A stretch of 44,094 bases of DNA from Solirubrobacterales bacterium (lineage in GTDB: Bacteria > Actinomycetota > Thermoleophilia > Solirubrobacterales > Solirubrobacteraceae): assembly GCA_019240115.1 (NCBI GenBank), contig JAFAYV010000072.1, positions 1 to 44,094 on the forward strand, written 5' to 3'. Positions 1 to 44,094 of the stretch are shown here, one piece after another. The stretch's first letter is position 1; each line of letters starts with the position of its first letter. The position numbers and the translations under genes are program-made. Under the pieces are notes generated by a model, which was not told the origin of the DNA, made no database searches, and saw only the letters and a list, made by a program, of their open reading frames with translations.

Positions 1-1
1 G

Positions 2-238
2 CGCACCGACCGCCACCGCCTGGACCGCGGCGGCAACCGCCAACTCAACCACGCCTTCCACATGCTGGCCATGTGCAAGCTGGTCAACGACCCCGCCACC
101 GCCGCCTACATCGCCAAACAACGCCACGCCGGCAAGACCACCCCCGAAGCCCTGCGCTGCCTCAAGCGACATCTCGTCCGCCGCGTCTTCACCCTCCTTC
201 ATAGCCCGAAGTTGGTGCCCCAGACCGTCTGCTCTTGA
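2..238 (+). pseudogene. IS110-family transposase, C-terminal fragment (5' end outside the window)
   Basis: The forward frame from base 2 gives 78 residues and a TGA stop at 236-238. It includes LDRGGNRQLNHAFHMLA, which matches the hallmark C-terminal Transposase_20 (IS116/IS110/IS902) segment that ends DEDD-type IS110 transposases. These enzymes usually have about 350-420 residues, so only the last fifth is here. Whether the element is whole cannot be judged from this side. IS110 elements lack terminal inverted repeats, so the right end is not obvious; TTTGTCGCATC occurs at 249-259 and again at 309-319. The family assignment is firm, but its status (intact or remnant) is unknown. Confidence 0.8.
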
Positions 239-248
239 CATAGGAGGC

Positions 249-319
249 TTTGTCGCATCACCGACGCTGAGCCCGACGAATCGGGCAAATCCGGCGGCCC
301 GGTTCGGTTTTGTCGCATC
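249..319. repeat. 11-bp direct repeat flanking the 3' side of the IS110 fragment
   Basis: TTTGTCGCATC is present at 249-259 and 309-319, exactly 60 bp apart, just downstream of the transposase stop. One copy could mark the right end of the insertion and the other a target or an older end. That role is inference; only the repeat is seen. Confidence 0.4.
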
Positions 320-480
320 GGGGGCGCGAAGCGAGCGGCCGTCGACGGTCGGCGACCGTTGCGGCCAGGTTCGCGGTCCGCCGGGCCCGTGCGGATGTTG
401 CCCTCGCCGTCGGACGCGCGCCCGCGGCACGCGAAATCAGCTCGCGCCTGAGGACCGCCGGGTCTGGGCCCGACCGGGCT

Positions 481-600
481 TCAGATGACGCCGCGGACCA
501 CCGCGATCGCGATCACCGCGGCGGCGATGCCCGCCGCCAGGGCGAACGCCGCGAGCGCCAGGCGCAGCGCGATCCGGGTGGACGGGGGCGGCGAGCTCAT
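481..600 (-). CDS. 39-aa single-pass membrane peptide at the end of the copper operon
   Basis: This short frame starts at 600 and overlaps the stop of the CopC-CopD gene as ATGA, the coupling also used between the two genes before it. The product is a short Ser/Pro-rich N-terminus followed by one long Ala/Val/Ile hydrophobic segment (about residues 11-37), so it is probably a single-pass inner-membrane peptide. I do not recognise a family. The tight coupling to a CopCD gene supports it being real and co-translated, perhaps as a small partner of the copper-transport protein. It is the last gene before the IS110 debris. Confidence 0.5.
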   Translation of the reverse strand: MSSPPPSTRIALRLALAAFALAAGIAAAVIAIAVVRGVI

Positions 601-2327
601 CCGTCGGCCTGGTCGACGATCAGCGCCTGGAACGGACGGCCGCTGGGCGGGGTGATCGTGTAGTCCAGGCCCCATCGCCCGACCATGATCAGCGCGGGGG
701 CGCGGCGCGAGTACACGCCGGGGGCGGTCTCGGCGAGCTGGTACTCCTGCTGGGGCATCTCCATCTCCAGGTGGTTGAGGGTGAGCGTGATCTGCGCGCT
801 GCGGATGGGCCGTCCGCCGCGCGTCAGGCGCAACGCGAACGAATCGGGGGCGGCGGCCTTGTTCGGGGTGACGAGGACCTGCAGCAGGAACCCGTCGCGG
901 CGCAGCGTCTGCACGACGCGTCCGGGCCCGACCGAGGCCGCCGCCGAGTTCTGCTCCGCAAAGGCGGGCGGCGGCGGCGCGAGGCTGGAGAGCAGCGCGG
1001 CCGCGAACACGGCGCCGACGACGAGCACCGCCTCGGTGGTGACCAGGCGCCGCAGCAGCCCCGCGGCGCGGACATCGGGCCCCGCGATGAGCCTCGGCCT
1101 GACCCGCAGCAGGTTCTGCGAGGCCGCCGCGACCGCGACCAGCAGGATCGCGATCTTGGCCAGGATCGCGACGCCGTAGCCGGTGTCCCAGAGCGCGTCC
1201 AGCGCGGGCATGTGATCGATCGTCGCGATCGTCCCGGTGGCGAGCAGCGTCGCGACCGAGGCGAGTGCGAGGTTGGAGAAGCGGGGCACGACGACCGACA
1301 GCGCCGGCGCCCGCCGCCGGGATCCGAGCGCCACCCAGAGCACGAGCAGCCCGATGAGGCCGCCGAGCCACAGCGAGCCCGAGATGAGGTGCAGCCAGTC
1401 GACCGGGACCGAGACCCCGCGCGGCGAGGTCTGCCCGGCGTGGCCCGCGCTGCCCGGGAAGACGAGCACCGCGGCCGCCGCCAGCAGCGCCCCGGCCTGG
1501 GCGGCGAGCTCGGCGAGGGAGCGTCGCTCGCGATCGGGCCGGTCGAGGTACAGGGAGATCCAGCCGGCGAGCGCGAACAGCCCGAAGCACAGCAGCATGT
1601 CGACGTAGTCGCGGCCGAACGCGGTGACGCGGAACAGCGGCACGAGCGCGTCGACGTCGAACGCCGAGCGCAGCGAGTCGGCGGACGCATTGATCTCGAG
1701 ATACACGGGGATCGCCAGCAGCCCGACGATCGAGGCCACGACGAACGCGACCGAGACGGCGCGCAGGCTGGTCCCGGGCACCCGCCGGGGCAGCGAGCGC
1801 GCGACGAGGAAGCGGAACGCGAACAGCCCGATCGCGATCATCGTCGACAGGAACATCGTCCAGCGCGAGATCAGCAGGTTCGGCGAGGTCGCCGACTGGG
1901 CGATGCTCGGCACCGCGAACCGGGGAGCCGGGCCCGGATTGGGGCCGACCGCGTACGTGAAGGCGCCCTGGACCGGATGACCGTCGACCGAGATCGCGCG
2001 CCAGTAGATGAGATACCAGCCCTCGGGGACATGCGATCGCAACGGCACCACGAGCGTGTCCGGGTTCCCCGGAGCCCGGCGGACCGGCCCGGTCGTCTGC
2101 TGATGACCGTCGGCGTCGGTGACCGAGATGATCGCGAAGCTCGGCTCGACCGCCTCGTCGTAGGTCAGTGCGACGGTGTGGGGCGGACTCTCGAGCACCC
2201 GGCTCGCCGCCGGGTCGGTGCGGACGAGGTAGGCGTGCGCCGCCGCGACCGGCGGCGCCGCCAGCGCGAGCGCGACGGCGACCGCGGCCGCGGCCGTGGC
2301 GACCGCGGCACGCCATCGCAGCCTCAT
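597..2327 (-). CDS. CopC-CopD fusion copper resistance/import protein with C-terminal YtkA/FixH-like domain
   Basis: 576 residues. A signal peptide ends before His31 (VAAAHAYLV), so the mature protein would begin with the His that binds Cu(II) in CopC. A second candidate ligand is the His in SVDGHPVQG. The CopC domain covers about residues 31-125. About eight membrane helices follow (CopD domain, roughly residues 150-450). The last ~100 residues form a beta-rich domain of YtkA/FixH type containing NHLEMEMPQ, a Met/His-rich stretch that could bind Cu(I). CopC hands copper to CopD for transport across the membrane, often towards cuproenzymes. The gene overlaps the DUF1775 gene by ATGA and is probably co-translated with it. 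The domain assignments are strong; transport direction and metal use are inferred from the family. Confidence 0.88.
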   Translation of the reverse strand: MRLRWRAAVATAAAAVAVALALAAPPVAAAHAYLVRTDPAASRVLESPPHTVALTYDEAVEPSFAIISVTDADGHQQTTGPVRRAPGNPDTLVVPLRSHVPEGWYLIYWRAISVDGHPVQGAFTYAVGPNPGPAPRFAVPSIAQSATSPNLLISRWTMFLSTMIAIGLFAFRFLVARSLPRRVPGTSLRAVSVAFVVASIVGLLAIPVYLEINASADSLRSAFDVDALVPLFRVTAFGRDYVDMLLCFGLFALAGWISLYLDRPDRERRSLAELAAQAGALLAAAAVLVFPGSAGHAGQTSPRGVSVPVDWLHLISGSLWLGGLIGLLVLWVALGSRRRAPALSVVVPRFSNLALASVATLLATGTIATIDHMPALDALWDTGYGVAILAKIAILLVAVAAASQNLLRVRPRLIAGPDVRAAGLLRRLVTTEAVLVVGAVFAAALLSSLAPPPPAFAEQNSAAASVGPGRVVQTLRRDGFLLQVLVTPNKAAAPDSFALRLTRGGRPIRSAQITLTLNHLEMEMPQQEYQLAETAPGVYSRRAPALIMVGRWGLDYTITPPSGRPFQALIVDQADG

Positions 2328-2947
2328 GCGACGAGGCGCCGCGTGTCGCTGCCCTCCCCCGACCGCGTGCCCGAGAGCAGCGCGAAGCCCCCGGCGAGCA
2401 GGCCGAGCACGCCGACGACGAGCGCGATGATCGTCAACAGCGATACCCCGCCGCCGCCGAGCGAGTCCTTGACGGCGATCGTCGGCGCCGGCGCGGCCGA
2501 AGCCTCCGGGCCCGCCCAGTCGACGATCGAGCCGTCGGAGTAGGTCTGCTGGACCTGGAACGTGTAGGTCGTGGCCGAGGACGGCTGGGCGAGGAACTGG
2601 AACAGCGAGTCCTCGCCGGTCGGGGTGCGGCCACCCGTCCACGTCACCTTCTGCACGACCGCCGAGTCGCCCGAGCCGGTCTGCTGGATGCGCTGGGTCC
2701 AGCCCGGCGGCGGGGGCACGAACGAGTCGATGCCGAAGCCGCTGGGGACCGTCATGACGATCTTCTCGGTGGTGAGGTCGGCCTTCTCGGTGGGGACGGC
2801 CAGGCTGTAGAGCTGCAGCTTGCCCGACACCGACACGGCCGGGCTGACCCGCGCGTGGCCCTGGGCGAGCGCCGGCCAGACCAGCATCGCGGCGAGCGCC
2901 GCGGGCCCGGCCAGCCGCGCGCGCCTGAGCGCAGCGGTGAGCTTCAT
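2324..2947 (-). CDS. YcnI/DUF1775 copper-binding membrane-anchored protein
   Basis: 207 residues. The start at 2947 follows a good Shine-Dalgarno (AAGGAGAACTCGATC). The signal peptide ends near AQG, leaving His31 at the new N-terminus (GHARVSPAV), as in YcnI proteins where the N-terminal His and a nearby Trp bind Cu(II). The DUF1775 beta-sandwich covers about residues 31-165, with the conserved PPPGW turn. A Gly/Ala linker and one C-terminal membrane helix (about 170-195) follow, then a short Arg-rich tail. It sits directly before and overlaps the CopC-CopD gene, the usual arrangement for this copper-handling pair in actinobacteria. The function as a copper chaperone is inferred from the family. 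Confidence 0.88.
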   Translation of the reverse strand: MKLTAALRRARLAGPAALAAMLVWPALAQGHARVSPAVSVSGKLQLYSLAVPTEKADLTTEKIVMTVPSGFGIDSFVPPPPGWTQRIQQTGSGDSAVVQKVTWTGGRTPTGEDSLFQFLAQPSSATTYTFQVQQTYSDGSIVDWAGPEASAAPAPTIAVKDSLGGGGVSLLTIIALVVGVLGLLAGGFALLSGTRSGEGSDTRRLVA

Positions 2948-3021
2948 GATCGAGTTCTCCTTGGTTGGCTGACGATGCGGTCGCGCCGGCGGCCCGCGCG
3001 ATGCGGACGACCGGCTCGCGG

Positions 3022-3633
3022 TCAGCGCGGAGGCCCGCGGTCGCACCACCCCGCGGCCAGCGGGGCGAGGCGGGGCAGCGCGAGGGGCGCGGGGCGCGGC
3101 ACATCGATCCGCGTCCGCCGGCCGGCCGCGCGGCCGGCGCGGTGGCGCAGGGCGACCTCGCGGACGAGCCGGCAGGCGCCGTGCAGCACCGCCGCCAGCA
3201 CGAGGCCGACGCACAGGGCGGTGGGGATCGCCCACCAGCCGCCGGAGCCGAAGACGCCGGCCAGGCCGGCGGGGTGGCCGGTCGCGAAGGTCCCCTCGAG
3301 CAGCTCCTGGGAGCAGTAGATCGCGATCAGGCAGACCGAGCAGCTCAGCCACAGGCCGGTCAGCGACAGGCCGAGGCGCGGCAGCGTCGTCCGTCCCGAC
3401 AGCGCCCGACCGAGCGAGGAGAGCAGGCCGCCGACGGCGAGGCCGAGCGCGAGCACCATCCAGGGCACGACCGAGTGCAGATAGGAGTGGCCCTGGCGCT
3501 GCAGCATCGCGCTCGCGGCGCTCCCGTAGGCGAGCAGATAGCGCAGTTGGTGGACCGCGAAGCCGGCGATCGGCAGCGCGCCGGCCCGTCCGACACCGCG
3601 GATGATCGTGCGGCGGTACGAACCCGTGGCCAT
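3022..3633 (-). CDS. Multi-pass membrane protein of unknown function heading the copper operon
   Basis: 203 residues with about four hydrophobic segments: near the N-terminus (ALPIAGFAVHQLRYLLAYG), VVPWMVLALGLAVGGLLSSL, LSLTGLWLSCSVCLIAIYC and WWAIPTALCVGLVLAAVL. A basic, Pro-rich tail follows. I do not recognise the family. It lies 74 nt upstream of the YcnI gene on the same strand and is likely the first gene of the copper cluster. The start at 3633 is supported by a TATGCT box (complement of 3645-3650) ending 11 nt upstream. The HSYLHSVVPW segment and Cys residues inside the third helix could be metal ligands, but this is speculation. Confidence 0.7.
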   Translation of the reverse strand: MATGSYRRTIIRGVGRAGALPIAGFAVHQLRYLLAYGSAASAMLQRQGHSYLHSVVPWMVLALGLAVGGLLSSLGRALSGRTTLPRLGLSLTGLWLSCSVCLIAIYCSQELLEGTFATGHPAGLAGVFGSGGWWAIPTALCVGLVLAAVLHGACRLVREVALRHRAGRAAGRRTRIDVPRPAPLALPRLAPLAAGWCDRGPPR

Positions 3634-3671
3634 CGTCTCCGGCCAGCATACCGGTGCCCTTCGGGGCGCCC

Positions 3672-3731
3672 GCGCGGTTACGCCCCGCGCGGTTACCCGC
3701 CCCGCGCGGTTAGCCGCCCCGCGCGGCGCGG
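3672..3731. repeat. Three to four tandem copies of a ~17-bp GC-rich unit
   Basis: The unit GCGCGGTTACCCGCCCC occurs at 3687-3703 and, with one change, at 3704-3720. A 15-bp version lies at 3672-3686 and a partial fourth copy starts at 3721. The array sits between the promoter region of the copper operon and the stop of the broken SDR gene (3732). It could be a local replication-slippage product or multiple binding sites. Confidence 0.6.
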
Positions 3732-4504
3732 CTATACGCCGCCGCCGTACAGGTCCAGGGTGCGGGCCATGCCGCCGTCGACGCAGAGCGTCTCGCCGGT
3801 GATGAAGCGGGCCGCGTCGGAGGGAGGAAGACGACGGCGTCGGCGACGTCCTCGGGCTGCGACCAGCGCCGCAGCGCGGTCTGCGCCTCGATCGACTCGA
3901 TGACGCCGGGAATCTCGCGGTTACGCGCCCACATGTCGGTGTCGACGGCGCCGGGCGAGACCGTGTTGACCCGGATCCCCCGAGGTCCCAGCTCCATCGC
4001 CAGCGATCGCGACGCGGCGTCGATCGCGCCCTTGGAGGCGGCGTAGGCGCTGCGGTTCGGGGTGCCGCAGACTGCGGAGATCGACCCCAGGCTGATGATC
4101 GAGCCGCGGCCGCGCGCGACCATGCCGGGGCACGAGCGCCGCGATCAGCAGCAGCGGGGCCCGCACGTTGATCGCGTGGAGGCGGTCGATGAACTCGGCG
4201 TCGATCTCGGCGAGCGGGAGGCGGGCGCCGAGGCCGGCGTCGTTGACGAGGATGTCGACCGCGCCGAGGCGGGCTTGCGCCTCGGCGGCGAGCGCAGCCG
4301 GGCCGCGGGATCGGACAGCTCGGTCTCGAGCACGACCGGGTCGTGGCCCAGCGTCGCCGCGACCTCCTGCAGCCGCGCGCGGTCGCGAGCCGCCAGCGCC
4401 ACGCGCGCGCCCGCCCGGTCGAGCGCCGTCGCGATCGCCGCGCCGATTCCCCGGGAGGCGCCGGTCCCCAGCGCCGCGCGGCCGTGCGGCGAGGATGAGC
4501 CCAT
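3732..4504 (-). pseudogene. Short-chain dehydrogenase/reductase broken by three single-base indels
   Basis: The pieces form one SDR when the frame is shifted three times. Frame 1 (from 4504) carries the cofactor motif TGASRGIG. A one-base loss near 4300 moves to a frame with the NDAG motif and DILVNDAGLGARLP. An extra C in the CCCC run near 4132 moves to a third frame with the catalytic Ser region and YAASK (Tyr-x-x-x-Lys), RGIRVNTVSPG and WSQPEDVADAVVFL. A lost base near 3824 restores ARFITGETLCVDGG and the stop at 3732. The net change is -1 base, giving an ancestral length of 257 residues. A TAGGCT box (complement of 4514-4519) lies 9 nt before the ATG, suggesting a leaderless start. It is either a decaying gene or an assembly with uncorrected indels. 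Confidence 0.8.
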
Positions 4505-4516
4505 CGCACGCGGAGC

Positions 4517-5386
4517 CTACGCTTCGGCGAAGAAGTCGATCAGCAGCCGCGACACCGCGGCGGGCTCGTCGTGCTGGACCCAGTGCGAGCAGTCGAGCAC
4601 GACGACCCGTTGCAGGCGGGGGACGTCGGCGGGGTCGGGACGGGCGAGGTCGGCGCCGAGATAGCGATCGTGGCGACCCCAGACAACCAGGGTCGGAGCC
4701 TGGACGGGCGCCAGCGGCGGACGGCCGGCGCGCGCCCGCATGGCGGCCCGGTAGTAGTCGAGCATCGCGGTCAGCGCGCCGGGCTGCGCCCAGGCGTCGA
4801 CGTAGCGGCCGACGTCGGTGGTCGAGAACGCGCCCGGCGCGCTGTCGCGCGTCAGGCTGCGTCGCAGCGGCGCCCAGCCGCCGGCGGCGAGCAGGCGCTC
4901 GGGCAGCCACGGCAGCTGGAAGGCGAGCATGTACCAGGAGCGGCGCAGCTGGCGGGGGTCGCGCAGCGCGCGGCGCAGGCGGCGAGGATGGGGGAGGTTC
5001 AGGACGGCGAGGCGCGCGACCGCGGCGGGGTGGCTGATCGCGGTCGCCCAGGCGATCGCGCCGCCCCAGTCGTGCCCGACGATGTGCGCGCGCGGCGCCC
5101 CGCGCTCGGCGATCAGCTCGACGACGTCGCCGGCGAGTCGATCGATCGCGTAGGCCCGGTGTCCCCGGGGCCGCGAAGAGAGGTTGTAGCCGCGCAGGTC
5201 GGGCGCCACGACCCGGAAGCCGCCGGCGGCGAGCGCCGGGATCTGGGCGCGCCAGCCAAACCAGAACTCGGGGAACCCGTGCAGGAGCACGACGAGCGGC
5301 CCGGTTCCGGACTCGACGTAGTGCAGGCGCACCGAGGACAGCTCGGCGTAACCGTGGCGCATGGCCTCAAGGATGCGGCACGGCAT
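4517..5386 (-). CDS. Epoxide-hydrolase-like alpha/beta hydrolase
   Basis: 289 residues. HGFPEFWFGWR is the oxyanion-hole HGxP motif of epoxide hydrolases. GHDWGG places the nucleophile as Asp, as in epoxide hydrolases and haloalkane dehalogenases, not Ser. VVWGRHDRYLG is the usual acid-bearing strand, and the His in LDCSHWVQHDEP completes the triad. The cap region contains Tyr residues typical of epoxide ring-opening enzymes. It would hydrolyse an epoxide or similar ester intermediate in the cytoplasm; the substrate is unknown. An alternative ATG at 5362 (MRHGYAEL) fits family alignments equally well. Its stop lies 12 nt before the broken SDR start. Confidence 0.85.
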   Translation of the reverse strand: MPCRILEAMRHGYAELSSVRLHYVESGTGPLVVLLHGFPEFWFGWRAQIPALAAGGFRVVAPDLRGYNLSSRPRGHRAYAIDRLAGDVVELIAERGAPRAHIVGHDWGGAIAWATAISHPAAVARLAVLNLPHPRRLRRALRDPRQLRRSWYMLAFQLPWLPERLLAAGGWAPLRRSLTRDSAPGAFSTTDVGRYVDAWAQPGALTAMLDYYRAAMRARAGRPPLAPVQAPTLVVWGRHDRYLGADLARPDPADVPRLQRVVVLDCSHWVQHDEPAAVSRLLIDFFAEA

Positions 5387-5425
5387 GCCCGCGACGCGCG
5401 GGCGTCGCCGCTACGGTGTCCCGAG

Positions 5426-6202
5426 ATGTCCGGCGCCGACACCCGAGCCGCGCCGTCGGCGGTGCAGCGGTTCTTCGACGCGCTGCTGACCCGCGACGCC
5501 GCCGGCGGCTCATGGCTGCGCCCGCTGCTCGCCGCCACGCCCTACGGTCCCGCCACGCTCGGCGAGCTCGTCGAGGCCCCCGGGTGGCTGCAGAGCCAGC
5601 TGGCGGTGCGCGGCGCCGAGGGCCGGCTCGGCTGCTTCGACTATCCGACGGCGCCGTCGCCGGCGCTCGAGGCCTGGTTCATCGACCATCCGAGCGCGCT
5701 GACCTGGCCGCCGGGGGCGCGGATGTCGACCGATGCCCTGCGCCTGCGCCGGGCGCTCATCGACGACGACCCGCCGGGATCGCAGGCCCGCGCCCAGGAG
5801 CGCGCGCACGAGCTCCAGTCGCGACGCTCGGCGCTGTCGCGCGAATGGTGGCGCTTCGAGGCGGTCACGCGCCTGGACTGCGTGCTGATCACCGATCGGC
5901 TCGCGATCACCGTGCAGGCGCCGGGCGGCGATCGCCTCGAGGCCACGACCGAGTGGTATCCGCCGCGCTCGCAGCTGCACCGGGGGCTCGAGGCCGCGCG
6001 GCGGCTGGCCGACGGCAAGCGGTTCGCGTCGCTCGTGCTCTCCCGCACGCCGCTGCCCGGGGCCGACGCCGCGACGCTCGCCCGTGAGCTGCCCGCCGGC
6101 GCGCCGCACCTCGACGAGCTGGAGCGCCGCGAGCTCGCCGACGCCTACCTCGGCAACCTCACCTGGCAGGCGGCCGCCGCGGCCGTCGGGGTCGAGCCCT
6201 GA
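5426..6202 (+). CDS. Hypothetical protein, 258 aa
   Basis: I do not recognise a family. The product is a soluble, Arg/Ala/Leu-rich protein without a signal peptide or membrane helix. It has a central basic helical stretch (ARAQERAHELQSRRSALSRE) followed by a beta-rich segment (VLITDRLAITVQAPGG) and a C-terminal helical part ending in a short helix-turn-like sequence. The start is supported by a TACGGT box at 5412-5417 ending 8 nt before the ATG with no Shine-Dalgarno, consistent with a leaderless transcript. It is divergent from the epoxide-hydrolase-like gene. Confidence 0.7.
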   Translation: MSGADTRAAPSAVQRFFDALLTRDAAGGSWLRPLLAATPYGPATLGELVEAPGWLQSQLAVRGAEGRLGCFDYPTAPSPALEAWFIDHPSALTWPPGARMSTDALRLRRALIDDDPPGSQARAQERAHELQSRRSALSREWWRFEAVTRLDCVLITDRLAITVQAPGGDRLEATTEWYPPRSQLHRGLEAARRLADGKRFASLVLSRTPLPGADAATLARELPAGAPHLDELERRELADAYLGNLTWQAAAAAVGVEP

Positions 6203-6320
6203 CCGTCCTACGCATCCGCCGCCCAAACAGGTAGAAACCAGGGCGACAGCCCGGCTCGACGGCGAGCGCTCCTCGCCGCGCGGCGGAGGGGGCTCGAGAC
6301 GCGTACGGTGCCGATGATCC

Positions 6321-8357
6321 ATGCCTGAGCCGACGCTGCCCGCCGGGCGGTACATGCCCGGACTCGACGGCCTCCGCGCGATCGCGGTCCTGTCGGTGAT
6401 CGCGTTTCACCTCGGGTTCGGCTGGGCCCCGGGCGGGCTGCTCGGCGTCGGGGTGTTCTTCACCCTCAGCGGCTATCTGATCACCGACCTGCTGCTCGGC
6501 GCGCTTGCCGAGCACCGGCTGTCGCTGCGCGACTTCTGGATGCGCCGCGCGCGGCGGCTGCTGCCGGCGCTGTATGTGATGCTCGCGGTGGTCGCCGTCT
6601 GGGTGGCGATCGCCAGCCACCACCGGATCGGCGACATCCGCGGGCAGACGATCTCGGCGGTGCTCTACGTCAACAACTGGTGGCAGATCACCCAGAAGCT
6701 CTCCTACTTCGCCCGCTTCGGCCCGCCGTCGCCGCTCAACCATCTGTGGTCGCTGGCGGTCGAGGAGCAGTTCTACCTCCTGTGGCCGTGGCTGCTGCTG
6801 CTCGGCACGCGCGTCATCGTCGAGCGCCGGCGGCCCGTGCCCGCGCGGCCGCGCCTCGCCGCTGCGGCGCTCGTGCTGGCGGCGATCTCGGCGGTGGAGA
6901 TGGCGATCCTCTACCACCCGAGCTTCGACGCCACCCGGATCTACGACGCCACCGACACGCGCGCCTTCGGCCTGCTGATCGGGGCGGCGCTGGCGATGGT
7001 ATGGCCGAGCCGCGCCCTGACCCAGCGCGTGACCCCGGGGGGCCGGCGGATCATCGACGGGGTCGGGGTGGCCGGCCTGGTGACGATCCTGCTGCTCGTC
7101 TGGCGCACGAACGAGTACTCCCCGTTCATGTATCGGGGCGGGCTCGTGCTGCTGTCGGTGGCGACGGCGGCGGTCGTGGCCGCCGGGGCGCACCCGGCCA
7201 GCCGGCTCGGCCGGGTGCTCGGCGGAACGCCGTTGCGCTGGATCGGCGTGCGCTCGTACGCGATCTATCTCTGGCACGAGCCGATCATCGTGCTGACCAC
7301 GCCGGCGTCGAGCCACAGCGTCGACACGCTGCGCGCCGCCGCGCAGGTGGCGGGGGCGATCCTGATCGCCGCGCTCTCGTGGCGCTTCGTCGAGGAGCCC
7401 ATCCGTCGCGGAGCGCTCGGCCGGCTCTGGCGCCAGGCCCGATCGGTCGACTGGCGCCCGCGCGCCCTGCCGCCGCTCACCTGGGCGGTCACCGCCGGGG
7501 CGGCGGCGCTGCTGCTGTCGGCCGGCCTCGCGATCGCCGGCGTACGCCCGCCGTCGCTCGGCGGATCGAGCCACCGTCCGCCGCAGAGCGCGGAGGTCGG
7601 CCCGCGCTCCGAGAACTCGCCCCACGCGACCTCGGGCCGTCGGCGTCACCGCAGGCCCGGGCCGATCACGACCGCTCGCGCGTCGCGCCGGCGCCCGCTG
7701 CACAGCGCGTGCCGGTCCGTGGTCCACATCGGCGACTCGACCTCCGAGGGCCTTGACTCCAGCGACTACCTGCCCGATCCCGCCCAGCGCATCCCCGCTC
7801 AGTACCACCGGGTCGGCGTCACCGACACGCGCATGGAGGTCACGCCCGCGACCTCGATCGTCGAATCGCTGCCCGGCACCACGAACGCCCAGACCGTCGC
7901 CCGCGGCCTGATCCAGAGCGGGTACCACGGCTGCTGGGTGCTCGCGCTCGGAACCAACGACACCGCCGACATCTCTGTCGGCTCATCGGTCGGCGCCGGC
8001 CAGCGGATCGCCAAGATGATGAAGCTGATCGGCAACCAGCCGGTGATGTGGGTCAACGTCAAGTCGCTGGTCTCCGGCGGCCCGTACTCGGAGACCGACA
8101 TGGAGAACTGGGACCGGGCGCTCGTCCAGGCCTGCCCGCGGTACCCGGACATGCGGATCTACGACTGGGCCGCGGCGGTCAAGAATCGCTGGTTCATCGC
8201 CGACGGCATCCACTTCTACTCGCCCGGCTACGCGGCGCGCGCGCAGCTGATCGCCAACGCGCTGGCCAAGGGGTTCCCGGCGCCGGGCGCGACGTCGGCC
8301 ACGGGCTGCGTCGTGCACACCGGGTCACCGACCGTCGCGGTGCACGGCGTCCGATAA
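6321..8357 (+). CDS. OafA/YrhL-type acyltransferase with C-terminal SGNH-like domain
   Basis: 678 residues. The N-terminus carries the Acyltransferase_3 signature: LDGLRAIAVLSVIAFH with its conserved His, GVFFTLSGYLIT, and FWMRRARRLLPAL, then HLWSLAVEEQFYLLWP. About ten membrane helices end near residue 410. A Pro/Arg/Ser-rich linker leads to an extracytoplasmic domain of about 230 residues with VVHIGDST (GDS block), LGTNDT (block III) and DGIHFYSPGY (catalytic Asp-x-x-His), as in SGNH-hydrolase-fused OafA proteins. Such proteins move acyl groups onto surface sugars or cell-wall polymers; the acceptor here is unknown. A TACGGT box at 6304-6309 precedes the start by 11 nt. Its 3' end may overlap the tail of the convergent GST remnant. 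Confidence 0.93.
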   Translation: MPEPTLPAGRYMPGLDGLRAIAVLSVIAFHLGFGWAPGGLLGVGVFFTLSGYLITDLLLGALAEHRLSLRDFWMRRARRLLPALYVMLAVVAVWVAIASHHRIGDIRGQTISAVLYVNNWWQITQKLSYFARFGPPSPLNHLWSLAVEEQFYLLWPWLLLLGTRVIVERRRPVPARPRLAAAALVLAAISAVEMAILYHPSFDATRIYDATDTRAFGLLIGAALAMVWPSRALTQRVTPGGRRIIDGVGVAGLVTILLLVWRTNEYSPFMYRGGLVLLSVATAAVVAAGAHPASRLGRVLGGTPLRWIGVRSYAIYLWHEPIIVLTTPASSHSVDTLRAAAQVAGAILIAALSWRFVEEPIRRGALGRLWRQARSVDWRPRALPPLTWAVTAGAAALLLSAGLAIAGVRPPSLGGSSHRPPQSAEVGPRSENSPHATSGRRRHRRPGPITTARASRRRPLHSACRSVVHIGDSTSEGLDSSDYLPDPAQRIPAQYHRVGVTDTRMEVTPATSIVESLPGTTNAQTVARGLIQSGYHGCWVLALGTNDTADISVGSSVGAGQRIAKMMKLIGNQPVMWVNVKSLVSGGPYSETDMENWDRALVQACPRYPDMRIYDWAAAVKNRWFIADGIHFYSPGYAARAQLIANALAKGFPAPGATSATGCVVHTGSPTVAVHGVR

Positions 8358-8962
8358 TCGCGCTGGCGGAAGAGCGCCTCGGTGTCGTCGGCCGCCCTTG
8401 CGATGGGCGGGCCGGGTCCGCCGGCGGTCGAGGTACGCCCGCAGCTGCGGCTGGTCGTCGAGCAGGTCCGTCAGGTCGGCGAGCGAGAGCACCCCCGCGG
8501 TCACGAGGTCGGCCACGGTCAGGCGGTCGCCGGCGATGACTCGCGCCGTCGACCGCGTCGCGGTACACCGCCGCGGCGGCGGCGAACTGCTGACGACCGG
8601 CGGCGGCCCGGTCGGGGTCGGGCTCGCCGTGCAGGATGACGGTCACCGCCGGACCCTCGAGCTCGGTTATCGTGGTGAGCGCCCACTGGTAGACCTCGGG
8701 GCGGCCGGGGGAGCCGACCGGCGGGATCAGGCCGGCGTCGGTATAGGCGTCGGCGAGGTGCAGCAGCAGCGCGGTCGAGTCGAACAGGATCGTGCCGTCG
8801 ATCTCGAGCGCCGGCACCCGGCGGAGCGGCGGGCGCTCGCGATGCTCGGCGGCCTCGCTCGTTGCGCTCCACGCGGACGAGCTCGAAGGCGGCGCCGATC
8901 TCCTCGAGCGCCCAGGCCACGCGCATCGGTCGTCCGGCGCCGGGGCTGTAGTAGAGCTTCAT
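8325..8962 (-). pseudogene. Glutathione S-transferase-like protein, frameshifted at least twice
   Basis: The N-terminal thioredoxin-like domain starts at 8962 with MKLYYSPGAGRPMRVAWALEE. Near 8868 the frame shifts (one extra base) into EAAEHRERPPLRRVPALE and then DGTILFDSTALLLHLADAY, which holds the GST cis-Pro (VPAL) and the E/D-S glutathione-binding pair. Near 8548 it shifts again into VIAGDRLTVADLVTAG, the conserved GST C-domain N-capping box (DRLTVAD). A third shift near 8396 is possible, since ADDTEALFRQRDY reads on in another frame. The stop used here (8325) is therefore uncertain. Actinobacteria mostly use mycothiol, so such GST-fold proteins often have other thiol partners. Confidence 0.75.
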
Positions 8963-9033
8963 CGCGGCAAAGCCAGCAACGCCCACGTCCGCGTCGGGAC
9001 GACGTGCGGACGGGGGCACTAGCCTGCCGGCCG

Positions 9034-9909
9034 ATGCCGTCCTTCACCGAGCGTCTGCGGACCGGTCGCGTGCTGATGGCCGACGGCGCGACCGGCACCA
9101 ACTACCAGGAGATGGGCATTGAGCCCGGTGTCGCCCCCGAGGAGTGGGTGTTCGAGGCCCCCGACCGCGTCGGCGACCTGCACCGCCGGTTCGCGCAGGC
9201 CGGCTCGGACCTCGTGCTGACCTGCACCTTCGGCGGCTCGCCGCTGCGCCTGCTCGACGGGCCGCTCGCCGGTCGAGCGGCGGAGCTCAACGCACGCGCC
9301 GCGGGGCTCGCGCGCGAGGCGGTCGGCGCCGACGTGCTCGTCGCCGGATCGATCGGACCGACGGGCCAGTTGCCCGATCCGCTGGGGACGCTGACCCAGG
9401 ATGACGCCGTCGCGACCTTTGCCGAGCAGGCTCGAGCCCTCGCCGAGGGCGGCGTCGACCTGATCGTGCTCGAGACCTTCTTCGCGCTCGAGGAGGCGCT
9501 ATGGGCGGCGGAGGCGGTGCGCTCGATCTCGGACCTGCCGCTCGTCATGTCGTTCAGCTTCGACCAGGGCGCGCGGACGATGATGGGCCTGAGCCCCGGC
9601 GACGTCAGCGCGGCCGCGGCGCCGCTCGATCTCGCCGGCATCGGCGCCAACTGCGGCCGTTCGCTGGCCGACACCGCGCGCAACGTCGCCGAGTACGTCG
9701 AGGCCGCTCCCGCGCCGGCGCTGTGGGTCAAGCCCAACGCCGGCGTCCCGCAGGTGGTCGCCGAGGGCGTCGTGTACCCCGAGGATCCCGACTCGTTCGC
9801 GCGCAAGGTCGCGCAGCTCGCCCGGGCGGGTGCGCGGATCGTCGGCGGCTGCTGCGGGTCGACCCCCGAGCACCTCGCGGCGCTGCGCCGCGAGTTGGAC
9901 CGCCTGTAG
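9034..9909 (+). CDS. Homocysteine S-methyltransferase family protein
   Basis: 291 residues. LMADGATGTNYQEMG begins the (beta/alpha)8 barrel, and TCTFGGSPLRL corresponds to the family's T(N/C)TF turn. Zinc ligands are visible as Cys in GIGANCG and the Cys pair in GGCCGSTPEHL, which activate the homocysteine thiol. The enzyme would move a methyl group from a donor such as betaine, S-methylmethionine or a corrinoid protein to homocysteine. The donor cannot be told from sequence. It lacks the cobalamin and folate domains of MetH. A TAGCCT box at 9020-9025 ends 8 nt before the ATG, so a leaderless start is likely. It converges on the 10-TM protein gene across a 9-bp-stem hairpin. Confidence 0.85.
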   Translation: MPSFTERLRTGRVLMADGATGTNYQEMGIEPGVAPEEWVFEAPDRVGDLHRRFAQAGSDLVLTCTFGGSPLRLLDGPLAGRAAELNARAAGLAREAVGADVLVAGSIGPTGQLPDPLGTLTQDDAVATFAEQARALAEGGVDLIVLETFFALEEALWAAEAVRSISDLPLVMSFSFDQGARTMMGLSPGDVSAAAAPLDLAGIGANCGRSLADTARNVAEYVEAAPAPALWVKPNAGVPQVVAEGVVYPEDPDSFARKVAQLARAGARIVGGCCGSTPEHLAALRRELDRL

Positions 9910-9923
9910 CGCGCCCCCGCGGG

Positions 9924-9946
9924 CCCGCTGACGACCGGTCAGCGGG
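9924..9946. terminator. Bidirectional hairpin between convergent genes
   Basis: CCCGCTGAC (9924-9932), a 5-nt loop GACCG and GTCAGCGGG (9938-9946) form a perfect 9-bp stem. It lies after the methyltransferase stop and overlaps the last bases of the opposing membrane-protein gene. There is no U tract, as is common in high-GC actinobacteria. Confidence 0.55.
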
Positions 9947-11117
9947 TCTGCACCGTCTGGCCGGTCGACGCGGAGTGATCGTCGAAGACCTCGTCGACCC
10001 GCTCGGGCTCGTCGGCGGAGACCTCGGGCTCGCCGGGGATGCCCAAGGAGCCGAGGTAGACGACGAAGAACAGGGTCATCAGGACCATCCAGTTCATCCA
10101 CCCGAGCGCGTTGCCCGCCAGCTTTCCGGCGACCACCGGCTCGTGGAGCACGTGCTGAGCGAGCACGTAGTAGTACAGGAAGAACGTGCCGATCCCCAGC
10201 GCCAGGGTGACCACGATGCGGACCGCGTAGTTGGCGGCCACGCTCAGCCCCGTCGGCCAGTTGTAGAACCCGTTTGACCACATGATCATCCAGAACACCC
10301 AGCAGACGCCGAGCTCGGCCGGGTACTGGTTGATCATCGGCGCCAGCATTTTCGCGGCGTGCGCGCCGATGAACGCCTTGACGACGGCCCGGAACAGGAA
10401 GTAGAGGCCGATCCCGAGGACGATGTTGCCGACCAGTGACGCCACGGCCGTGCGCCCGCCGGGGCCGGCGAGGCGCCACGGCCAGTTCTCGGTCAGCAGC
10501 CCGGTGACGACGGCCACGACGATGATCGAGTACACGACGCCGATCGTCGTCGGCAGGTCGATGATGTCGGTGTGCCCGGGCTTGGCCCAGGTGGCGAGGT
10601 TGGGCAGCACGAAGAACGCGAAGAGCACCACGGTCGGACCGGTGAGCGCGCCGATCTCGGCGATGCCGAGCCACGGCTGCTTGAGCCCCAGGTGGCGCCA
10701 CGGCCAGTGATCCCAGTTGATGACGGCGGTCAGGTAGGTGAAGAAGCCGAACAGCACGAACAGCGCGGGCAGGAGGTAGCCCATGCCCATCGGGACCTTG
10801 GCGGAGAAGGCGGGGTCGGTGCGGCCCCAGGCCGCGAACACCGCCGTGAGCCCGATCGCCACTGCCACGGTGACGAGGATCAGCACCACGCCGCGCAGGG
10901 GCTGCGGGAGCCGGTCGAACCAGTGGAACTCGAGGTTGAACCCGAGGAACACGACCGTGATGATCGCCCAGAACAGCGTCTCGTCGAACGGCTCCGGGTA
11001 GTCGTGCACCACATGGAAGTGGGGATCGACCAATAGGTACCAGAGGCCGAGTGACAGCACGCACACGACGACCAGGTTGGCCAGGCCAAAGCCCCACCAG
11101 GGCAGGGTCCTGCGCAT
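9939..11117 (-). CDS. Ten-helix integral membrane protein of unrecognised family
   Basis: 392 residues with about ten hydrophobic helices, near residues 7-30, 42-64, 72-95, 108-130, 147-168, 186-204, 222-244, 270-288, 298-320 and 335-358. Loops are unusually rich in Trp, His and Pro: HFHVVHDYPEPFDE, NWDHWPWRHLGLK and NWPTGLS. The acidic tail (about 30 residues) is cytoplasmic or periplasmic depending on topology. A strong Shine-Dalgarno (GGAGAGGAGATTACCG) supports the start. I do not recognise it as a known transporter, oxidase or monooxygenase subunit. It is divergent from the ThDP-lyase/CoA-ligase operon, so a role in uptake or membrane-bound conversion of that pathway's substrate is a reasonable guess. 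Confidence 0.8.
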   Translation of the reverse strand: MRRTLPWWGFGLANLVVVCVLSLGLWYLLVDPHFHVVHDYPEPFDETLFWAIITVVFLGFNLEFHWFDRLPQPLRGVVLILVTVAVAIGLTAVFAAWGRTDPAFSAKVPMGMGYLLPALFVLFGFFTYLTAVINWDHWPWRHLGLKQPWLGIAEIGALTGPTVVLFAFFVLPNLATWAKPGHTDIIDLPTTIGVVYSIIVVAVVTGLLTENWPWRLAGPGGRTAVASLVGNIVLGIGLYFLFRAVVKAFIGAHAAKMLAPMINQYPAELGVCWVFWMIMWSNGFYNWPTGLSVAANYAVRIVVTLALGIGTFFLYYYVLAQHVLHEPVVAGKLAGNALGWMNWMVLMTLFFVVYLGSLGIPGEPEVSADEPERVDEVFDDHSASTGQTVQTR

Positions 11118-11412
11118 CGGTAATCTCCTCTCCTTTGCTGCCCGGAAAAGCCAGCGGCCGACAGTCGGATGACACGACGAATGTGACACCCGGCGCTCGC
11201 GCTGGGCCGCGGCGCGATGATCCGCGACGGTGGTCGCCCAGTCAAGATTTCCAAGGACTTTCGCAACATGTGCGACGCGGTTGCGAGGGCCCTTGCGCAC
11301 CGCGCCGATCGGGTAGAGTCCGCGGCCATGACGAGGGGGAGGTGTCAGGTCACCGCGGCGCGGAGACACAACGACGGAGCGGGTCGGGTCAGCGCTGCGC
11401 CCGCGGATCGCC
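11118..11412. promoter_or_regulatory. Divergent intergenic region with motif shared with the aldehyde dehydrogenase promoter
   Basis: The region between the 10-TM gene and the ThDP enzyme holds TCAAGATT (11242-11249) and TGTGCGACGCGG (11269-11280). Both strings also occur, closer together, upstream of the aldehyde dehydrogenase gene (16365-16383). A quasi-palindrome TCGCAACATGTGCGA spans 11261-11275. A candidate -10 TAGAGT lies at 11314-11319. A common regulator, perhaps the IclR or TetR encoded nearby, is inferred. Confidence 0.45.
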
Positions 11413-11420
11413 GTGGCTGA
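11328..11420 (+). CDS. Possible 30-aa leaderless upstream ORF overlapping the ThDP-enzyme start
   Basis: An ATG at 11328 lies exactly 8 nt after the TAGAGT box (11314-11319), the spacing seen at other apparently leaderless genes here. The frame runs 30 codons and stops at 11418-11420, overlapping the GTG start of the ThDP enzyme (11413) by 8 nt. The peptide is basic and starts [14 protein letters not shown]. It has no family resemblance. If translated it would couple ribosomes into the downstream gene, which has only weak Shine-Dalgarno sequence. The start-site logic is seen; translation is a guess. Confidence 0.3.
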
Positions 11421-13140
11421 CAGCGCGGCCGTCCTGACGGCTCGCTTCCTCGTGGAGCGCGGCGTCGATCGCGTCTTCGGTCTGCAGGGAGGCCACATCC
11501 AGCCGATCTGGGACCAGCTCGCCCGCGCCGGCGTCCGGATCGTCGACGTCCGCGACGAGGGCGCCGCCGTCCACATGGCGCACGCGCATCGCGAGCTGAC
11601 CGGCGCGATGGGCATCGCGATCGTGACCGCGGGTCCGGGCGTCACCAACACGGTGACCGCCGTGGCCAACGCGTCGGTCTCGCGCATGCCGCTGATCGTC
11701 ATCGGGGGCTGCCCGCCGCGGCCGCAGGAGAACATGGGGCCGCTGCAGGGCATCCCGCACGTCGAGATCCTGCGGCCGGTCACGCGCACGGCGCGAACCC
11801 TCGCCGTCGCCGATCAGGTGCTGCGGGAGCTCGACGAGGCGTGGGCGCGGGCCGAGGGCGATCGCGGCGACCCCGGGCCCGTCTACGTGGAGATCCCCAC
11901 CGACGTGCTCCGCGAGGCGGTCGCGCCGGCACTGGTCACCTCTGAGCATCTGCGGCCCAAACCGCGGCGCCGGCCGCAGCCCGATCCCGACGGGGTCAGC
12001 GCCGCCGCGGCGATGATCGCGAGCGCGCGCCGGCCCGCGGTCATCTCGGGCCGGGGCGCCCGCGTCGGCACGGGCGCGGAGATGGTGCGCTTCCTCGACG
12101 CCTCCGGCGCCGCCTATCTCGACACGCAGGAGAGCCGCGGGCTCGTGCCGGCCGATCACCCCTCGGTCGTCGGCGCGATGCGCTCGGCGGTGTTCCGCCA
12201 GGCCGACCTCGTGATCACGGTCGGCCGCCAACTCGACTTCCAGGTCGGCTTCGGGTCGCCCGCGGCGTTCCCCGAGGCCCGCTTCATCCGGATCGCCGAC
12301 ACCGCCTCCGAGCTGATCGACAACCGGCGCGGGGAGGTCGAGCTGCTCGCCGACCCCGCGGCGGCGCTCGACGCCCTCGCCACGGCGCTCGGGCAGTCCG
12401 ACGAGACGGCGGACCGCGAATGGCTCGCCGAAACCCGCGCCGAGCACGTGCGCCGCTCGGAGAAGTACCGCGCCGAGCTTGGCGACAGCCCGCCGGGCGC
12501 GGACGGGAACATGCACCCGAACCGGATCTTCGGCGCGGTCGCCGACGCGGGCCTCGACGACGCGATCGTGATCGCCGACGGCGGCGACTTCCTCAGCTTC
12601 GCGCGATTGGCGCTCCAGGGCTGGCGGTTCCTCGACCCGGGCGCGTTCGGCTGCCTGGGGATCGGGGTGCCGTTCGGGATCGCCGCGTCGCTGGCCTACC
12701 CCGAGCGCCGAGTGCTCGTGGCCACGGGCGACGGCGCGTTCGGCATCAACGCGATGGAGATCGACACCGCGGTGCGCCACGGCGCCACGATCGTCGTGAT
12801 CGTCGCCAACAACGCGGCGTGGAACATCGAGCGCTACGACCAGCTCGAGAACTATGGGATGGTCGTCGGCACCGAGCTTGCGTACAGCGACTATGCGGCA
12901 ATGGCCCGCGGCCTCGGCGCCCATGGCGAGCGAGTCACCGATCCCGAGGATCTGCCGGCGGCGCTGGCGCGGGCGCTCGAGAACGCCCCGGCGCTCATCG
13001 ACGTGGTCGTCAGCCGAGACGCGCCGTCGCCCGACGCCGGCAAGGGCCTCGGCTACGTGCCGGACTATCAGGCACTGACGCCGTGGGACGAGAAGGAGAT
13101 CAAGCGTCGCTCGGCGGTCGCCGCGCCGAGCGACGGGTAG
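11413..13140 (+). CDS. ThDP-dependent lyase/decarboxylase (acetolactate synthase-like; candidate 2-hydroxyacyl-CoA lyase)
   Basis: 575 residues from a GTG start. The Pyr domain has the cofactor-activating Glu49 in [11 protein letters not shown], followed by [17 protein letters not shown] central domain covers about 190-330. The PP domain has the ThDP/Mg motif from Gly439 ([13 protein letters not shown]) to [10 protein letters not shown]. The overall type is acetolactate synthase/oxalyl-CoA decarboxylase/2-hydroxyacyl-CoA lyase. The neighbouring CoA ligase argues for an acyl-CoA substrate, so cleavage of a 2-hydroxyacyl-CoA to an aldehyde or ketone plus formyl-CoA is my favoured inference. A true acetolactate synthase is less likely because no small subunit or ilvC is adjacent. 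Substrate specificity cannot be read by eye. The CoA ligase starts 27 nt downstream. Confidence 0.85.
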
Positions 13141-13167
13141 CGCAAATCCAGCGAGCGGAGGTGCAGG

Positions 13168-14562
13168 ATGGAGGAGTGGACGTTCCCCGTGCAGTACGAC
13201 GAGGAGTACCTGCCCGACCCGGAGTCCCCGTATTGGTTCGAGCAGCGCGAGACGATGGACCCCCAGGAGCGCGACGCCGCGGTGCTCGAGCGCATCCGCG
13301 AGGTCATGCGCTACGCCTACGACAACTCGAGCTTTTACAAGAACAAGTACGACGAGGCCGACGTCAACCCGGATGACATCACCTCGTTCGAGGCGTTCGA
13401 GCAGGTGCCCGTGATCACCAAGGAGGAGATGCGCACCTCGCAGACCGAGCACCCGCCGTTCGGCGACTACGTCTGCGTCCCGAGCTCCGAGATCCACCAC
13501 ATCCACGGCACCTCGGGGACGACCGGCACGCCGACGGCGTTCTCCATCGGCCGCGGCGACTGGGCGGCAATCGCCAACAACCACGCCCGGATCCTTTGGG
13601 GGATGGGCCTGCGCCCGGGGGACGGGGTCTTCGTCTCGGCGATCTTCAGCCTCTACCTCGGCTCCTGGGGCGCGATGGCCGGCGCCGAGCGCCTGCGCTG
13701 CCAGGTGTTCCCGTTCGGCGCCGGCGCCGGCGGCGGCATGACGGCCCGGGCGGTGCAGTGGCTGGCGCGCTGCCGGCCCCGGGGCTTCTACGCCACCCCC
13801 TCCTATGCGCTCCGTCTCGCCGAGGTCGCGCAGGAGGAGAAGATCGACCCCAAGGAGTTCGGGCTGGACGTGATGTTCTTCTCCGGGGAGCCGGGGGCGT
13901 CGGTGCCGTCGGTGCGCAAGCAGATCGAGGATGCGTTCGGCGCCACCGTGATCGACACCGGCACGATGGCGGAGATGACCCCGTTCATGTCGGCCGCGGC
14001 GAGCGCCGGCACCCCCGAGGGCATGCTGCTGTGGCAGGACATCGTGTGGCACGAGGTGTGCGACCCCGAGACCTTCCGCACTGTGCCCTACGGCGAGGAG
14101 GGCACGCCCGTCTACACCCACCTGGAGCGCACCTCGCAGCCGATGATCCGGCTGGCGTCCAACGACCTGACCCGATGGGTGATGGAGGACAACCCGTGCG
14201 GGCGCACCTATCCCCGCCTGCCCGAGGGCGTCTACGGCCGCATCGACGACATGTTCCAGGTGCGCGGCGAGAACGTGTATCCGACCGAGATCGACAACTA
14301 CCTGCGCACCGTCGAGGGCTACGGCGGCGAGCATCGCGTCATCGTGTCGCGCAGCGGCTCGATGGACGAGCTGCTGGTCAAGGTCGAGTGCGGGCGGTCG
14401 GAGACCGACGGCTTTGAGAAGGAGGTGGCCTCCGGTCTGCAGAACGTGCTCGGCCTGCGGCCCGCGATCGAGGTCGTGGAGGTCAACACGTTCGACCGCT
14501 CAGATCACAAGTCGCGCCGCGTCACCGACGAGCGCGAGCACACCCAGCGCGGGTCAGGCTGA
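13168..14562 (+). CDS. PaaK-type (phenylacetate-CoA ligase family) AMP-forming CoA ligase
   Basis: 464 residues. The length and N-terminus (ERIREVMRYAYDNSSFYK) are typical of PaaK-type ligases. The P-loop HGTSGTTGTPTAFS begins at His113. YGRIDDMFQVRGENVYPTEI is the A8 hinge region, and the C-terminal DHKSRRV carries the likely adenylation Lys. It would activate a carboxylic acid with ATP and CoA in the cytosol. It follows the ThDP enzyme by 27 nt with a Shine-Dalgarno (GGAGGTGCAGG), so the two are one operon. This pairing suggests the ligase makes the lyase's acyl-CoA substrate. An aryl acid substrate is equally possible from sequence alone. Its stop overlaps the convergent IclR stop by 9 nt. 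Confidence 0.88.
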   Translation: MEEWTFPVQYDEEYLPDPESPYWFEQRETMDPQERDAAVLERIREVMRYAYDNSSFYKNKYDEADVNPDDITSFEAFEQVPVITKEEMRTSQTEHPPFGDYVCVPSSEIHHIHGTSGTTGTPTAFSIGRGDWAAIANNHARILWGMGLRPGDGVFVSAIFSLYLGSWGAMAGAERLRCQVFPFGAGAGGGMTARAVQWLARCRPRGFYATPSYALRLAEVAQEEKIDPKEFGLDVMFFSGEPGASVPSVRKQIEDAFGATVIDTGTMAEMTPFMSAAASAGTPEGMLLWQDIVWHEVCDPETFRTVPYGEEGTPVYTHLERTSQPMIRLASNDLTRWVMEDNPCGRTYPRLPEGVYGRIDDMFQVRGENVYPTEIDNYLRTVEGYGGEHRVIVSRSGSMDELLVKVECGRSETDGFEKEVASGLQNVLGLRPAIEVVEVNTFDRSDHKSRRVTDEREHTQRGSG

Positions 14563-15399
14563 CGCCAGCGCGCCGTCGAGCCCGCGGGCGATGTCCAGCA
14601 GCGTCAGCTGGAGCTCGTCGCGCTCGGCCGCGAACTGGGCGCGGGTTACGGTGACGCCGATGCCGGCGACCGGCGCACCCGATGCGTCGGTCACCGCGGC
14701 GGCGACCGACCCGAACTCGAGGTCGTACTCGCACCGGTCGGTCGCCACGCCACGACGGCGGACGTCGTCGAGCTCGATGCGCAGCCGCGCGGCGTCGGAG
14801 ATCGTCAGCGGGGTCAGCGGCGCCAGGCCGGTCTGGTCGACGTAGCGCTCCAGAGCGGACTCGTCGAGATTGGCCAGGGCCAGCTTGCCGATCGCGAGCC
14901 CATGGGCGGTCCGGCGGATGAGCGGGCTCTCGAGCCTGGTCATCCGCGGGATGCCCTGGCGACCGACCTCGTCGATCACGCGGACGGTCGCCGCGTCGAA
15001 GATCCCGATGCAGGCGCGCCGTCCGGTGCGGCGGAAGGCCTCGAGCATCGCGTCGCGCAGCTCCCGTCGCCGCTGTGGATCGACCGGCTCGGGCACGTCG
15101 ACGGGCCGCGGGGCCCCGGGCTTGGAGGCCACCAGGCGATAGCGCCCCGAATGTCCCGTCCGCATGACGTACCCCTCGGCCTCGAGGCTGGCGAGCAGGT
15201 GGTACGCGGTCGAGCGGCTCTTGCGCAGCCGGTCGGCGACCTGACGGGCGGAGACCCCGTCGGGGCACTCGGCGACATAGGAGAGGACGCAGAGGACCGC
15301 CCGCGCCGTGCTCAGCCCGCGATCATGCGACATCGACCCCGCGCCGTCCCGGTTCCCCGAGGCGGCCACGAAATCCGGGCTCGAACCTCCCGATTGCAT
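14554..15399 (-). CDS. IclR-family transcriptional regulator
   Basis: 281 residues. The N-terminal winged helix (about residues 28-88) has SARQVADRLRKSRSTAYHLL, the recognition-helix region, followed by the wing EGYVMRTGHSGRYRL. The C-terminal IclR ligand-binding domain covers about 105-275, with the conserved pattern AHGLAIGKLALANL and a GVTVTRAQF strand. The start at 15399 has a strong Shine-Dalgarno (GGAAGGAGAGGTC). A later ATG at 15333 is possible. IclR proteins usually sense small carboxylates or aromatics and control adjacent catabolic operons; here the ThDP/PaaK and aldehyde dehydrogenase operons flank it. An 18-bp perfect palindrome lies 60 bp upstream of its start. Confidence 0.92.
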   Translation of the reverse strand: MQSGGSSPDFVAASGNRDGAGSMSHDRGLSTARAVLCVLSYVAECPDGVSARQVADRLRKSRSTAYHLLASLEAEGYVMRTGHSGRYRLVASKPGAPRPVDVPEPVDPQRRRELRDAMLEAFRRTGRRACIGIFDAATVRVIDEVGRQGIPRMTRLESPLIRRTAHGLAIGKLALANLDESALERYVDQTGLAPLTPLTISDAARLRIELDDVRRRGVATDRCEYDLEFGSVAAAVTDASGAPVAGIGVTVTRAQFAAERDELQLTLLDIARGLDGALASA

Positions 15400-15458
15400 G
15401 ACCTCTCCTTCCGCGATCGACCACCCTGGGCGGCGCCTGAGCGGACGGTCGGGACTTG

Positions 15459-15476
15459 CCTGAACGATCGTTCAGG
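15459..15476. promoter_or_regulatory. 18-bp perfect palindrome, probable TetR-type operator
   Basis: CCTGAACGATCGTTCAGG is a perfect inverted repeat of the kind bound by FadR/KstR-like TetR regulators of acyl-CoA metabolism (AAC-GATC-GTT core). It sits 60 bp upstream of the IclR start and 65 bp beyond the TetR stop, so TetR control of the iclR promoter is inferred. Confidence 0.65.
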
Positions 15477-15540
15477 AGCCTACCACATGCCCAGGGCCAC
15501 GCGTCCGCGGTCGACGCGGATGCGCGAGCGAAGGGGAGCG

Positions 15541-16299
15541 CTAGCGGGGTCGCCGCTGGGCGGGGACGCGCGGGTGCGGCGTCGCGAAGGTCGCGCCGGT
15601 CGCCAGCAGCGCGTCGAGCTTGGCCTCGACGCGATCGAGCTGGGTCGTGGCCGGGCGCGGGTCCAGCGGGGCGACGGCGAGATCGTCGTCGGCGGCGGAG
15701 ATCTGGACGCCGTTGAGGAAGACGTCGAGCAGGACGCGACCGATCTCCTCGGGGGCCGAACCGCCGTCGGGGCGATACCAGAAGATCGACCAGTTCAGCG
15801 TGTTGAGCAGGGCGAGCGTCAGCCAGCGTGAGCTCGGCTGCGCTCGTACGTAACCATCGCGCTGCGCGGCCTCGATGAGGTTTCGGATCCGCGCCTCGTA
15901 TCGGGCTCGGATCTCGCGCACCTCGGCGCGATCCTCGGGCGCGAGCGCGCGCATCTCGATCAGCATCGTCGCGTGCATGTCGGCGTCCTGGAGGGCCGAC
16001 GCGACGTGGGCGACGACGGCGGCCCGCAGGCGCTGCAGGGAGTCGCCGAGCCCGTGCAGCGCGGAGCTGACCGCGACGTCGATCCGCGCGATGCTCTCCA
16101 GGCAGATCTCGTAGAGCAGCGCGTCCTTGCTCGGGAAGTGGTGGTAGAGCGCTGCCTTGGTCAGCCCGAGCGACTCGGCCAGCGTCCGCGTGCTCGTGCC
16201 CGCGTAGCCGTGCGTGCGAAACAGCCGCGCCGCCTCGATGACGAGGCGGTCGCGCATTCCGGGCGCGGGGGGTGGCGAGGTGGGGCGATCGTCGGCCAC
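15541..16299 (-). CDS. TetR-family transcriptional regulator
   Basis: 252 residues from GTG at 16299. The start is chosen because a TACTCT box (complement of 16306-16311) lies 6 nt upstream, as at other leaderless starts here; ATG at 16257 is an alternative. The N-terminal TetR_N domain includes AARLFRTHGYAGTSTRTLAE and SLGLTKAALYHHFPSKDALL, a textbook TetR helix-turn-helix. The remaining ~180 residues are helical, as in ligand-binding domains of acyl-CoA- or aromatic-responsive members, and have an Asp/Pro-rich tail. It is divergent from the aldehyde dehydrogenase operon and upstream of an 18-bp palindrome facing iclR. Confidence 0.92.
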   Translation of the reverse strand: MADDRPTSPPPAPGMRDRLVIEAARLFRTHGYAGTSTRTLAESLGLTKAALYHHFPSKDALLYEICLESIARIDVAVSSALHGLGDSLQRLRAAVVAHVASALQDADMHATMLIEMRALAPEDRAEVREIRARYEARIRNLIEAAQRDGYVRAQPSSRWLTLALLNTLNWSIFWYRPDGGSAPEEIGRVLLDVFLNGVQISAADDDLAVAPLDPRPATTQLDRVEAKLDALLATGATFATPHPRVPAQRRPR

Positions 16300-16542
16300 G
16301 GGCGCAGAGTATGACCATGCCCCGAGACCCCGAGGACTGCAGCGCCGTCGCCGCGGCCGGTTTTTCAAGATTGTGCGACGCGGCCGGCGATCTTGACGCG
16401 CCCGGCGCGGCGAGGGGATCATCCCGTGGATGAGCGTGGCGCAACCGCCCGCACGGCTCGCGACTGTGAGTGGCGTCTGTAGGGCATCATCCTCTCGGAT
16501 CACGCACGGCCGCCCACGGCACGATCGAAGAGGAGAGACCGC
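16300..16542. promoter_or_regulatory. Divergent tetR / aldehyde dehydrogenase promoter region with inverted repeat
   Basis: TCAAGAT (16365-16371) and ATCTTGA (16390-16396) form a perfect 7-bp inverted repeat with an 18-nt spacer. TGTGCGACGCGG inside it (16372-16383) repeats a string found upstream of the ThDP-lyase operon. GGGATCATCCC (16415-16425) is a second small palindrome. A Shine-Dalgarno (GAGGAGAGACCGC) precedes the aldehyde dehydrogenase ATG. Confidence 0.5.
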
Positions 16543-18057
16543 ATGCCACAGCTGTTGACCGTTGACACCGATGCCCGCACGGTGGGCAACGTGCAGATGT
16601 TCGTGGGCGGCGAGTGGGTCGCCGCCGCCTCCGGGGAGACCTTCGCCGCGGTCGACCCGAGCACGGGCGAGACGATCGCCCAGGTGCCACGCGGCGGCGA
16701 GGCCGACATCGACCGAGCGGTCGCCGCGGCCAAGGCGATGGCGGTCGAGTGGCAGTTCACCGACGCCGTCGCGCGCGCGGCGCTGCTGCGCACGCTCGGT
16801 GGCCTGATCGCCGCCAACGCCGAGGAGCTCGCGCACCTGGAGGCGATGGACTCCGGTCATTATCTCGCCAAGGCCCGGGAGCTGATCGGCGCGCTGCCGC
16901 TGTGGCTCGACTACTTCGCGGGGCTCGCCGACAAGGTCGGGGGCCGGACGATCGAGGTGCCGGGCAACAAGCTCGACTTCACGCTGCTCGAGCCGCTCGG
17001 GGTCACTGCCCACATCGTGCCGTGGAACTATCCGTTGCTCATCCTCGCCCGCTCGACGGCGCCGGCGCTCGCGCTCGGCAACACGTGCGTCATCAAGCCG
17101 GCCGAGCAGACCTCGCTGTCCACGCTGCGCTACGCCGAGCTCGTGCAGGAGGCGGGCTTCCCGGATGGCGTCTTCAACGTCGTCACCGGCTTCGGTCCCG
17201 AGGCCGGCGCTCCGCTCGCCGCCCACCCCGACGTGATGGGGATCACCTTCACCGGCTCGGTGGAGACCGGCAAGGCGGTCGCCAAGCTCGCCGCCGACCA
17301 CGTCGCCCAGGTCAACCTCGAGCTCGGGGGCAAGAGCCCGATGATCATCTTCCCCGACGCCGAGCTCGACGACGCCGTGGAGGCGACCGTGCAGGGCTTC
17401 TGCTCGCACGCCGGCCAGGTCTGCGTCGCGGGCAGCCGGCTGTTCCTGCACTCAGACATCCAGGACGCGTTCCTCGAGAAGCTCGTCGAGCGGCTGAAGA
17501 CCGCCGCCGTCGGCGACATCTACGACGACTCCACGCAGATGGGCCCGCTCGTGTCCGAGGAGGCGCTCGAGCGCGTCACGAAGTACATCGAGATCGGCAA
17601 GCTCGAGGCCAACCTGCTCTACGGCGGCGGCAAGCCGCAGGGCACCGCCGATGGCGGCTACTACGTCGAGCCGACGGTGTTCACCGACGTCTCGAACACC
17701 GACCGGATCGCCCAGGAGGAGATCTTCGGCCCCGTGCTGTCGGTCATCCCCTGGTCGGACGAGGGCGATCTGCTGACCCAGTGCAACGACTCGGACTTCG
17801 GCCTGTTCGCGGTCGTCTTCTGCCAGAACATCACGAAGGCGCTGAACATGGCCAAGCGCCTCCAGGTCGGCGGGGTGATGATCAACGACTGGTTCGGCGA
17901 GCTCCCGATGAGCCCGCACGGCGGCTACAAGCAGAGCGGCACCGGTCGCGAAGAGGGACTGGAGACCGTCCACGGCTACACGCAGGTCAAGCACGTCAGC
18001 GTCAACCTCGACGGGTCGTTGCGCGCCGGCAGCGACTGGTCCGGAGCCCCGCTCTAG
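16543..18057 (+). CDS. NAD(P)-dependent aldehyde dehydrogenase
   Basis: 504 residues, full length for the ALDH superfamily. The general base is Glu260 in NLELGGKSP and the catalytic nucleophile Cys294 in GQVCVAGSRLF. The Rossmann segment contains PWNYPLLI and FTGSVETGKAV (cofactor-binding GSxxxG). EEIFGPVLSV and the C-terminal MSPHGGYKQSGTGREEG are conserved. It oxidises an aldehyde to its acid in the cytosol; specificity is not predictable by eye. It leads a three-gene operon with a gluconate-2-dehydrogenase-subunit-3-like gene 21 nt downstream and a GMC oxidoreductase. An alcohol-to-aldehyde-to-acid route is suggested: GMC enzyme first, ALDH second. Confidence 0.95.
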   Translation: MPQLLTVDTDARTVGNVQMFVGGEWVAAASGETFAAVDPSTGETIAQVPRGGEADIDRAVAAAKAMAVEWQFTDAVARAALLRTLGGLIAANAEELAHLEAMDSGHYLAKARELIGALPLWLDYFAGLADKVGGRTIEVPGNKLDFTLLEPLGVTAHIVPWNYPLLILARSTAPALALGNTCVIKPAEQTSLSTLRYAELVQEAGFPDGVFNVVTGFGPEAGAPLAAHPDVMGITFTGSVETGKAVAKLAADHVAQVNLELGGKSPMIIFPDAELDDAVEATVQGFCSHAGQVCVAGSRLFLHSDIQDAFLEKLVERLKTAAVGDIYDDSTQMGPLVSEEALERVTKYIEIGKLEANLLYGGGKPQGTADGGYYVEPTVFTDVSNTDRIAQEEIFGPVLSVIPWSDEGDLLTQCNDSDFGLFAVVFCQNITKALNMAKRLQVGGVMINDWFGELPMSPHGGYKQSGTGREEGLETVHGYTQVKHVSVNLDGSLRAGSDWSGAPL

Positions 18058-18078
18058 CGAGCAGAGAGGAGATCGACA

Positions 18079-18750
18079 ATGCCGAGCACCAACCGTGAGG
18101 CGGACGGGATCGAGAGCGCGCCCGAGCCATTTGGCGCCAAGGCGACCGACCTCGACCCGCGCGAGGCGTGGCGCAACGAGAAGGCGCAGCTCGGCGGGTT
18201 CAACCCGCCGGTGCGCTTCACCGACGACCAGGCGGCGGTGCTCAACGCCGTCGCCGACACGATCATCCCGCCGGGGGGCGGCTTCCCGGCCCCCAGCGAG
18301 GTGTTCATCATCGATTTCATCAGCCGCTACGTCACGCCCGCGGACAAGGAGCTGAAGTACTTCCCGCTCGCCGGCGAGGCGAAGTTCAAAAAGCAGGTGG
18401 ACGGATTGCTGGGCGCGTCGTTCGCCGACGCCTCGAATGACGATCGCACGGCGACGCTGCGCAGGCTCGAGGAGTCCGACGACGAGGACGAGGCGGCGTT
18501 CTTCGTGCAGCTGCGATCGTTGACCTACTACGGGTACTACGCGCGCCCGGAGGTGACCGCCGCGATCCGCAAGGAGCTGCCCGCGGGTCGCGAGTACCAC
18601 GGACCGCCACAGCCCTACGGCTATCTGGGCAAGGTCGAGCCGTGGCCCGAAGGGCGATGGGACAAGAACCCGGGCGGCTACATCGCCACCGACGCCGTGA
18701 CGCGCATCGAGATTCCCGCTGACATCAAAGCCGAGTACGAGGTGAGCTGA
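18079..18750 (+). CDS. Gluconate 2-dehydrogenase subunit 3 family protein without signal peptide
   Basis: 223 residues. FTDDQAAVLNAVADTIIPPG is the characteristic start of the Gluconate_2-dh3 domain, which continues with FIDFISRYV-like and DGLLGASFADA segments and ends with an RWDKNPGGY-type region. In gluconate, fructose and glucose dehydrogenases this small subunit helps Tat export and maturation of the FAD subunit, and it usually has a twin-arginine signal. Here the N-terminus is polar (MPSTNREADGIES) with neither a twin-Arg motif nor a hydrophobic stretch, so the complex is probably cytoplasmic. The stop overlaps the GMC start as TGATG, indicating translational coupling. Confidence 0.88.
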   Translation: MPSTNREADGIESAPEPFGAKATDLDPREAWRNEKAQLGGFNPPVRFTDDQAAVLNAVADTIIPPGGGFPAPSEVFIIDFISRYVTPADKELKYFPLAGEAKFKKQVDGLLGASFADASNDDRTATLRRLEESDDEDEAAFFVQLRSLTYYGYYARPEVTAAIRKELPAGREYHGPPQPYGYLGKVEPWPEGRWDKNPGGYIATDAVTRIEIPADIKAEYEVS

Positions 18751-20459
18751 TGACCTTCCGCACCAACGGCAGCAACGGCGCCGACCGCAACAGCACCGAC
18801 GTGCTGATCATCGGCTCGGGCATGAGCGGGGCGGCGTTCGCCAAGCGGCTCACCGACGCCGGGATGAAGTGCACGCTGCTCGAACAGGGCGACTGGATCC
18901 GCCCCGTCGAGTACGACCACTTCCACGACGAGTTCGACATCGAGCGCAACCGCGGCTGGGCGTATGACCCCAACGTGCGTCAAGGTCCAGAGGACTTTCC
19001 GGTCACCGGATTCACCACTCCGTACATGATCAACGCGGTCGGTGGCTCGACGATCCACTACGCCGCCCACTGGCCGCGCTACAAGCCGATCGACTTCCGC
19101 AAGGGCACCGAGCACGGGGTCGCGGGCAACATCGACTGGCCGATCTCCTATGAGGACCTGGCGCCCTACTACGACATCAACGACGCCGAGGTCGGCATCT
19201 CGGGCGTCCATGGCGACCCGGCGTACCCGCCGCGGCCCAACGCGCCGCGCCAGAAACCGATCAACCCCGGCAAGCTGGGCCTGAAGTTCGCCAAGGGCCT
19301 GGACCAGCTCGGCTGGCACTGGTGGCCGTCGGACAACGGGATCATCACCGAGGGCCGTGACGGCCGGTTGCCGTGCAACGAGTGCGGCAACTGCCTGCAG
19401 GGCTGCCCGCGTGGGGCGCTCGCCGGCATGGACGTCAGCCTCATCCCCAAGGCGCTGGCCAACGGCCTCGACCTGCGCACCAACGCGCGGGTCACCCGGA
19501 TCGTGGCCAAGGGCGGCAAGGCGACCGGCGCCGAGTACATCGATCGCGTCACCGGCGAGACGCACTTCGTCTCGGCCAACATCGTCATCCTCGCGGCCAA
19601 CGGGATCGGGACCCCGCGGCTGCTGCTGATGTCCGCCCAGGAGGGTCACCCCGACGGGCTGTGCAATGCCAACGGCCTCGTGGGCACCCACCTGATGCAT
19701 CACTCGTTCGCGTTCGTCGACTGCTGGTTCGACGATCCGGTCGAGGGGTACCTCGGCGCCTTCGGCGCGCCGCTGTACTCGCACGAGTTCTACCACTCCG
19801 ATTCGAGTCGGGGGTTCGTCAACGGCGTGGCGATGCAGGTCGGACGGAGCTTCGGCTCGGCGTACGCCGCCAACGGCACTCACACCGGCGCGGTCATGCC
19901 GTGGGGAGCCAACCACCGCGAGCATTTCAATGAGCACTTCGGGCACCACCTGCTCGTGTTCATGTTCGGCGAGGACCTGCCGATCAAGGAGAACCGCGTC
20001 ACCCTCGACCCCGAGGTCAAGGACTCGAGCGGCCTCCCGGCGCCGCACGTCGAGTTCAACGTGTCAGAGAACGATCGGCGGCTGTGCGAGTTCGGCGTGG
20101 AGCGGATCACCGACGTGGCCAACGCGCTCGGAGCGTCGGAGACCAACCACACCGGCGTTCTCTCGCCGCCGCCCGGCTGGCACCTGATGGGCACCGCGCG
20201 GATGGGCAACAACCCCGAGGACTCGACGACCAACATGTACAGCCAGACCTGGGAGCTGCCCAACCTGTTCATCGCCGACGGCGCCGCGCTGACCACCGGC
20301 GGCATCGTCAACCCGACGAGCACCATCGGCGCGCTCTCGACCCGCGCCGCCGAGTACATCAAGCAGAACTACCAGAACATCGTCGAGCAGTCCAAGACCC
20401 CGGCCAACGCCGACGCGCCGGGCCTGTCCAACCGCGAGCTGGAGCTCTCCGCGGCCTAA
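18750..20459 (+). CDS. GMC-family FAD oxidoreductase (catalytic subunit)
   Basis: 569 residues. The FAD-binding motif VLIIGSGMSGAAFAKRL is near residues 20-36. AVGGSTIHYAAHWPR is the second FAD contact, and the C-terminal GMC domain has the catalytic His in GWHLMGTARMG and an Asn in GGIVNPTST. A Cys cluster, C-x2-C-x2-C-x3-C, begins at residue 209 (PCNECGNCLQGCPRG), as in dehydrogenase-type GMC proteins of the gluconate/glucose dehydrogenase group, and may hold a 3Fe-4S cluster. No Tat signal is visible. Together with its small partner it would oxidise an alcohol or sugar and pass electrons on; no cytochrome c subunit follows. The gene ends 11 nt before a strong hairpin. Confidence 0.9.
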   Translation: MTFRTNGSNGADRNSTDVLIIGSGMSGAAFAKRLTDAGMKCTLLEQGDWIRPVEYDHFHDEFDIERNRGWAYDPNVRQGPEDFPVTGFTTPYMINAVGGSTIHYAAHWPRYKPIDFRKGTEHGVAGNIDWPISYEDLAPYYDINDAEVGISGVHGDPAYPPRPNAPRQKPINPGKLGLKFAKGLDQLGWHWWPSDNGIITEGRDGRLPCNECGNCLQGCPRGALAGMDVSLIPKALANGLDLRTNARVTRIVAKGGKATGAEYIDRVTGETHFVSANIVILAANGIGTPRLLLMSAQEGHPDGLCNANGLVGTHLMHHSFAFVDCWFDDPVEGYLGAFGAPLYSHEFYHSDSSRGFVNGVAMQVGRSFGSAYAANGTHTGAVMPWGANHREHFNEHFGHHLLVFMFGEDLPIKENRVTLDPEVKDSSGLPAPHVEFNVSENDRRLCEFGVERITDVANALGASETNHTGVLSPPPGWHLMGTARMGNNPEDSTTNMYSQTWELPNLFIADGAALTTGGIVNPTSTIGALSTRAAEYIKQNYQNIVEQSKTPANADAPGLSNRELELSAA

Positions 20460-20470
20460 CCTGCGTTGCC

Positions 20471-20492
20471 CCGGGCGGCTCAGGCCGCCCGG
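20471..20492. terminator. Strong bidirectional hairpin between convergent operons
   Basis: CCGGGCGGC (20471-20479), loop TCAG and GCCGCCCGG (20484-20492) form a perfect 9-bp GC stem. It separates the GMC gene (stop at 20459) from the opposing alpha/beta hydrolase gene, whose stop codon lies in the loop. No T tract is present. Confidence 0.6.
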
Positions 20493-21277
20493 AGGAACTC
20501 CGCCGCCTCGCGGTCGGCGACCGGCTCGTCGGTGAAGTACAGGTGGGCGGCGCCCGGGAACTCGGCGAAGCGCGCGTCGGGGATCAGCTCGGCGAGCATG
20601 CGCCCGTTCTCGGGCGAGATCATGACGTCCTCGGCGCCGTGGACGACGAGCGTCGGCGCCCGCACGTCTCCGAGCTGCCCGGAGCGATCGTGGCCCATCG
20701 CGGCCTGGAGCTGGGCGAGGTAGGGCGCGGACTCGATCGGGTAGCGCAGCCGCTGGGCGATGTCCTGCGCGATCCAGTCGCCGTGGTCGGCGCGGGTGCG
20801 GGCCGAGTAGTTGTAGGGGACCGAGGCCCAGACCGCCTCGAGCGCGGTCATCTCTGCGCGGCGCTGGAAGAAGGCGAGCGTGCGCTCGGGCGGGGCGACC
20901 GAGCGCTCGCCGCCCGGTGTGGTGGCGCCGAGCACGAGCCGATCGACTCGGTGGGGATGTCGCAGCGCGAGCTCTTGGGCGATCATGCCGCCGAGCGAGA
21001 TCCCGTAGACGTGGGCGCGCTCCAGCGCGGCGGCGTCGAGCACCGCCGCGGCGTCGTCGGCGAGCATCGCCATCGTGTACGGCCCCTCGGGCCGGTCGCT
21101 GCGCCCGACGCCGCGGTTGTCGAAGGCGAGCACGCGCAGCCCGGCCTCCGCCAGCCGCGGGATCGTGCGCCACCAGCCGGTCGCGTTCATCCCCAGGCCC
21201 ATGATGAGCAGCACCGGCGGGCCGTCGCCGGTGCTCTCCCAGTACAGCGAGGTCCCTGAGCTGTTCGCGGTCGCCAT
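20480..21277 (-). CDS. Alpha/beta hydrolase (Ser nucleophile)
   Basis: 265 residues. MGLGMNATGWWRTIPRLA gives the oxyanion region, FDNRGVGRSDRP is a classic turn after strand 4, and YGISLGGMIAQELALRHP places the Ser nucleophile in GISLGG. LVVHGAEDVMISPENG has the acid, and FPGAAHLYFTDEP the His. FDNRG/SLGGMIAQE proteins include lactone, enol-lactone and ester hydrolases. The substrate is unknown. The start is 4 nt after the stop of the acyl-CoA ligase, so it is the third gene of that operon and probably hydrolyses an ester or thioester in the same pathway. Confidence 0.88.
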   Translation of the reverse strand: MATANSSGTSLYWESTGDGPPVLLIMGLGMNATGWWRTIPRLAEAGLRVLAFDNRGVGRSDRPEGPYTMAMLADDAAAVLDAAALERAHVYGISLGGMIAQELALRHPHRVDRLVLGATTPGGERSVAPPERTLAFFQRRAEMTALEAVWASVPYNYSARTRADHGDWIAQDIAQRLRYPIESAPYLAQLQAAMGHDRSGQLGDVRAPTLVVHGAEDVMISPENGRMLAELIPDARFAEFPGAAHLYFTDEPVADREAAEFLRAA

Positions 21278-21281
21278 CGCC

Positions 21282-22901
21282 TCAGCCGATCGCCCGCTCG
21301 CGACCCTCCCACTCGCGCTCGCGCAGCACGAACTTCTGGATCTTGCCCGTCGAGGTGCGGGGCAGCTCGCCGAACTGAAACGCCGCCGGACACTTGAACC
21401 GCGCGAGGTTGTCGCGGCAGAAGGCGAGCAGGTCGTCCTCTGAGGCCTCCTGGCCGCGCTTGAGCTCGACGAACGCCTTCGGCCGCTCGCCCCAGCGGTC
21501 GTCGGGCATCGCGACGACCGCCGCCTCGAGCACCGACGGATGCTCGGAGAGCGTCGCCTCGATCTCGATGCTCGAGATGTTCTCACCGCCGGAGATGATG
21601 ATGTCCTTGGAGCGGTCGCGCAGCTCGACGTAGCCGTCGGGATGCCAGACCGCGAGATCGCCGGAGTGAAACCACCCGCCGGCGAACGCCTCGTCGGTCC
21701 TCGCGTCCTGGCCGTGGTAGCCGGCCATGACGCTGTTGCCGCGCAACACGACCTCGCCGATCGTCTCGCCGTCGCGCGCAACGTCGCGATCGCTGTCGTC
21801 GACGACCCGGACCTGGTCGGCGCCGTTGTAGGTGACGCCCTGACGCGAGAGCATCCGGGCCTGCTCCTCCAGGTCGAGCTCGTCCCACTGGGGCTGCCAG
21901 CTGCAGCCCATCACCGGGCCGTAGGTCTCGGTCAGCCCGTAGAGGTGGATGGGGTGGAGGTTGAGCTCGCGCATGCGCCGCAGGACGGCCGGGGGCGGCG
22001 GCGAGCCGCCGGTGGGAACGGTCACGCGCTGATCGAGCGGGTGGGCCCGCTCGTCTGAGATGATGCTCATGTGCACCGTCGGGGCGCCGCTGTAGTGCGT
22101 CACCCCCTCGGACTCGAACAGGTCCCAGATGTGGTCGGCCTCGACGCGGCGCAGGCACACGTGGACGCCGCCGACGGCGGTGACCGCCCAGGTCAGACAC
22201 CAGCCGTTGCAGTGGAACATCGGCAGCGTCCACAGGTGCACCGAGTCGTAGTGCAGCTGGGTCTCGAGCGCCACTCCGTGGGCGCGCAGGAAGGCGCCGC
22301 GGTGGGTGTAGATCGCCCCCTTGGGCTTGCCGGTGGTCCCCGAGGTGTAGTTGATCGAAATCGGCTCGTTCTCGTCGCGCAGCCAGCTCTCGGGCGGCTC
22401 GGCCGACCCCTCGGCGAGCAGCTGCTCGTAGGGGTCGGCGTCCGAACCGGTGTCCTCGATGACGATCACCTCGATGTCCGACAGGTGCAGCGACTCGACC
22501 TGCTCGCGCAGCGCGTCGTCGACGAGGAGCGTCGTCGATCCCGAGTCGCGCAGGATGTACTCCACCTCCTGCGAGCTCAGGCGGGTGTTCATGGCCACCA
22601 GGACGCCTCCGGCGAGCGGGATCCCATAGTGGGCCTCCAGCAGCGCCGGCGAGTTGGGCGCGAGGACCGCCACGCGGTCGTGGCGCTTCAGGCCTCGCTC
22701 GCGCAGGCCGCCGGCGAGGCGGTGGCAGCGCTCGGCGAACTGGGCATAGGTGTAGTGCCGCTCTCCGTGGACGACCGCGGGCCGCTCGCGCAGGGTGTGC
22801 TCGGCGCGGGCGAGGAAGTTCAACGGGCTCAGCTCGAGCCGCGCGGCGTCGGGGATCACGTCGATCCCCAACGACTCGGAAATAGTGGTCTTCGTGCTCA
22901 T
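21282..22901 (-). CDS. AMP-forming acyl-CoA synthetase
   Basis: 539 residues, in the range of medium/long-chain acyl-CoA ligases. The P-loop is INYTSGTTGKPKGAIYTHRG (about residue 170). HLYGLTETYGP is the A5 motif, GGWFHSGDLAVWHPDGY with RSKDIIISGGENIS is A7-A8, and PRTSTGKIQKFVLR carries the C-terminal catalytic Lys. It activates a fatty or other carboxylic acid to its CoA ester in the cytosol. Its start overlaps the stop of the phosphotransferase-like gene as ATGA. The pairing with an ACAD10-type kinase-like protein and nearby PHA synthase suggests supply of acyl-CoA. Chain length cannot be inferred with confidence. Confidence 0.93.
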   Translation of the reverse strand: MSTKTTISESLGIDVIPDAARLELSPLNFLARAEHTLRERPAVVHGERHYTYAQFAERCHRLAGGLRERGLKRHDRVAVLAPNSPALLEAHYGIPLAGGVLVAMNTRLSSQEVEYILRDSGSTTLLVDDALREQVESLHLSDIEVIVIEDTGSDADPYEQLLAEGSAEPPESWLRDENEPISINYTSGTTGKPKGAIYTHRGAFLRAHGVALETQLHYDSVHLWTLPMFHCNGWCLTWAVTAVGGVHVCLRRVEADHIWDLFESEGVTHYSGAPTVHMSIISDERAHPLDQRVTVPTGGSPPPPAVLRRMRELNLHPIHLYGLTETYGPVMGCSWQPQWDELDLEEQARMLSRQGVTYNGADQVRVVDDSDRDVARDGETIGEVVLRGNSVMAGYHGQDARTDEAFAGGWFHSGDLAVWHPDGYVELRDRSKDIIISGGENISSIEIEATLSEHPSVLEAAVVAMPDDRWGERPKAFVELKRGQEASEDDLLAFCRDNLARFKCPAAFQFGELPRTSTGKIQKFVLREREWEGRERAIG

Positions 22902-24022
22902 GACCGGGACTGCGCCTCCTCCCATGCTTGTTCTGCGAGATCGGGAACGCCGGCGCCCAGCTCGGCGAACCAGGGGTCGAGCTCGTTGCCCGACAGGAAG
23001 CGCTGATAGCTCTGCTCGAGGAAGACCGCCGACTTCCAGATCGCGAGCACGCGATACCAGCGCAGCTCGCTCACATCGGCGCCGGTCAGCTCGGCGTAGC
23101 GGTCGGTCATCCAGGCCGCGTCGGGGAACCCGGGCTCGCGGGTGACCGGCTGCAGGTCGCGGATGACGTTGGCGGGGCGCTGCGCCTGCGCCATGTGAGC
23201 GGTGAGATAGCCGAGATCGGCGAGCGGATCGCCGAGCGTTGCCATCTCCCAGTCCAGGATGCCGAGCACCCGCGCCGGCGGCTGCGCGGCGAAGATCATG
23301 TTGCCGATGCGGTAGTCGCCGTGGACGACCGCCGGTCGGCCGCTGTGCGGCAGGTGCTCGCCGAGCCACGCGGTGACCCGATCGAGCACCGCAAGCTCGC
23401 GCGTGCGCCCGCGCTCCCACAGCTGCGCGAAGCGCCGCACCTGGCGCTCGAGGTATCCCGTGGGCCGCCCGAGCTCGGAGAGCGGCCCCGTCTCGACGTC
23501 GATCGAGTGCAGCGCGACGAGCTCGGAGACGACGAGCTCGCCGAGCCGATGACGATGCTCGGGCGTCGCGAAGGCGGGGGGCGTGGCCGCCGTCAGCACG
23601 ATCCCGTCGAGGTACTCCATGACGTAGAACGGGGCGCCGATCACCGACTCGTCGTCGCAGGTGGCCAGCACCGCGGGCACCGCCACCTCCCGGCCTGCAA
23701 GCGCCCGCAGGATCCGCGCCTCGCGCAGGACGTCGTGCGCCGAGGGGGGAAGCGGCGGCCGGGGCGGTCGGCGGACGACGAAGCGCTCGTCCCCGCGACG
23801 GATGAGGTAGGTCACGTTGGAGTGGCCGTCGCCGACCCGGCGTGCCTCGAGCTCGCCGTCGCCGAGGCCGCACTCGTCGAGGAAGCGTCGCAGCGGCTCG
23901 CGGACGAGCAGCGGCGCGAGCTCGAGCGACGCCGCCTCCTCGGCGGTGTCGACGACCTCGAAGGCATGTGGCGCGCGATCGTCGTCCGCGATGTCCGCGC
24001 CGGGCTGCAGTGGGCTCCTCAT
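22898..24022 (-). CDS. Phosphotransferase (APH/ACAD10-like kinase) family protein
   Basis: 374 residues from ATG at 24022; another in-frame ATG at 24109 would add 29 residues but lies across the divergent promoter, so I prefer the shorter form. RVGDGHSNVTYLI is the nucleotide-loop region and ERFVVRRPP the Lys/Arg strand. The catalytic loop is VVHGDYRIGNMIF (HGDxxxxN) with ILDWEMATLGDPLADLGYL (metal-binding D-W-E/D). These are the conserved elements of the bacterial acyl-CoA-dehydrogenase-linked APH family. In ACAD10/11 systems the kinase phosphorylates the hydroxyl of 4-hydroxyacyl-CoAs so it can be removed; a similar role here is inference. It heads the operon with acyl-CoA ligase and hydrolase. 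Confidence 0.85.
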   Translation of the reverse strand: MRSPLQPGADIADDDRAPHAFEVVDTAEEAASLELAPLLVREPLRRFLDECGLGDGELEARRVGDGHSNVTYLIRRGDERFVVRRPPRPPLPPSAHDVLREARILRALAGREVAVPAVLATCDDESVIGAPFYVMEYLDGIVLTAATPPAFATPEHRHRLGELVVSELVALHSIDVETGPLSELGRPTGYLERQVRRFAQLWERGRTRELAVLDRVTAWLGEHLPHSGRPAVVHGDYRIGNMIFAAQPPARVLGILDWEMATLGDPLADLGYLTAHMAQAQRPANVIRDLQPVTREPGFPDAAWMTDRYAELTGADVSELRWYRVLAIWKSAVFLEQSYQRFLSGNELDPWFAELGAGVPDLAEQAWEEAQSRS

Positions 24023-24078
24023 CGCCGGTTGCTTCTCTCCGTCAGGGGGCGGTGGTAAACGGGTATTGTCGCGCATCG

Positions 24079-24486
24079 ATGGGCAGATCCTCTGATACGG
24101 GAAGTTCATCGCTGCGGCGGATCGCCTTCGACCTCGTCGAGGGCTCGACTCCGCTGTGGCGGATGGCCTTCGACGCCGTCGAGCGGCCGATCGCCAAGGT
24201 CGCGGAGGCGGGGGTGCAGAGCGGCCCGTTCATGGACGGGCTCGCCGTCGCCTGGCGCATCCGACGTCGGGCGGTCGACGAACTGCGCGCGCGGGCGCAG
24301 CTCGGGCTCGAGACGCTGAGCCTGCCCACGCGCGGCGACGTCGACCGTCTCGCCAACCAGCTCGCGGGAGTGCAGCGCGAGCTGCGCGAGCTGCGCGACG
24401 AGCTCGAGAGCTCGGGCGGCTTTCCGACCTCCGAGCTCGGCGCCGCGCCGCGTCGGCGCCCGGCGAGCCGGTCGCGCAAGCGCTGA
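24079..24486 (+). CDS. 135-aa helical protein coupled to PHA synthase (candidate PhaE/PhaR-like partner)
   Basis: The start at 24079 is preceded at 9 nt by TATTGT (24064-24069) with no Shine-Dalgarno, so a leaderless transcript is likely. The product has an amphipathic N-terminal half (LWRMAFDAVERPIAKV). It then shows a heptad-like coiled coil (DRLANQLAGVQRELRELRDE) and ends in a basic RRRPASRSRKR tail. The stop overlaps the phaC start as TGATG. Class III and IV synthases need a helical partner (PhaE or PhaR, about 20-40 kDa), and phasin-like proteins share a LANQLxxVQxxL-type helix. This protein is shorter than both. Position and coiled coil suggest a synthase partner or phasin with a basic DNA- or granule-binding tail; sequence identity to known ones is not evident to me. 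Confidence 0.65.
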   Translation: MGRSSDTGSSSLRRIAFDLVEGSTPLWRMAFDAVERPIAKVAEAGVQSGPFMDGLAVAWRIRRRAVDELRARAQLGLETLSLPTRGDVDRLANQLAGVQRELRELRDELESSGGFPTSELGAAPRRRPASRSRKR

Positions 24487-25526
24487 TGGCGCCCTCGCTG
24501 CTCGAGCGCCAGCTGCTGCGGATCCGCAACGCGATCCCGTACTACGCCGGGCTGCACCGGGTGACGCTCGGGCAGACGCCCAAGGACCTCGTGTGGCGTC
24601 GCGAGACCGCGCGGTTGTGGCGCTATCGCAGCGACGAGCGGCGGATCTCGCCGCCGATCCTGATCGTCCACAGCCTCGTCTCCGAGAGCCACATCCTCGA
24701 TCTTCTGCCCGGCAACAGCATGGTGGCGTTCCTCTGCGAGCAGGGCTTCGACGTGTTCCTGACCGACTGGGAGCGCGCGGGGCCGGCCGATGCCGACAAC
24801 ACGCTGCAGACCTACGTCGACGACTACCTGCCGGGTGCCCTCGCCGCCGTGCGGCGCGTCAGCGGCGCCGACGAGGTGACCGTCGTCGGATACTGCCTCG
24901 GCGGCGTGCTCGCGCTGCTGCTCGGAGCCGCGCATCCCGAGCTGCCGATCCGCAACCTCGTCACGATGACCACCCCCTGCGACTTCCGCCGCCTCGGGTT
25001 CATGACATCGATGCTCGTCGCCGACCGTCTCGATCCCGATGACGTGATCGATGACACGGGCCTGGTGCCGGCGCGGTTCATCGATTTGGCGTTCCAGTCG
25101 CTGAAGCCGACCGACCCGCTCGTCCAGCAGGCCAACGTCTGGCAGCACCTGCACGACGAGCAGTGGCTGACGGGGTTCATCGCCATGAACCGGTGGGCCC
25201 GTGAGCAGCTGCCGTTTCCCGGGGCGGCGTTTCGCCAGCTCGTCGACGTGATGATCCGCGACAACGCCCTGCTGCACGGCGTCGTGCCCTGGGGCGACGA
25301 CGAGGTGCGGCTGGCCGACATCCACTGCCCGTATCTGAACGTGTTCTGCAACGCCGACGAGCTCGTCCCGCCGGCCTCCGCCGAGCCGCTGTGCGATCTC
25401 GTCGGCTCCGAGGATCGCGGCGAGCTGCGCCTGGACGCCGGTCACGTCGGCCTCGTCGCCGGCCGTCAGGCCGCCGAGGTGTCGCGACCCCGGATCGCCG
25501 AGTGGGTCGGCGAGCACAGCGCCTGA
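24486..25526 (+). CDS. phaC: Class III-type polyhydroxyalkanoate synthase subunit PhaC
   Basis: 346 residues, close to the ~355 of class III/IV PhaC and much shorter than class I/II. The lipase-like box is GYCLGG with catalytic Cys137. The likely general-base pair is Asp291 in CNADELVPP and His320 in DAGHVGLVAG. FLTDWERAGPADAD and MTTPCDFRRLGF are typical PhaC segments. The enzyme polymerises hydroxyacyl-CoAs into PHA at the granule surface. Translation is coupled to the 135-aa upstream gene. Convergent with it is a PHA-depolymerase-like gene, so synthesis and mobilisation genes are adjacent. The class III assignment rests on length and motif layout. Confidence 0.92.
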   Translation: MAPSLLERQLLRIRNAIPYYAGLHRVTLGQTPKDLVWRRETARLWRYRSDERRISPPILIVHSLVSESHILDLLPGNSMVAFLCEQGFDVFLTDWERAGPADADNTLQTYVDDYLPGALAAVRRVSGADEVTVVGYCLGGVLALLLGAAHPELPIRNLVTMTTPCDFRRLGFMTSMLVADRLDPDDVIDDTGLVPARFIDLAFQSLKPTDPLVQQANVWQHLHDEQWLTGFIAMNRWAREQLPFPGAAFRQLVDVMIRDNALLHGVVPWGDDEVRLADIHCPYLNVFCNADELVPPASAEPLCDLVGSEDRGELRLDAGHVGLVAGRQAAEVSRPRIAEWVGEHSA

Positions 25527-25530
25527 CCGC

Positions 25531-26514
25531 TCACGGGATCGGCGGCGCGGGTCGCGGCCGCGGGATCGCGCGCGTCCAGAACGTGCGTACGAGCGCGCTC
25601 GCCGCCGCTCCGGGGTTGACGAGCATGTCGGCCCGATCGCGGCGCAGCGCGGCCCGCAGCGCCGCATCGTCGATGATCAGGCCCGCCCGCCAGGCCGCGC
25701 AGTCGGCGAGGTCGTCGGCGCGCAGGAAGTCGTGGATCGCGGGCAGGATGTCGCTGGTCTCGTCCATCAGCAGCAGGTGGCCCTCGCCGGGGGCGATCAG
25801 GAGGCGCGCCTGCGGGATGTAGCGTCCGAGCAGGCAGGCGTTGCCGAGCGGCATGATCGGGTCGTCGTCGCCGGTCACGACGAGCGTCGGCGCCTGCAGC
25901 CGGTGCAGCCACGGCAGCGTCCCAGGAAAGCAGGTGAGGCCGAGCAGCTGCCAGAGGTAGCCGACGGGTGGGGGCGGCGCGAGCTGACGGGCGTCGCCGT
26001 GCTCCTCGATGAACTGCCGGTCGTGACGAGCCCGGCCGCCCATCAGATCGCCGATGACCTCCTCGTAGTGCGGCCGCCAGTAGTAGCGCAGCGGGGTCGA
26101 CATCTCCGCCAGCGTCCGCGTCGAGCCCGGCACGCCACCCCAGCCGCACGTCGTCGCGGCGAGCACGAGTCGCCGGACGCGCGCGGGCGCCCGGCGGGCG
26201 AGGATCTGCGCGATCAGCCCGCCGAAGGAGTAGCCGAGCACGTCGACGCGGTCATAACCGAGCCGATCGAGCAGGCGCTCGGTCAGCCGCCCGAGCGCCT
26301 CGAGGCTGAGCGGCCGACACGGGGTGACCGAGCGGCCCGCGCCCGGCGCGTCGAACTCGATCAGGCGCGTACCGGGGAAGACGCGGCCGAGGTCGGCCCA
26401 CATCTCCATGTGCGCGCCGATGCCGTTGATGAGCAGCAGCGGCCGCCCCTCGCCGGACTCGCGCACGTGCAGGCCCAGCCCCGACACCCTCACGAGGCGC
26501 TCCGTGGGATCCAC
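25531..26514 (-). CDS. phaZ: Medium-chain-length PHA depolymerase-like intracellular alpha/beta hydrolase
   Basis: 327 residues from GTG at 26514, overlapping the preceding stop (TAGTG). The pattern follows pseudomonad PhaZ: LLLINGIGAHMEMW, IEFDAPGAGRSVTP, VDVLGYSFGGLIAQILA with the Ser nucleophile, LVLAATTCGWGGVPG, YLWQLLGLT, and LVVTGDDDPIMPL with the acid; the His lies in APGEGHLLLMDE. It would release hydroxyalkanoate monomers from PHA granules in the cytoplasm. About 55 extra residues (DCAAWRAGLI onward) form a C-terminal extension not typical of PhaZ. It converges on phaC with only 4 nt between stops. Assignment is by remembered family pattern, so a related esterase is still possible. 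Confidence 0.78.
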   Translation of the reverse strand: MDPTERLVRVSGLGLHVRESGEGRPLLLINGIGAHMEMWADLGRVFPGTRLIEFDAPGAGRSVTPCRPLSLEALGRLTERLLDRLGYDRVDVLGYSFGGLIAQILARRAPARVRRLVLAATTCGWGGVPGSTRTLAEMSTPLRYYWRPHYEEVIGDLMGGRARHDRQFIEEHGDARQLAPPPPVGYLWQLLGLTCFPGTLPWLHRLQAPTLVVTGDDDPIMPLGNACLLGRYIPQARLLIAPGEGHLLLMDETSDILPAIHDFLRADDLADCAAWRAGLIIDDAALRAALRRDRADMLVNPGAAASALVRTFWTRAIPRPRPAPPIP

Positions 26515-27575
26515 TACAGGCGCACGTAGTCAGAGAGCCGCTCGTGCTCGAAGATCATGCTCCGCTGCATGGGGAGCTCCCGGCCCTTTCCAGCCTCCAC
26601 CGCCCGGCGGTACATCGCCAGCGCGATCGCGATGTCGACGTAGGCGAGCCCGACCGCGTCGAAGTAGATCCGCTCGTCGTCGCTCTCGCGGCCGGGCCGG
26701 TCGCCGGCCACGATCTCGACGAGGTCGCCGTCGACGTCGTCGTCGGTCAGCTCACCGTCCTGGTACATGCGACTGAGGGTCTGGGTGCGATGCTTGACCG
26801 TCTCCCAGTCGTCGCAGACGATCTTGTCACACCGCTTGGCGACCTCGTACTCGTCCTCCCAGCCGCCGACGTGGTTGTAGAACGCGCCCGGCTTCATCCA
26901 GTCGGCCTTCAGCAGCGGCGCCTGGGCGCTCGTCGCGGTGACGAGGATGTCGGCGTCGCTCGTCGCCCGCTCGCCGTCGGTCTCGGCGATCTCGAGCTCC
27001 ATGTCGGGCAGCAGGGGGGACAGCTCGCGCACGAACTGCTCCTCCTCCTCGGTCGTCTTCGCGCACACCCGGCAGCGCGCCAGCGACGGGCGTACGCTCT
27101 TGAACGCGAGCAGGTTCATCTTCGCCTGCTCGCCGCTGCCGATGAAGCCGATCGTCTCGGCGTGCTCGGGGGCTAGGTAGCGCCCCGCCAGTCCCGCCAT
27201 CGCCCCGACGCGCACGTTGGAGGCCAGCGTTCCCTCCATGACCGCGAACGGGTACCCCGCCTCGATCTCGGAGAGCACGAACAGCGCGGTCAGGTTCTGC
27301 CGCCCCTCGGCGACGTTCTCGGGGAACACTGACACCCACTTGACACCGCAGACCTTCTCGTCGTGCAGCGTCGCCGGCAGGCAGTTGATCCGCTCCTGGG
27401 TGTCCTCGTCGAAGATCTGCACGATCTTCTCCGGGAACAGAACGCGCCCCTTGCGATTGGCCAGGAGCGCGTCGTGGACGGTGTCGACCGCCAGGCCGAG
27501 GTCCAGGCAGCCCGCCTCCAGCAGGTCCTCCTGGGACAGATAGGTGACCCCGATCGCGTGCTCACCCGTGCTCAT
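26514..27575 (-). CDS. Ornithine cyclodeaminase/mu-crystallin family protein
   Basis: 353 residues. The Rossmann motif is IGFIGSGEQAKMNLLA, and preceding segments (VGAMAGLAGRYLAPEHA) match the OCD_Mu_crystall fold; DILVTATSAQAPLL is the conserved ATS turn. It belongs to the longer subgroup often labelled tyramine oxidase subunit B, which has an extended N-terminus with DEDTQERINCLPATL. Members are NAD(P)-dependent imino-acid reductases/dehydrogenases or cyclodeaminases. A Shine-Dalgarno (CCGGAGGCACGGTC) supports the ATG. It is co-transcribed with the PhaZ-like gene, an unexpected pairing. Substrate is not predictable. Confidence 0.85.
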   Translation of the reverse strand: MSTGEHAIGVTYLSQEDLLEAGCLDLGLAVDTVHDALLANRKGRVLFPEKIVQIFDEDTQERINCLPATLHDEKVCGVKWVSVFPENVAEGRQNLTALFVLSEIEAGYPFAVMEGTLASNVRVGAMAGLAGRYLAPEHAETIGFIGSGEQAKMNLLAFKSVRPSLARCRVCAKTTEEEEQFVRELSPLLPDMELEIAETDGERATSDADILVTATSAQAPLLKADWMKPGAFYNHVGGWEDEYEVAKRCDKIVCDDWETVKHRTQTLSRMYQDGELTDDDVDGDLVEIVAGDRPGRESDDERIYFDAVGLAYVDIAIALAMYRRAVEAGKGRELPMQRSMIFEHERLSDYVRL

Positions 27576-27706
27576 GACCGTGCCTCCGGTTGCTCATCCG
27601 GCGTCAGCGGGCCCGGTCGGGACCGCGCCGGGCATCCTACCCGTCGGGCGGGAGATCCAGCGCCAGCCGGGGGCCTTCACCTCCATCTGCGCGAGAGACC
27701 GTCGGC

Positions 27707-27764
27707 GGATCGGCAGGAGCGGACGGTCAGCGGATCGGCAGGAGCGGACGGTCAGCGGATCGGC
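27707..27764. repeat. 25-bp direct repeat, two full copies plus a partial third
   Basis: The 25-bp unit that begins GGATCGGCAGGAGCGGAC occupies 27707-27731 and 27732-27756, and its first 8 bases recur at 27757-27764. It spans the stop codon of the substrate-binding-like gene (27752). It is probably a slippage duplication. Confidence 0.7.
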
Positions 27765-28768
27765 GCGGGCTCTTCGCCGCGCCAGCGGACGAGCCCGGGC
27801 CGGTGCCGGGTCTGTGCCCCGGTGCGCGCGTCGATCCCGAACTCCCCCAGCAGCGTGGTCGTGCGCAATCCCGTCGCCGCCGCCCACAGCTCCCGCGCTC
27901 GCGTGCTGCCGGCGATCCGCGCGCACTCCACCGCCAGCGTCGCCGCGGCCGCCGCCTGAACGGCCGGGTAGTCGGGCCGGGCGCCGGTCAGCCGGCGGTA
28001 GGCGCCGATGAAGCTGCTCTCGTCGGGCCCGACCGCAACCGGTGCGTCGCGCGGCGCCCACTGGACGATGCCGTAGATCCCCTCGGGCGCGCCGACGGCG
28101 GCCGCAAAATCTCGCACCCCGGCGGCGATCGAGCAGATCGTCTCGGGCGGCGCCGGCGCGGCGCGCGCCCGGACGACGAGTGCGACGTCGTCCTCGAAGC
28201 GACCGGCGCTGAACAGGTCCCACCGCTCGGATGCCGCGCCGAGCTCGTCGATCGCGGCGACCCCGACCGAGGCGTCGACCTCGGTGGCCGCGACGCCGAG
28301 GCGCCGCGCCTGCGCGACCGCGCCGGCGGCGACCTGGCGCGCGAACTGACCGGGGCCGCGCACCACCACCAGCGGGACGCCGGCCGGCGCCCGGTGCGCG
28401 ACGAACGGCGCCGCGTAGCGGCTCGTGGGGGTGAGCACCGACACGATCCGGCCGGGGCAGGCGGTCTGGACGTCGTCGCCGGCACCGCCGTGGTTGAACA
28501 GCAGCCCGTCGGCGCCGGCGGCGACCGCCTCGCCGGCGGTGCGCATCAGCTGGGTCGAGTAGGGCCCGAGCAGCAGATCGCAGTCGCGCGCGAGCGCGCT
28601 CAGCGCCGGGGCGACGCGATCGACGTCGGAGGCGTCGTCCTCGATCCGCGGCCGAGGATCGCCGCCCGTGACGTCGGCCCAGGCCTCGAGGCCGCTCGCC
28701 GCCTGGCGGCCGAAGGCCGCGAAGCGGCCGGTCAGCGACAGGCACGCGCCGATCCGCAGGCCGGTCAT
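27752..28768 (-). CDS. Periplasmic-binding-protein-fold (Leu/Ile/Val-type) protein without signal peptide
   Basis: 338 residues from ATG at 28768 (an upstream in-frame start at 28822 would cross the divergent gene's promoter). LRIGACLSLTGRFAAFGRQAASGLEAW is the opening of type I amino-acid/amide-binding (LivK/AmiC) proteins, with CDLLLGPYST and DGLLFNHGGAGDDV further on. There is no hydrophobic signal or lipobox and no ABC permease or ATPase nearby. It therefore may act in the cytoplasm as a ligand sensor, as AmiC does, rather than as a transport receptor. It is divergent from a MetX-like gene with 56 nt between starts. Confidence 0.78.
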   Translation of the reverse strand: MTGLRIGACLSLTGRFAAFGRQAASGLEAWADVTGGDPRPRIEDDASDVDRVAPALSALARDCDLLLGPYSTQLMRTAGEAVAAGADGLLFNHGGAGDDVQTACPGRIVSVLTPTSRYAAPFVAHRAPAGVPLVVVRGPGQFARQVAAGAVAQARRLGVAATEVDASVGVAAIDELGAASERWDLFSAGRFEDDVALVVRARAAPAPPETICSIAAGVRDFAAAVGAPEGIYGIVQWAPRDAPVAVGPDESSFIGAYRRLTGARPDYPAVQAAAAATLAVECARIAGSTRARELWAAATGLRTTTLLGEFGIDARTGAQTRHRPGLVRWRGEEPAPIR

Positions 28769-28824
28769 CGCCGACGCGCCTCTGACATGATCGCGCGCGT
28801 CACCGAGTCGAAGGAGAGGCACCG

Positions 28825-29859
28825 ATGGCGGTCAACGAGTACTACACGGCCGACGTCCAGGGCCCGTTCGAGGAGTTCGAACTGGGCGCGTTCCCGCTGA
28901 GCACCGGGTTCACCCTGCCCGAGGCGCGGCTGGCCTACAAGACCCACGGCACCCTGAACGAGGCCAGGGACAACGCCATCCTGCTGCCGCACATGTACAC
29001 GGGCACGCTGGCGTTCATGGACGCCTACGTCGGCGAGGGGCGGCCGCTCGATCCCACCACCTACTTCATCATCCAGCCGTCGCAGCTGGGCAGCGGGATG
29101 GGATCGTCGCCGAGCAACACGCCGCCGCCGTTCAACGGCGCGGCGTTCCCGCCGGTCGCGATCGTCGATGACGTCCACGCGCAGCACCGGCTGATCACCG
29201 AGCACTTCGGGATCGAGACCCTGCAGCTGGTCAGCGGCTGGTCGATGGGCGGCCAGCAGACCTACGGCTGGGCGGTCCAGTACCCCGACATGGTCAAGCG
29301 TGCGATGCCGATCGCCGCCACGGCGGTCACGCCCGAGCACAACCGCATGTTCATCGACCTGCACACTCAGCTGCTGACCGACGACCCGGCGTGGGAGGGC
29401 GGCTTCTACACCGATTCCCACGCGGTGCACCGCGGCCTGCGCCGCCACGCCGAGGCGCTGGCGCTGATGGGCATCACCGCCGAGGCGCTTCGCGTGCAGG
29501 CCTACCGCGAGCTCGGCTTCCAGACCCGCGACGACTGGCAGCGGGGCTTCGTCGAGGCCTACTTCCTCCCGATGGATCCGAACAACCTCCTGTGCACGGC
29601 GCGGAAGTGGCGCGCGGGGGAGATCGGGGCACAGGACGCCGACGCCGCGCTGGGCCGGATCACCGCGCGCACTCGCGCGGTGGCGTTCAACGGCGACCTG
29701 TTCTTCCCGCCCGAGGTCATCGAGGAGGACGCGGCCAGGATTGCCGCGGGCGAGTTCAGGTCGATCGGCAGCGTGTGGGGTCACTTCACGATGTTCGGGC
29801 TGCGCGAGGGCGACGTCGCCGAGATCGACGCGATGTACGCGGAGATCCTCGCCAGCTAA
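28825..29859 (+). CDS. MetX-like alpha/beta-fold acyltransferase/hydrolase
   Basis: 344 residues. GFTLPEARLAYKTHGTLNEARDNAIL is the typical MetX N-terminus. The Ser nucleophile is in LVSGWSMGGQQTYGWAVQYP, the acid in FNGDLFFPPEVIEED and the His in SVWGHFTMFG. Homoserine O-acetyltransferases move an acetyl group from acetyl-CoA; this shorter subgroup lacks the long helical lid and many members are probably hydrolases or use other alcohols. A CATGAT box near 28787-28792 and a Shine-Dalgarno (GAAGGAGAGGCACCG) precede the start. No other methionine biosynthesis gene adjoins it, so a catabolic or ester-handling role is as likely as methionine synthesis. Confidence 0.85.
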   Translation: MAVNEYYTADVQGPFEEFELGAFPLSTGFTLPEARLAYKTHGTLNEARDNAILLPHMYTGTLAFMDAYVGEGRPLDPTTYFIIQPSQLGSGMGSSPSNTPPPFNGAAFPPVAIVDDVHAQHRLITEHFGIETLQLVSGWSMGGQQTYGWAVQYPDMVKRAMPIAATAVTPEHNRMFIDLHTQLLTDDPAWEGGFYTDSHAVHRGLRRHAEALALMGITAEALRVQAYRELGFQTRDDWQRGFVEAYFLPMDPNNLLCTARKWRAGEIGAQDADAALGRITARTRAVAFNGDLFFPPEVIEEDAARIAAGEFRSIGSVWGHFTMFGLREGDVAEIDAMYAEILAS

Positions 29860-29874
29860 CGGCCGGCCACCAGC

Positions 29875-30630
29875 TCAGCCGCGGCCGACGTAGGGCATGC
29901 CGGTCGCCATGACCGTCAGGAAGAGCACGTTGGCCTGCAGCGGCAGCCCGGCCATGTAGAGCACCGCGTCGACGACGGGCCCGAGGTCCATCATCGGCTC
30001 GGCGAGCCGCGAGCCGCTCGGCTGCATCGCCTCCTGGCCGAGGCCGTGGCTCAGCTCGGTCAGCGCATTGCCGACGTCGATCTGCCCGCAGGCGATGTTG
30101 GCGTCGCGGCCCTCGAGCGCCAGGCCCCGGGTCAGCCCGGTGATCGCGTGCTTAGTCGCGGTGTAGGCGATCGCGTGCGGTCGCGGGACGTGCGCCGAGA
30201 TCGAGCCGTTGTTGATGATCCGCCCCCCGGACGGGGACTGCGCGCGCATCGCGCGAAACGCCGCCTGGGCGCACAGGAAGCAGCCGGTCAGGTTGACGTC
30301 GACCGTCGCGCGCCACTGCGCGACGTCGACCTCGTCGACCGGCGCCGTCGGGCCGAACGTCCCCGCGTTGTTGAACAGCAGGTCCACGCGCCCGAAGCGC
30401 TCGAGCACCTGCGCGAACAGCGCCCGCACGGCCTCGGTGTCGGCGACGTCGGTCGGCACCACGAGGGCGCGGGCCTGCGAGGCGTCGGCGACCGTCTCGC
30501 GCAGCGCCTGCTCCCGGCGGCCGGCGAGCGCGACGCGGTAGTCGGCGGCCAGCAGCGCCGCCGCGACGGCTCGGCCGATGCCCGAGCCGGCGCCGGTGAT
30601 CACCGCCACGGGTCCATGCTCGGCCACCAC
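29875..30630 (-). CDS. Short-chain dehydrogenase/reductase (intact)
   Basis: 251 residues. The cofactor motif is [12 protein letters not shown], the NNAG motif is in [11 protein letters not shown], and the catalytic Ser/Tyr/Lys are in [30 protein letters not shown] with RREQALRE after strand 2 suggests NADP preference (Arg pair). It reduces a ketone or oxidises an alcohol. GTG codons at 30630 and 30627 are both possible starts; a TAACCT box (complement of 30635-30640) ends 7 nt before the second, which favours a leaderless start at 30627. It converges on the MetX-like gene. If it acts as an acetoacetyl-CoA-reductase-type enzyme it could supply the PHA synthase, but no motif proves that. Confidence 0.9.
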
Positions 30631-30700
30631 GCAGAGGTTACGGCGTCAGTGGGAGGGCCGTGGTCCGGCGGCTGACGAGTCGCGCGCTGCTGTGCGATCC

Positions 30701-30749
30701 CTCGCGCGGGCCGTCTCAGGGCGATTCTCGCGCGGGTCGTCTTAGGGCG
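30701..30749. repeat. Imperfect 23-bp direct repeat, two copies
   Basis: The unit starts CTCGCGCGGGCCGTCT at 30701-30723 and recurs with two changes at 30727-30749, overlapping the stop of the GH79-like gene. It fills most of the gap between that gene and the SDR start. Confidence 0.6.
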
Positions 30750-32262
30750 GCGACAGCGTCAGCAGCGTCGCGCTCGCGGAGGGCAGGGTCATCTCGTAGG
30801 AGCCGGCCCGGGGGGCGACGGTCTGCGGCACGGGGGCTCCCAGCGCGCCCGTCGTCGTCGTGCCGAAGCTCTGCCCGCCGAGGGTGACGTCCTGTGCGTA
30901 GGCGCTGCTCGCGAGCAGGCTCTCGATCGCCCCCGGTTCGGACCCGTAGCCGGCCGGGGCGCGGAGCGCAATCGAGGCGCCGCCGCTCAGGCTGTCGTTG
31001 ATCAGCAGGACGCGGACGCTGTTGTCGCTCCCGCGCGTCGCCCAGATGCGCACCACCTTCGGGTCGCCGGAGGCGACGCGCAGCAGCTGTGAGCCCTCGG
31101 GCGCGGCCTCGGCGAACAGGAGCGCTCCGTAGTAGAGCGGGCGGACCGTCGCCTCCCAGCCCGCGCCGGAGCGGGCGATGTTGAACAGGGAGTTGACCGA
31201 GTTCGGGTACGTGTGGAGGTTGACGCCGTCGACTCCGGCGCGGGCGAGTGAGAACAGCGCATCCAGCGACCACAGCGCCGAGGCCATCGTGTCGCTGACG
31301 CCGGGGCGACCGTTGCAGCTGATCGACCCCATCTCGTCGACGCGAAAGCTCGCGCCGGCCCGGTGAGCGACCCCGACGTAGGACCGCAGGCCGCCGCCCA
31401 GCAGGTTGCGCGACGCCGTCAGGCTGAGCAGGTTGGGAACCGATGGATACTGGGGGGAGGCGGGATCGGTGACGCAGTTGATCAGCGGGTAGGCGTGGGT
31501 GGTCAGCGCCCGCACGGGCGACGCCGGCGTCAAGAGGCGGCTGAACGCCGCCATCCAGGGCACCCGGCTCGTCTCCGGACCGGCGATCGCCACGCGGGGC
31601 ATGACGCGCAGCGTGCGCGCGAACTCTGCGGTGAAGCCCGCCGGGCTGTAGCTGCGGCCTCGGGAGTACACGGGGGTGCCGGCGTCGCCGTACCACGGCT
31701 CGGGGTGGCCGTGCAGGCTCCGATACCAGGGGACGACCGGATAGAGGTCGGGCTCGTTGCCGATCTGCAGCGAGTCGACGTAGGGCCTGCCGACGCCGTC
31801 GAGCAGCTGCGCCGCCTCGACCTGCGAGATCCGGGTCCGGTCGGCCTCGAGATTGACGCCCAGCATCATCCGCAGATCCATCGCCTGGGCGAACCGGTGC
31901 GCGATCGCCGTCCAGCTCGGCGTCAGGTCGTAGGTGACCCCGAGCGGCCTTGCCATCCCCCGGACCGGCCACCACGTCCGATCGGTGCTCTGACCCCCGA
32001 CCCGGAGCACCGGCCGCCCCACGGGATCGAGGTTGCGGATCAGGCGCTCGAGGACGGGATCGACGGTCTGACCGCTGCCGAACCACGTCGGGATCGTGTT
32101 GTACTCGAGCGCGAGACCGAGGAAGCCCGAGGGCAGCGGCCGGGTGACCGGGACGTCGCTCACCGCGGCCGTCACCACGCTGGCGCGCGCGATCGCCGTC
32201 CCGCCGCCGAGGCTCGCGAGCACGGTGAGCAGGGCGACGATGCGGCGCCTCCGGGAGGTCAC
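30742..32262 (-). CDS. Secreted GH79-like glycoside hydrolase (beta-glucuronidase type)
   Basis: 506 residues from GTG at 32262; a GATACT box (complement of 32271-32276) lies 8 nt upstream. A signal peptide covers about residues 1-28 (RRRRIVALLTVLASLGGG). The barrel has LALEYNTIP near its start, acid/base Glu in LQIGNEPDLYP and a candidate nucleophile Glu in FRVDEMGSISCNG. A C-terminal beta-domain follows from about residue 400 with SVRVLLINDSL and a Ser/Thr-rich end, as in GH79 heparanase-like and beta-glucuronidase proteins. It would cut glucuronides or related glycosides outside the cell. A GH2 beta-glucuronidase/galactosidase-like gene lies at the right end of the window. Confidence 0.82.
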   Translation of the reverse strand: MTSRRRRIVALLTVLASLGGGTAIARASVVTAAVSDVPVTRPLPSGFLGLALEYNTIPTWFGSGQTVDPVLERLIRNLDPVGRPVLRVGGQSTDRTWWPVRGMARPLGVTYDLTPSWTAIAHRFAQAMDLRMMLGVNLEADRTRISQVEAAQLLDGVGRPYVDSLQIGNEPDLYPVVPWYRSLHGHPEPWYGDAGTPVYSRGRSYSPAGFTAEFARTLRVMPRVAIAGPETSRVPWMAAFSRLLTPASPVRALTTHAYPLINCVTDPASPQYPSVPNLLSLTASRNLLGGGLRSYVGVAHRAGASFRVDEMGSISCNGRPGVSDTMASALWSLDALFSLARAGVDGVNLHTYPNSVNSLFNIARSGAGWEATVRPLYYGALLFAEAAPEGSQLLRVASGDPKVVRIWATRGSDNSVRVLLINDSLSGGASIALRAPAGYGSEPGAIESLLASSAYAQDVTLGGQSFGTTTTGALGAPVPQTVAPRAGSYEMTLPSASATLLTLSPP

Positions 32263-32292
32263 GCTGCGGCAGTATCAGGCATGCGGAGGCGA

Positions 32293-32778
32293 TCAGTCGA
32301 CGAGCAGCCGCTGGGACCCGAGCCGCACCTGGTCTCCGGGCTCGAGCCGGCAGCGAACGACGCGCCGGCGATTGACGCGCGAGCCGTTGGTCGAGTCGAG
32401 GTCCTGCAGGACCCAGTGGCCGTCCCGGAAGCGCAGCCGGGCGTGGCGCCGCGACACCGTCGGGTCGTGCAGGACGACGTCGCAGGCCGGATGACGGCCG
32501 ACGAGCAGCTCGGCGCGGGCGCCGGCCCAGTCGAGCGCGAGCAGCACCTCGCAGCCTCCCGGCCAGGCCTCGCGAGCCAGGCGCCGCGTGATCCGCGCCA
32601 GCGCCTGCTGCGGGCGCCGCACGGTCAAGTCGCCGACGAGCCGCTGTGGGTCAAGGACGCGACTGCGCAGCAGCTCGTCGAGGCGGTGGGCGAGCGTCGC
32701 ATCCGAGAGCAGCCCGTCGCCGTAGGCCGCGTTCAGGACGGCCGCGAGGCGCTGGCGCGAGGCGCCCGGTCCGAGCAT
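32293..32778 (-). CDS. DUF1707-FHA domain protein
   Basis: 161 residues from ATG at 32778. Residues 5-55 (SRQRLAAVLNAAYGDGLL and SDATLAHRLDELL) match DUF1707, a small actinobacterial helical domain. The C-terminal FHA domain has LLVGRHPACDVVLHDPTVSRRHARL and LQDLDSTNGSRVN, with the Arg, Ser and His that bind phosphothreonine. It probably docks onto a Ser/Thr-kinase substrate. No Shine-Dalgarno is evident. The same frame stays open upstream through a 20-bp tandem repeat array, in which in-frame ATGs recur every 60 nt (for example 32976), so a longer N-terminus of repeated MDNRG units is formally possible. Confidence 0.85.
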   Translation of the reverse strand: MLGPGASRQRLAAVLNAAYGDGLLSDATLAHRLDELLRSRVLDPQRLVGDLTVRRPQQALARITRRLAREAWPGGCEVLLALDWAGARAELLVGRHPACDVVLHDPTVSRRHARLRFRDGHWVLQDLDSTNGSRVNRRRVVRCRLEPGDQVRLGSQRLLVD

Positions 32779-32800
32779 GGGCGTGCAGTCTCGCGCGGCG

Positions 32801-33000
32801 ACGCGCGGTTGTCCATGACGACCCGCGATTGTCCATGACGACCCGCGGTTGTCCATGACGACCCGCGGTTGTCCATGACGACCCGCGGTTGTCCATGACG
32901 GCCCGCGGTTGTCCATGACGGCCCGCGGTTGTCCATGACGGCCCGCGGTTGTCCATGACGGCCCGCGGTTGTCCATGACGACCCGCGGTTGTCCATGACG
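32801..33000. repeat. Ten head-to-tail copies of a 20-bp repeat upstream of the FHA gene
   Basis: Ten contiguous units of ACCCGCGGTTGTCCATGACG run from 32801 to 33000 with no spacers. Position 1 is A in units 1-5 and 10 and G in units 6-9; unit 1 has ACGCGCGG and unit 2 has GCGATT. Each contains CCGCGG (except the first two) and, on the minus strand, one ATG. All three minus frames are open across the array because 20 is not a multiple of 3. The plus strand has a stop in each unit. Confidence 0.95.
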
Positions 33001-33012
33001 TTGGTGGCGACG

Positions 33013-33046
33013 ATGCGGCGCCGGGCAACTATGCGGCGCCGGGCAA
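33013..33046. repeat. Tandem duplication of a 16-bp sequence at the end of the membrane-protein gene
   Basis: ATGCGGCGCCGGGCAA occurs at 33013-33028 and 33031-33046 (18-bp period). The second copy encodes the last residues (LPGAA-type end) of the minus-strand gene and the first lies just past its stop, so the stop arose inside a duplicated segment. Confidence 0.7.
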
Positions 33047-33433
33047 GCTCGGCCCCTCGGGCTCAGCCGAGGCCGACCGCGCGCCCACGAGCACGCCGCC
33101 CAACGCGGGCAGCGCGAGCACCTCGGCGGCGATCGCGATCACGATCGGCAGCCGCAGGCTCGGCTCGTGGTAGCCGAAGAAGCTGCCGGCCAGCGCGATC
33201 GCGATGCTGACGAGCGATCCGACGCAGACGGCGAGCCCGCCGAGGGCGGCCAGCCGGCGCAGGCCGCGGTCGGCACCGAGCAGCGCTGCGGCGAGGCCGG
33301 CGCCGCCGGCCGCGTTGAGCAGGAACAGCACGCCGACCGTCGGGACGAGGCTCATGAAGTCGACGTACTGCTGGAAGTGGACGCCGGCGACGACGAGCAG
33401 CAGCGCGGCGGCCGGGAGACGGACGCGCCCCAT
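33029..33433 (-). CDS. Four-helix membrane protein coupled to the cupredoxin
   Basis: 134 residues with about four hydrophobic helices (LPAAALLLVVAGVHF, VGVLFLLNAAGGAGLAAALL, LAALGGLAVCVGSLVSIAIAL and IVIAIAAEVLALPALGGVLV) and a short polar tail. I do not recognise a family. The HFQQYVDFM loop after helix 1 is a feature of small actinobacterial membrane proteins of unknown function. The start overlaps the cupredoxin stop as TGATG, so the two are co-translated, which suggests a membrane partner for the cupredoxin. Confidence 0.7.
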   Translation of the reverse strand: MGRVRLPAAALLLVVAGVHFQQYVDFMSLVPTVGVLFLLNAAGGAGLAAALLGADRGLRRLAALGGLAVCVGSLVSIAIALAGSFFGYHEPSLRLPIVIAIAAEVLALPALGGVLVGARSASAEPEGPSLPGAA

Positions 33434-33798
33434 CAGGGCTTCACCGTGATCGTGGCCGTCATGAAGGCGTGAAAGGCGCAATGGTAGGTGTAGGTACCCG
33501 GGTGCTGGAAGTCGATCACCCTGGAGGCGTGGGGGGCGACGGTGCCGGTGTCGAAGGACCCGTTGTCGGCGGTGGCGGTGTGCGCGGTGTTGTCGTGGTT
33601 GGTCCACGTCACGCGTGTGCCGGAGGTAACAGTGACAGCATTGGGAAGGAAAGCGTAGTTACTGATCGCAATCGTGAGATGTCCGTTGTGCACCGCTGCG
33701 GAGACGGCGTGGGGCGCGGTGCGATGTCTGAAGATCACCGCGACGGCGGCGACGAGAATCGCGACCAGAGTCGGTATGAGCAGGGATTTCAGGCGCAC
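33433..33798 (-). CDS. Membrane-anchored or secreted cupredoxin (amicyanin/plastocyanin-like)
   Basis: 121 residues from GTG at 33798. An N-terminal hydrophobic segment (LLIPTLVAILVAAVAVIF) is a signal or anchor. The cupredoxin domain has AVTVTSGTRVTWTNHD, then the first Cu ligand His in NTAHTATAD, and the C-terminal ligand loop YHCAFHAFM giving Cys, His and Met, a type 1 copper site. It would carry electrons or copper outside the membrane. A TACTCT box (complement of 33819-33824) is a candidate -10. Its -35 region falls in a 16-bp palindrome shared with the divergent ferritin-like operon. Confidence 0.88.
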   Translation of the reverse strand: MRLKSLLIPTLVAILVAAVAVIFRHRTAPHAVSAAVHNGHLTIAISNYAFLPNAVTVTSGTRVTWTNHDNTAHTATADNGSFDTGTVAPHASRVIDFQHPGTYTYHCAFHAFMTATITVKP

Positions 33799-33841
33799 AA
33801 CCAGCGTTCGGATGCACGAGAGTAGCGGATCAAACCGTCAG

Positions 33842-33857
33842 GTTAAGCGCGCTTAAC
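33842..33857. promoter_or_regulatory. 16-bp perfect palindrome in a divergent promoter (probable operator)
   Basis: GTTAAGCGCGCTTAAC is a perfect inverted repeat in an AT-richer intergenic patch. On the minus strand CTTAAC lies 17 nt from the TACTCT box of the cupredoxin gene. On the plus strand TTAACA (33853-33858) lies 17 nt from TGACAT (33876-33881) before the ferritin-like operon. A repressor bound here would cover both -35 regions. Only the palindrome is certain. Confidence 0.6.
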
Positions 33858-33940
33858 AGAATGACTGATCCATCCTGACATCGGCTTCGTAAGAGATGGC
33901 GGTGCGCACATGTGCACCGAACGACAGCCCAGGAGGCCTC

Positions 33941-34663
33941 ATGACGGACACCAGTACCCACAACGAAACCGAGCAGGCCCCCGGCGCCGTGGAGGAGCTC
34001 GTCCGCGACGACGTCGAGCGCAAGCGGTTCCTGAAGATGGCGGGCAAGGGCATCGGCGCCGGTGCGGCAGCCACGTCACTGGCCGCGTTCATCGCCGCCT
34101 GCGGATCGAGTTCGAAGAAGAGCTCGTCGAGCGCCTCGAGCTCGTCGAGCGCCTCGAGCGCCTCGAGCGCCTCGAGCGGGTCGGGCTCGAGCCCGAGCGG
34201 CGATCTCGCGATCGTCAACTACGCGCTGACGCTCGAGTACCTCGAGTCCCAGTTCTACGCCAAGGTCATCGCCAGTGGCCTGTTCCACGGCAAGGACCTG
34301 GCGATCATCAAGACCTTCGGAGCCGAAGAGGCCGACCACGTCGCCGCGCTGCACAAGGTCGCCTCGAGCATGGGCAAGCCCGCCGCCAAGCCGATGGGCA
34401 AGTTCCCGATCCACTCGGCCCCGCAGGTGACGATGCTCGCCGCGACGGTCGAGAACCTGGGCGCCGCCGCCTACCTCGGGCAGGCGGGAGCGATCAAGAG
34501 CAAGGAGATCCTCGCCGCCGCGCTGGCCATCCACAGCATCGAGGCGCGCCACGCCGCGACGCTGAATCTCGTCCTCAAGAAGGACCCGACCCCGGACGGT
34601 GCGTTCGCCAAGCCGGCGAGCATGTCGACCGTCCTGGCCGCGGTCAAGCCGTTCATCGCCTAG
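33941..34663 (+). CDS. Ferritin-like domain lipoprotein with Ser-rich linker
   Basis: 240 residues. A Shine-Dalgarno (AGGAGGCCTC) supports the ATG at 33941. ERKRFLKMAGKG resembles a Tat motif with Lys-Arg in place of the twin Arg, and AAFIAACGSSS is a lipobox, so it is probably a surface lipoprotein. A Ser/Ala linker (SSSASSASSASSGSGS type, about residues 48-85) leads to a ferritin-like helical bundle of the secreted DUF4439/dessication-related type: YALTLEYLESQFY, GAEEADHVAAL and HSIEARHAATL hold the Glu/His pairs of a di-iron site. A role in iron or oxidative stress protection is inferred. It is followed 34 nt later by a paralogue. Confidence 0.88.
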   Translation: MTDTSTHNETEQAPGAVEELVRDDVERKRFLKMAGKGIGAGAAATSLAAFIAACGSSSKKSSSSASSSSSASSASSASSGSGSSPSGDLAIVNYALTLEYLESQFYAKVIASGLFHGKDLAIIKTFGAEEADHVAALHKVASSMGKPAAKPMGKFPIHSAPQVTMLAATVENLGAAAYLGQAGAIKSKEILAAALAIHSIEARHAATLNLVLKKDPTPDGAFAKPASMSTVLAAVKPFIA

Positions 34664-34697
34664 CCATCCCCGACTTCCGGATAAGGAAACCATCACC

Positions 34698-35330
34698 ATG
34701 ACCACGCTTGATCCCCAGAGCCCCGAGCTGGGCGCCGTCGAGGTCCACGGCATGAACCGCGCGACCTTCATCCTGCGCGGGACGCTTGCCGCCGGCGCGC
34801 TGTTCGGCGCGAGCGCTGCGGCGCCGTTCGTCTCGAACGCGTTCGCGGCCGCCGGCACCAGCGACGTCGACATCCTGAACTTCGCGCTGACGCTGGAGTA
34901 CCTCGAGAGCGACTTCTACCTGTCCAAGGGCAAGTCGGTCGGTCTCAGCGGCCAGGCCAAGTCGGTCGCCATGGAGTTCGGCGACGAGGAGTCCGAGCAC
35001 GTCGCCGCCCTGATGAAGGCGATCTCGGGCGCCGGCGGCATGCCCGTCAAGAAGCCGACGTTCGCGTTCCCGGTCACCGACGAGAAGAGCTTTCTCAAGC
35101 TCGCGTATGTGCTCGAGAACACCGGCGTCAGTGCGTACAACGGCGCCGGCCCCTCCCTGCAGAACAAGGCGCTGCTCGCCGCCGCGGGCTCGATCGTCCA
35201 GGTCGAGGCTCGGCACGCGGCGACGATCGCGCTCCTGACCAACATGAAGATCACGCCCGACGGCGCGTTCGACAAGCCGGCGACGATGAAGCAGGTCCTG
35301 GCCAAGGCCGGCCCGCTCATCAAGAAGTAG
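34698..35330 (+). CDS. Second secreted ferritin-like domain protein (paralogue)
   Basis: 210 residues. The N-terminus (NRATFILRGTLAAGALFGAS then FVSNAFAAAG) is a signal peptide with a weak Tat-like Asn-Arg and an AFA-A cleavage site; there is no lipobox. The bundle matches its upstream neighbour helix by helix: FALTLEYLESDFYL, GDEESEHVAALMKA and VQVEARHAATIALL. It would be the soluble periplasmic/exported form next to the lipid-anchored one. The Shine-Dalgarno is weak (AAGGAAACCATCACC). The tandem pair is a duplication with different cell-envelope targeting. Confidence 0.88.
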   Translation: MTTLDPQSPELGAVEVHGMNRATFILRGTLAAGALFGASAAAPFVSNAFAAAGTSDVDILNFALTLEYLESDFYLSKGKSVGLSGQAKSVAMEFGDEESEHVAALMKAISGAGGMPVKKPTFAFPVTDEKSFLKLAYVLENTGVSAYNGAGPSLQNKALLAAAGSIVQVEARHAATIALLTNMKITPDGAFDKPATMKQVLAKAGPLIKK

Positions 35331-35523
35331 ACCCTCGACGCGCGAGCGCGGCGGGGGCGCTGCGCGGACCCACCGCCGGCTGCAGATCGTCAACGGGCGG
35401 CTGACGCAACAACGCCAGGGGCCCAGGTCGGCGTCGGCCACCGGCTCCGCGCACCACCGGCCACGTCCCGTGCAGCGCCGCAGGCCCGGCAGGTGGGCGT
35501 GTCGCCGGTGGGCGCCGACGCGT

Positions 35524-35988
35524 TCAGGGGCGCGGCCGGTCGCCGGACGCCTGTTCGCGCGCGTAGCGATCGAGACGTTCGAGCTCGTCGGCGTACATCC
35601 GGCTCAACACGCGCGGCGCGAACAGCCGCTCGAAGAACCCGCCCACGCCGCCGGCGCCCTGCCAGCTGGTCGCGATCGACACGCGGCAGTGCTCGCCCGA
35701 TGGCGTGACGGTGAACGAGGTCACCAGCGAGGATTCCTGGTCGGTCTCGGTCAGGACGCGGCCGGGTTCGGGCTCCTCGACGCGCATCGTGTATCGGCGC
35801 GTTCGGCCGCCGGCGTTGACCTTGAAGCGATGCAGGGTGCCGGCTCCCGAGCCGCCCTCCAGGACCTCGAAGTCAGTGAAGCCGTCGGGGAGGAAACGCT
35901 GATGATGCTCGTCGTCGGCGATCAGGCGATAGGTGAGATCCGCCGGCGCGCCGACGTCCCCCTCGCGCTTGACGGTGATCAGCCCCAT
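35524..35988 (-). CDS. SRPBCC (START/Bet v1-like) family protein
   Basis: 154 residues. VKREGDVGAPADLTYRLIAD begins the fold (polyketide cyclase/dehydrase-type helix-grip), followed by strands with YTMRVEEPEPGRVLTETD and SFTVTPSGEHCRVSIATSW and a long C-terminal helix (RMYADELERLDRYAREQ). It binds a hydrophobic ligand; no substrate is evident. A TATCGT box (complement of 35996-36001) ends 7 nt before the ATG, so it is probably leaderless. It is divergent from the decarboxylase gene. Confidence 0.85.
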   Translation of the reverse strand: MGLITVKREGDVGAPADLTYRLIADDEHHQRFLPDGFTDFEVLEGGSGAGTLHRFKVNAGGRTRRYTMRVEEPEPGRVLTETDQESSLVTSFTVTPSGEHCRVSIATSWQGAGGVGGFFERLFAPRVLSRMYADELERLDRYAREQASGDRPRP

Positions 35989-36193
35989 CGCGACGACGAT
36001 AACGCGATCGCGAGCTCGAACGGAGCCCGCCCCGGGCTCAGGGACCCCGAACCTCCGGTAGCAGCAGGGCTTTTGCGCTGAGTGCGGACAGCTCGTACAG
36101 CAGCATTGCGGCGTACCGACGCGCAGGCGCATCCGAATCGCCCGTCAGCACGGTAGGGCTGAGGCTCGAGCGAGGCGGGTATCGTCCCGCACC

Positions 36194-37477
36194 ATGACGA
36201 CCCAGCCTGATGCGGTGGACGCTAAACGCAGCGCCGGCTGGCTTCCGGAGCAGGACGACCTGGAGTCGTGGCTCGAGGGCCACCGGGAGCGAGTGGAGGC
36301 TCGGGGCGAGCAGGTCGTGCTCCACCCGGTGATCGAGGAGTTCCAGCAGCTGATCGATACCGATCCGATCGTGCGCATGTGCCTGCACCAGATGATCGAA
36401 CAGGTGCCGAGCACCAAGCCGTACCGCACGCGCCACTTGGACAGCGTCGAGCAGATGCTGCGCCTGATCAACGAACTGCTCACGATGGCGCCGGAGTTCG
36501 GCGAGACCTCGATCATGGCCCTGCCACTCAACGCGATCCTCGATTGGCCGATGGGAACGCCGGCCGGGTTCGCTGTCTTCCGGGACCCGCGGGTCAACGC
36601 GATGCTGAAGAAGATCCTGACCACCTGGTGCGAGTTCCTCAGCGGCCGTGACTCGCTCTACGTGCTCAACGATTCGCCGGCCGGCTGGAAGTGCGCACAG
36701 GCCCGACGCACGGTCGGCATGGGACAGTACGAGCATGACCCGGAGGACGAGCATTGGGGCTTTTGCTCGTGGAACGACTTCTTCACCAGACGCTTCAAGG
36801 AGGGTGAGCGTCCGGTGGCCTCGCCGGAGGACGACAAAGTGATCGTCAGCGCGTGTGAGTCGACGCCCTACGGCATCAGCACGGACGTCAAGCGTCAAGA
36901 CCGCTTCTGGATCAAGAGCCAGCCGTACTCCCTCGAGGACATGCTGGCCAATGACGACTCAATCGATCAGTTCGTCGGGGGAACCGTCTACCAGGCCTTT
37001 CTCAGCGCCGTCAACTACCACCGGTGGCACAGCCCCGTGGCCGGCACGGTCGTCCGTGCGTTCGTCCACGACGGAACCTATTACTCGGAGGCGGACTCCG
37101 AGGGCAAGGACGCGGTCGAGCCGAAGAACTCACAGTCCTATCTGGCCCACGTCGCGACCCGAGCGATCATCCTCATCGACGCCGACGAGCCGGTCATCGG
37201 CCTGATTGCCTTCGTGGCGGTCGGCATGTCGGAGGTCTCTTCCTGCGTCATCGACTCGGCGGTGACGTCCGGCTACCACGTCGACAAGGGTGAGGAACTC
37301 GGTTACTTCCAGTACGGCGGCTCGACCGAGTGCCTGGTGTTCCGCCCAGGCGCAATCGCCGAGTTCACGCTCGCGGCCATCCCCCAGCCGCACGATCCCC
37401 ACGCGCCGCTGATGCTCGTCCGCTCCAGGCTCGCCACCGCCGAGGCCGCAGCCGTCAAGCAAGAGCAGAACCGCTGA
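36194..37477 (+). CDS. PsiD-like phosphatidylserine decarboxylase-family enzyme
   Basis: 427 residues. The C-terminal half is a pyruvoyl-dependent PS decarboxylase domain with SAVNYHRWHSPVAGTV (PSD active region) and FQYGGSTECLVF, the self-cleavage motif; Ser377 would become the pyruvoyl group, leaving a 50-residue alpha chain. The N-terminal ~170 residues (IEEFQQLIDTDPIVRMCLHQM and PLNAILDWPMGTPAGF) match the extra PSDC-type domain of fungal PsiD L-tryptophan decarboxylases, absent from housekeeping PSDs. It lacks membrane anchors. An amino-acid decarboxylase role giving an amine is inferred. A TATCGT box (36180-36185) lies 8 nt upstream. No pssA gene adjoins it. Confidence 0.85.
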   Translation: MTTQPDAVDAKRSAGWLPEQDDLESWLEGHRERVEARGEQVVLHPVIEEFQQLIDTDPIVRMCLHQMIEQVPSTKPYRTRHLDSVEQMLRLINELLTMAPEFGETSIMALPLNAILDWPMGTPAGFAVFRDPRVNAMLKKILTTWCEFLSGRDSLYVLNDSPAGWKCAQARRTVGMGQYEHDPEDEHWGFCSWNDFFTRRFKEGERPVASPEDDKVIVSACESTPYGISTDVKRQDRFWIKSQPYSLEDMLANDDSIDQFVGGTVYQAFLSAVNYHRWHSPVAGTVVRAFVHDGTYYSEADSEGKDAVEPKNSQSYLAHVATRAIILIDADEPVIGLIAFVAVGMSEVSSCVIDSAVTSGYHVDKGEELGYFQYGGSTECLVFRPGAIAEFTLAAIPQPHDPHAPLMLVRSRLATAEAAAVKQEQNR

Positions 37478-37781
37478 CTACCGGCGCTCGCGCCGTCGCT
37501 GACGCCTTCCGATCGCGCAGGCGCGGCCTTCCGCGCCTCGACGGCGATCGTCGGCGCGGTGCGATGGCGCGGGCTCGCCGACGTCACCGGTTGATCGTGC
37601 GCACGGCTCGGTCTGAACGGACCCGCGGATAGCAGCCGGGACCCGCTCACGGGGTGCTCGACGACTCCACCTCCACGCACCGCCGCGGAGGGCGGCCTGT
37701 TCGGCGGCGGGTACGCTCTCGTGTGCCCGGCCGGCCCTGCCCGGCCCGCGGGCGGGCCCGACTGTGAGGAGGTGGATCGGT
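37478..37781. other. 304-bp intergenic region without a convincing gene
   Basis: This GC-rich gap between the decarboxylase and the Tm-1-like gene shows no conserved protein. It contains only short frames. Towards its 3' end are GC palindromes (GGGCCCGCC-type runs) and the Shine-Dalgarno (GAGGAGGTGGATCGGT) of the next gene. Confidence 0.6.
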
Positions 37782-38996
37782 ATGACTGAGACCGTGCTGT
37801 TGCTCGGGACGTTGGACACGAAGGGCCACGAATATGCCTTCGCTCGTGACCGGTTGCGTGATCTGGATGTCGGGGTGCTGCTCGTCGACGCCGGGATCAA
37901 TGAACCGGTGGGCGTGGAGCCGGATGTTGGCCGGGGCGCGGTCGCTGAGGCGGCGGGGGCGCGGGTCGAGGACTTGGCGTCGGTCGGTGATCGTGGCGCC
38001 GCCGTGGAGGCGATGGCGCGCGGCGCGGCGGTGGTGGTGCGGCGGCTGTTTGACGAGGGTCGGTTTGACGGGATCCTGGCGTTGGGCGGGTCCGGCGGCT
38101 CGTCGATCGCCACCGCCGCGATGCGGGATCTTCCGGTCGGGGTCCCGAAGCTGATGGTCTCGACGATGGCGGCCGGTGACACGCGCCCGTACGTCGGCGC
38201 CACGGACCTGACGATGATGGCCTCGGTCGTCGACATCGCCGGCGTCAACTCCGTCTCGGCGCGGATCATGACCAATGCGGCCGGCGCGATCGCTGGCATG
38301 GTGGGCGCCCGGGCACCGGACCTCGCACACCGGAAGGTGATCGCCGCGACGATGTTCGGCGTCACCACGCCGTGTGTCACTCGCGCCCGCGAGCTGCTCG
38401 ACGAGCTCGGCTACGAGGTGCTCGTCTTCCACGCCACCGGCACCGGCGGCCAGGCCATGGAGGTGCTGGCGTCCGACGGCTATCTCGCCGGCGTTCTCGA
38501 CATCACCACGACCGAGCTCGCCGACGACTTGATTGGCGGCGTGCTGTCGGCGGGACCTGACCGGTTAGAGGCGGCGGGGCGGTCGGGCATCCCCCAGGTG
38601 GTCTCGCTGGGCGCCCTCGACATGGTCAACTTCGGCCCGCGTGACACCGTCCCCGAGCGGTTCGAGCAGCGCCGGCTCTACGTGCACAACCCGACGGTCA
38701 CGCTGATGCGCACGACACCGGAGGAGTGCGCCGAGCTCGGGCGGAGGATCGGCCGCAAACTGTCCGCGGCGCGCGGTCCCACGGTCCTGTTCGTCCCTCT
38801 GCGCGGCGTGTCGATGATCGATGTCGAGGGGCAGCCGTTCCATGACCCCGCGGCAGACCGGGCGCTGATCGAGGGGGTGCGGGAGACGCTGGACGGGAGC
38901 GTGGAGGTCCACGAGCTGGACACGGACATCAACGACGAGCGGTTCGCGACGGCGATGGCGCACCGCCTGCACGAGCTGGTGACGGAGACCATATGA
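37782..38996 (+). CDS. Tm-1-like ATP-binding domain protein (UPF0261)
   Basis: 404 residues. [21 protein letters not shown] is the UPF0261/Tm-1 N-terminal signature, with [20 protein letters not shown] and [20 protein letters not shown] further on. The C-terminal part includes [21 protein letters not shown] and [15 protein letters not shown]. In plants this domain is fused to a second TIM-barrel domain in the tomato resistance protein Tm-1; in bacteria the two are usually separate neighbouring genes, as here. Its cellular role in bacteria is unknown. A strong Shine-Dalgarno precedes the ATG, and the stop overlaps the next start as ATGA. Confidence 0.9.
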
Positions 38997-39829
38997 ACCG
39001 AGCGGACGCGCTGGCCCGGCTGCGCACCCAGGCGAACGCCGCGCAGCCGATCATCGGAGCGGGAGCCGGTACCGGACTCTCGGCCAAGTGCGCCGAGGCC
39101 GGCGGCGCCGACCTCATCATCATCTATAACTCGGGCCGCTTCCGGATGGGAGGTCGCGGATCGCTGGCGGGGTTGCTCCCGTTCGGCGACGCCAACGCGA
39201 TCGTCGTCGACATGGCCCGCGAGGTGCTGCCGGTCGTCCGCGAGACCCCGGTCCTGGCCGGGGTGTGCGGGACCGACCCGTTCCGGCTCATGCCTGTGTT
39301 CCTGGAGGAGATCCGCCGGATCGGCTTCAGCGGCGTACAGAACTTCCCCACGGTCGGCCTCGTCGACGGGACGTTCCGCGCCAATCTCGAGGAGACCGGT
39401 ATGGGATTCGGGCTCGAGGTCGACATGATCCACGCCGCACACGAGCAGGATCTGTTGACCGCGCCGTACGTGTTCGATCCCGAACAGGCGACGGAGATGG
39501 CCCGAGCCGGAGCTGACGTCCTCGTGCCCCACATGGGCCTGACCACGGGCGGGGCGATCGGTGCACAGACGGCCAAGACGCTCGACGACTGCGTGGGGCT
39601 GATTCAGGCGATGCACGACGCGGCTAAGCGGGTCAATCCGGAGATCCTCGTCCTGTGTCACGGAGGGCCGATCGCCGAGCCCGATGACGCGGCGTACGTA
39701 CTCGAACGTACGGATGGCGTGGCCGGCTTCTTCGGCGCCAGCTCGATGGAGCGGCTGCCCACCGAGGTGGCGATGATCGAGAACATGCGGCGCTTCAAGG
39801 CGGTCGCGCTCAGCAGGGAGCAGCGATGA
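38993..39829 (+). CDS. Phosphoenolpyruvate hydrolase-like TIM-barrel protein (Tm-1 second domain)
   Basis: 278 residues. [23 protein letters not shown] and [20 protein letters not shown] open the barrel, and [27 protein letters not shown] and [10 protein letters not shown] continue it; the family is labelled PEP hydrolase-like/TIM-barrel signal transduction protein. It is translationally coupled to the UPF0261 gene and corresponds to the second domain of plant Tm-1. The reaction is not established from sequence. The pair may be the start of a longer operon that was cut short: a 26-codon frame overlaps its stop as ATGA. Confidence 0.88.
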
Positions 39830-39906
39830 GCTCGTTCGTGATGCGGGACGTGGTCACCGGCGTGGCTGCGGGTGGTGATCTCGCCGTCGTGTTGAGGCGA
39901 GGCTGA
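39826..39906 (+). pseudogene. 26-codon ORF, possible 5' remnant of a lost downstream gene
   Basis: ATG at 39826 overlaps the TIM-barrel stop as ATGA and the frame ends at 39904-39906. The peptide [18 protein letters not shown] vaguely resembles the first strand of ABC-transporter ATPases of LivF type (VRDVVTGYGAG). The overlap suggests it once began a coupled third gene that is now deleted. It is too short to be sure. Confidence 0.25.
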
Positions 39907-40028
39907 GTCCTTCGGCAGGGCGGGAGTCGGTGTGTTTGGCCGTGATCGCGGTGGGAAGTGGTGGCCCATGGCGGTAGGACGCGAGTCGGGGTCGCCGGCG
40001 GCTGCTCGGGCAGGAAACCGGAGTAGGT

Positions 40029-40490
40029 GTGGTTGACCGTCGCCGCTCACTGATCTCCGGACTCCTGTGCGGCGTGGGGGTCGCGGGGTTCATCGATGAG
40101 ACGGTATTTCACCAGCTCCTTCACTGGCATCACTTCTACGACAAGTCAACGCCGTCGTGGGGACTGATCTCCGACGGGATATTTCACGCCGCCAGTTGGC
40201 TGTGCATTGTCGGCGGGTTGTTTCTGTTTGCCGACCTGCGCCGGCGCGCCAGCTTCGAGGCTCGATCGCTATGGGCGGGCTTCTTTCTCGGGCTGGGTGG
40301 CTTTCAGCTGTACGACGGAACCCTGCAGCACAAGGTCTTCCGGTTTCATCAGATCCGCTACCACGTGGACATCCTGCCGTACGACCTCGTGTGGAACGCG
40401 CTGGCTGCCGTAGCCTTGCTCGTTGGGATCGCGGTGCTGGTGCGCGCCCGGCGCCGGGCATCCGGTGACCGCGAGACCGTCGTCACGTGA
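40029..40490 (+). CDS. DUF2243 membrane protein
   Basis: 153 residues from GTG at 40029. Four hydrophobic helices are visible (LISGLLCGVGVAGFIDE, GIFHAASWLCIVGGLFLFA, LWAGFFLGLGGFQLYDG and LVWNALAAVALLVGIAVLV). DETVFHQLLHWHHFYD and DGTLQHKVFRFHQIRYHVDI, rich in His, are the conserved features of DUF2243. The His pattern suggests metal or heme contact, but no function is known. It lies 7 nt before the ctaG gene, so the two form an operon, linking it to cytochrome oxidase copper delivery. Confidence 0.88.
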   Translation: MVDRRRSLISGLLCGVGVAGFIDETVFHQLLHWHHFYDKSTPSWGLISDGIFHAASWLCIVGGLFLFADLRRRASFEARSLWAGFFLGLGGFQLYDGTLQHKVFRFHQIRYHVDILPYDLVWNALAAVALLVGIAVLVRARRRASGDRETVVT

Positions 40491-40497
40491 GCTGTGG

Positions 40498-41325
40498 ATG
40501 CCTCTCGGCTGGCTGACCGACTGGCCGAGCACGCCGGCGGCGTGGGCGACGCTGCCGGCGGCGCTGGCGCTGTACGCAACCGGCGTCGCCCGTCTGCGCA
40601 GGCGCGGTAAGAACTGGAGCAGCCGGCGCAGCGCCAGCTTCCTCGCGGGGTGGGCAACGTTGCTGATCGCCGTGTGCTCGCCGCTGGCCGCGCACGACGA
40701 GTCGTTCCCCGTGCACATGGTCCAGCACCTGCTCATCGGCATGCTCGCGCCGCTCCTTTTCGCCTTATCGGCGCCCATAACACTCGCGCTCCGCGCCCTG
40801 GAGCGCGCCCATCGCCGCCCGCTCGTCCGGATCCTGCACTCGCGAGCCGCGCGAGTGCTCGCCTTCCCTCCGATCGGCGCCCTGATCTACGCCGGATCCC
40901 TGTGGACGCTGTACCTCACGCCACTGTTCGCGCAGACCTTGCGGTACCCGCTGTTGCACGAGGCGCTGCACATGCACTTCCTCCTCGCGGGCTGCCTGTT
41001 CATGTGGCCGCTCGTCGGCCTCGACCCGGTTGGCTCGCGCAGCTCGATCCGTGTCCGGATCGGCGTGCTGTTGCTCGCGCTGGGCAGCCACGCCGCGCTG
41101 GCAAAACTGATCTACGCTGGCTGGCTAGGTGGCGGTCTCGCCCATACACTGCCTGCAGGTGACATCCACCTCGGGGCGCAGCTCATGTACTACGGCGGCG
41201 ATCTAATCGACTTGGCACTAGTCGTTACCTTCTTCGCGCAGTGGTACGTCCGAGCCGGACGCACACTCACGCAGGCGCCGCGAGTTCCCCCGATTCCCCG
41301 ATCCGTTCCAGAGCACGTCCGCTAG
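40498..41325 (+). CDS. ctaG: CtaG-family cytochrome c oxidase assembly protein
   Basis: 275 residues with about seven membrane helices. LAAHDESFPVHMVQHLLIGM and LLHEALHMHFLLAGCLF hold the conserved His residues of the caa3-type CtaG (DUF1404-like) family, and LIYAGWL with QLMYYGGDLIDLALVVTFF closes the fold. CtaG proteins help insert copper into cytochrome oxidase. ATG at 40498 is chosen because MPLGWLTDW fits the first helix; an in-frame start 75 nt upstream would overlap DUF2243. Its stop is 22 nt from the convergent DivIVA-like gene. With the cupredoxin and CopCD proteins it adds to the copper theme of this window. Confidence 0.9.
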   Translation: MPLGWLTDWPSTPAAWATLPAALALYATGVARLRRRGKNWSSRRSASFLAGWATLLIAVCSPLAAHDESFPVHMVQHLLIGMLAPLLFALSAPITLALRALERAHRRPLVRILHSRAARVLAFPPIGALIYAGSLWTLYLTPLFAQTLRYPLLHEALHMHFLLAGCLFMWPLVGLDPVGSRSSIRVRIGVLLLALGSHAALAKLIYAGWLGGGLAHTLPAGDIHLGAQLMYYGGDLIDLALVVTFFAQWYVRAGRTLTQAPRVPPIPRSVPEHVR

Positions 41326-41347
41326 CGGGACGAACCGCGTCGCGCGA

Positions 41348-42217
41348 TCAGTCCTCTGGCGGGTCGCCGCCGGCCCGGCGACGCTCGCGGCGCGCTGCCT
41401 CGACGAGACGATCAACCTCACGGTGGCGACGCTCTACATACGTCCGTAGCTCCGCCTCCGCCTGCTCTCGGAGGACTCGGACCTCGTCCGCCGCCTCGGC
41501 CCGCATCGCGGCCAGGAGCTGCTCGGCCGCCATTCGTGCGCTCTGAAGCTCCTGGTCACAACGCTCCCTGGCCTCCGCGACAAGACGCTCAGCCTGCCGC
41601 TCGGCATCGGCCACCACCTGGTGCGCGGTTTCTTCTGCCTCGCGGAGGACATCGGCGGCGGCAGCTTGCAGCCGAGCCTGATCGACAATTGCCGCGGCTT
41701 CTCCTCGCGCCGCCACGCGAATCGCCTCAGCCTCCTCGCGCGCCTGGGCCAACAGCCTGGCGGCATCCTCGCGCGCCCGAGGAAGCACCGCCCGCGCCTC
41801 TTCACGCGCCTCTGTGCGCAGCGCCTCTGCCTCGTCGCGCGCCTGGGCGAGCATCTCCTCTCCCTCCTGGCGACGGTTCTCGAGGCCTACCTCGGCTTCC
41901 CGAAGAAGGCGCTCGGCCGCATCACGGTCCGCCTCGGCACGCAGTCGAGCACCCTCCAACGTCGCCTCCGCCTCCAAGCGGCTGCTCTCGACGAATCGCG
42001 CCGCCTCCGCCTCCCTGTCCGCCGCCGCACGCTCACGGGCCGCCGCCTCCTGACCAAGCTCACGGGTCTTCTCGGCCGCGCGGCTGGTACGAAACCACTC
42101 GCTCACCAACTGGAGATGACGGTCAACCTCAGCCGGGTCATAGCCCTTGCGGACGCGCCGAAAATGACGCTGGATCACGTACGCCGCACGAGTCTCACCT
42201 TCCTGGCTCGGAGGCAT
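41348..42217 (-). CDS. DivIVA-like coiled-coil protein
   Basis: 289 residues from ATG at 42217; an earlier in-frame GTG is possible but lacks conserved sequence. IQRHFRRVRKGYDPAEVDRHL is the DivIVA N-terminal lipid-binding motif (xxFxxxxRGYDxxEVDxxL type). From about residue 45 to the end it is one long Ala/Glu/Arg coiled coil with repeats such as AREEARAVLPRAREDAARLL and ARLQAAAADVLREAEE. DivIVA proteins (Wag31 in actinobacteria) sit at curved membrane and organise polar growth or division. It is likely an accessory DivIVA paralogue; Wag31 proper is normally in the dcw cluster. Confidence 0.85.
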   Translation of the reverse strand: MPPSQEGETRAAYVIQRHFRRVRKGYDPAEVDRHLQLVSEWFRTSRAAEKTRELGQEAAARERAAADREAEAARFVESSRLEAEATLEGARLRAEADRDAAERLLREAEVGLENRRQEGEEMLAQARDEAEALRTEAREEARAVLPRAREDAARLLAQAREEAEAIRVAARGEAAAIVDQARLQAAAADVLREAEETAHQVVADAERQAERLVAEARERCDQELQSARMAAEQLLAAMRAEAADEVRVLREQAEAELRTYVERRHREVDRLVEAARRERRRAGGDPPED

Positions 42218-42380
42218 AACCCTGCCGTTCGCTACCGAAACCCGGACTCCTTCGCGATCCCGGCCGACACCGACGTCGCCGTGGACCCGAGTTACCTGAC
42301 GGCGGTGGCCGGCTCTCACCCAAACCGATCGGTGCCGCCGGGGCGGGGTGGCGACGGACTGCCCCGGGGCTTCAGCTTGT

Positions 42381-44094
42381 CTACCGGGTCGAGGGCGGTC
42401 CGAGCTGGTCCGTCGCGCTATAGCTCGCAGCGACAACGGCGAAGCCGGGCTTTGCGTTGCCGTACTGGTCGACTAGGCCCTTCTGGTTGAGCGGCGGGTC
42501 GGGCCAGGGGTCGCCGCCGTTGTAGCCGGGATAGGCGGCGAAGTCCTGCAGGGTCTGGAGGATCGCGCCCGATAGCCATGTCTTGCTGGCGAGGACCCCA
42601 AGGTGGTAGGCGAGCATGTTGGCCTGAAACTGGTAGGTCCCGTACTCCTCCGCCGGGCCATTGCGGTTGCCGTCGAACCCGAACTCGGTGACCAGCAACG
42701 CCTTGGTTGACTGGCAGGCGCGGAAGCTATCCAGGAACGGCCCTAGCGCGTCGCGGTCGTCGGTGACGCCGCCAGCCTCGTCGAACAGGCCGAAGTACTC
42801 GTTGGCGCCGATCACCTGCAGCGGTCCGTACGCAGGGTCACAGACCTGTCCCGGGATCCCCATGATCGCCATGCCGACCGGACGAGTCGGATCGAGGCGG
42901 TGAACGAGCGCGACGGCGCCGGCGATGTACGAGGCCTCGGCGCTGGTGGATGGCTGTGGGGGCTCGTTGGCGATGCTCCACAGCAGGATTGAGGGATGAT
43001 TCTGGTTCTCGAGGACATTCTCGCTTAGCACCTCGCGAGCGTCGGCCAGCCATCCGGCCTGGCTGAAGTACTGGCTAGGCACTCCCCAGACCGGAACCTC
43101 GGACCAGATGAGGATCCCTTCCCGGTCAGCCAGCTCCTCCATCAGCGGGCCAACGGGGTAGTGAGCCCGGATCACGGTCGCCCCCAACTGGCGCACCCAG
43201 GCCAGCAGCTGCACCGTCTGCGCGGGGCTAAGCGCGGCGCCCGACTCGATGTTCTGCTCCTGCAGGTCCACACCGCGCAGATCGAGCGGCCTGCCGTTGA
43301 GCTCGAGCCGGCCGTGCTTGACGACTATCGAGCGGATACCCGAGTAGTCCAGGTATCCGCCAAGCGCTCGCCCGGCGCGGTCGACCAGCGTCACCGTGGC
43401 CCTGTACAACGCGGGGCTGTCGGGCGCCCACAGGCGCGGGTGGGCGATCACTACGCTCGCATGCGCGGTCCAGGTCGCATGCGGGGCGAGCGTCGCGCGT
43501 CCGAACTCGACCCGCACCCCGCCGTAGGAGCCATACAGCCGCACGGCCTGCCGCGCGGCGGTGGCGTTGCGCACCGTCACCTCCTCTTCGACCGTCGCCG
43601 CGCAGGCCGCGAGGCAGCGCAGCCGTGGCCGGATCAACACCCGCTCGACGTCGGCGCGCGCGACCGCCCGCAGGTAGACCTCGCGTTGCAGGCCCCCGTA
43701 GTTCCACCAATTGCTGCCCGGCCCAGGGGGCAGGTCGCCCGGACCGGTTCGGTCATCGACGCGCACCGTCAGCCGGTTTACCCCCGGCCGCAGACCCCCC
43801 AGGTCAACCTCCCAGGGCAGGTATCCACCGGAATGGCTTCCGATCTTGCGCCCGTTGAGCCACACGGTGGCGTGGTAGACAACCGACTCGAAGCGGACGA
43901 TCCACTGGCGCGCGGAGGCGGGGACGTAGCGAGGGAACGCGTTCGGCGGCAGCGTGAAGTCCCGGCGATACCAGCCGACATAGCCGTCAAAGCTCTGGCT
44001 CGAAAAGTCCCCGGCGTTGTAGGAGTTCGGAACTCCGACCGGTGTCCATCCGTCAGTCGCCGATCCCGTCTGCCATCTCTGCGCGAGCCCGACG
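42381..44094 (-). CDS. Glycoside hydrolase family 2 protein (N-terminus beyond the window)
   Basis: The frame is open from the right edge to the stop at 42381, giving about 570 residues. The sugar-binding jelly roll (YVGWYRRDFTLP and VWLNGRKIGSHSGGYLPWEV) and the immunoglobulin-like domain (LWAPDSPALYRATVTL) come first. The catalytic barrel follows with RGVDLQEQN and VIRAHYPVGPLMEELADREG. Then come NHPSILLWSIANEPPQ with the acid/base Glu and KALLVTEFGFDG with the nucleophile Glu. The start lies outside. The GH2 core fits a beta-glucuronidase or beta-galactosidase; the closest by eye is beta-glucuronidase, consistent with the GH79-like enzyme 10 kb away. Secretion cannot be judged. Confidence 0.88.
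   Translation of the reverse strand, partial: VGLAQRWQTGSATDGWTPVGVPNSYNAGDFSSQSFDGYVGWYRRDFTLPPNAFPRYVPASARQWIVRFESVVYHATVWLNGRKIGSHSGGYLPWEVDLGGLRPGVNRLTVRVDDRTGPGDLPPGPGSNWWNYGGLQREVYLRAVARADVERVLIRPRLRCLAACAATVEEEVTVRNATAARQAVRLYGSYGGVRVEFGRATLAPHATWTAHASVVIAHPRLWAPDSPALYRATVTLVDRAGRALGGYLDYSGIRSIVVKHGRLELNGRPLDLRGVDLQEQNIESGAALSPAQTVQLLAWVRQLGATVIRAHYPVGPLMEELADREGILIWSEVPVWGVPSQYFSQAGWLADAREVLSENVLENQNHPSILLWSIANEPPQPSTSAEASYIAGAVALVHRLDPTRPVGMAIMGIPGQVCDPAYGPLQVIGANEYFGLFDEAGGVTDDRDALGPFLDSFRACQSTKALLVTEFGFDGNRNGPAEEYGTYQFQANMLAYHLGVLASKTWLSGAILQTLQDFAAYPGYNGGDPWPDPPLNQKGLVDQYGNAKPGFAVVAASYSATDQLGPPSTR

Follow-up and report, generated by a model that had tools for sequence, protein, structure and literature searches.

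A predicted lyase-HCL gene cluster for 2-hydroxyisobutyrate degradation in a Solirubrobacterales bacterium

A lyase route for 2-hydroxyisobutyrate was described in 2020 in a related soil bacterium, Actinomycetospora chiangmaiensis DSM 45062, whose gene cluster is induced on 2-hydroxyisobutyrate and was verified by proteomics (PMC7176365). This strain converts 2-methylpropane-1,2-diol and 2-hydroxyisobutyrate to acetone and formate, and its cloned lyase was active on 2-hydroxyisobutyryl-CoA (PMC7176365). The structure of the lyase, AcHACL, has been solved with its substrate (PDB 7PT1-7PT4, PMC8760513). The locus studied here is an ordinary, well-supported example of this already described pathway. 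Its mechanism and chemistry are known, and the new elements are the host lineage and the regulators.

Inside the window (the whole stretch of 44,094 nucleotides that was analysed), the block at 11413-20459 is very probably a lyase-HCL cluster for 2-hydroxyisobutyrate degradation, predicted to lead from 2-methylpropane-1,2-diol to acetone and formyl-CoA. The genes of the block are as follows.

11413-13140, plus strand: predicted ThDP-dependent 2-hydroxyacyl-CoA lyase of the AcHACL type; GTG start, 575 aa; matched by NF058623 and 7PT1
13168-14562, plus strand: predicted 2-hydroxyisobutyrate-CoA ligase (HCL) with a PaaK-like fold; ATG start, 464 aa; matched by 6HDW
14554-15399, minus strand: IclR-family transcriptional regulator; PF01614 and PF09339
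15541-16257, minus strand: TetR-family transcriptional regulator, start codon uncertain; PF00440 and PF17932
16543-18057, plus strand: putative MpdC-type 2-hydroxyisobutyraldehyde dehydrogenase, 504 aa; PF00171, 71% identity to A. chiangmaiensis MpdC
18079-18750, plus strand: putative small subunit of 2-methylpropane-1,2-diol dehydrogenase (Gluconate_2-dh3), 223 aa; PF13618, 44% identity to its A. chiangmaiensis counterpart
18750-20459, plus strand: putative MpdB-type large subunit of 2-methylpropane-1,2-diol dehydrogenase (GMC family), 569 aa; PF00732 and PF05199, 63% identity to A. chiangmaiensis MpdB

The first-pass annotation had described a ThDP enzyme gene coupled to a PaaK-type ligase gene with a convergent IclR gene, and the ORF coordinates and domain matches confirmed this arrangement. 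Exactly 27 nt separate the two plus-strand genes, and the IclR gene overlaps the end of hcl by 9 bp. The same annotation had confined the unit to 11413-14562; the gene pair stood, but the extent did not, as the functional unit is larger and reaches 20459. No match to ilvN- or ilvC-type families was detected among the main window ORFs scanned.

For the comparison, the A. chiangmaiensis proteins were taken from its genome locus (L018), where the lengths of the lyase (590), HCL (465), and small subunit (220) equal those of the published proteome table (PMC7176365). Lyase, hcl, mpdC, small subunit, and mpdB genes follow each other in the same order and orientation in both clusters, with identities of 71%, 77%, 71%, 44%, and 63%, respectively. 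The clusters differ in their regulators. An inverted pair of IclR and TetR genes lies between hcl and mpdC in the window, whereas in A. chiangmaiensis the lyase gene has a GntR gene upstream of it, which is absent at the window lyase. In six other Actinomycetospora lyase-HCL clusters (L009, L013, L015, L016, L017, and L019), MpdC was not detected and the small subunit gene was located almost directly after hcl.

The ThDP enzyme showed 985.7 bits to NF058623, the equivalog model of the actinobacterial 2-hydroxyacyl-CoA lyase with a cut-off of 600 bits. The runner-up model was the acetolactate synthase PRK05858, whose 365 bits stayed under its own cut-off of 587. Among solved structures, A. chiangmaiensis AcHACL (7PT1 and variants) gave 856.6 bits and the next enzyme group 224. 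Scores of this size, to an equivalog HMM as well as to a solved lyase, lie far outside what chance would produce. A tree had been proposed for placing the enzyme; built by a quick method, it grouped the window lyase with the Actinomycetospora and Pseudonocardia lyases (support 93).

Residue conservation pointed in the same direction. All 20 of the 20 published AcHACL positions compared (active-site, CoA-contact, and former ADP-site residues; numbering of the published structure, PMC8760513) were identical in the window lyase. These included the catalytic E493 and Q128, the water ligands H44 and T88 with the neighbouring G43, and the size-limiting L127 and I492. The CoA contacts Q255, R273, S274, R362, R417, D561, and K564 were all retained, as were the residues now occupying the former ADP site. 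The C-terminal lid, which restricts substrates to C4-C5 acids, was present and aligned nearly to its end. About 29% of the aligned residues differ between AcHACL and the window lyase, none of them among the substrate, CoA, catalysis, and lid-contact residues checked. We assign the ThDP enzyme to the actinobacterial 2-hydroxyacyl-CoA lyases; by orthology, it would cleave 2-hydroxyisobutyryl-CoA to acetone and formyl-CoA.

The adjoining ligase gave a full-length match to the 2-hydroxyisobutyryl-CoA synthetase 6HDW with 663.9 bits, compared with 236.4 bits for the true PaaK 2Y27, and was 77% identical to the HCL of A. chiangmaiensis. The PaaK-type partner is thus closest to 2-hydroxyisobutyryl-CoA ligase, and activity on 2-hydroxyisobutyrate is predicted. 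In mutase-type bacteria the 6HDW ligase is encoded with hcmAB, whereas the window ligase is encoded with a lyase.

Downstream of the regulators, the aldehyde and alcohol dehydrogenases belong to broad families and were assigned by similarity within them. The aldehyde dehydrogenase had been suggested to take its substrate from the lyase. This idea was rejected, since the gene encodes an MpdC homologue (71%) beside MpdB and the small subunit, and the predicted lyase product is a ketone (acetone) and not an aldehyde. As an MpdC homologue within an mpdC-small subunit-mpdB run, the enzyme would make the 2-hydroxyacid and act before the ligase and the lyase. Because of the two regulator genes inside the block, the ligase-lyase pair and the mpdC-small subunit-mpdB run form two transcription units, presumably under common control. 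IclR and TetR are presumed to be local regulators, with the TetR gene divergent from the aldehyde dehydrogenase gene.

Further enzymes were found away from the cluster in the same genome, as in A. chiangmaiensis, namely a Mim acetone monooxygenase and a selenocysteine formate dehydrogenase. The monooxygenase genes, clustered on contig C57, correspond to the Mim cluster of A. chiangmaiensis, with 78% identity for MimA and about 55% for the other components. An IclR gene lies directly upstream of mimA, and its product is 40% identical to the window IclR, a resemblance that hints at possible joint control of the cluster and mimA. A single TGA interrupts the reading frame of the formate dehydrogenase gene on contig C68 (L136), at the motif U-H-A-P-S-V, and the contig also carries the genes for tRNA-Sec and SelA. 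A gene finder unaware of selenocysteine would split this gene at the TGA.

On these assignments, MpdB with the small subunit would oxidize 2-methylpropane-1,2-diol to 2-hydroxyisobutyraldehyde, and MpdC would convert the aldehyde to 2-hydroxyisobutyrate. HCL would then use ATP to form 2-hydroxyisobutyryl-CoA, which the ThDP lyase would split into acetone and formyl-CoA, with the Glu equivalent to E493 relaying a proton. The MimABCD-type monooxygenase would hydroxylate the acetone, and formyl-CoA would yield formate for oxidation by the selenocysteine formate dehydrogenase. The predicted outlet to acetone and formate is the same as in A. chiangmaiensis. The first-pass annotation had put forward that an acid is activated to its CoA ester, which a ThDP enzyme then cleaves at a C-C bond to give a carbonyl compound and formyl-CoA, and the scores, the lid, and the 20 identical residues support this. 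Its view of an unknown acid and a possibly undescribed route did not hold, as the same five-gene set degrades 2-hydroxyisobutyrate in A. chiangmaiensis (PMC7176365) and the substrate-bound lyase structure was already available (PMC8760513). The identity and order of the genes, the conserved residues, and the accessory genes were established directly from the sequences; substrate, reaction direction, and IclR/TetR regulation would follow from orthology with the described system.

A mutase outlet for 2-hydroxyisobutyryl-CoA was also considered. No HCM-type mutase genes accompanying hcl were found in the window. The signature of 2-hydroxyisobutyryl-CoA mutase (HcmA) is Ile and Asp. In two B12 mutases of the genome (L091 and L092), Phe or Tyr replaces this Ile, and a third match (L093) had no readable signature. 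As the HCM-type signature was not found among the three mutase matches of the genome, no mutase outlet was apparent, and the mutase route was rejected.

The same enzymes might have a C5 acid as natural substrate, either 2-hydroxy-2-methylbutyrate or 2-hydroxy-2-methylbut-3-enoate derived from isoamylene or isoprene, and would then give butanone or methyl vinyl ketone together with formyl-CoA. AcHACL is equally fast with 2-hydroxy-2-methylbutyryl-CoA, and a lyase-HCL variant occurs in isoprene-degrading Rhodococcus (PMC7176365); the pocket residues are also the same. However, the Rhodococcus variant has a distant GMC enzyme where the window has a protein 63% identical to true MpdB, and the monooxygenase in the genome is of the acetone type, which makes a C5 substrate unlikely. 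Somewhat more doubtful again is an extended form, in which the natural substrate is a branched C5 hydroxyacid from isoprene or isoamylene and the IclR pair also governs the acetone/ketone monooxygenase cluster, which would be a lyase-dependent isoprene route outside Rhodococcus.

The lyase reaction is reversible, so the enzyme could in principle work in the synthesis direction and condense a ketone with formyl-CoA; a same-genus genome with a related lyase beside a B12 mutase operon would fit such a role. In the window, however, the free acid would be converted by the ligase into the substrate of the lyase, two oxidation steps would make that acid, and the HCM-type mutase signature was not detected in the genome. 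We consider the synthesis direction very improbable here and retain degradation of 2-hydroxyisobutyrate as the preferred function.

Acetolactate synthase, glyoxylate carboligase, and oxalyl-CoA decarboxylase share the ThDP fold and gave weaker matches, but these families scored at least 2.7 times lower than HACL and all under curated cut-offs (acetolactate synthase IlvB/AlsS, e.g., TIGR00118, 224 versus 538 bits; oxalyl-CoA decarboxylase TIGR03254, 200 versus 739 bits), the first two lack the Glu at 493 and the decarboxylase lacks the large C-terminal lid, so HMM scores, PDB scores, and residues leave them a negligible probability. The initial argument against acetolactate synthesis agrees with the NF058623 and 7PT1 scores, the residues, and the lid, which point to the lyase.

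Within the host family, the lyase was above the cut-off in only 2 of 146 sampled genomes; the cluster is therefore uncommon in this family, possibly as the result of an acquisition. A search for an empty site in sister genomes through the flanking genes gave no usable synteny. With an assembly contamination estimate of 4.2%, there is a small probability that the cluster has a misbinned origin, although GC content along the window was fairly even (67-76%). The finding extends the lyase route for 2-hydroxyisobutyrate to another bacterial family, complete with the downstream acetone monooxygenase and selenocysteine formate dehydrogenase, and one-carbon condensation work gains an additional enzyme that diverges from AcHACL by about 29%.

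Related genes were observed in other genomes. Two genomes of the same family (G030 and G031; L138 and L139) carried an hcl 56-57% identical to the window hcl together with hcmB, meaH, and hcmA, which places both 2-hydroxyisobutyryl-CoA outlets within one bacterial family. In the same-genus genome G059 (contig C256, L126:356-7321), a divergent AcHACL-type lyase, 50% identical to the window lyase (NF058623, 690 bits), adjoined a B12 mutase operon in which the mutase shows the Ile/Asp HCM signature; a MeaB-type GTPase, an MBL-fold protein, and an iron alcohol dehydrogenase are also encoded there. This set may represent a route from acetone or isopropanol and formyl-CoA to 3-hydroxybutyryl-CoA. 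A similar route has been proposed in Desulfococcus biacutus, but the G059 lyase is of a different type.

AcHACL-type lyases about 60-66% identical to the window lyase were also present in 68 loci (L021-L088), mostly from Alpha- and Betaproteobacteria. A FadD-type AMP ligase, and not HCL, was located beside the lyase in 63 of these loci (53 upstream and 10 downstream). The FadD-paired lyases kept the active site except for S274, which was replaced by Ala or Gly, and some of the loci carried a GntR gene.
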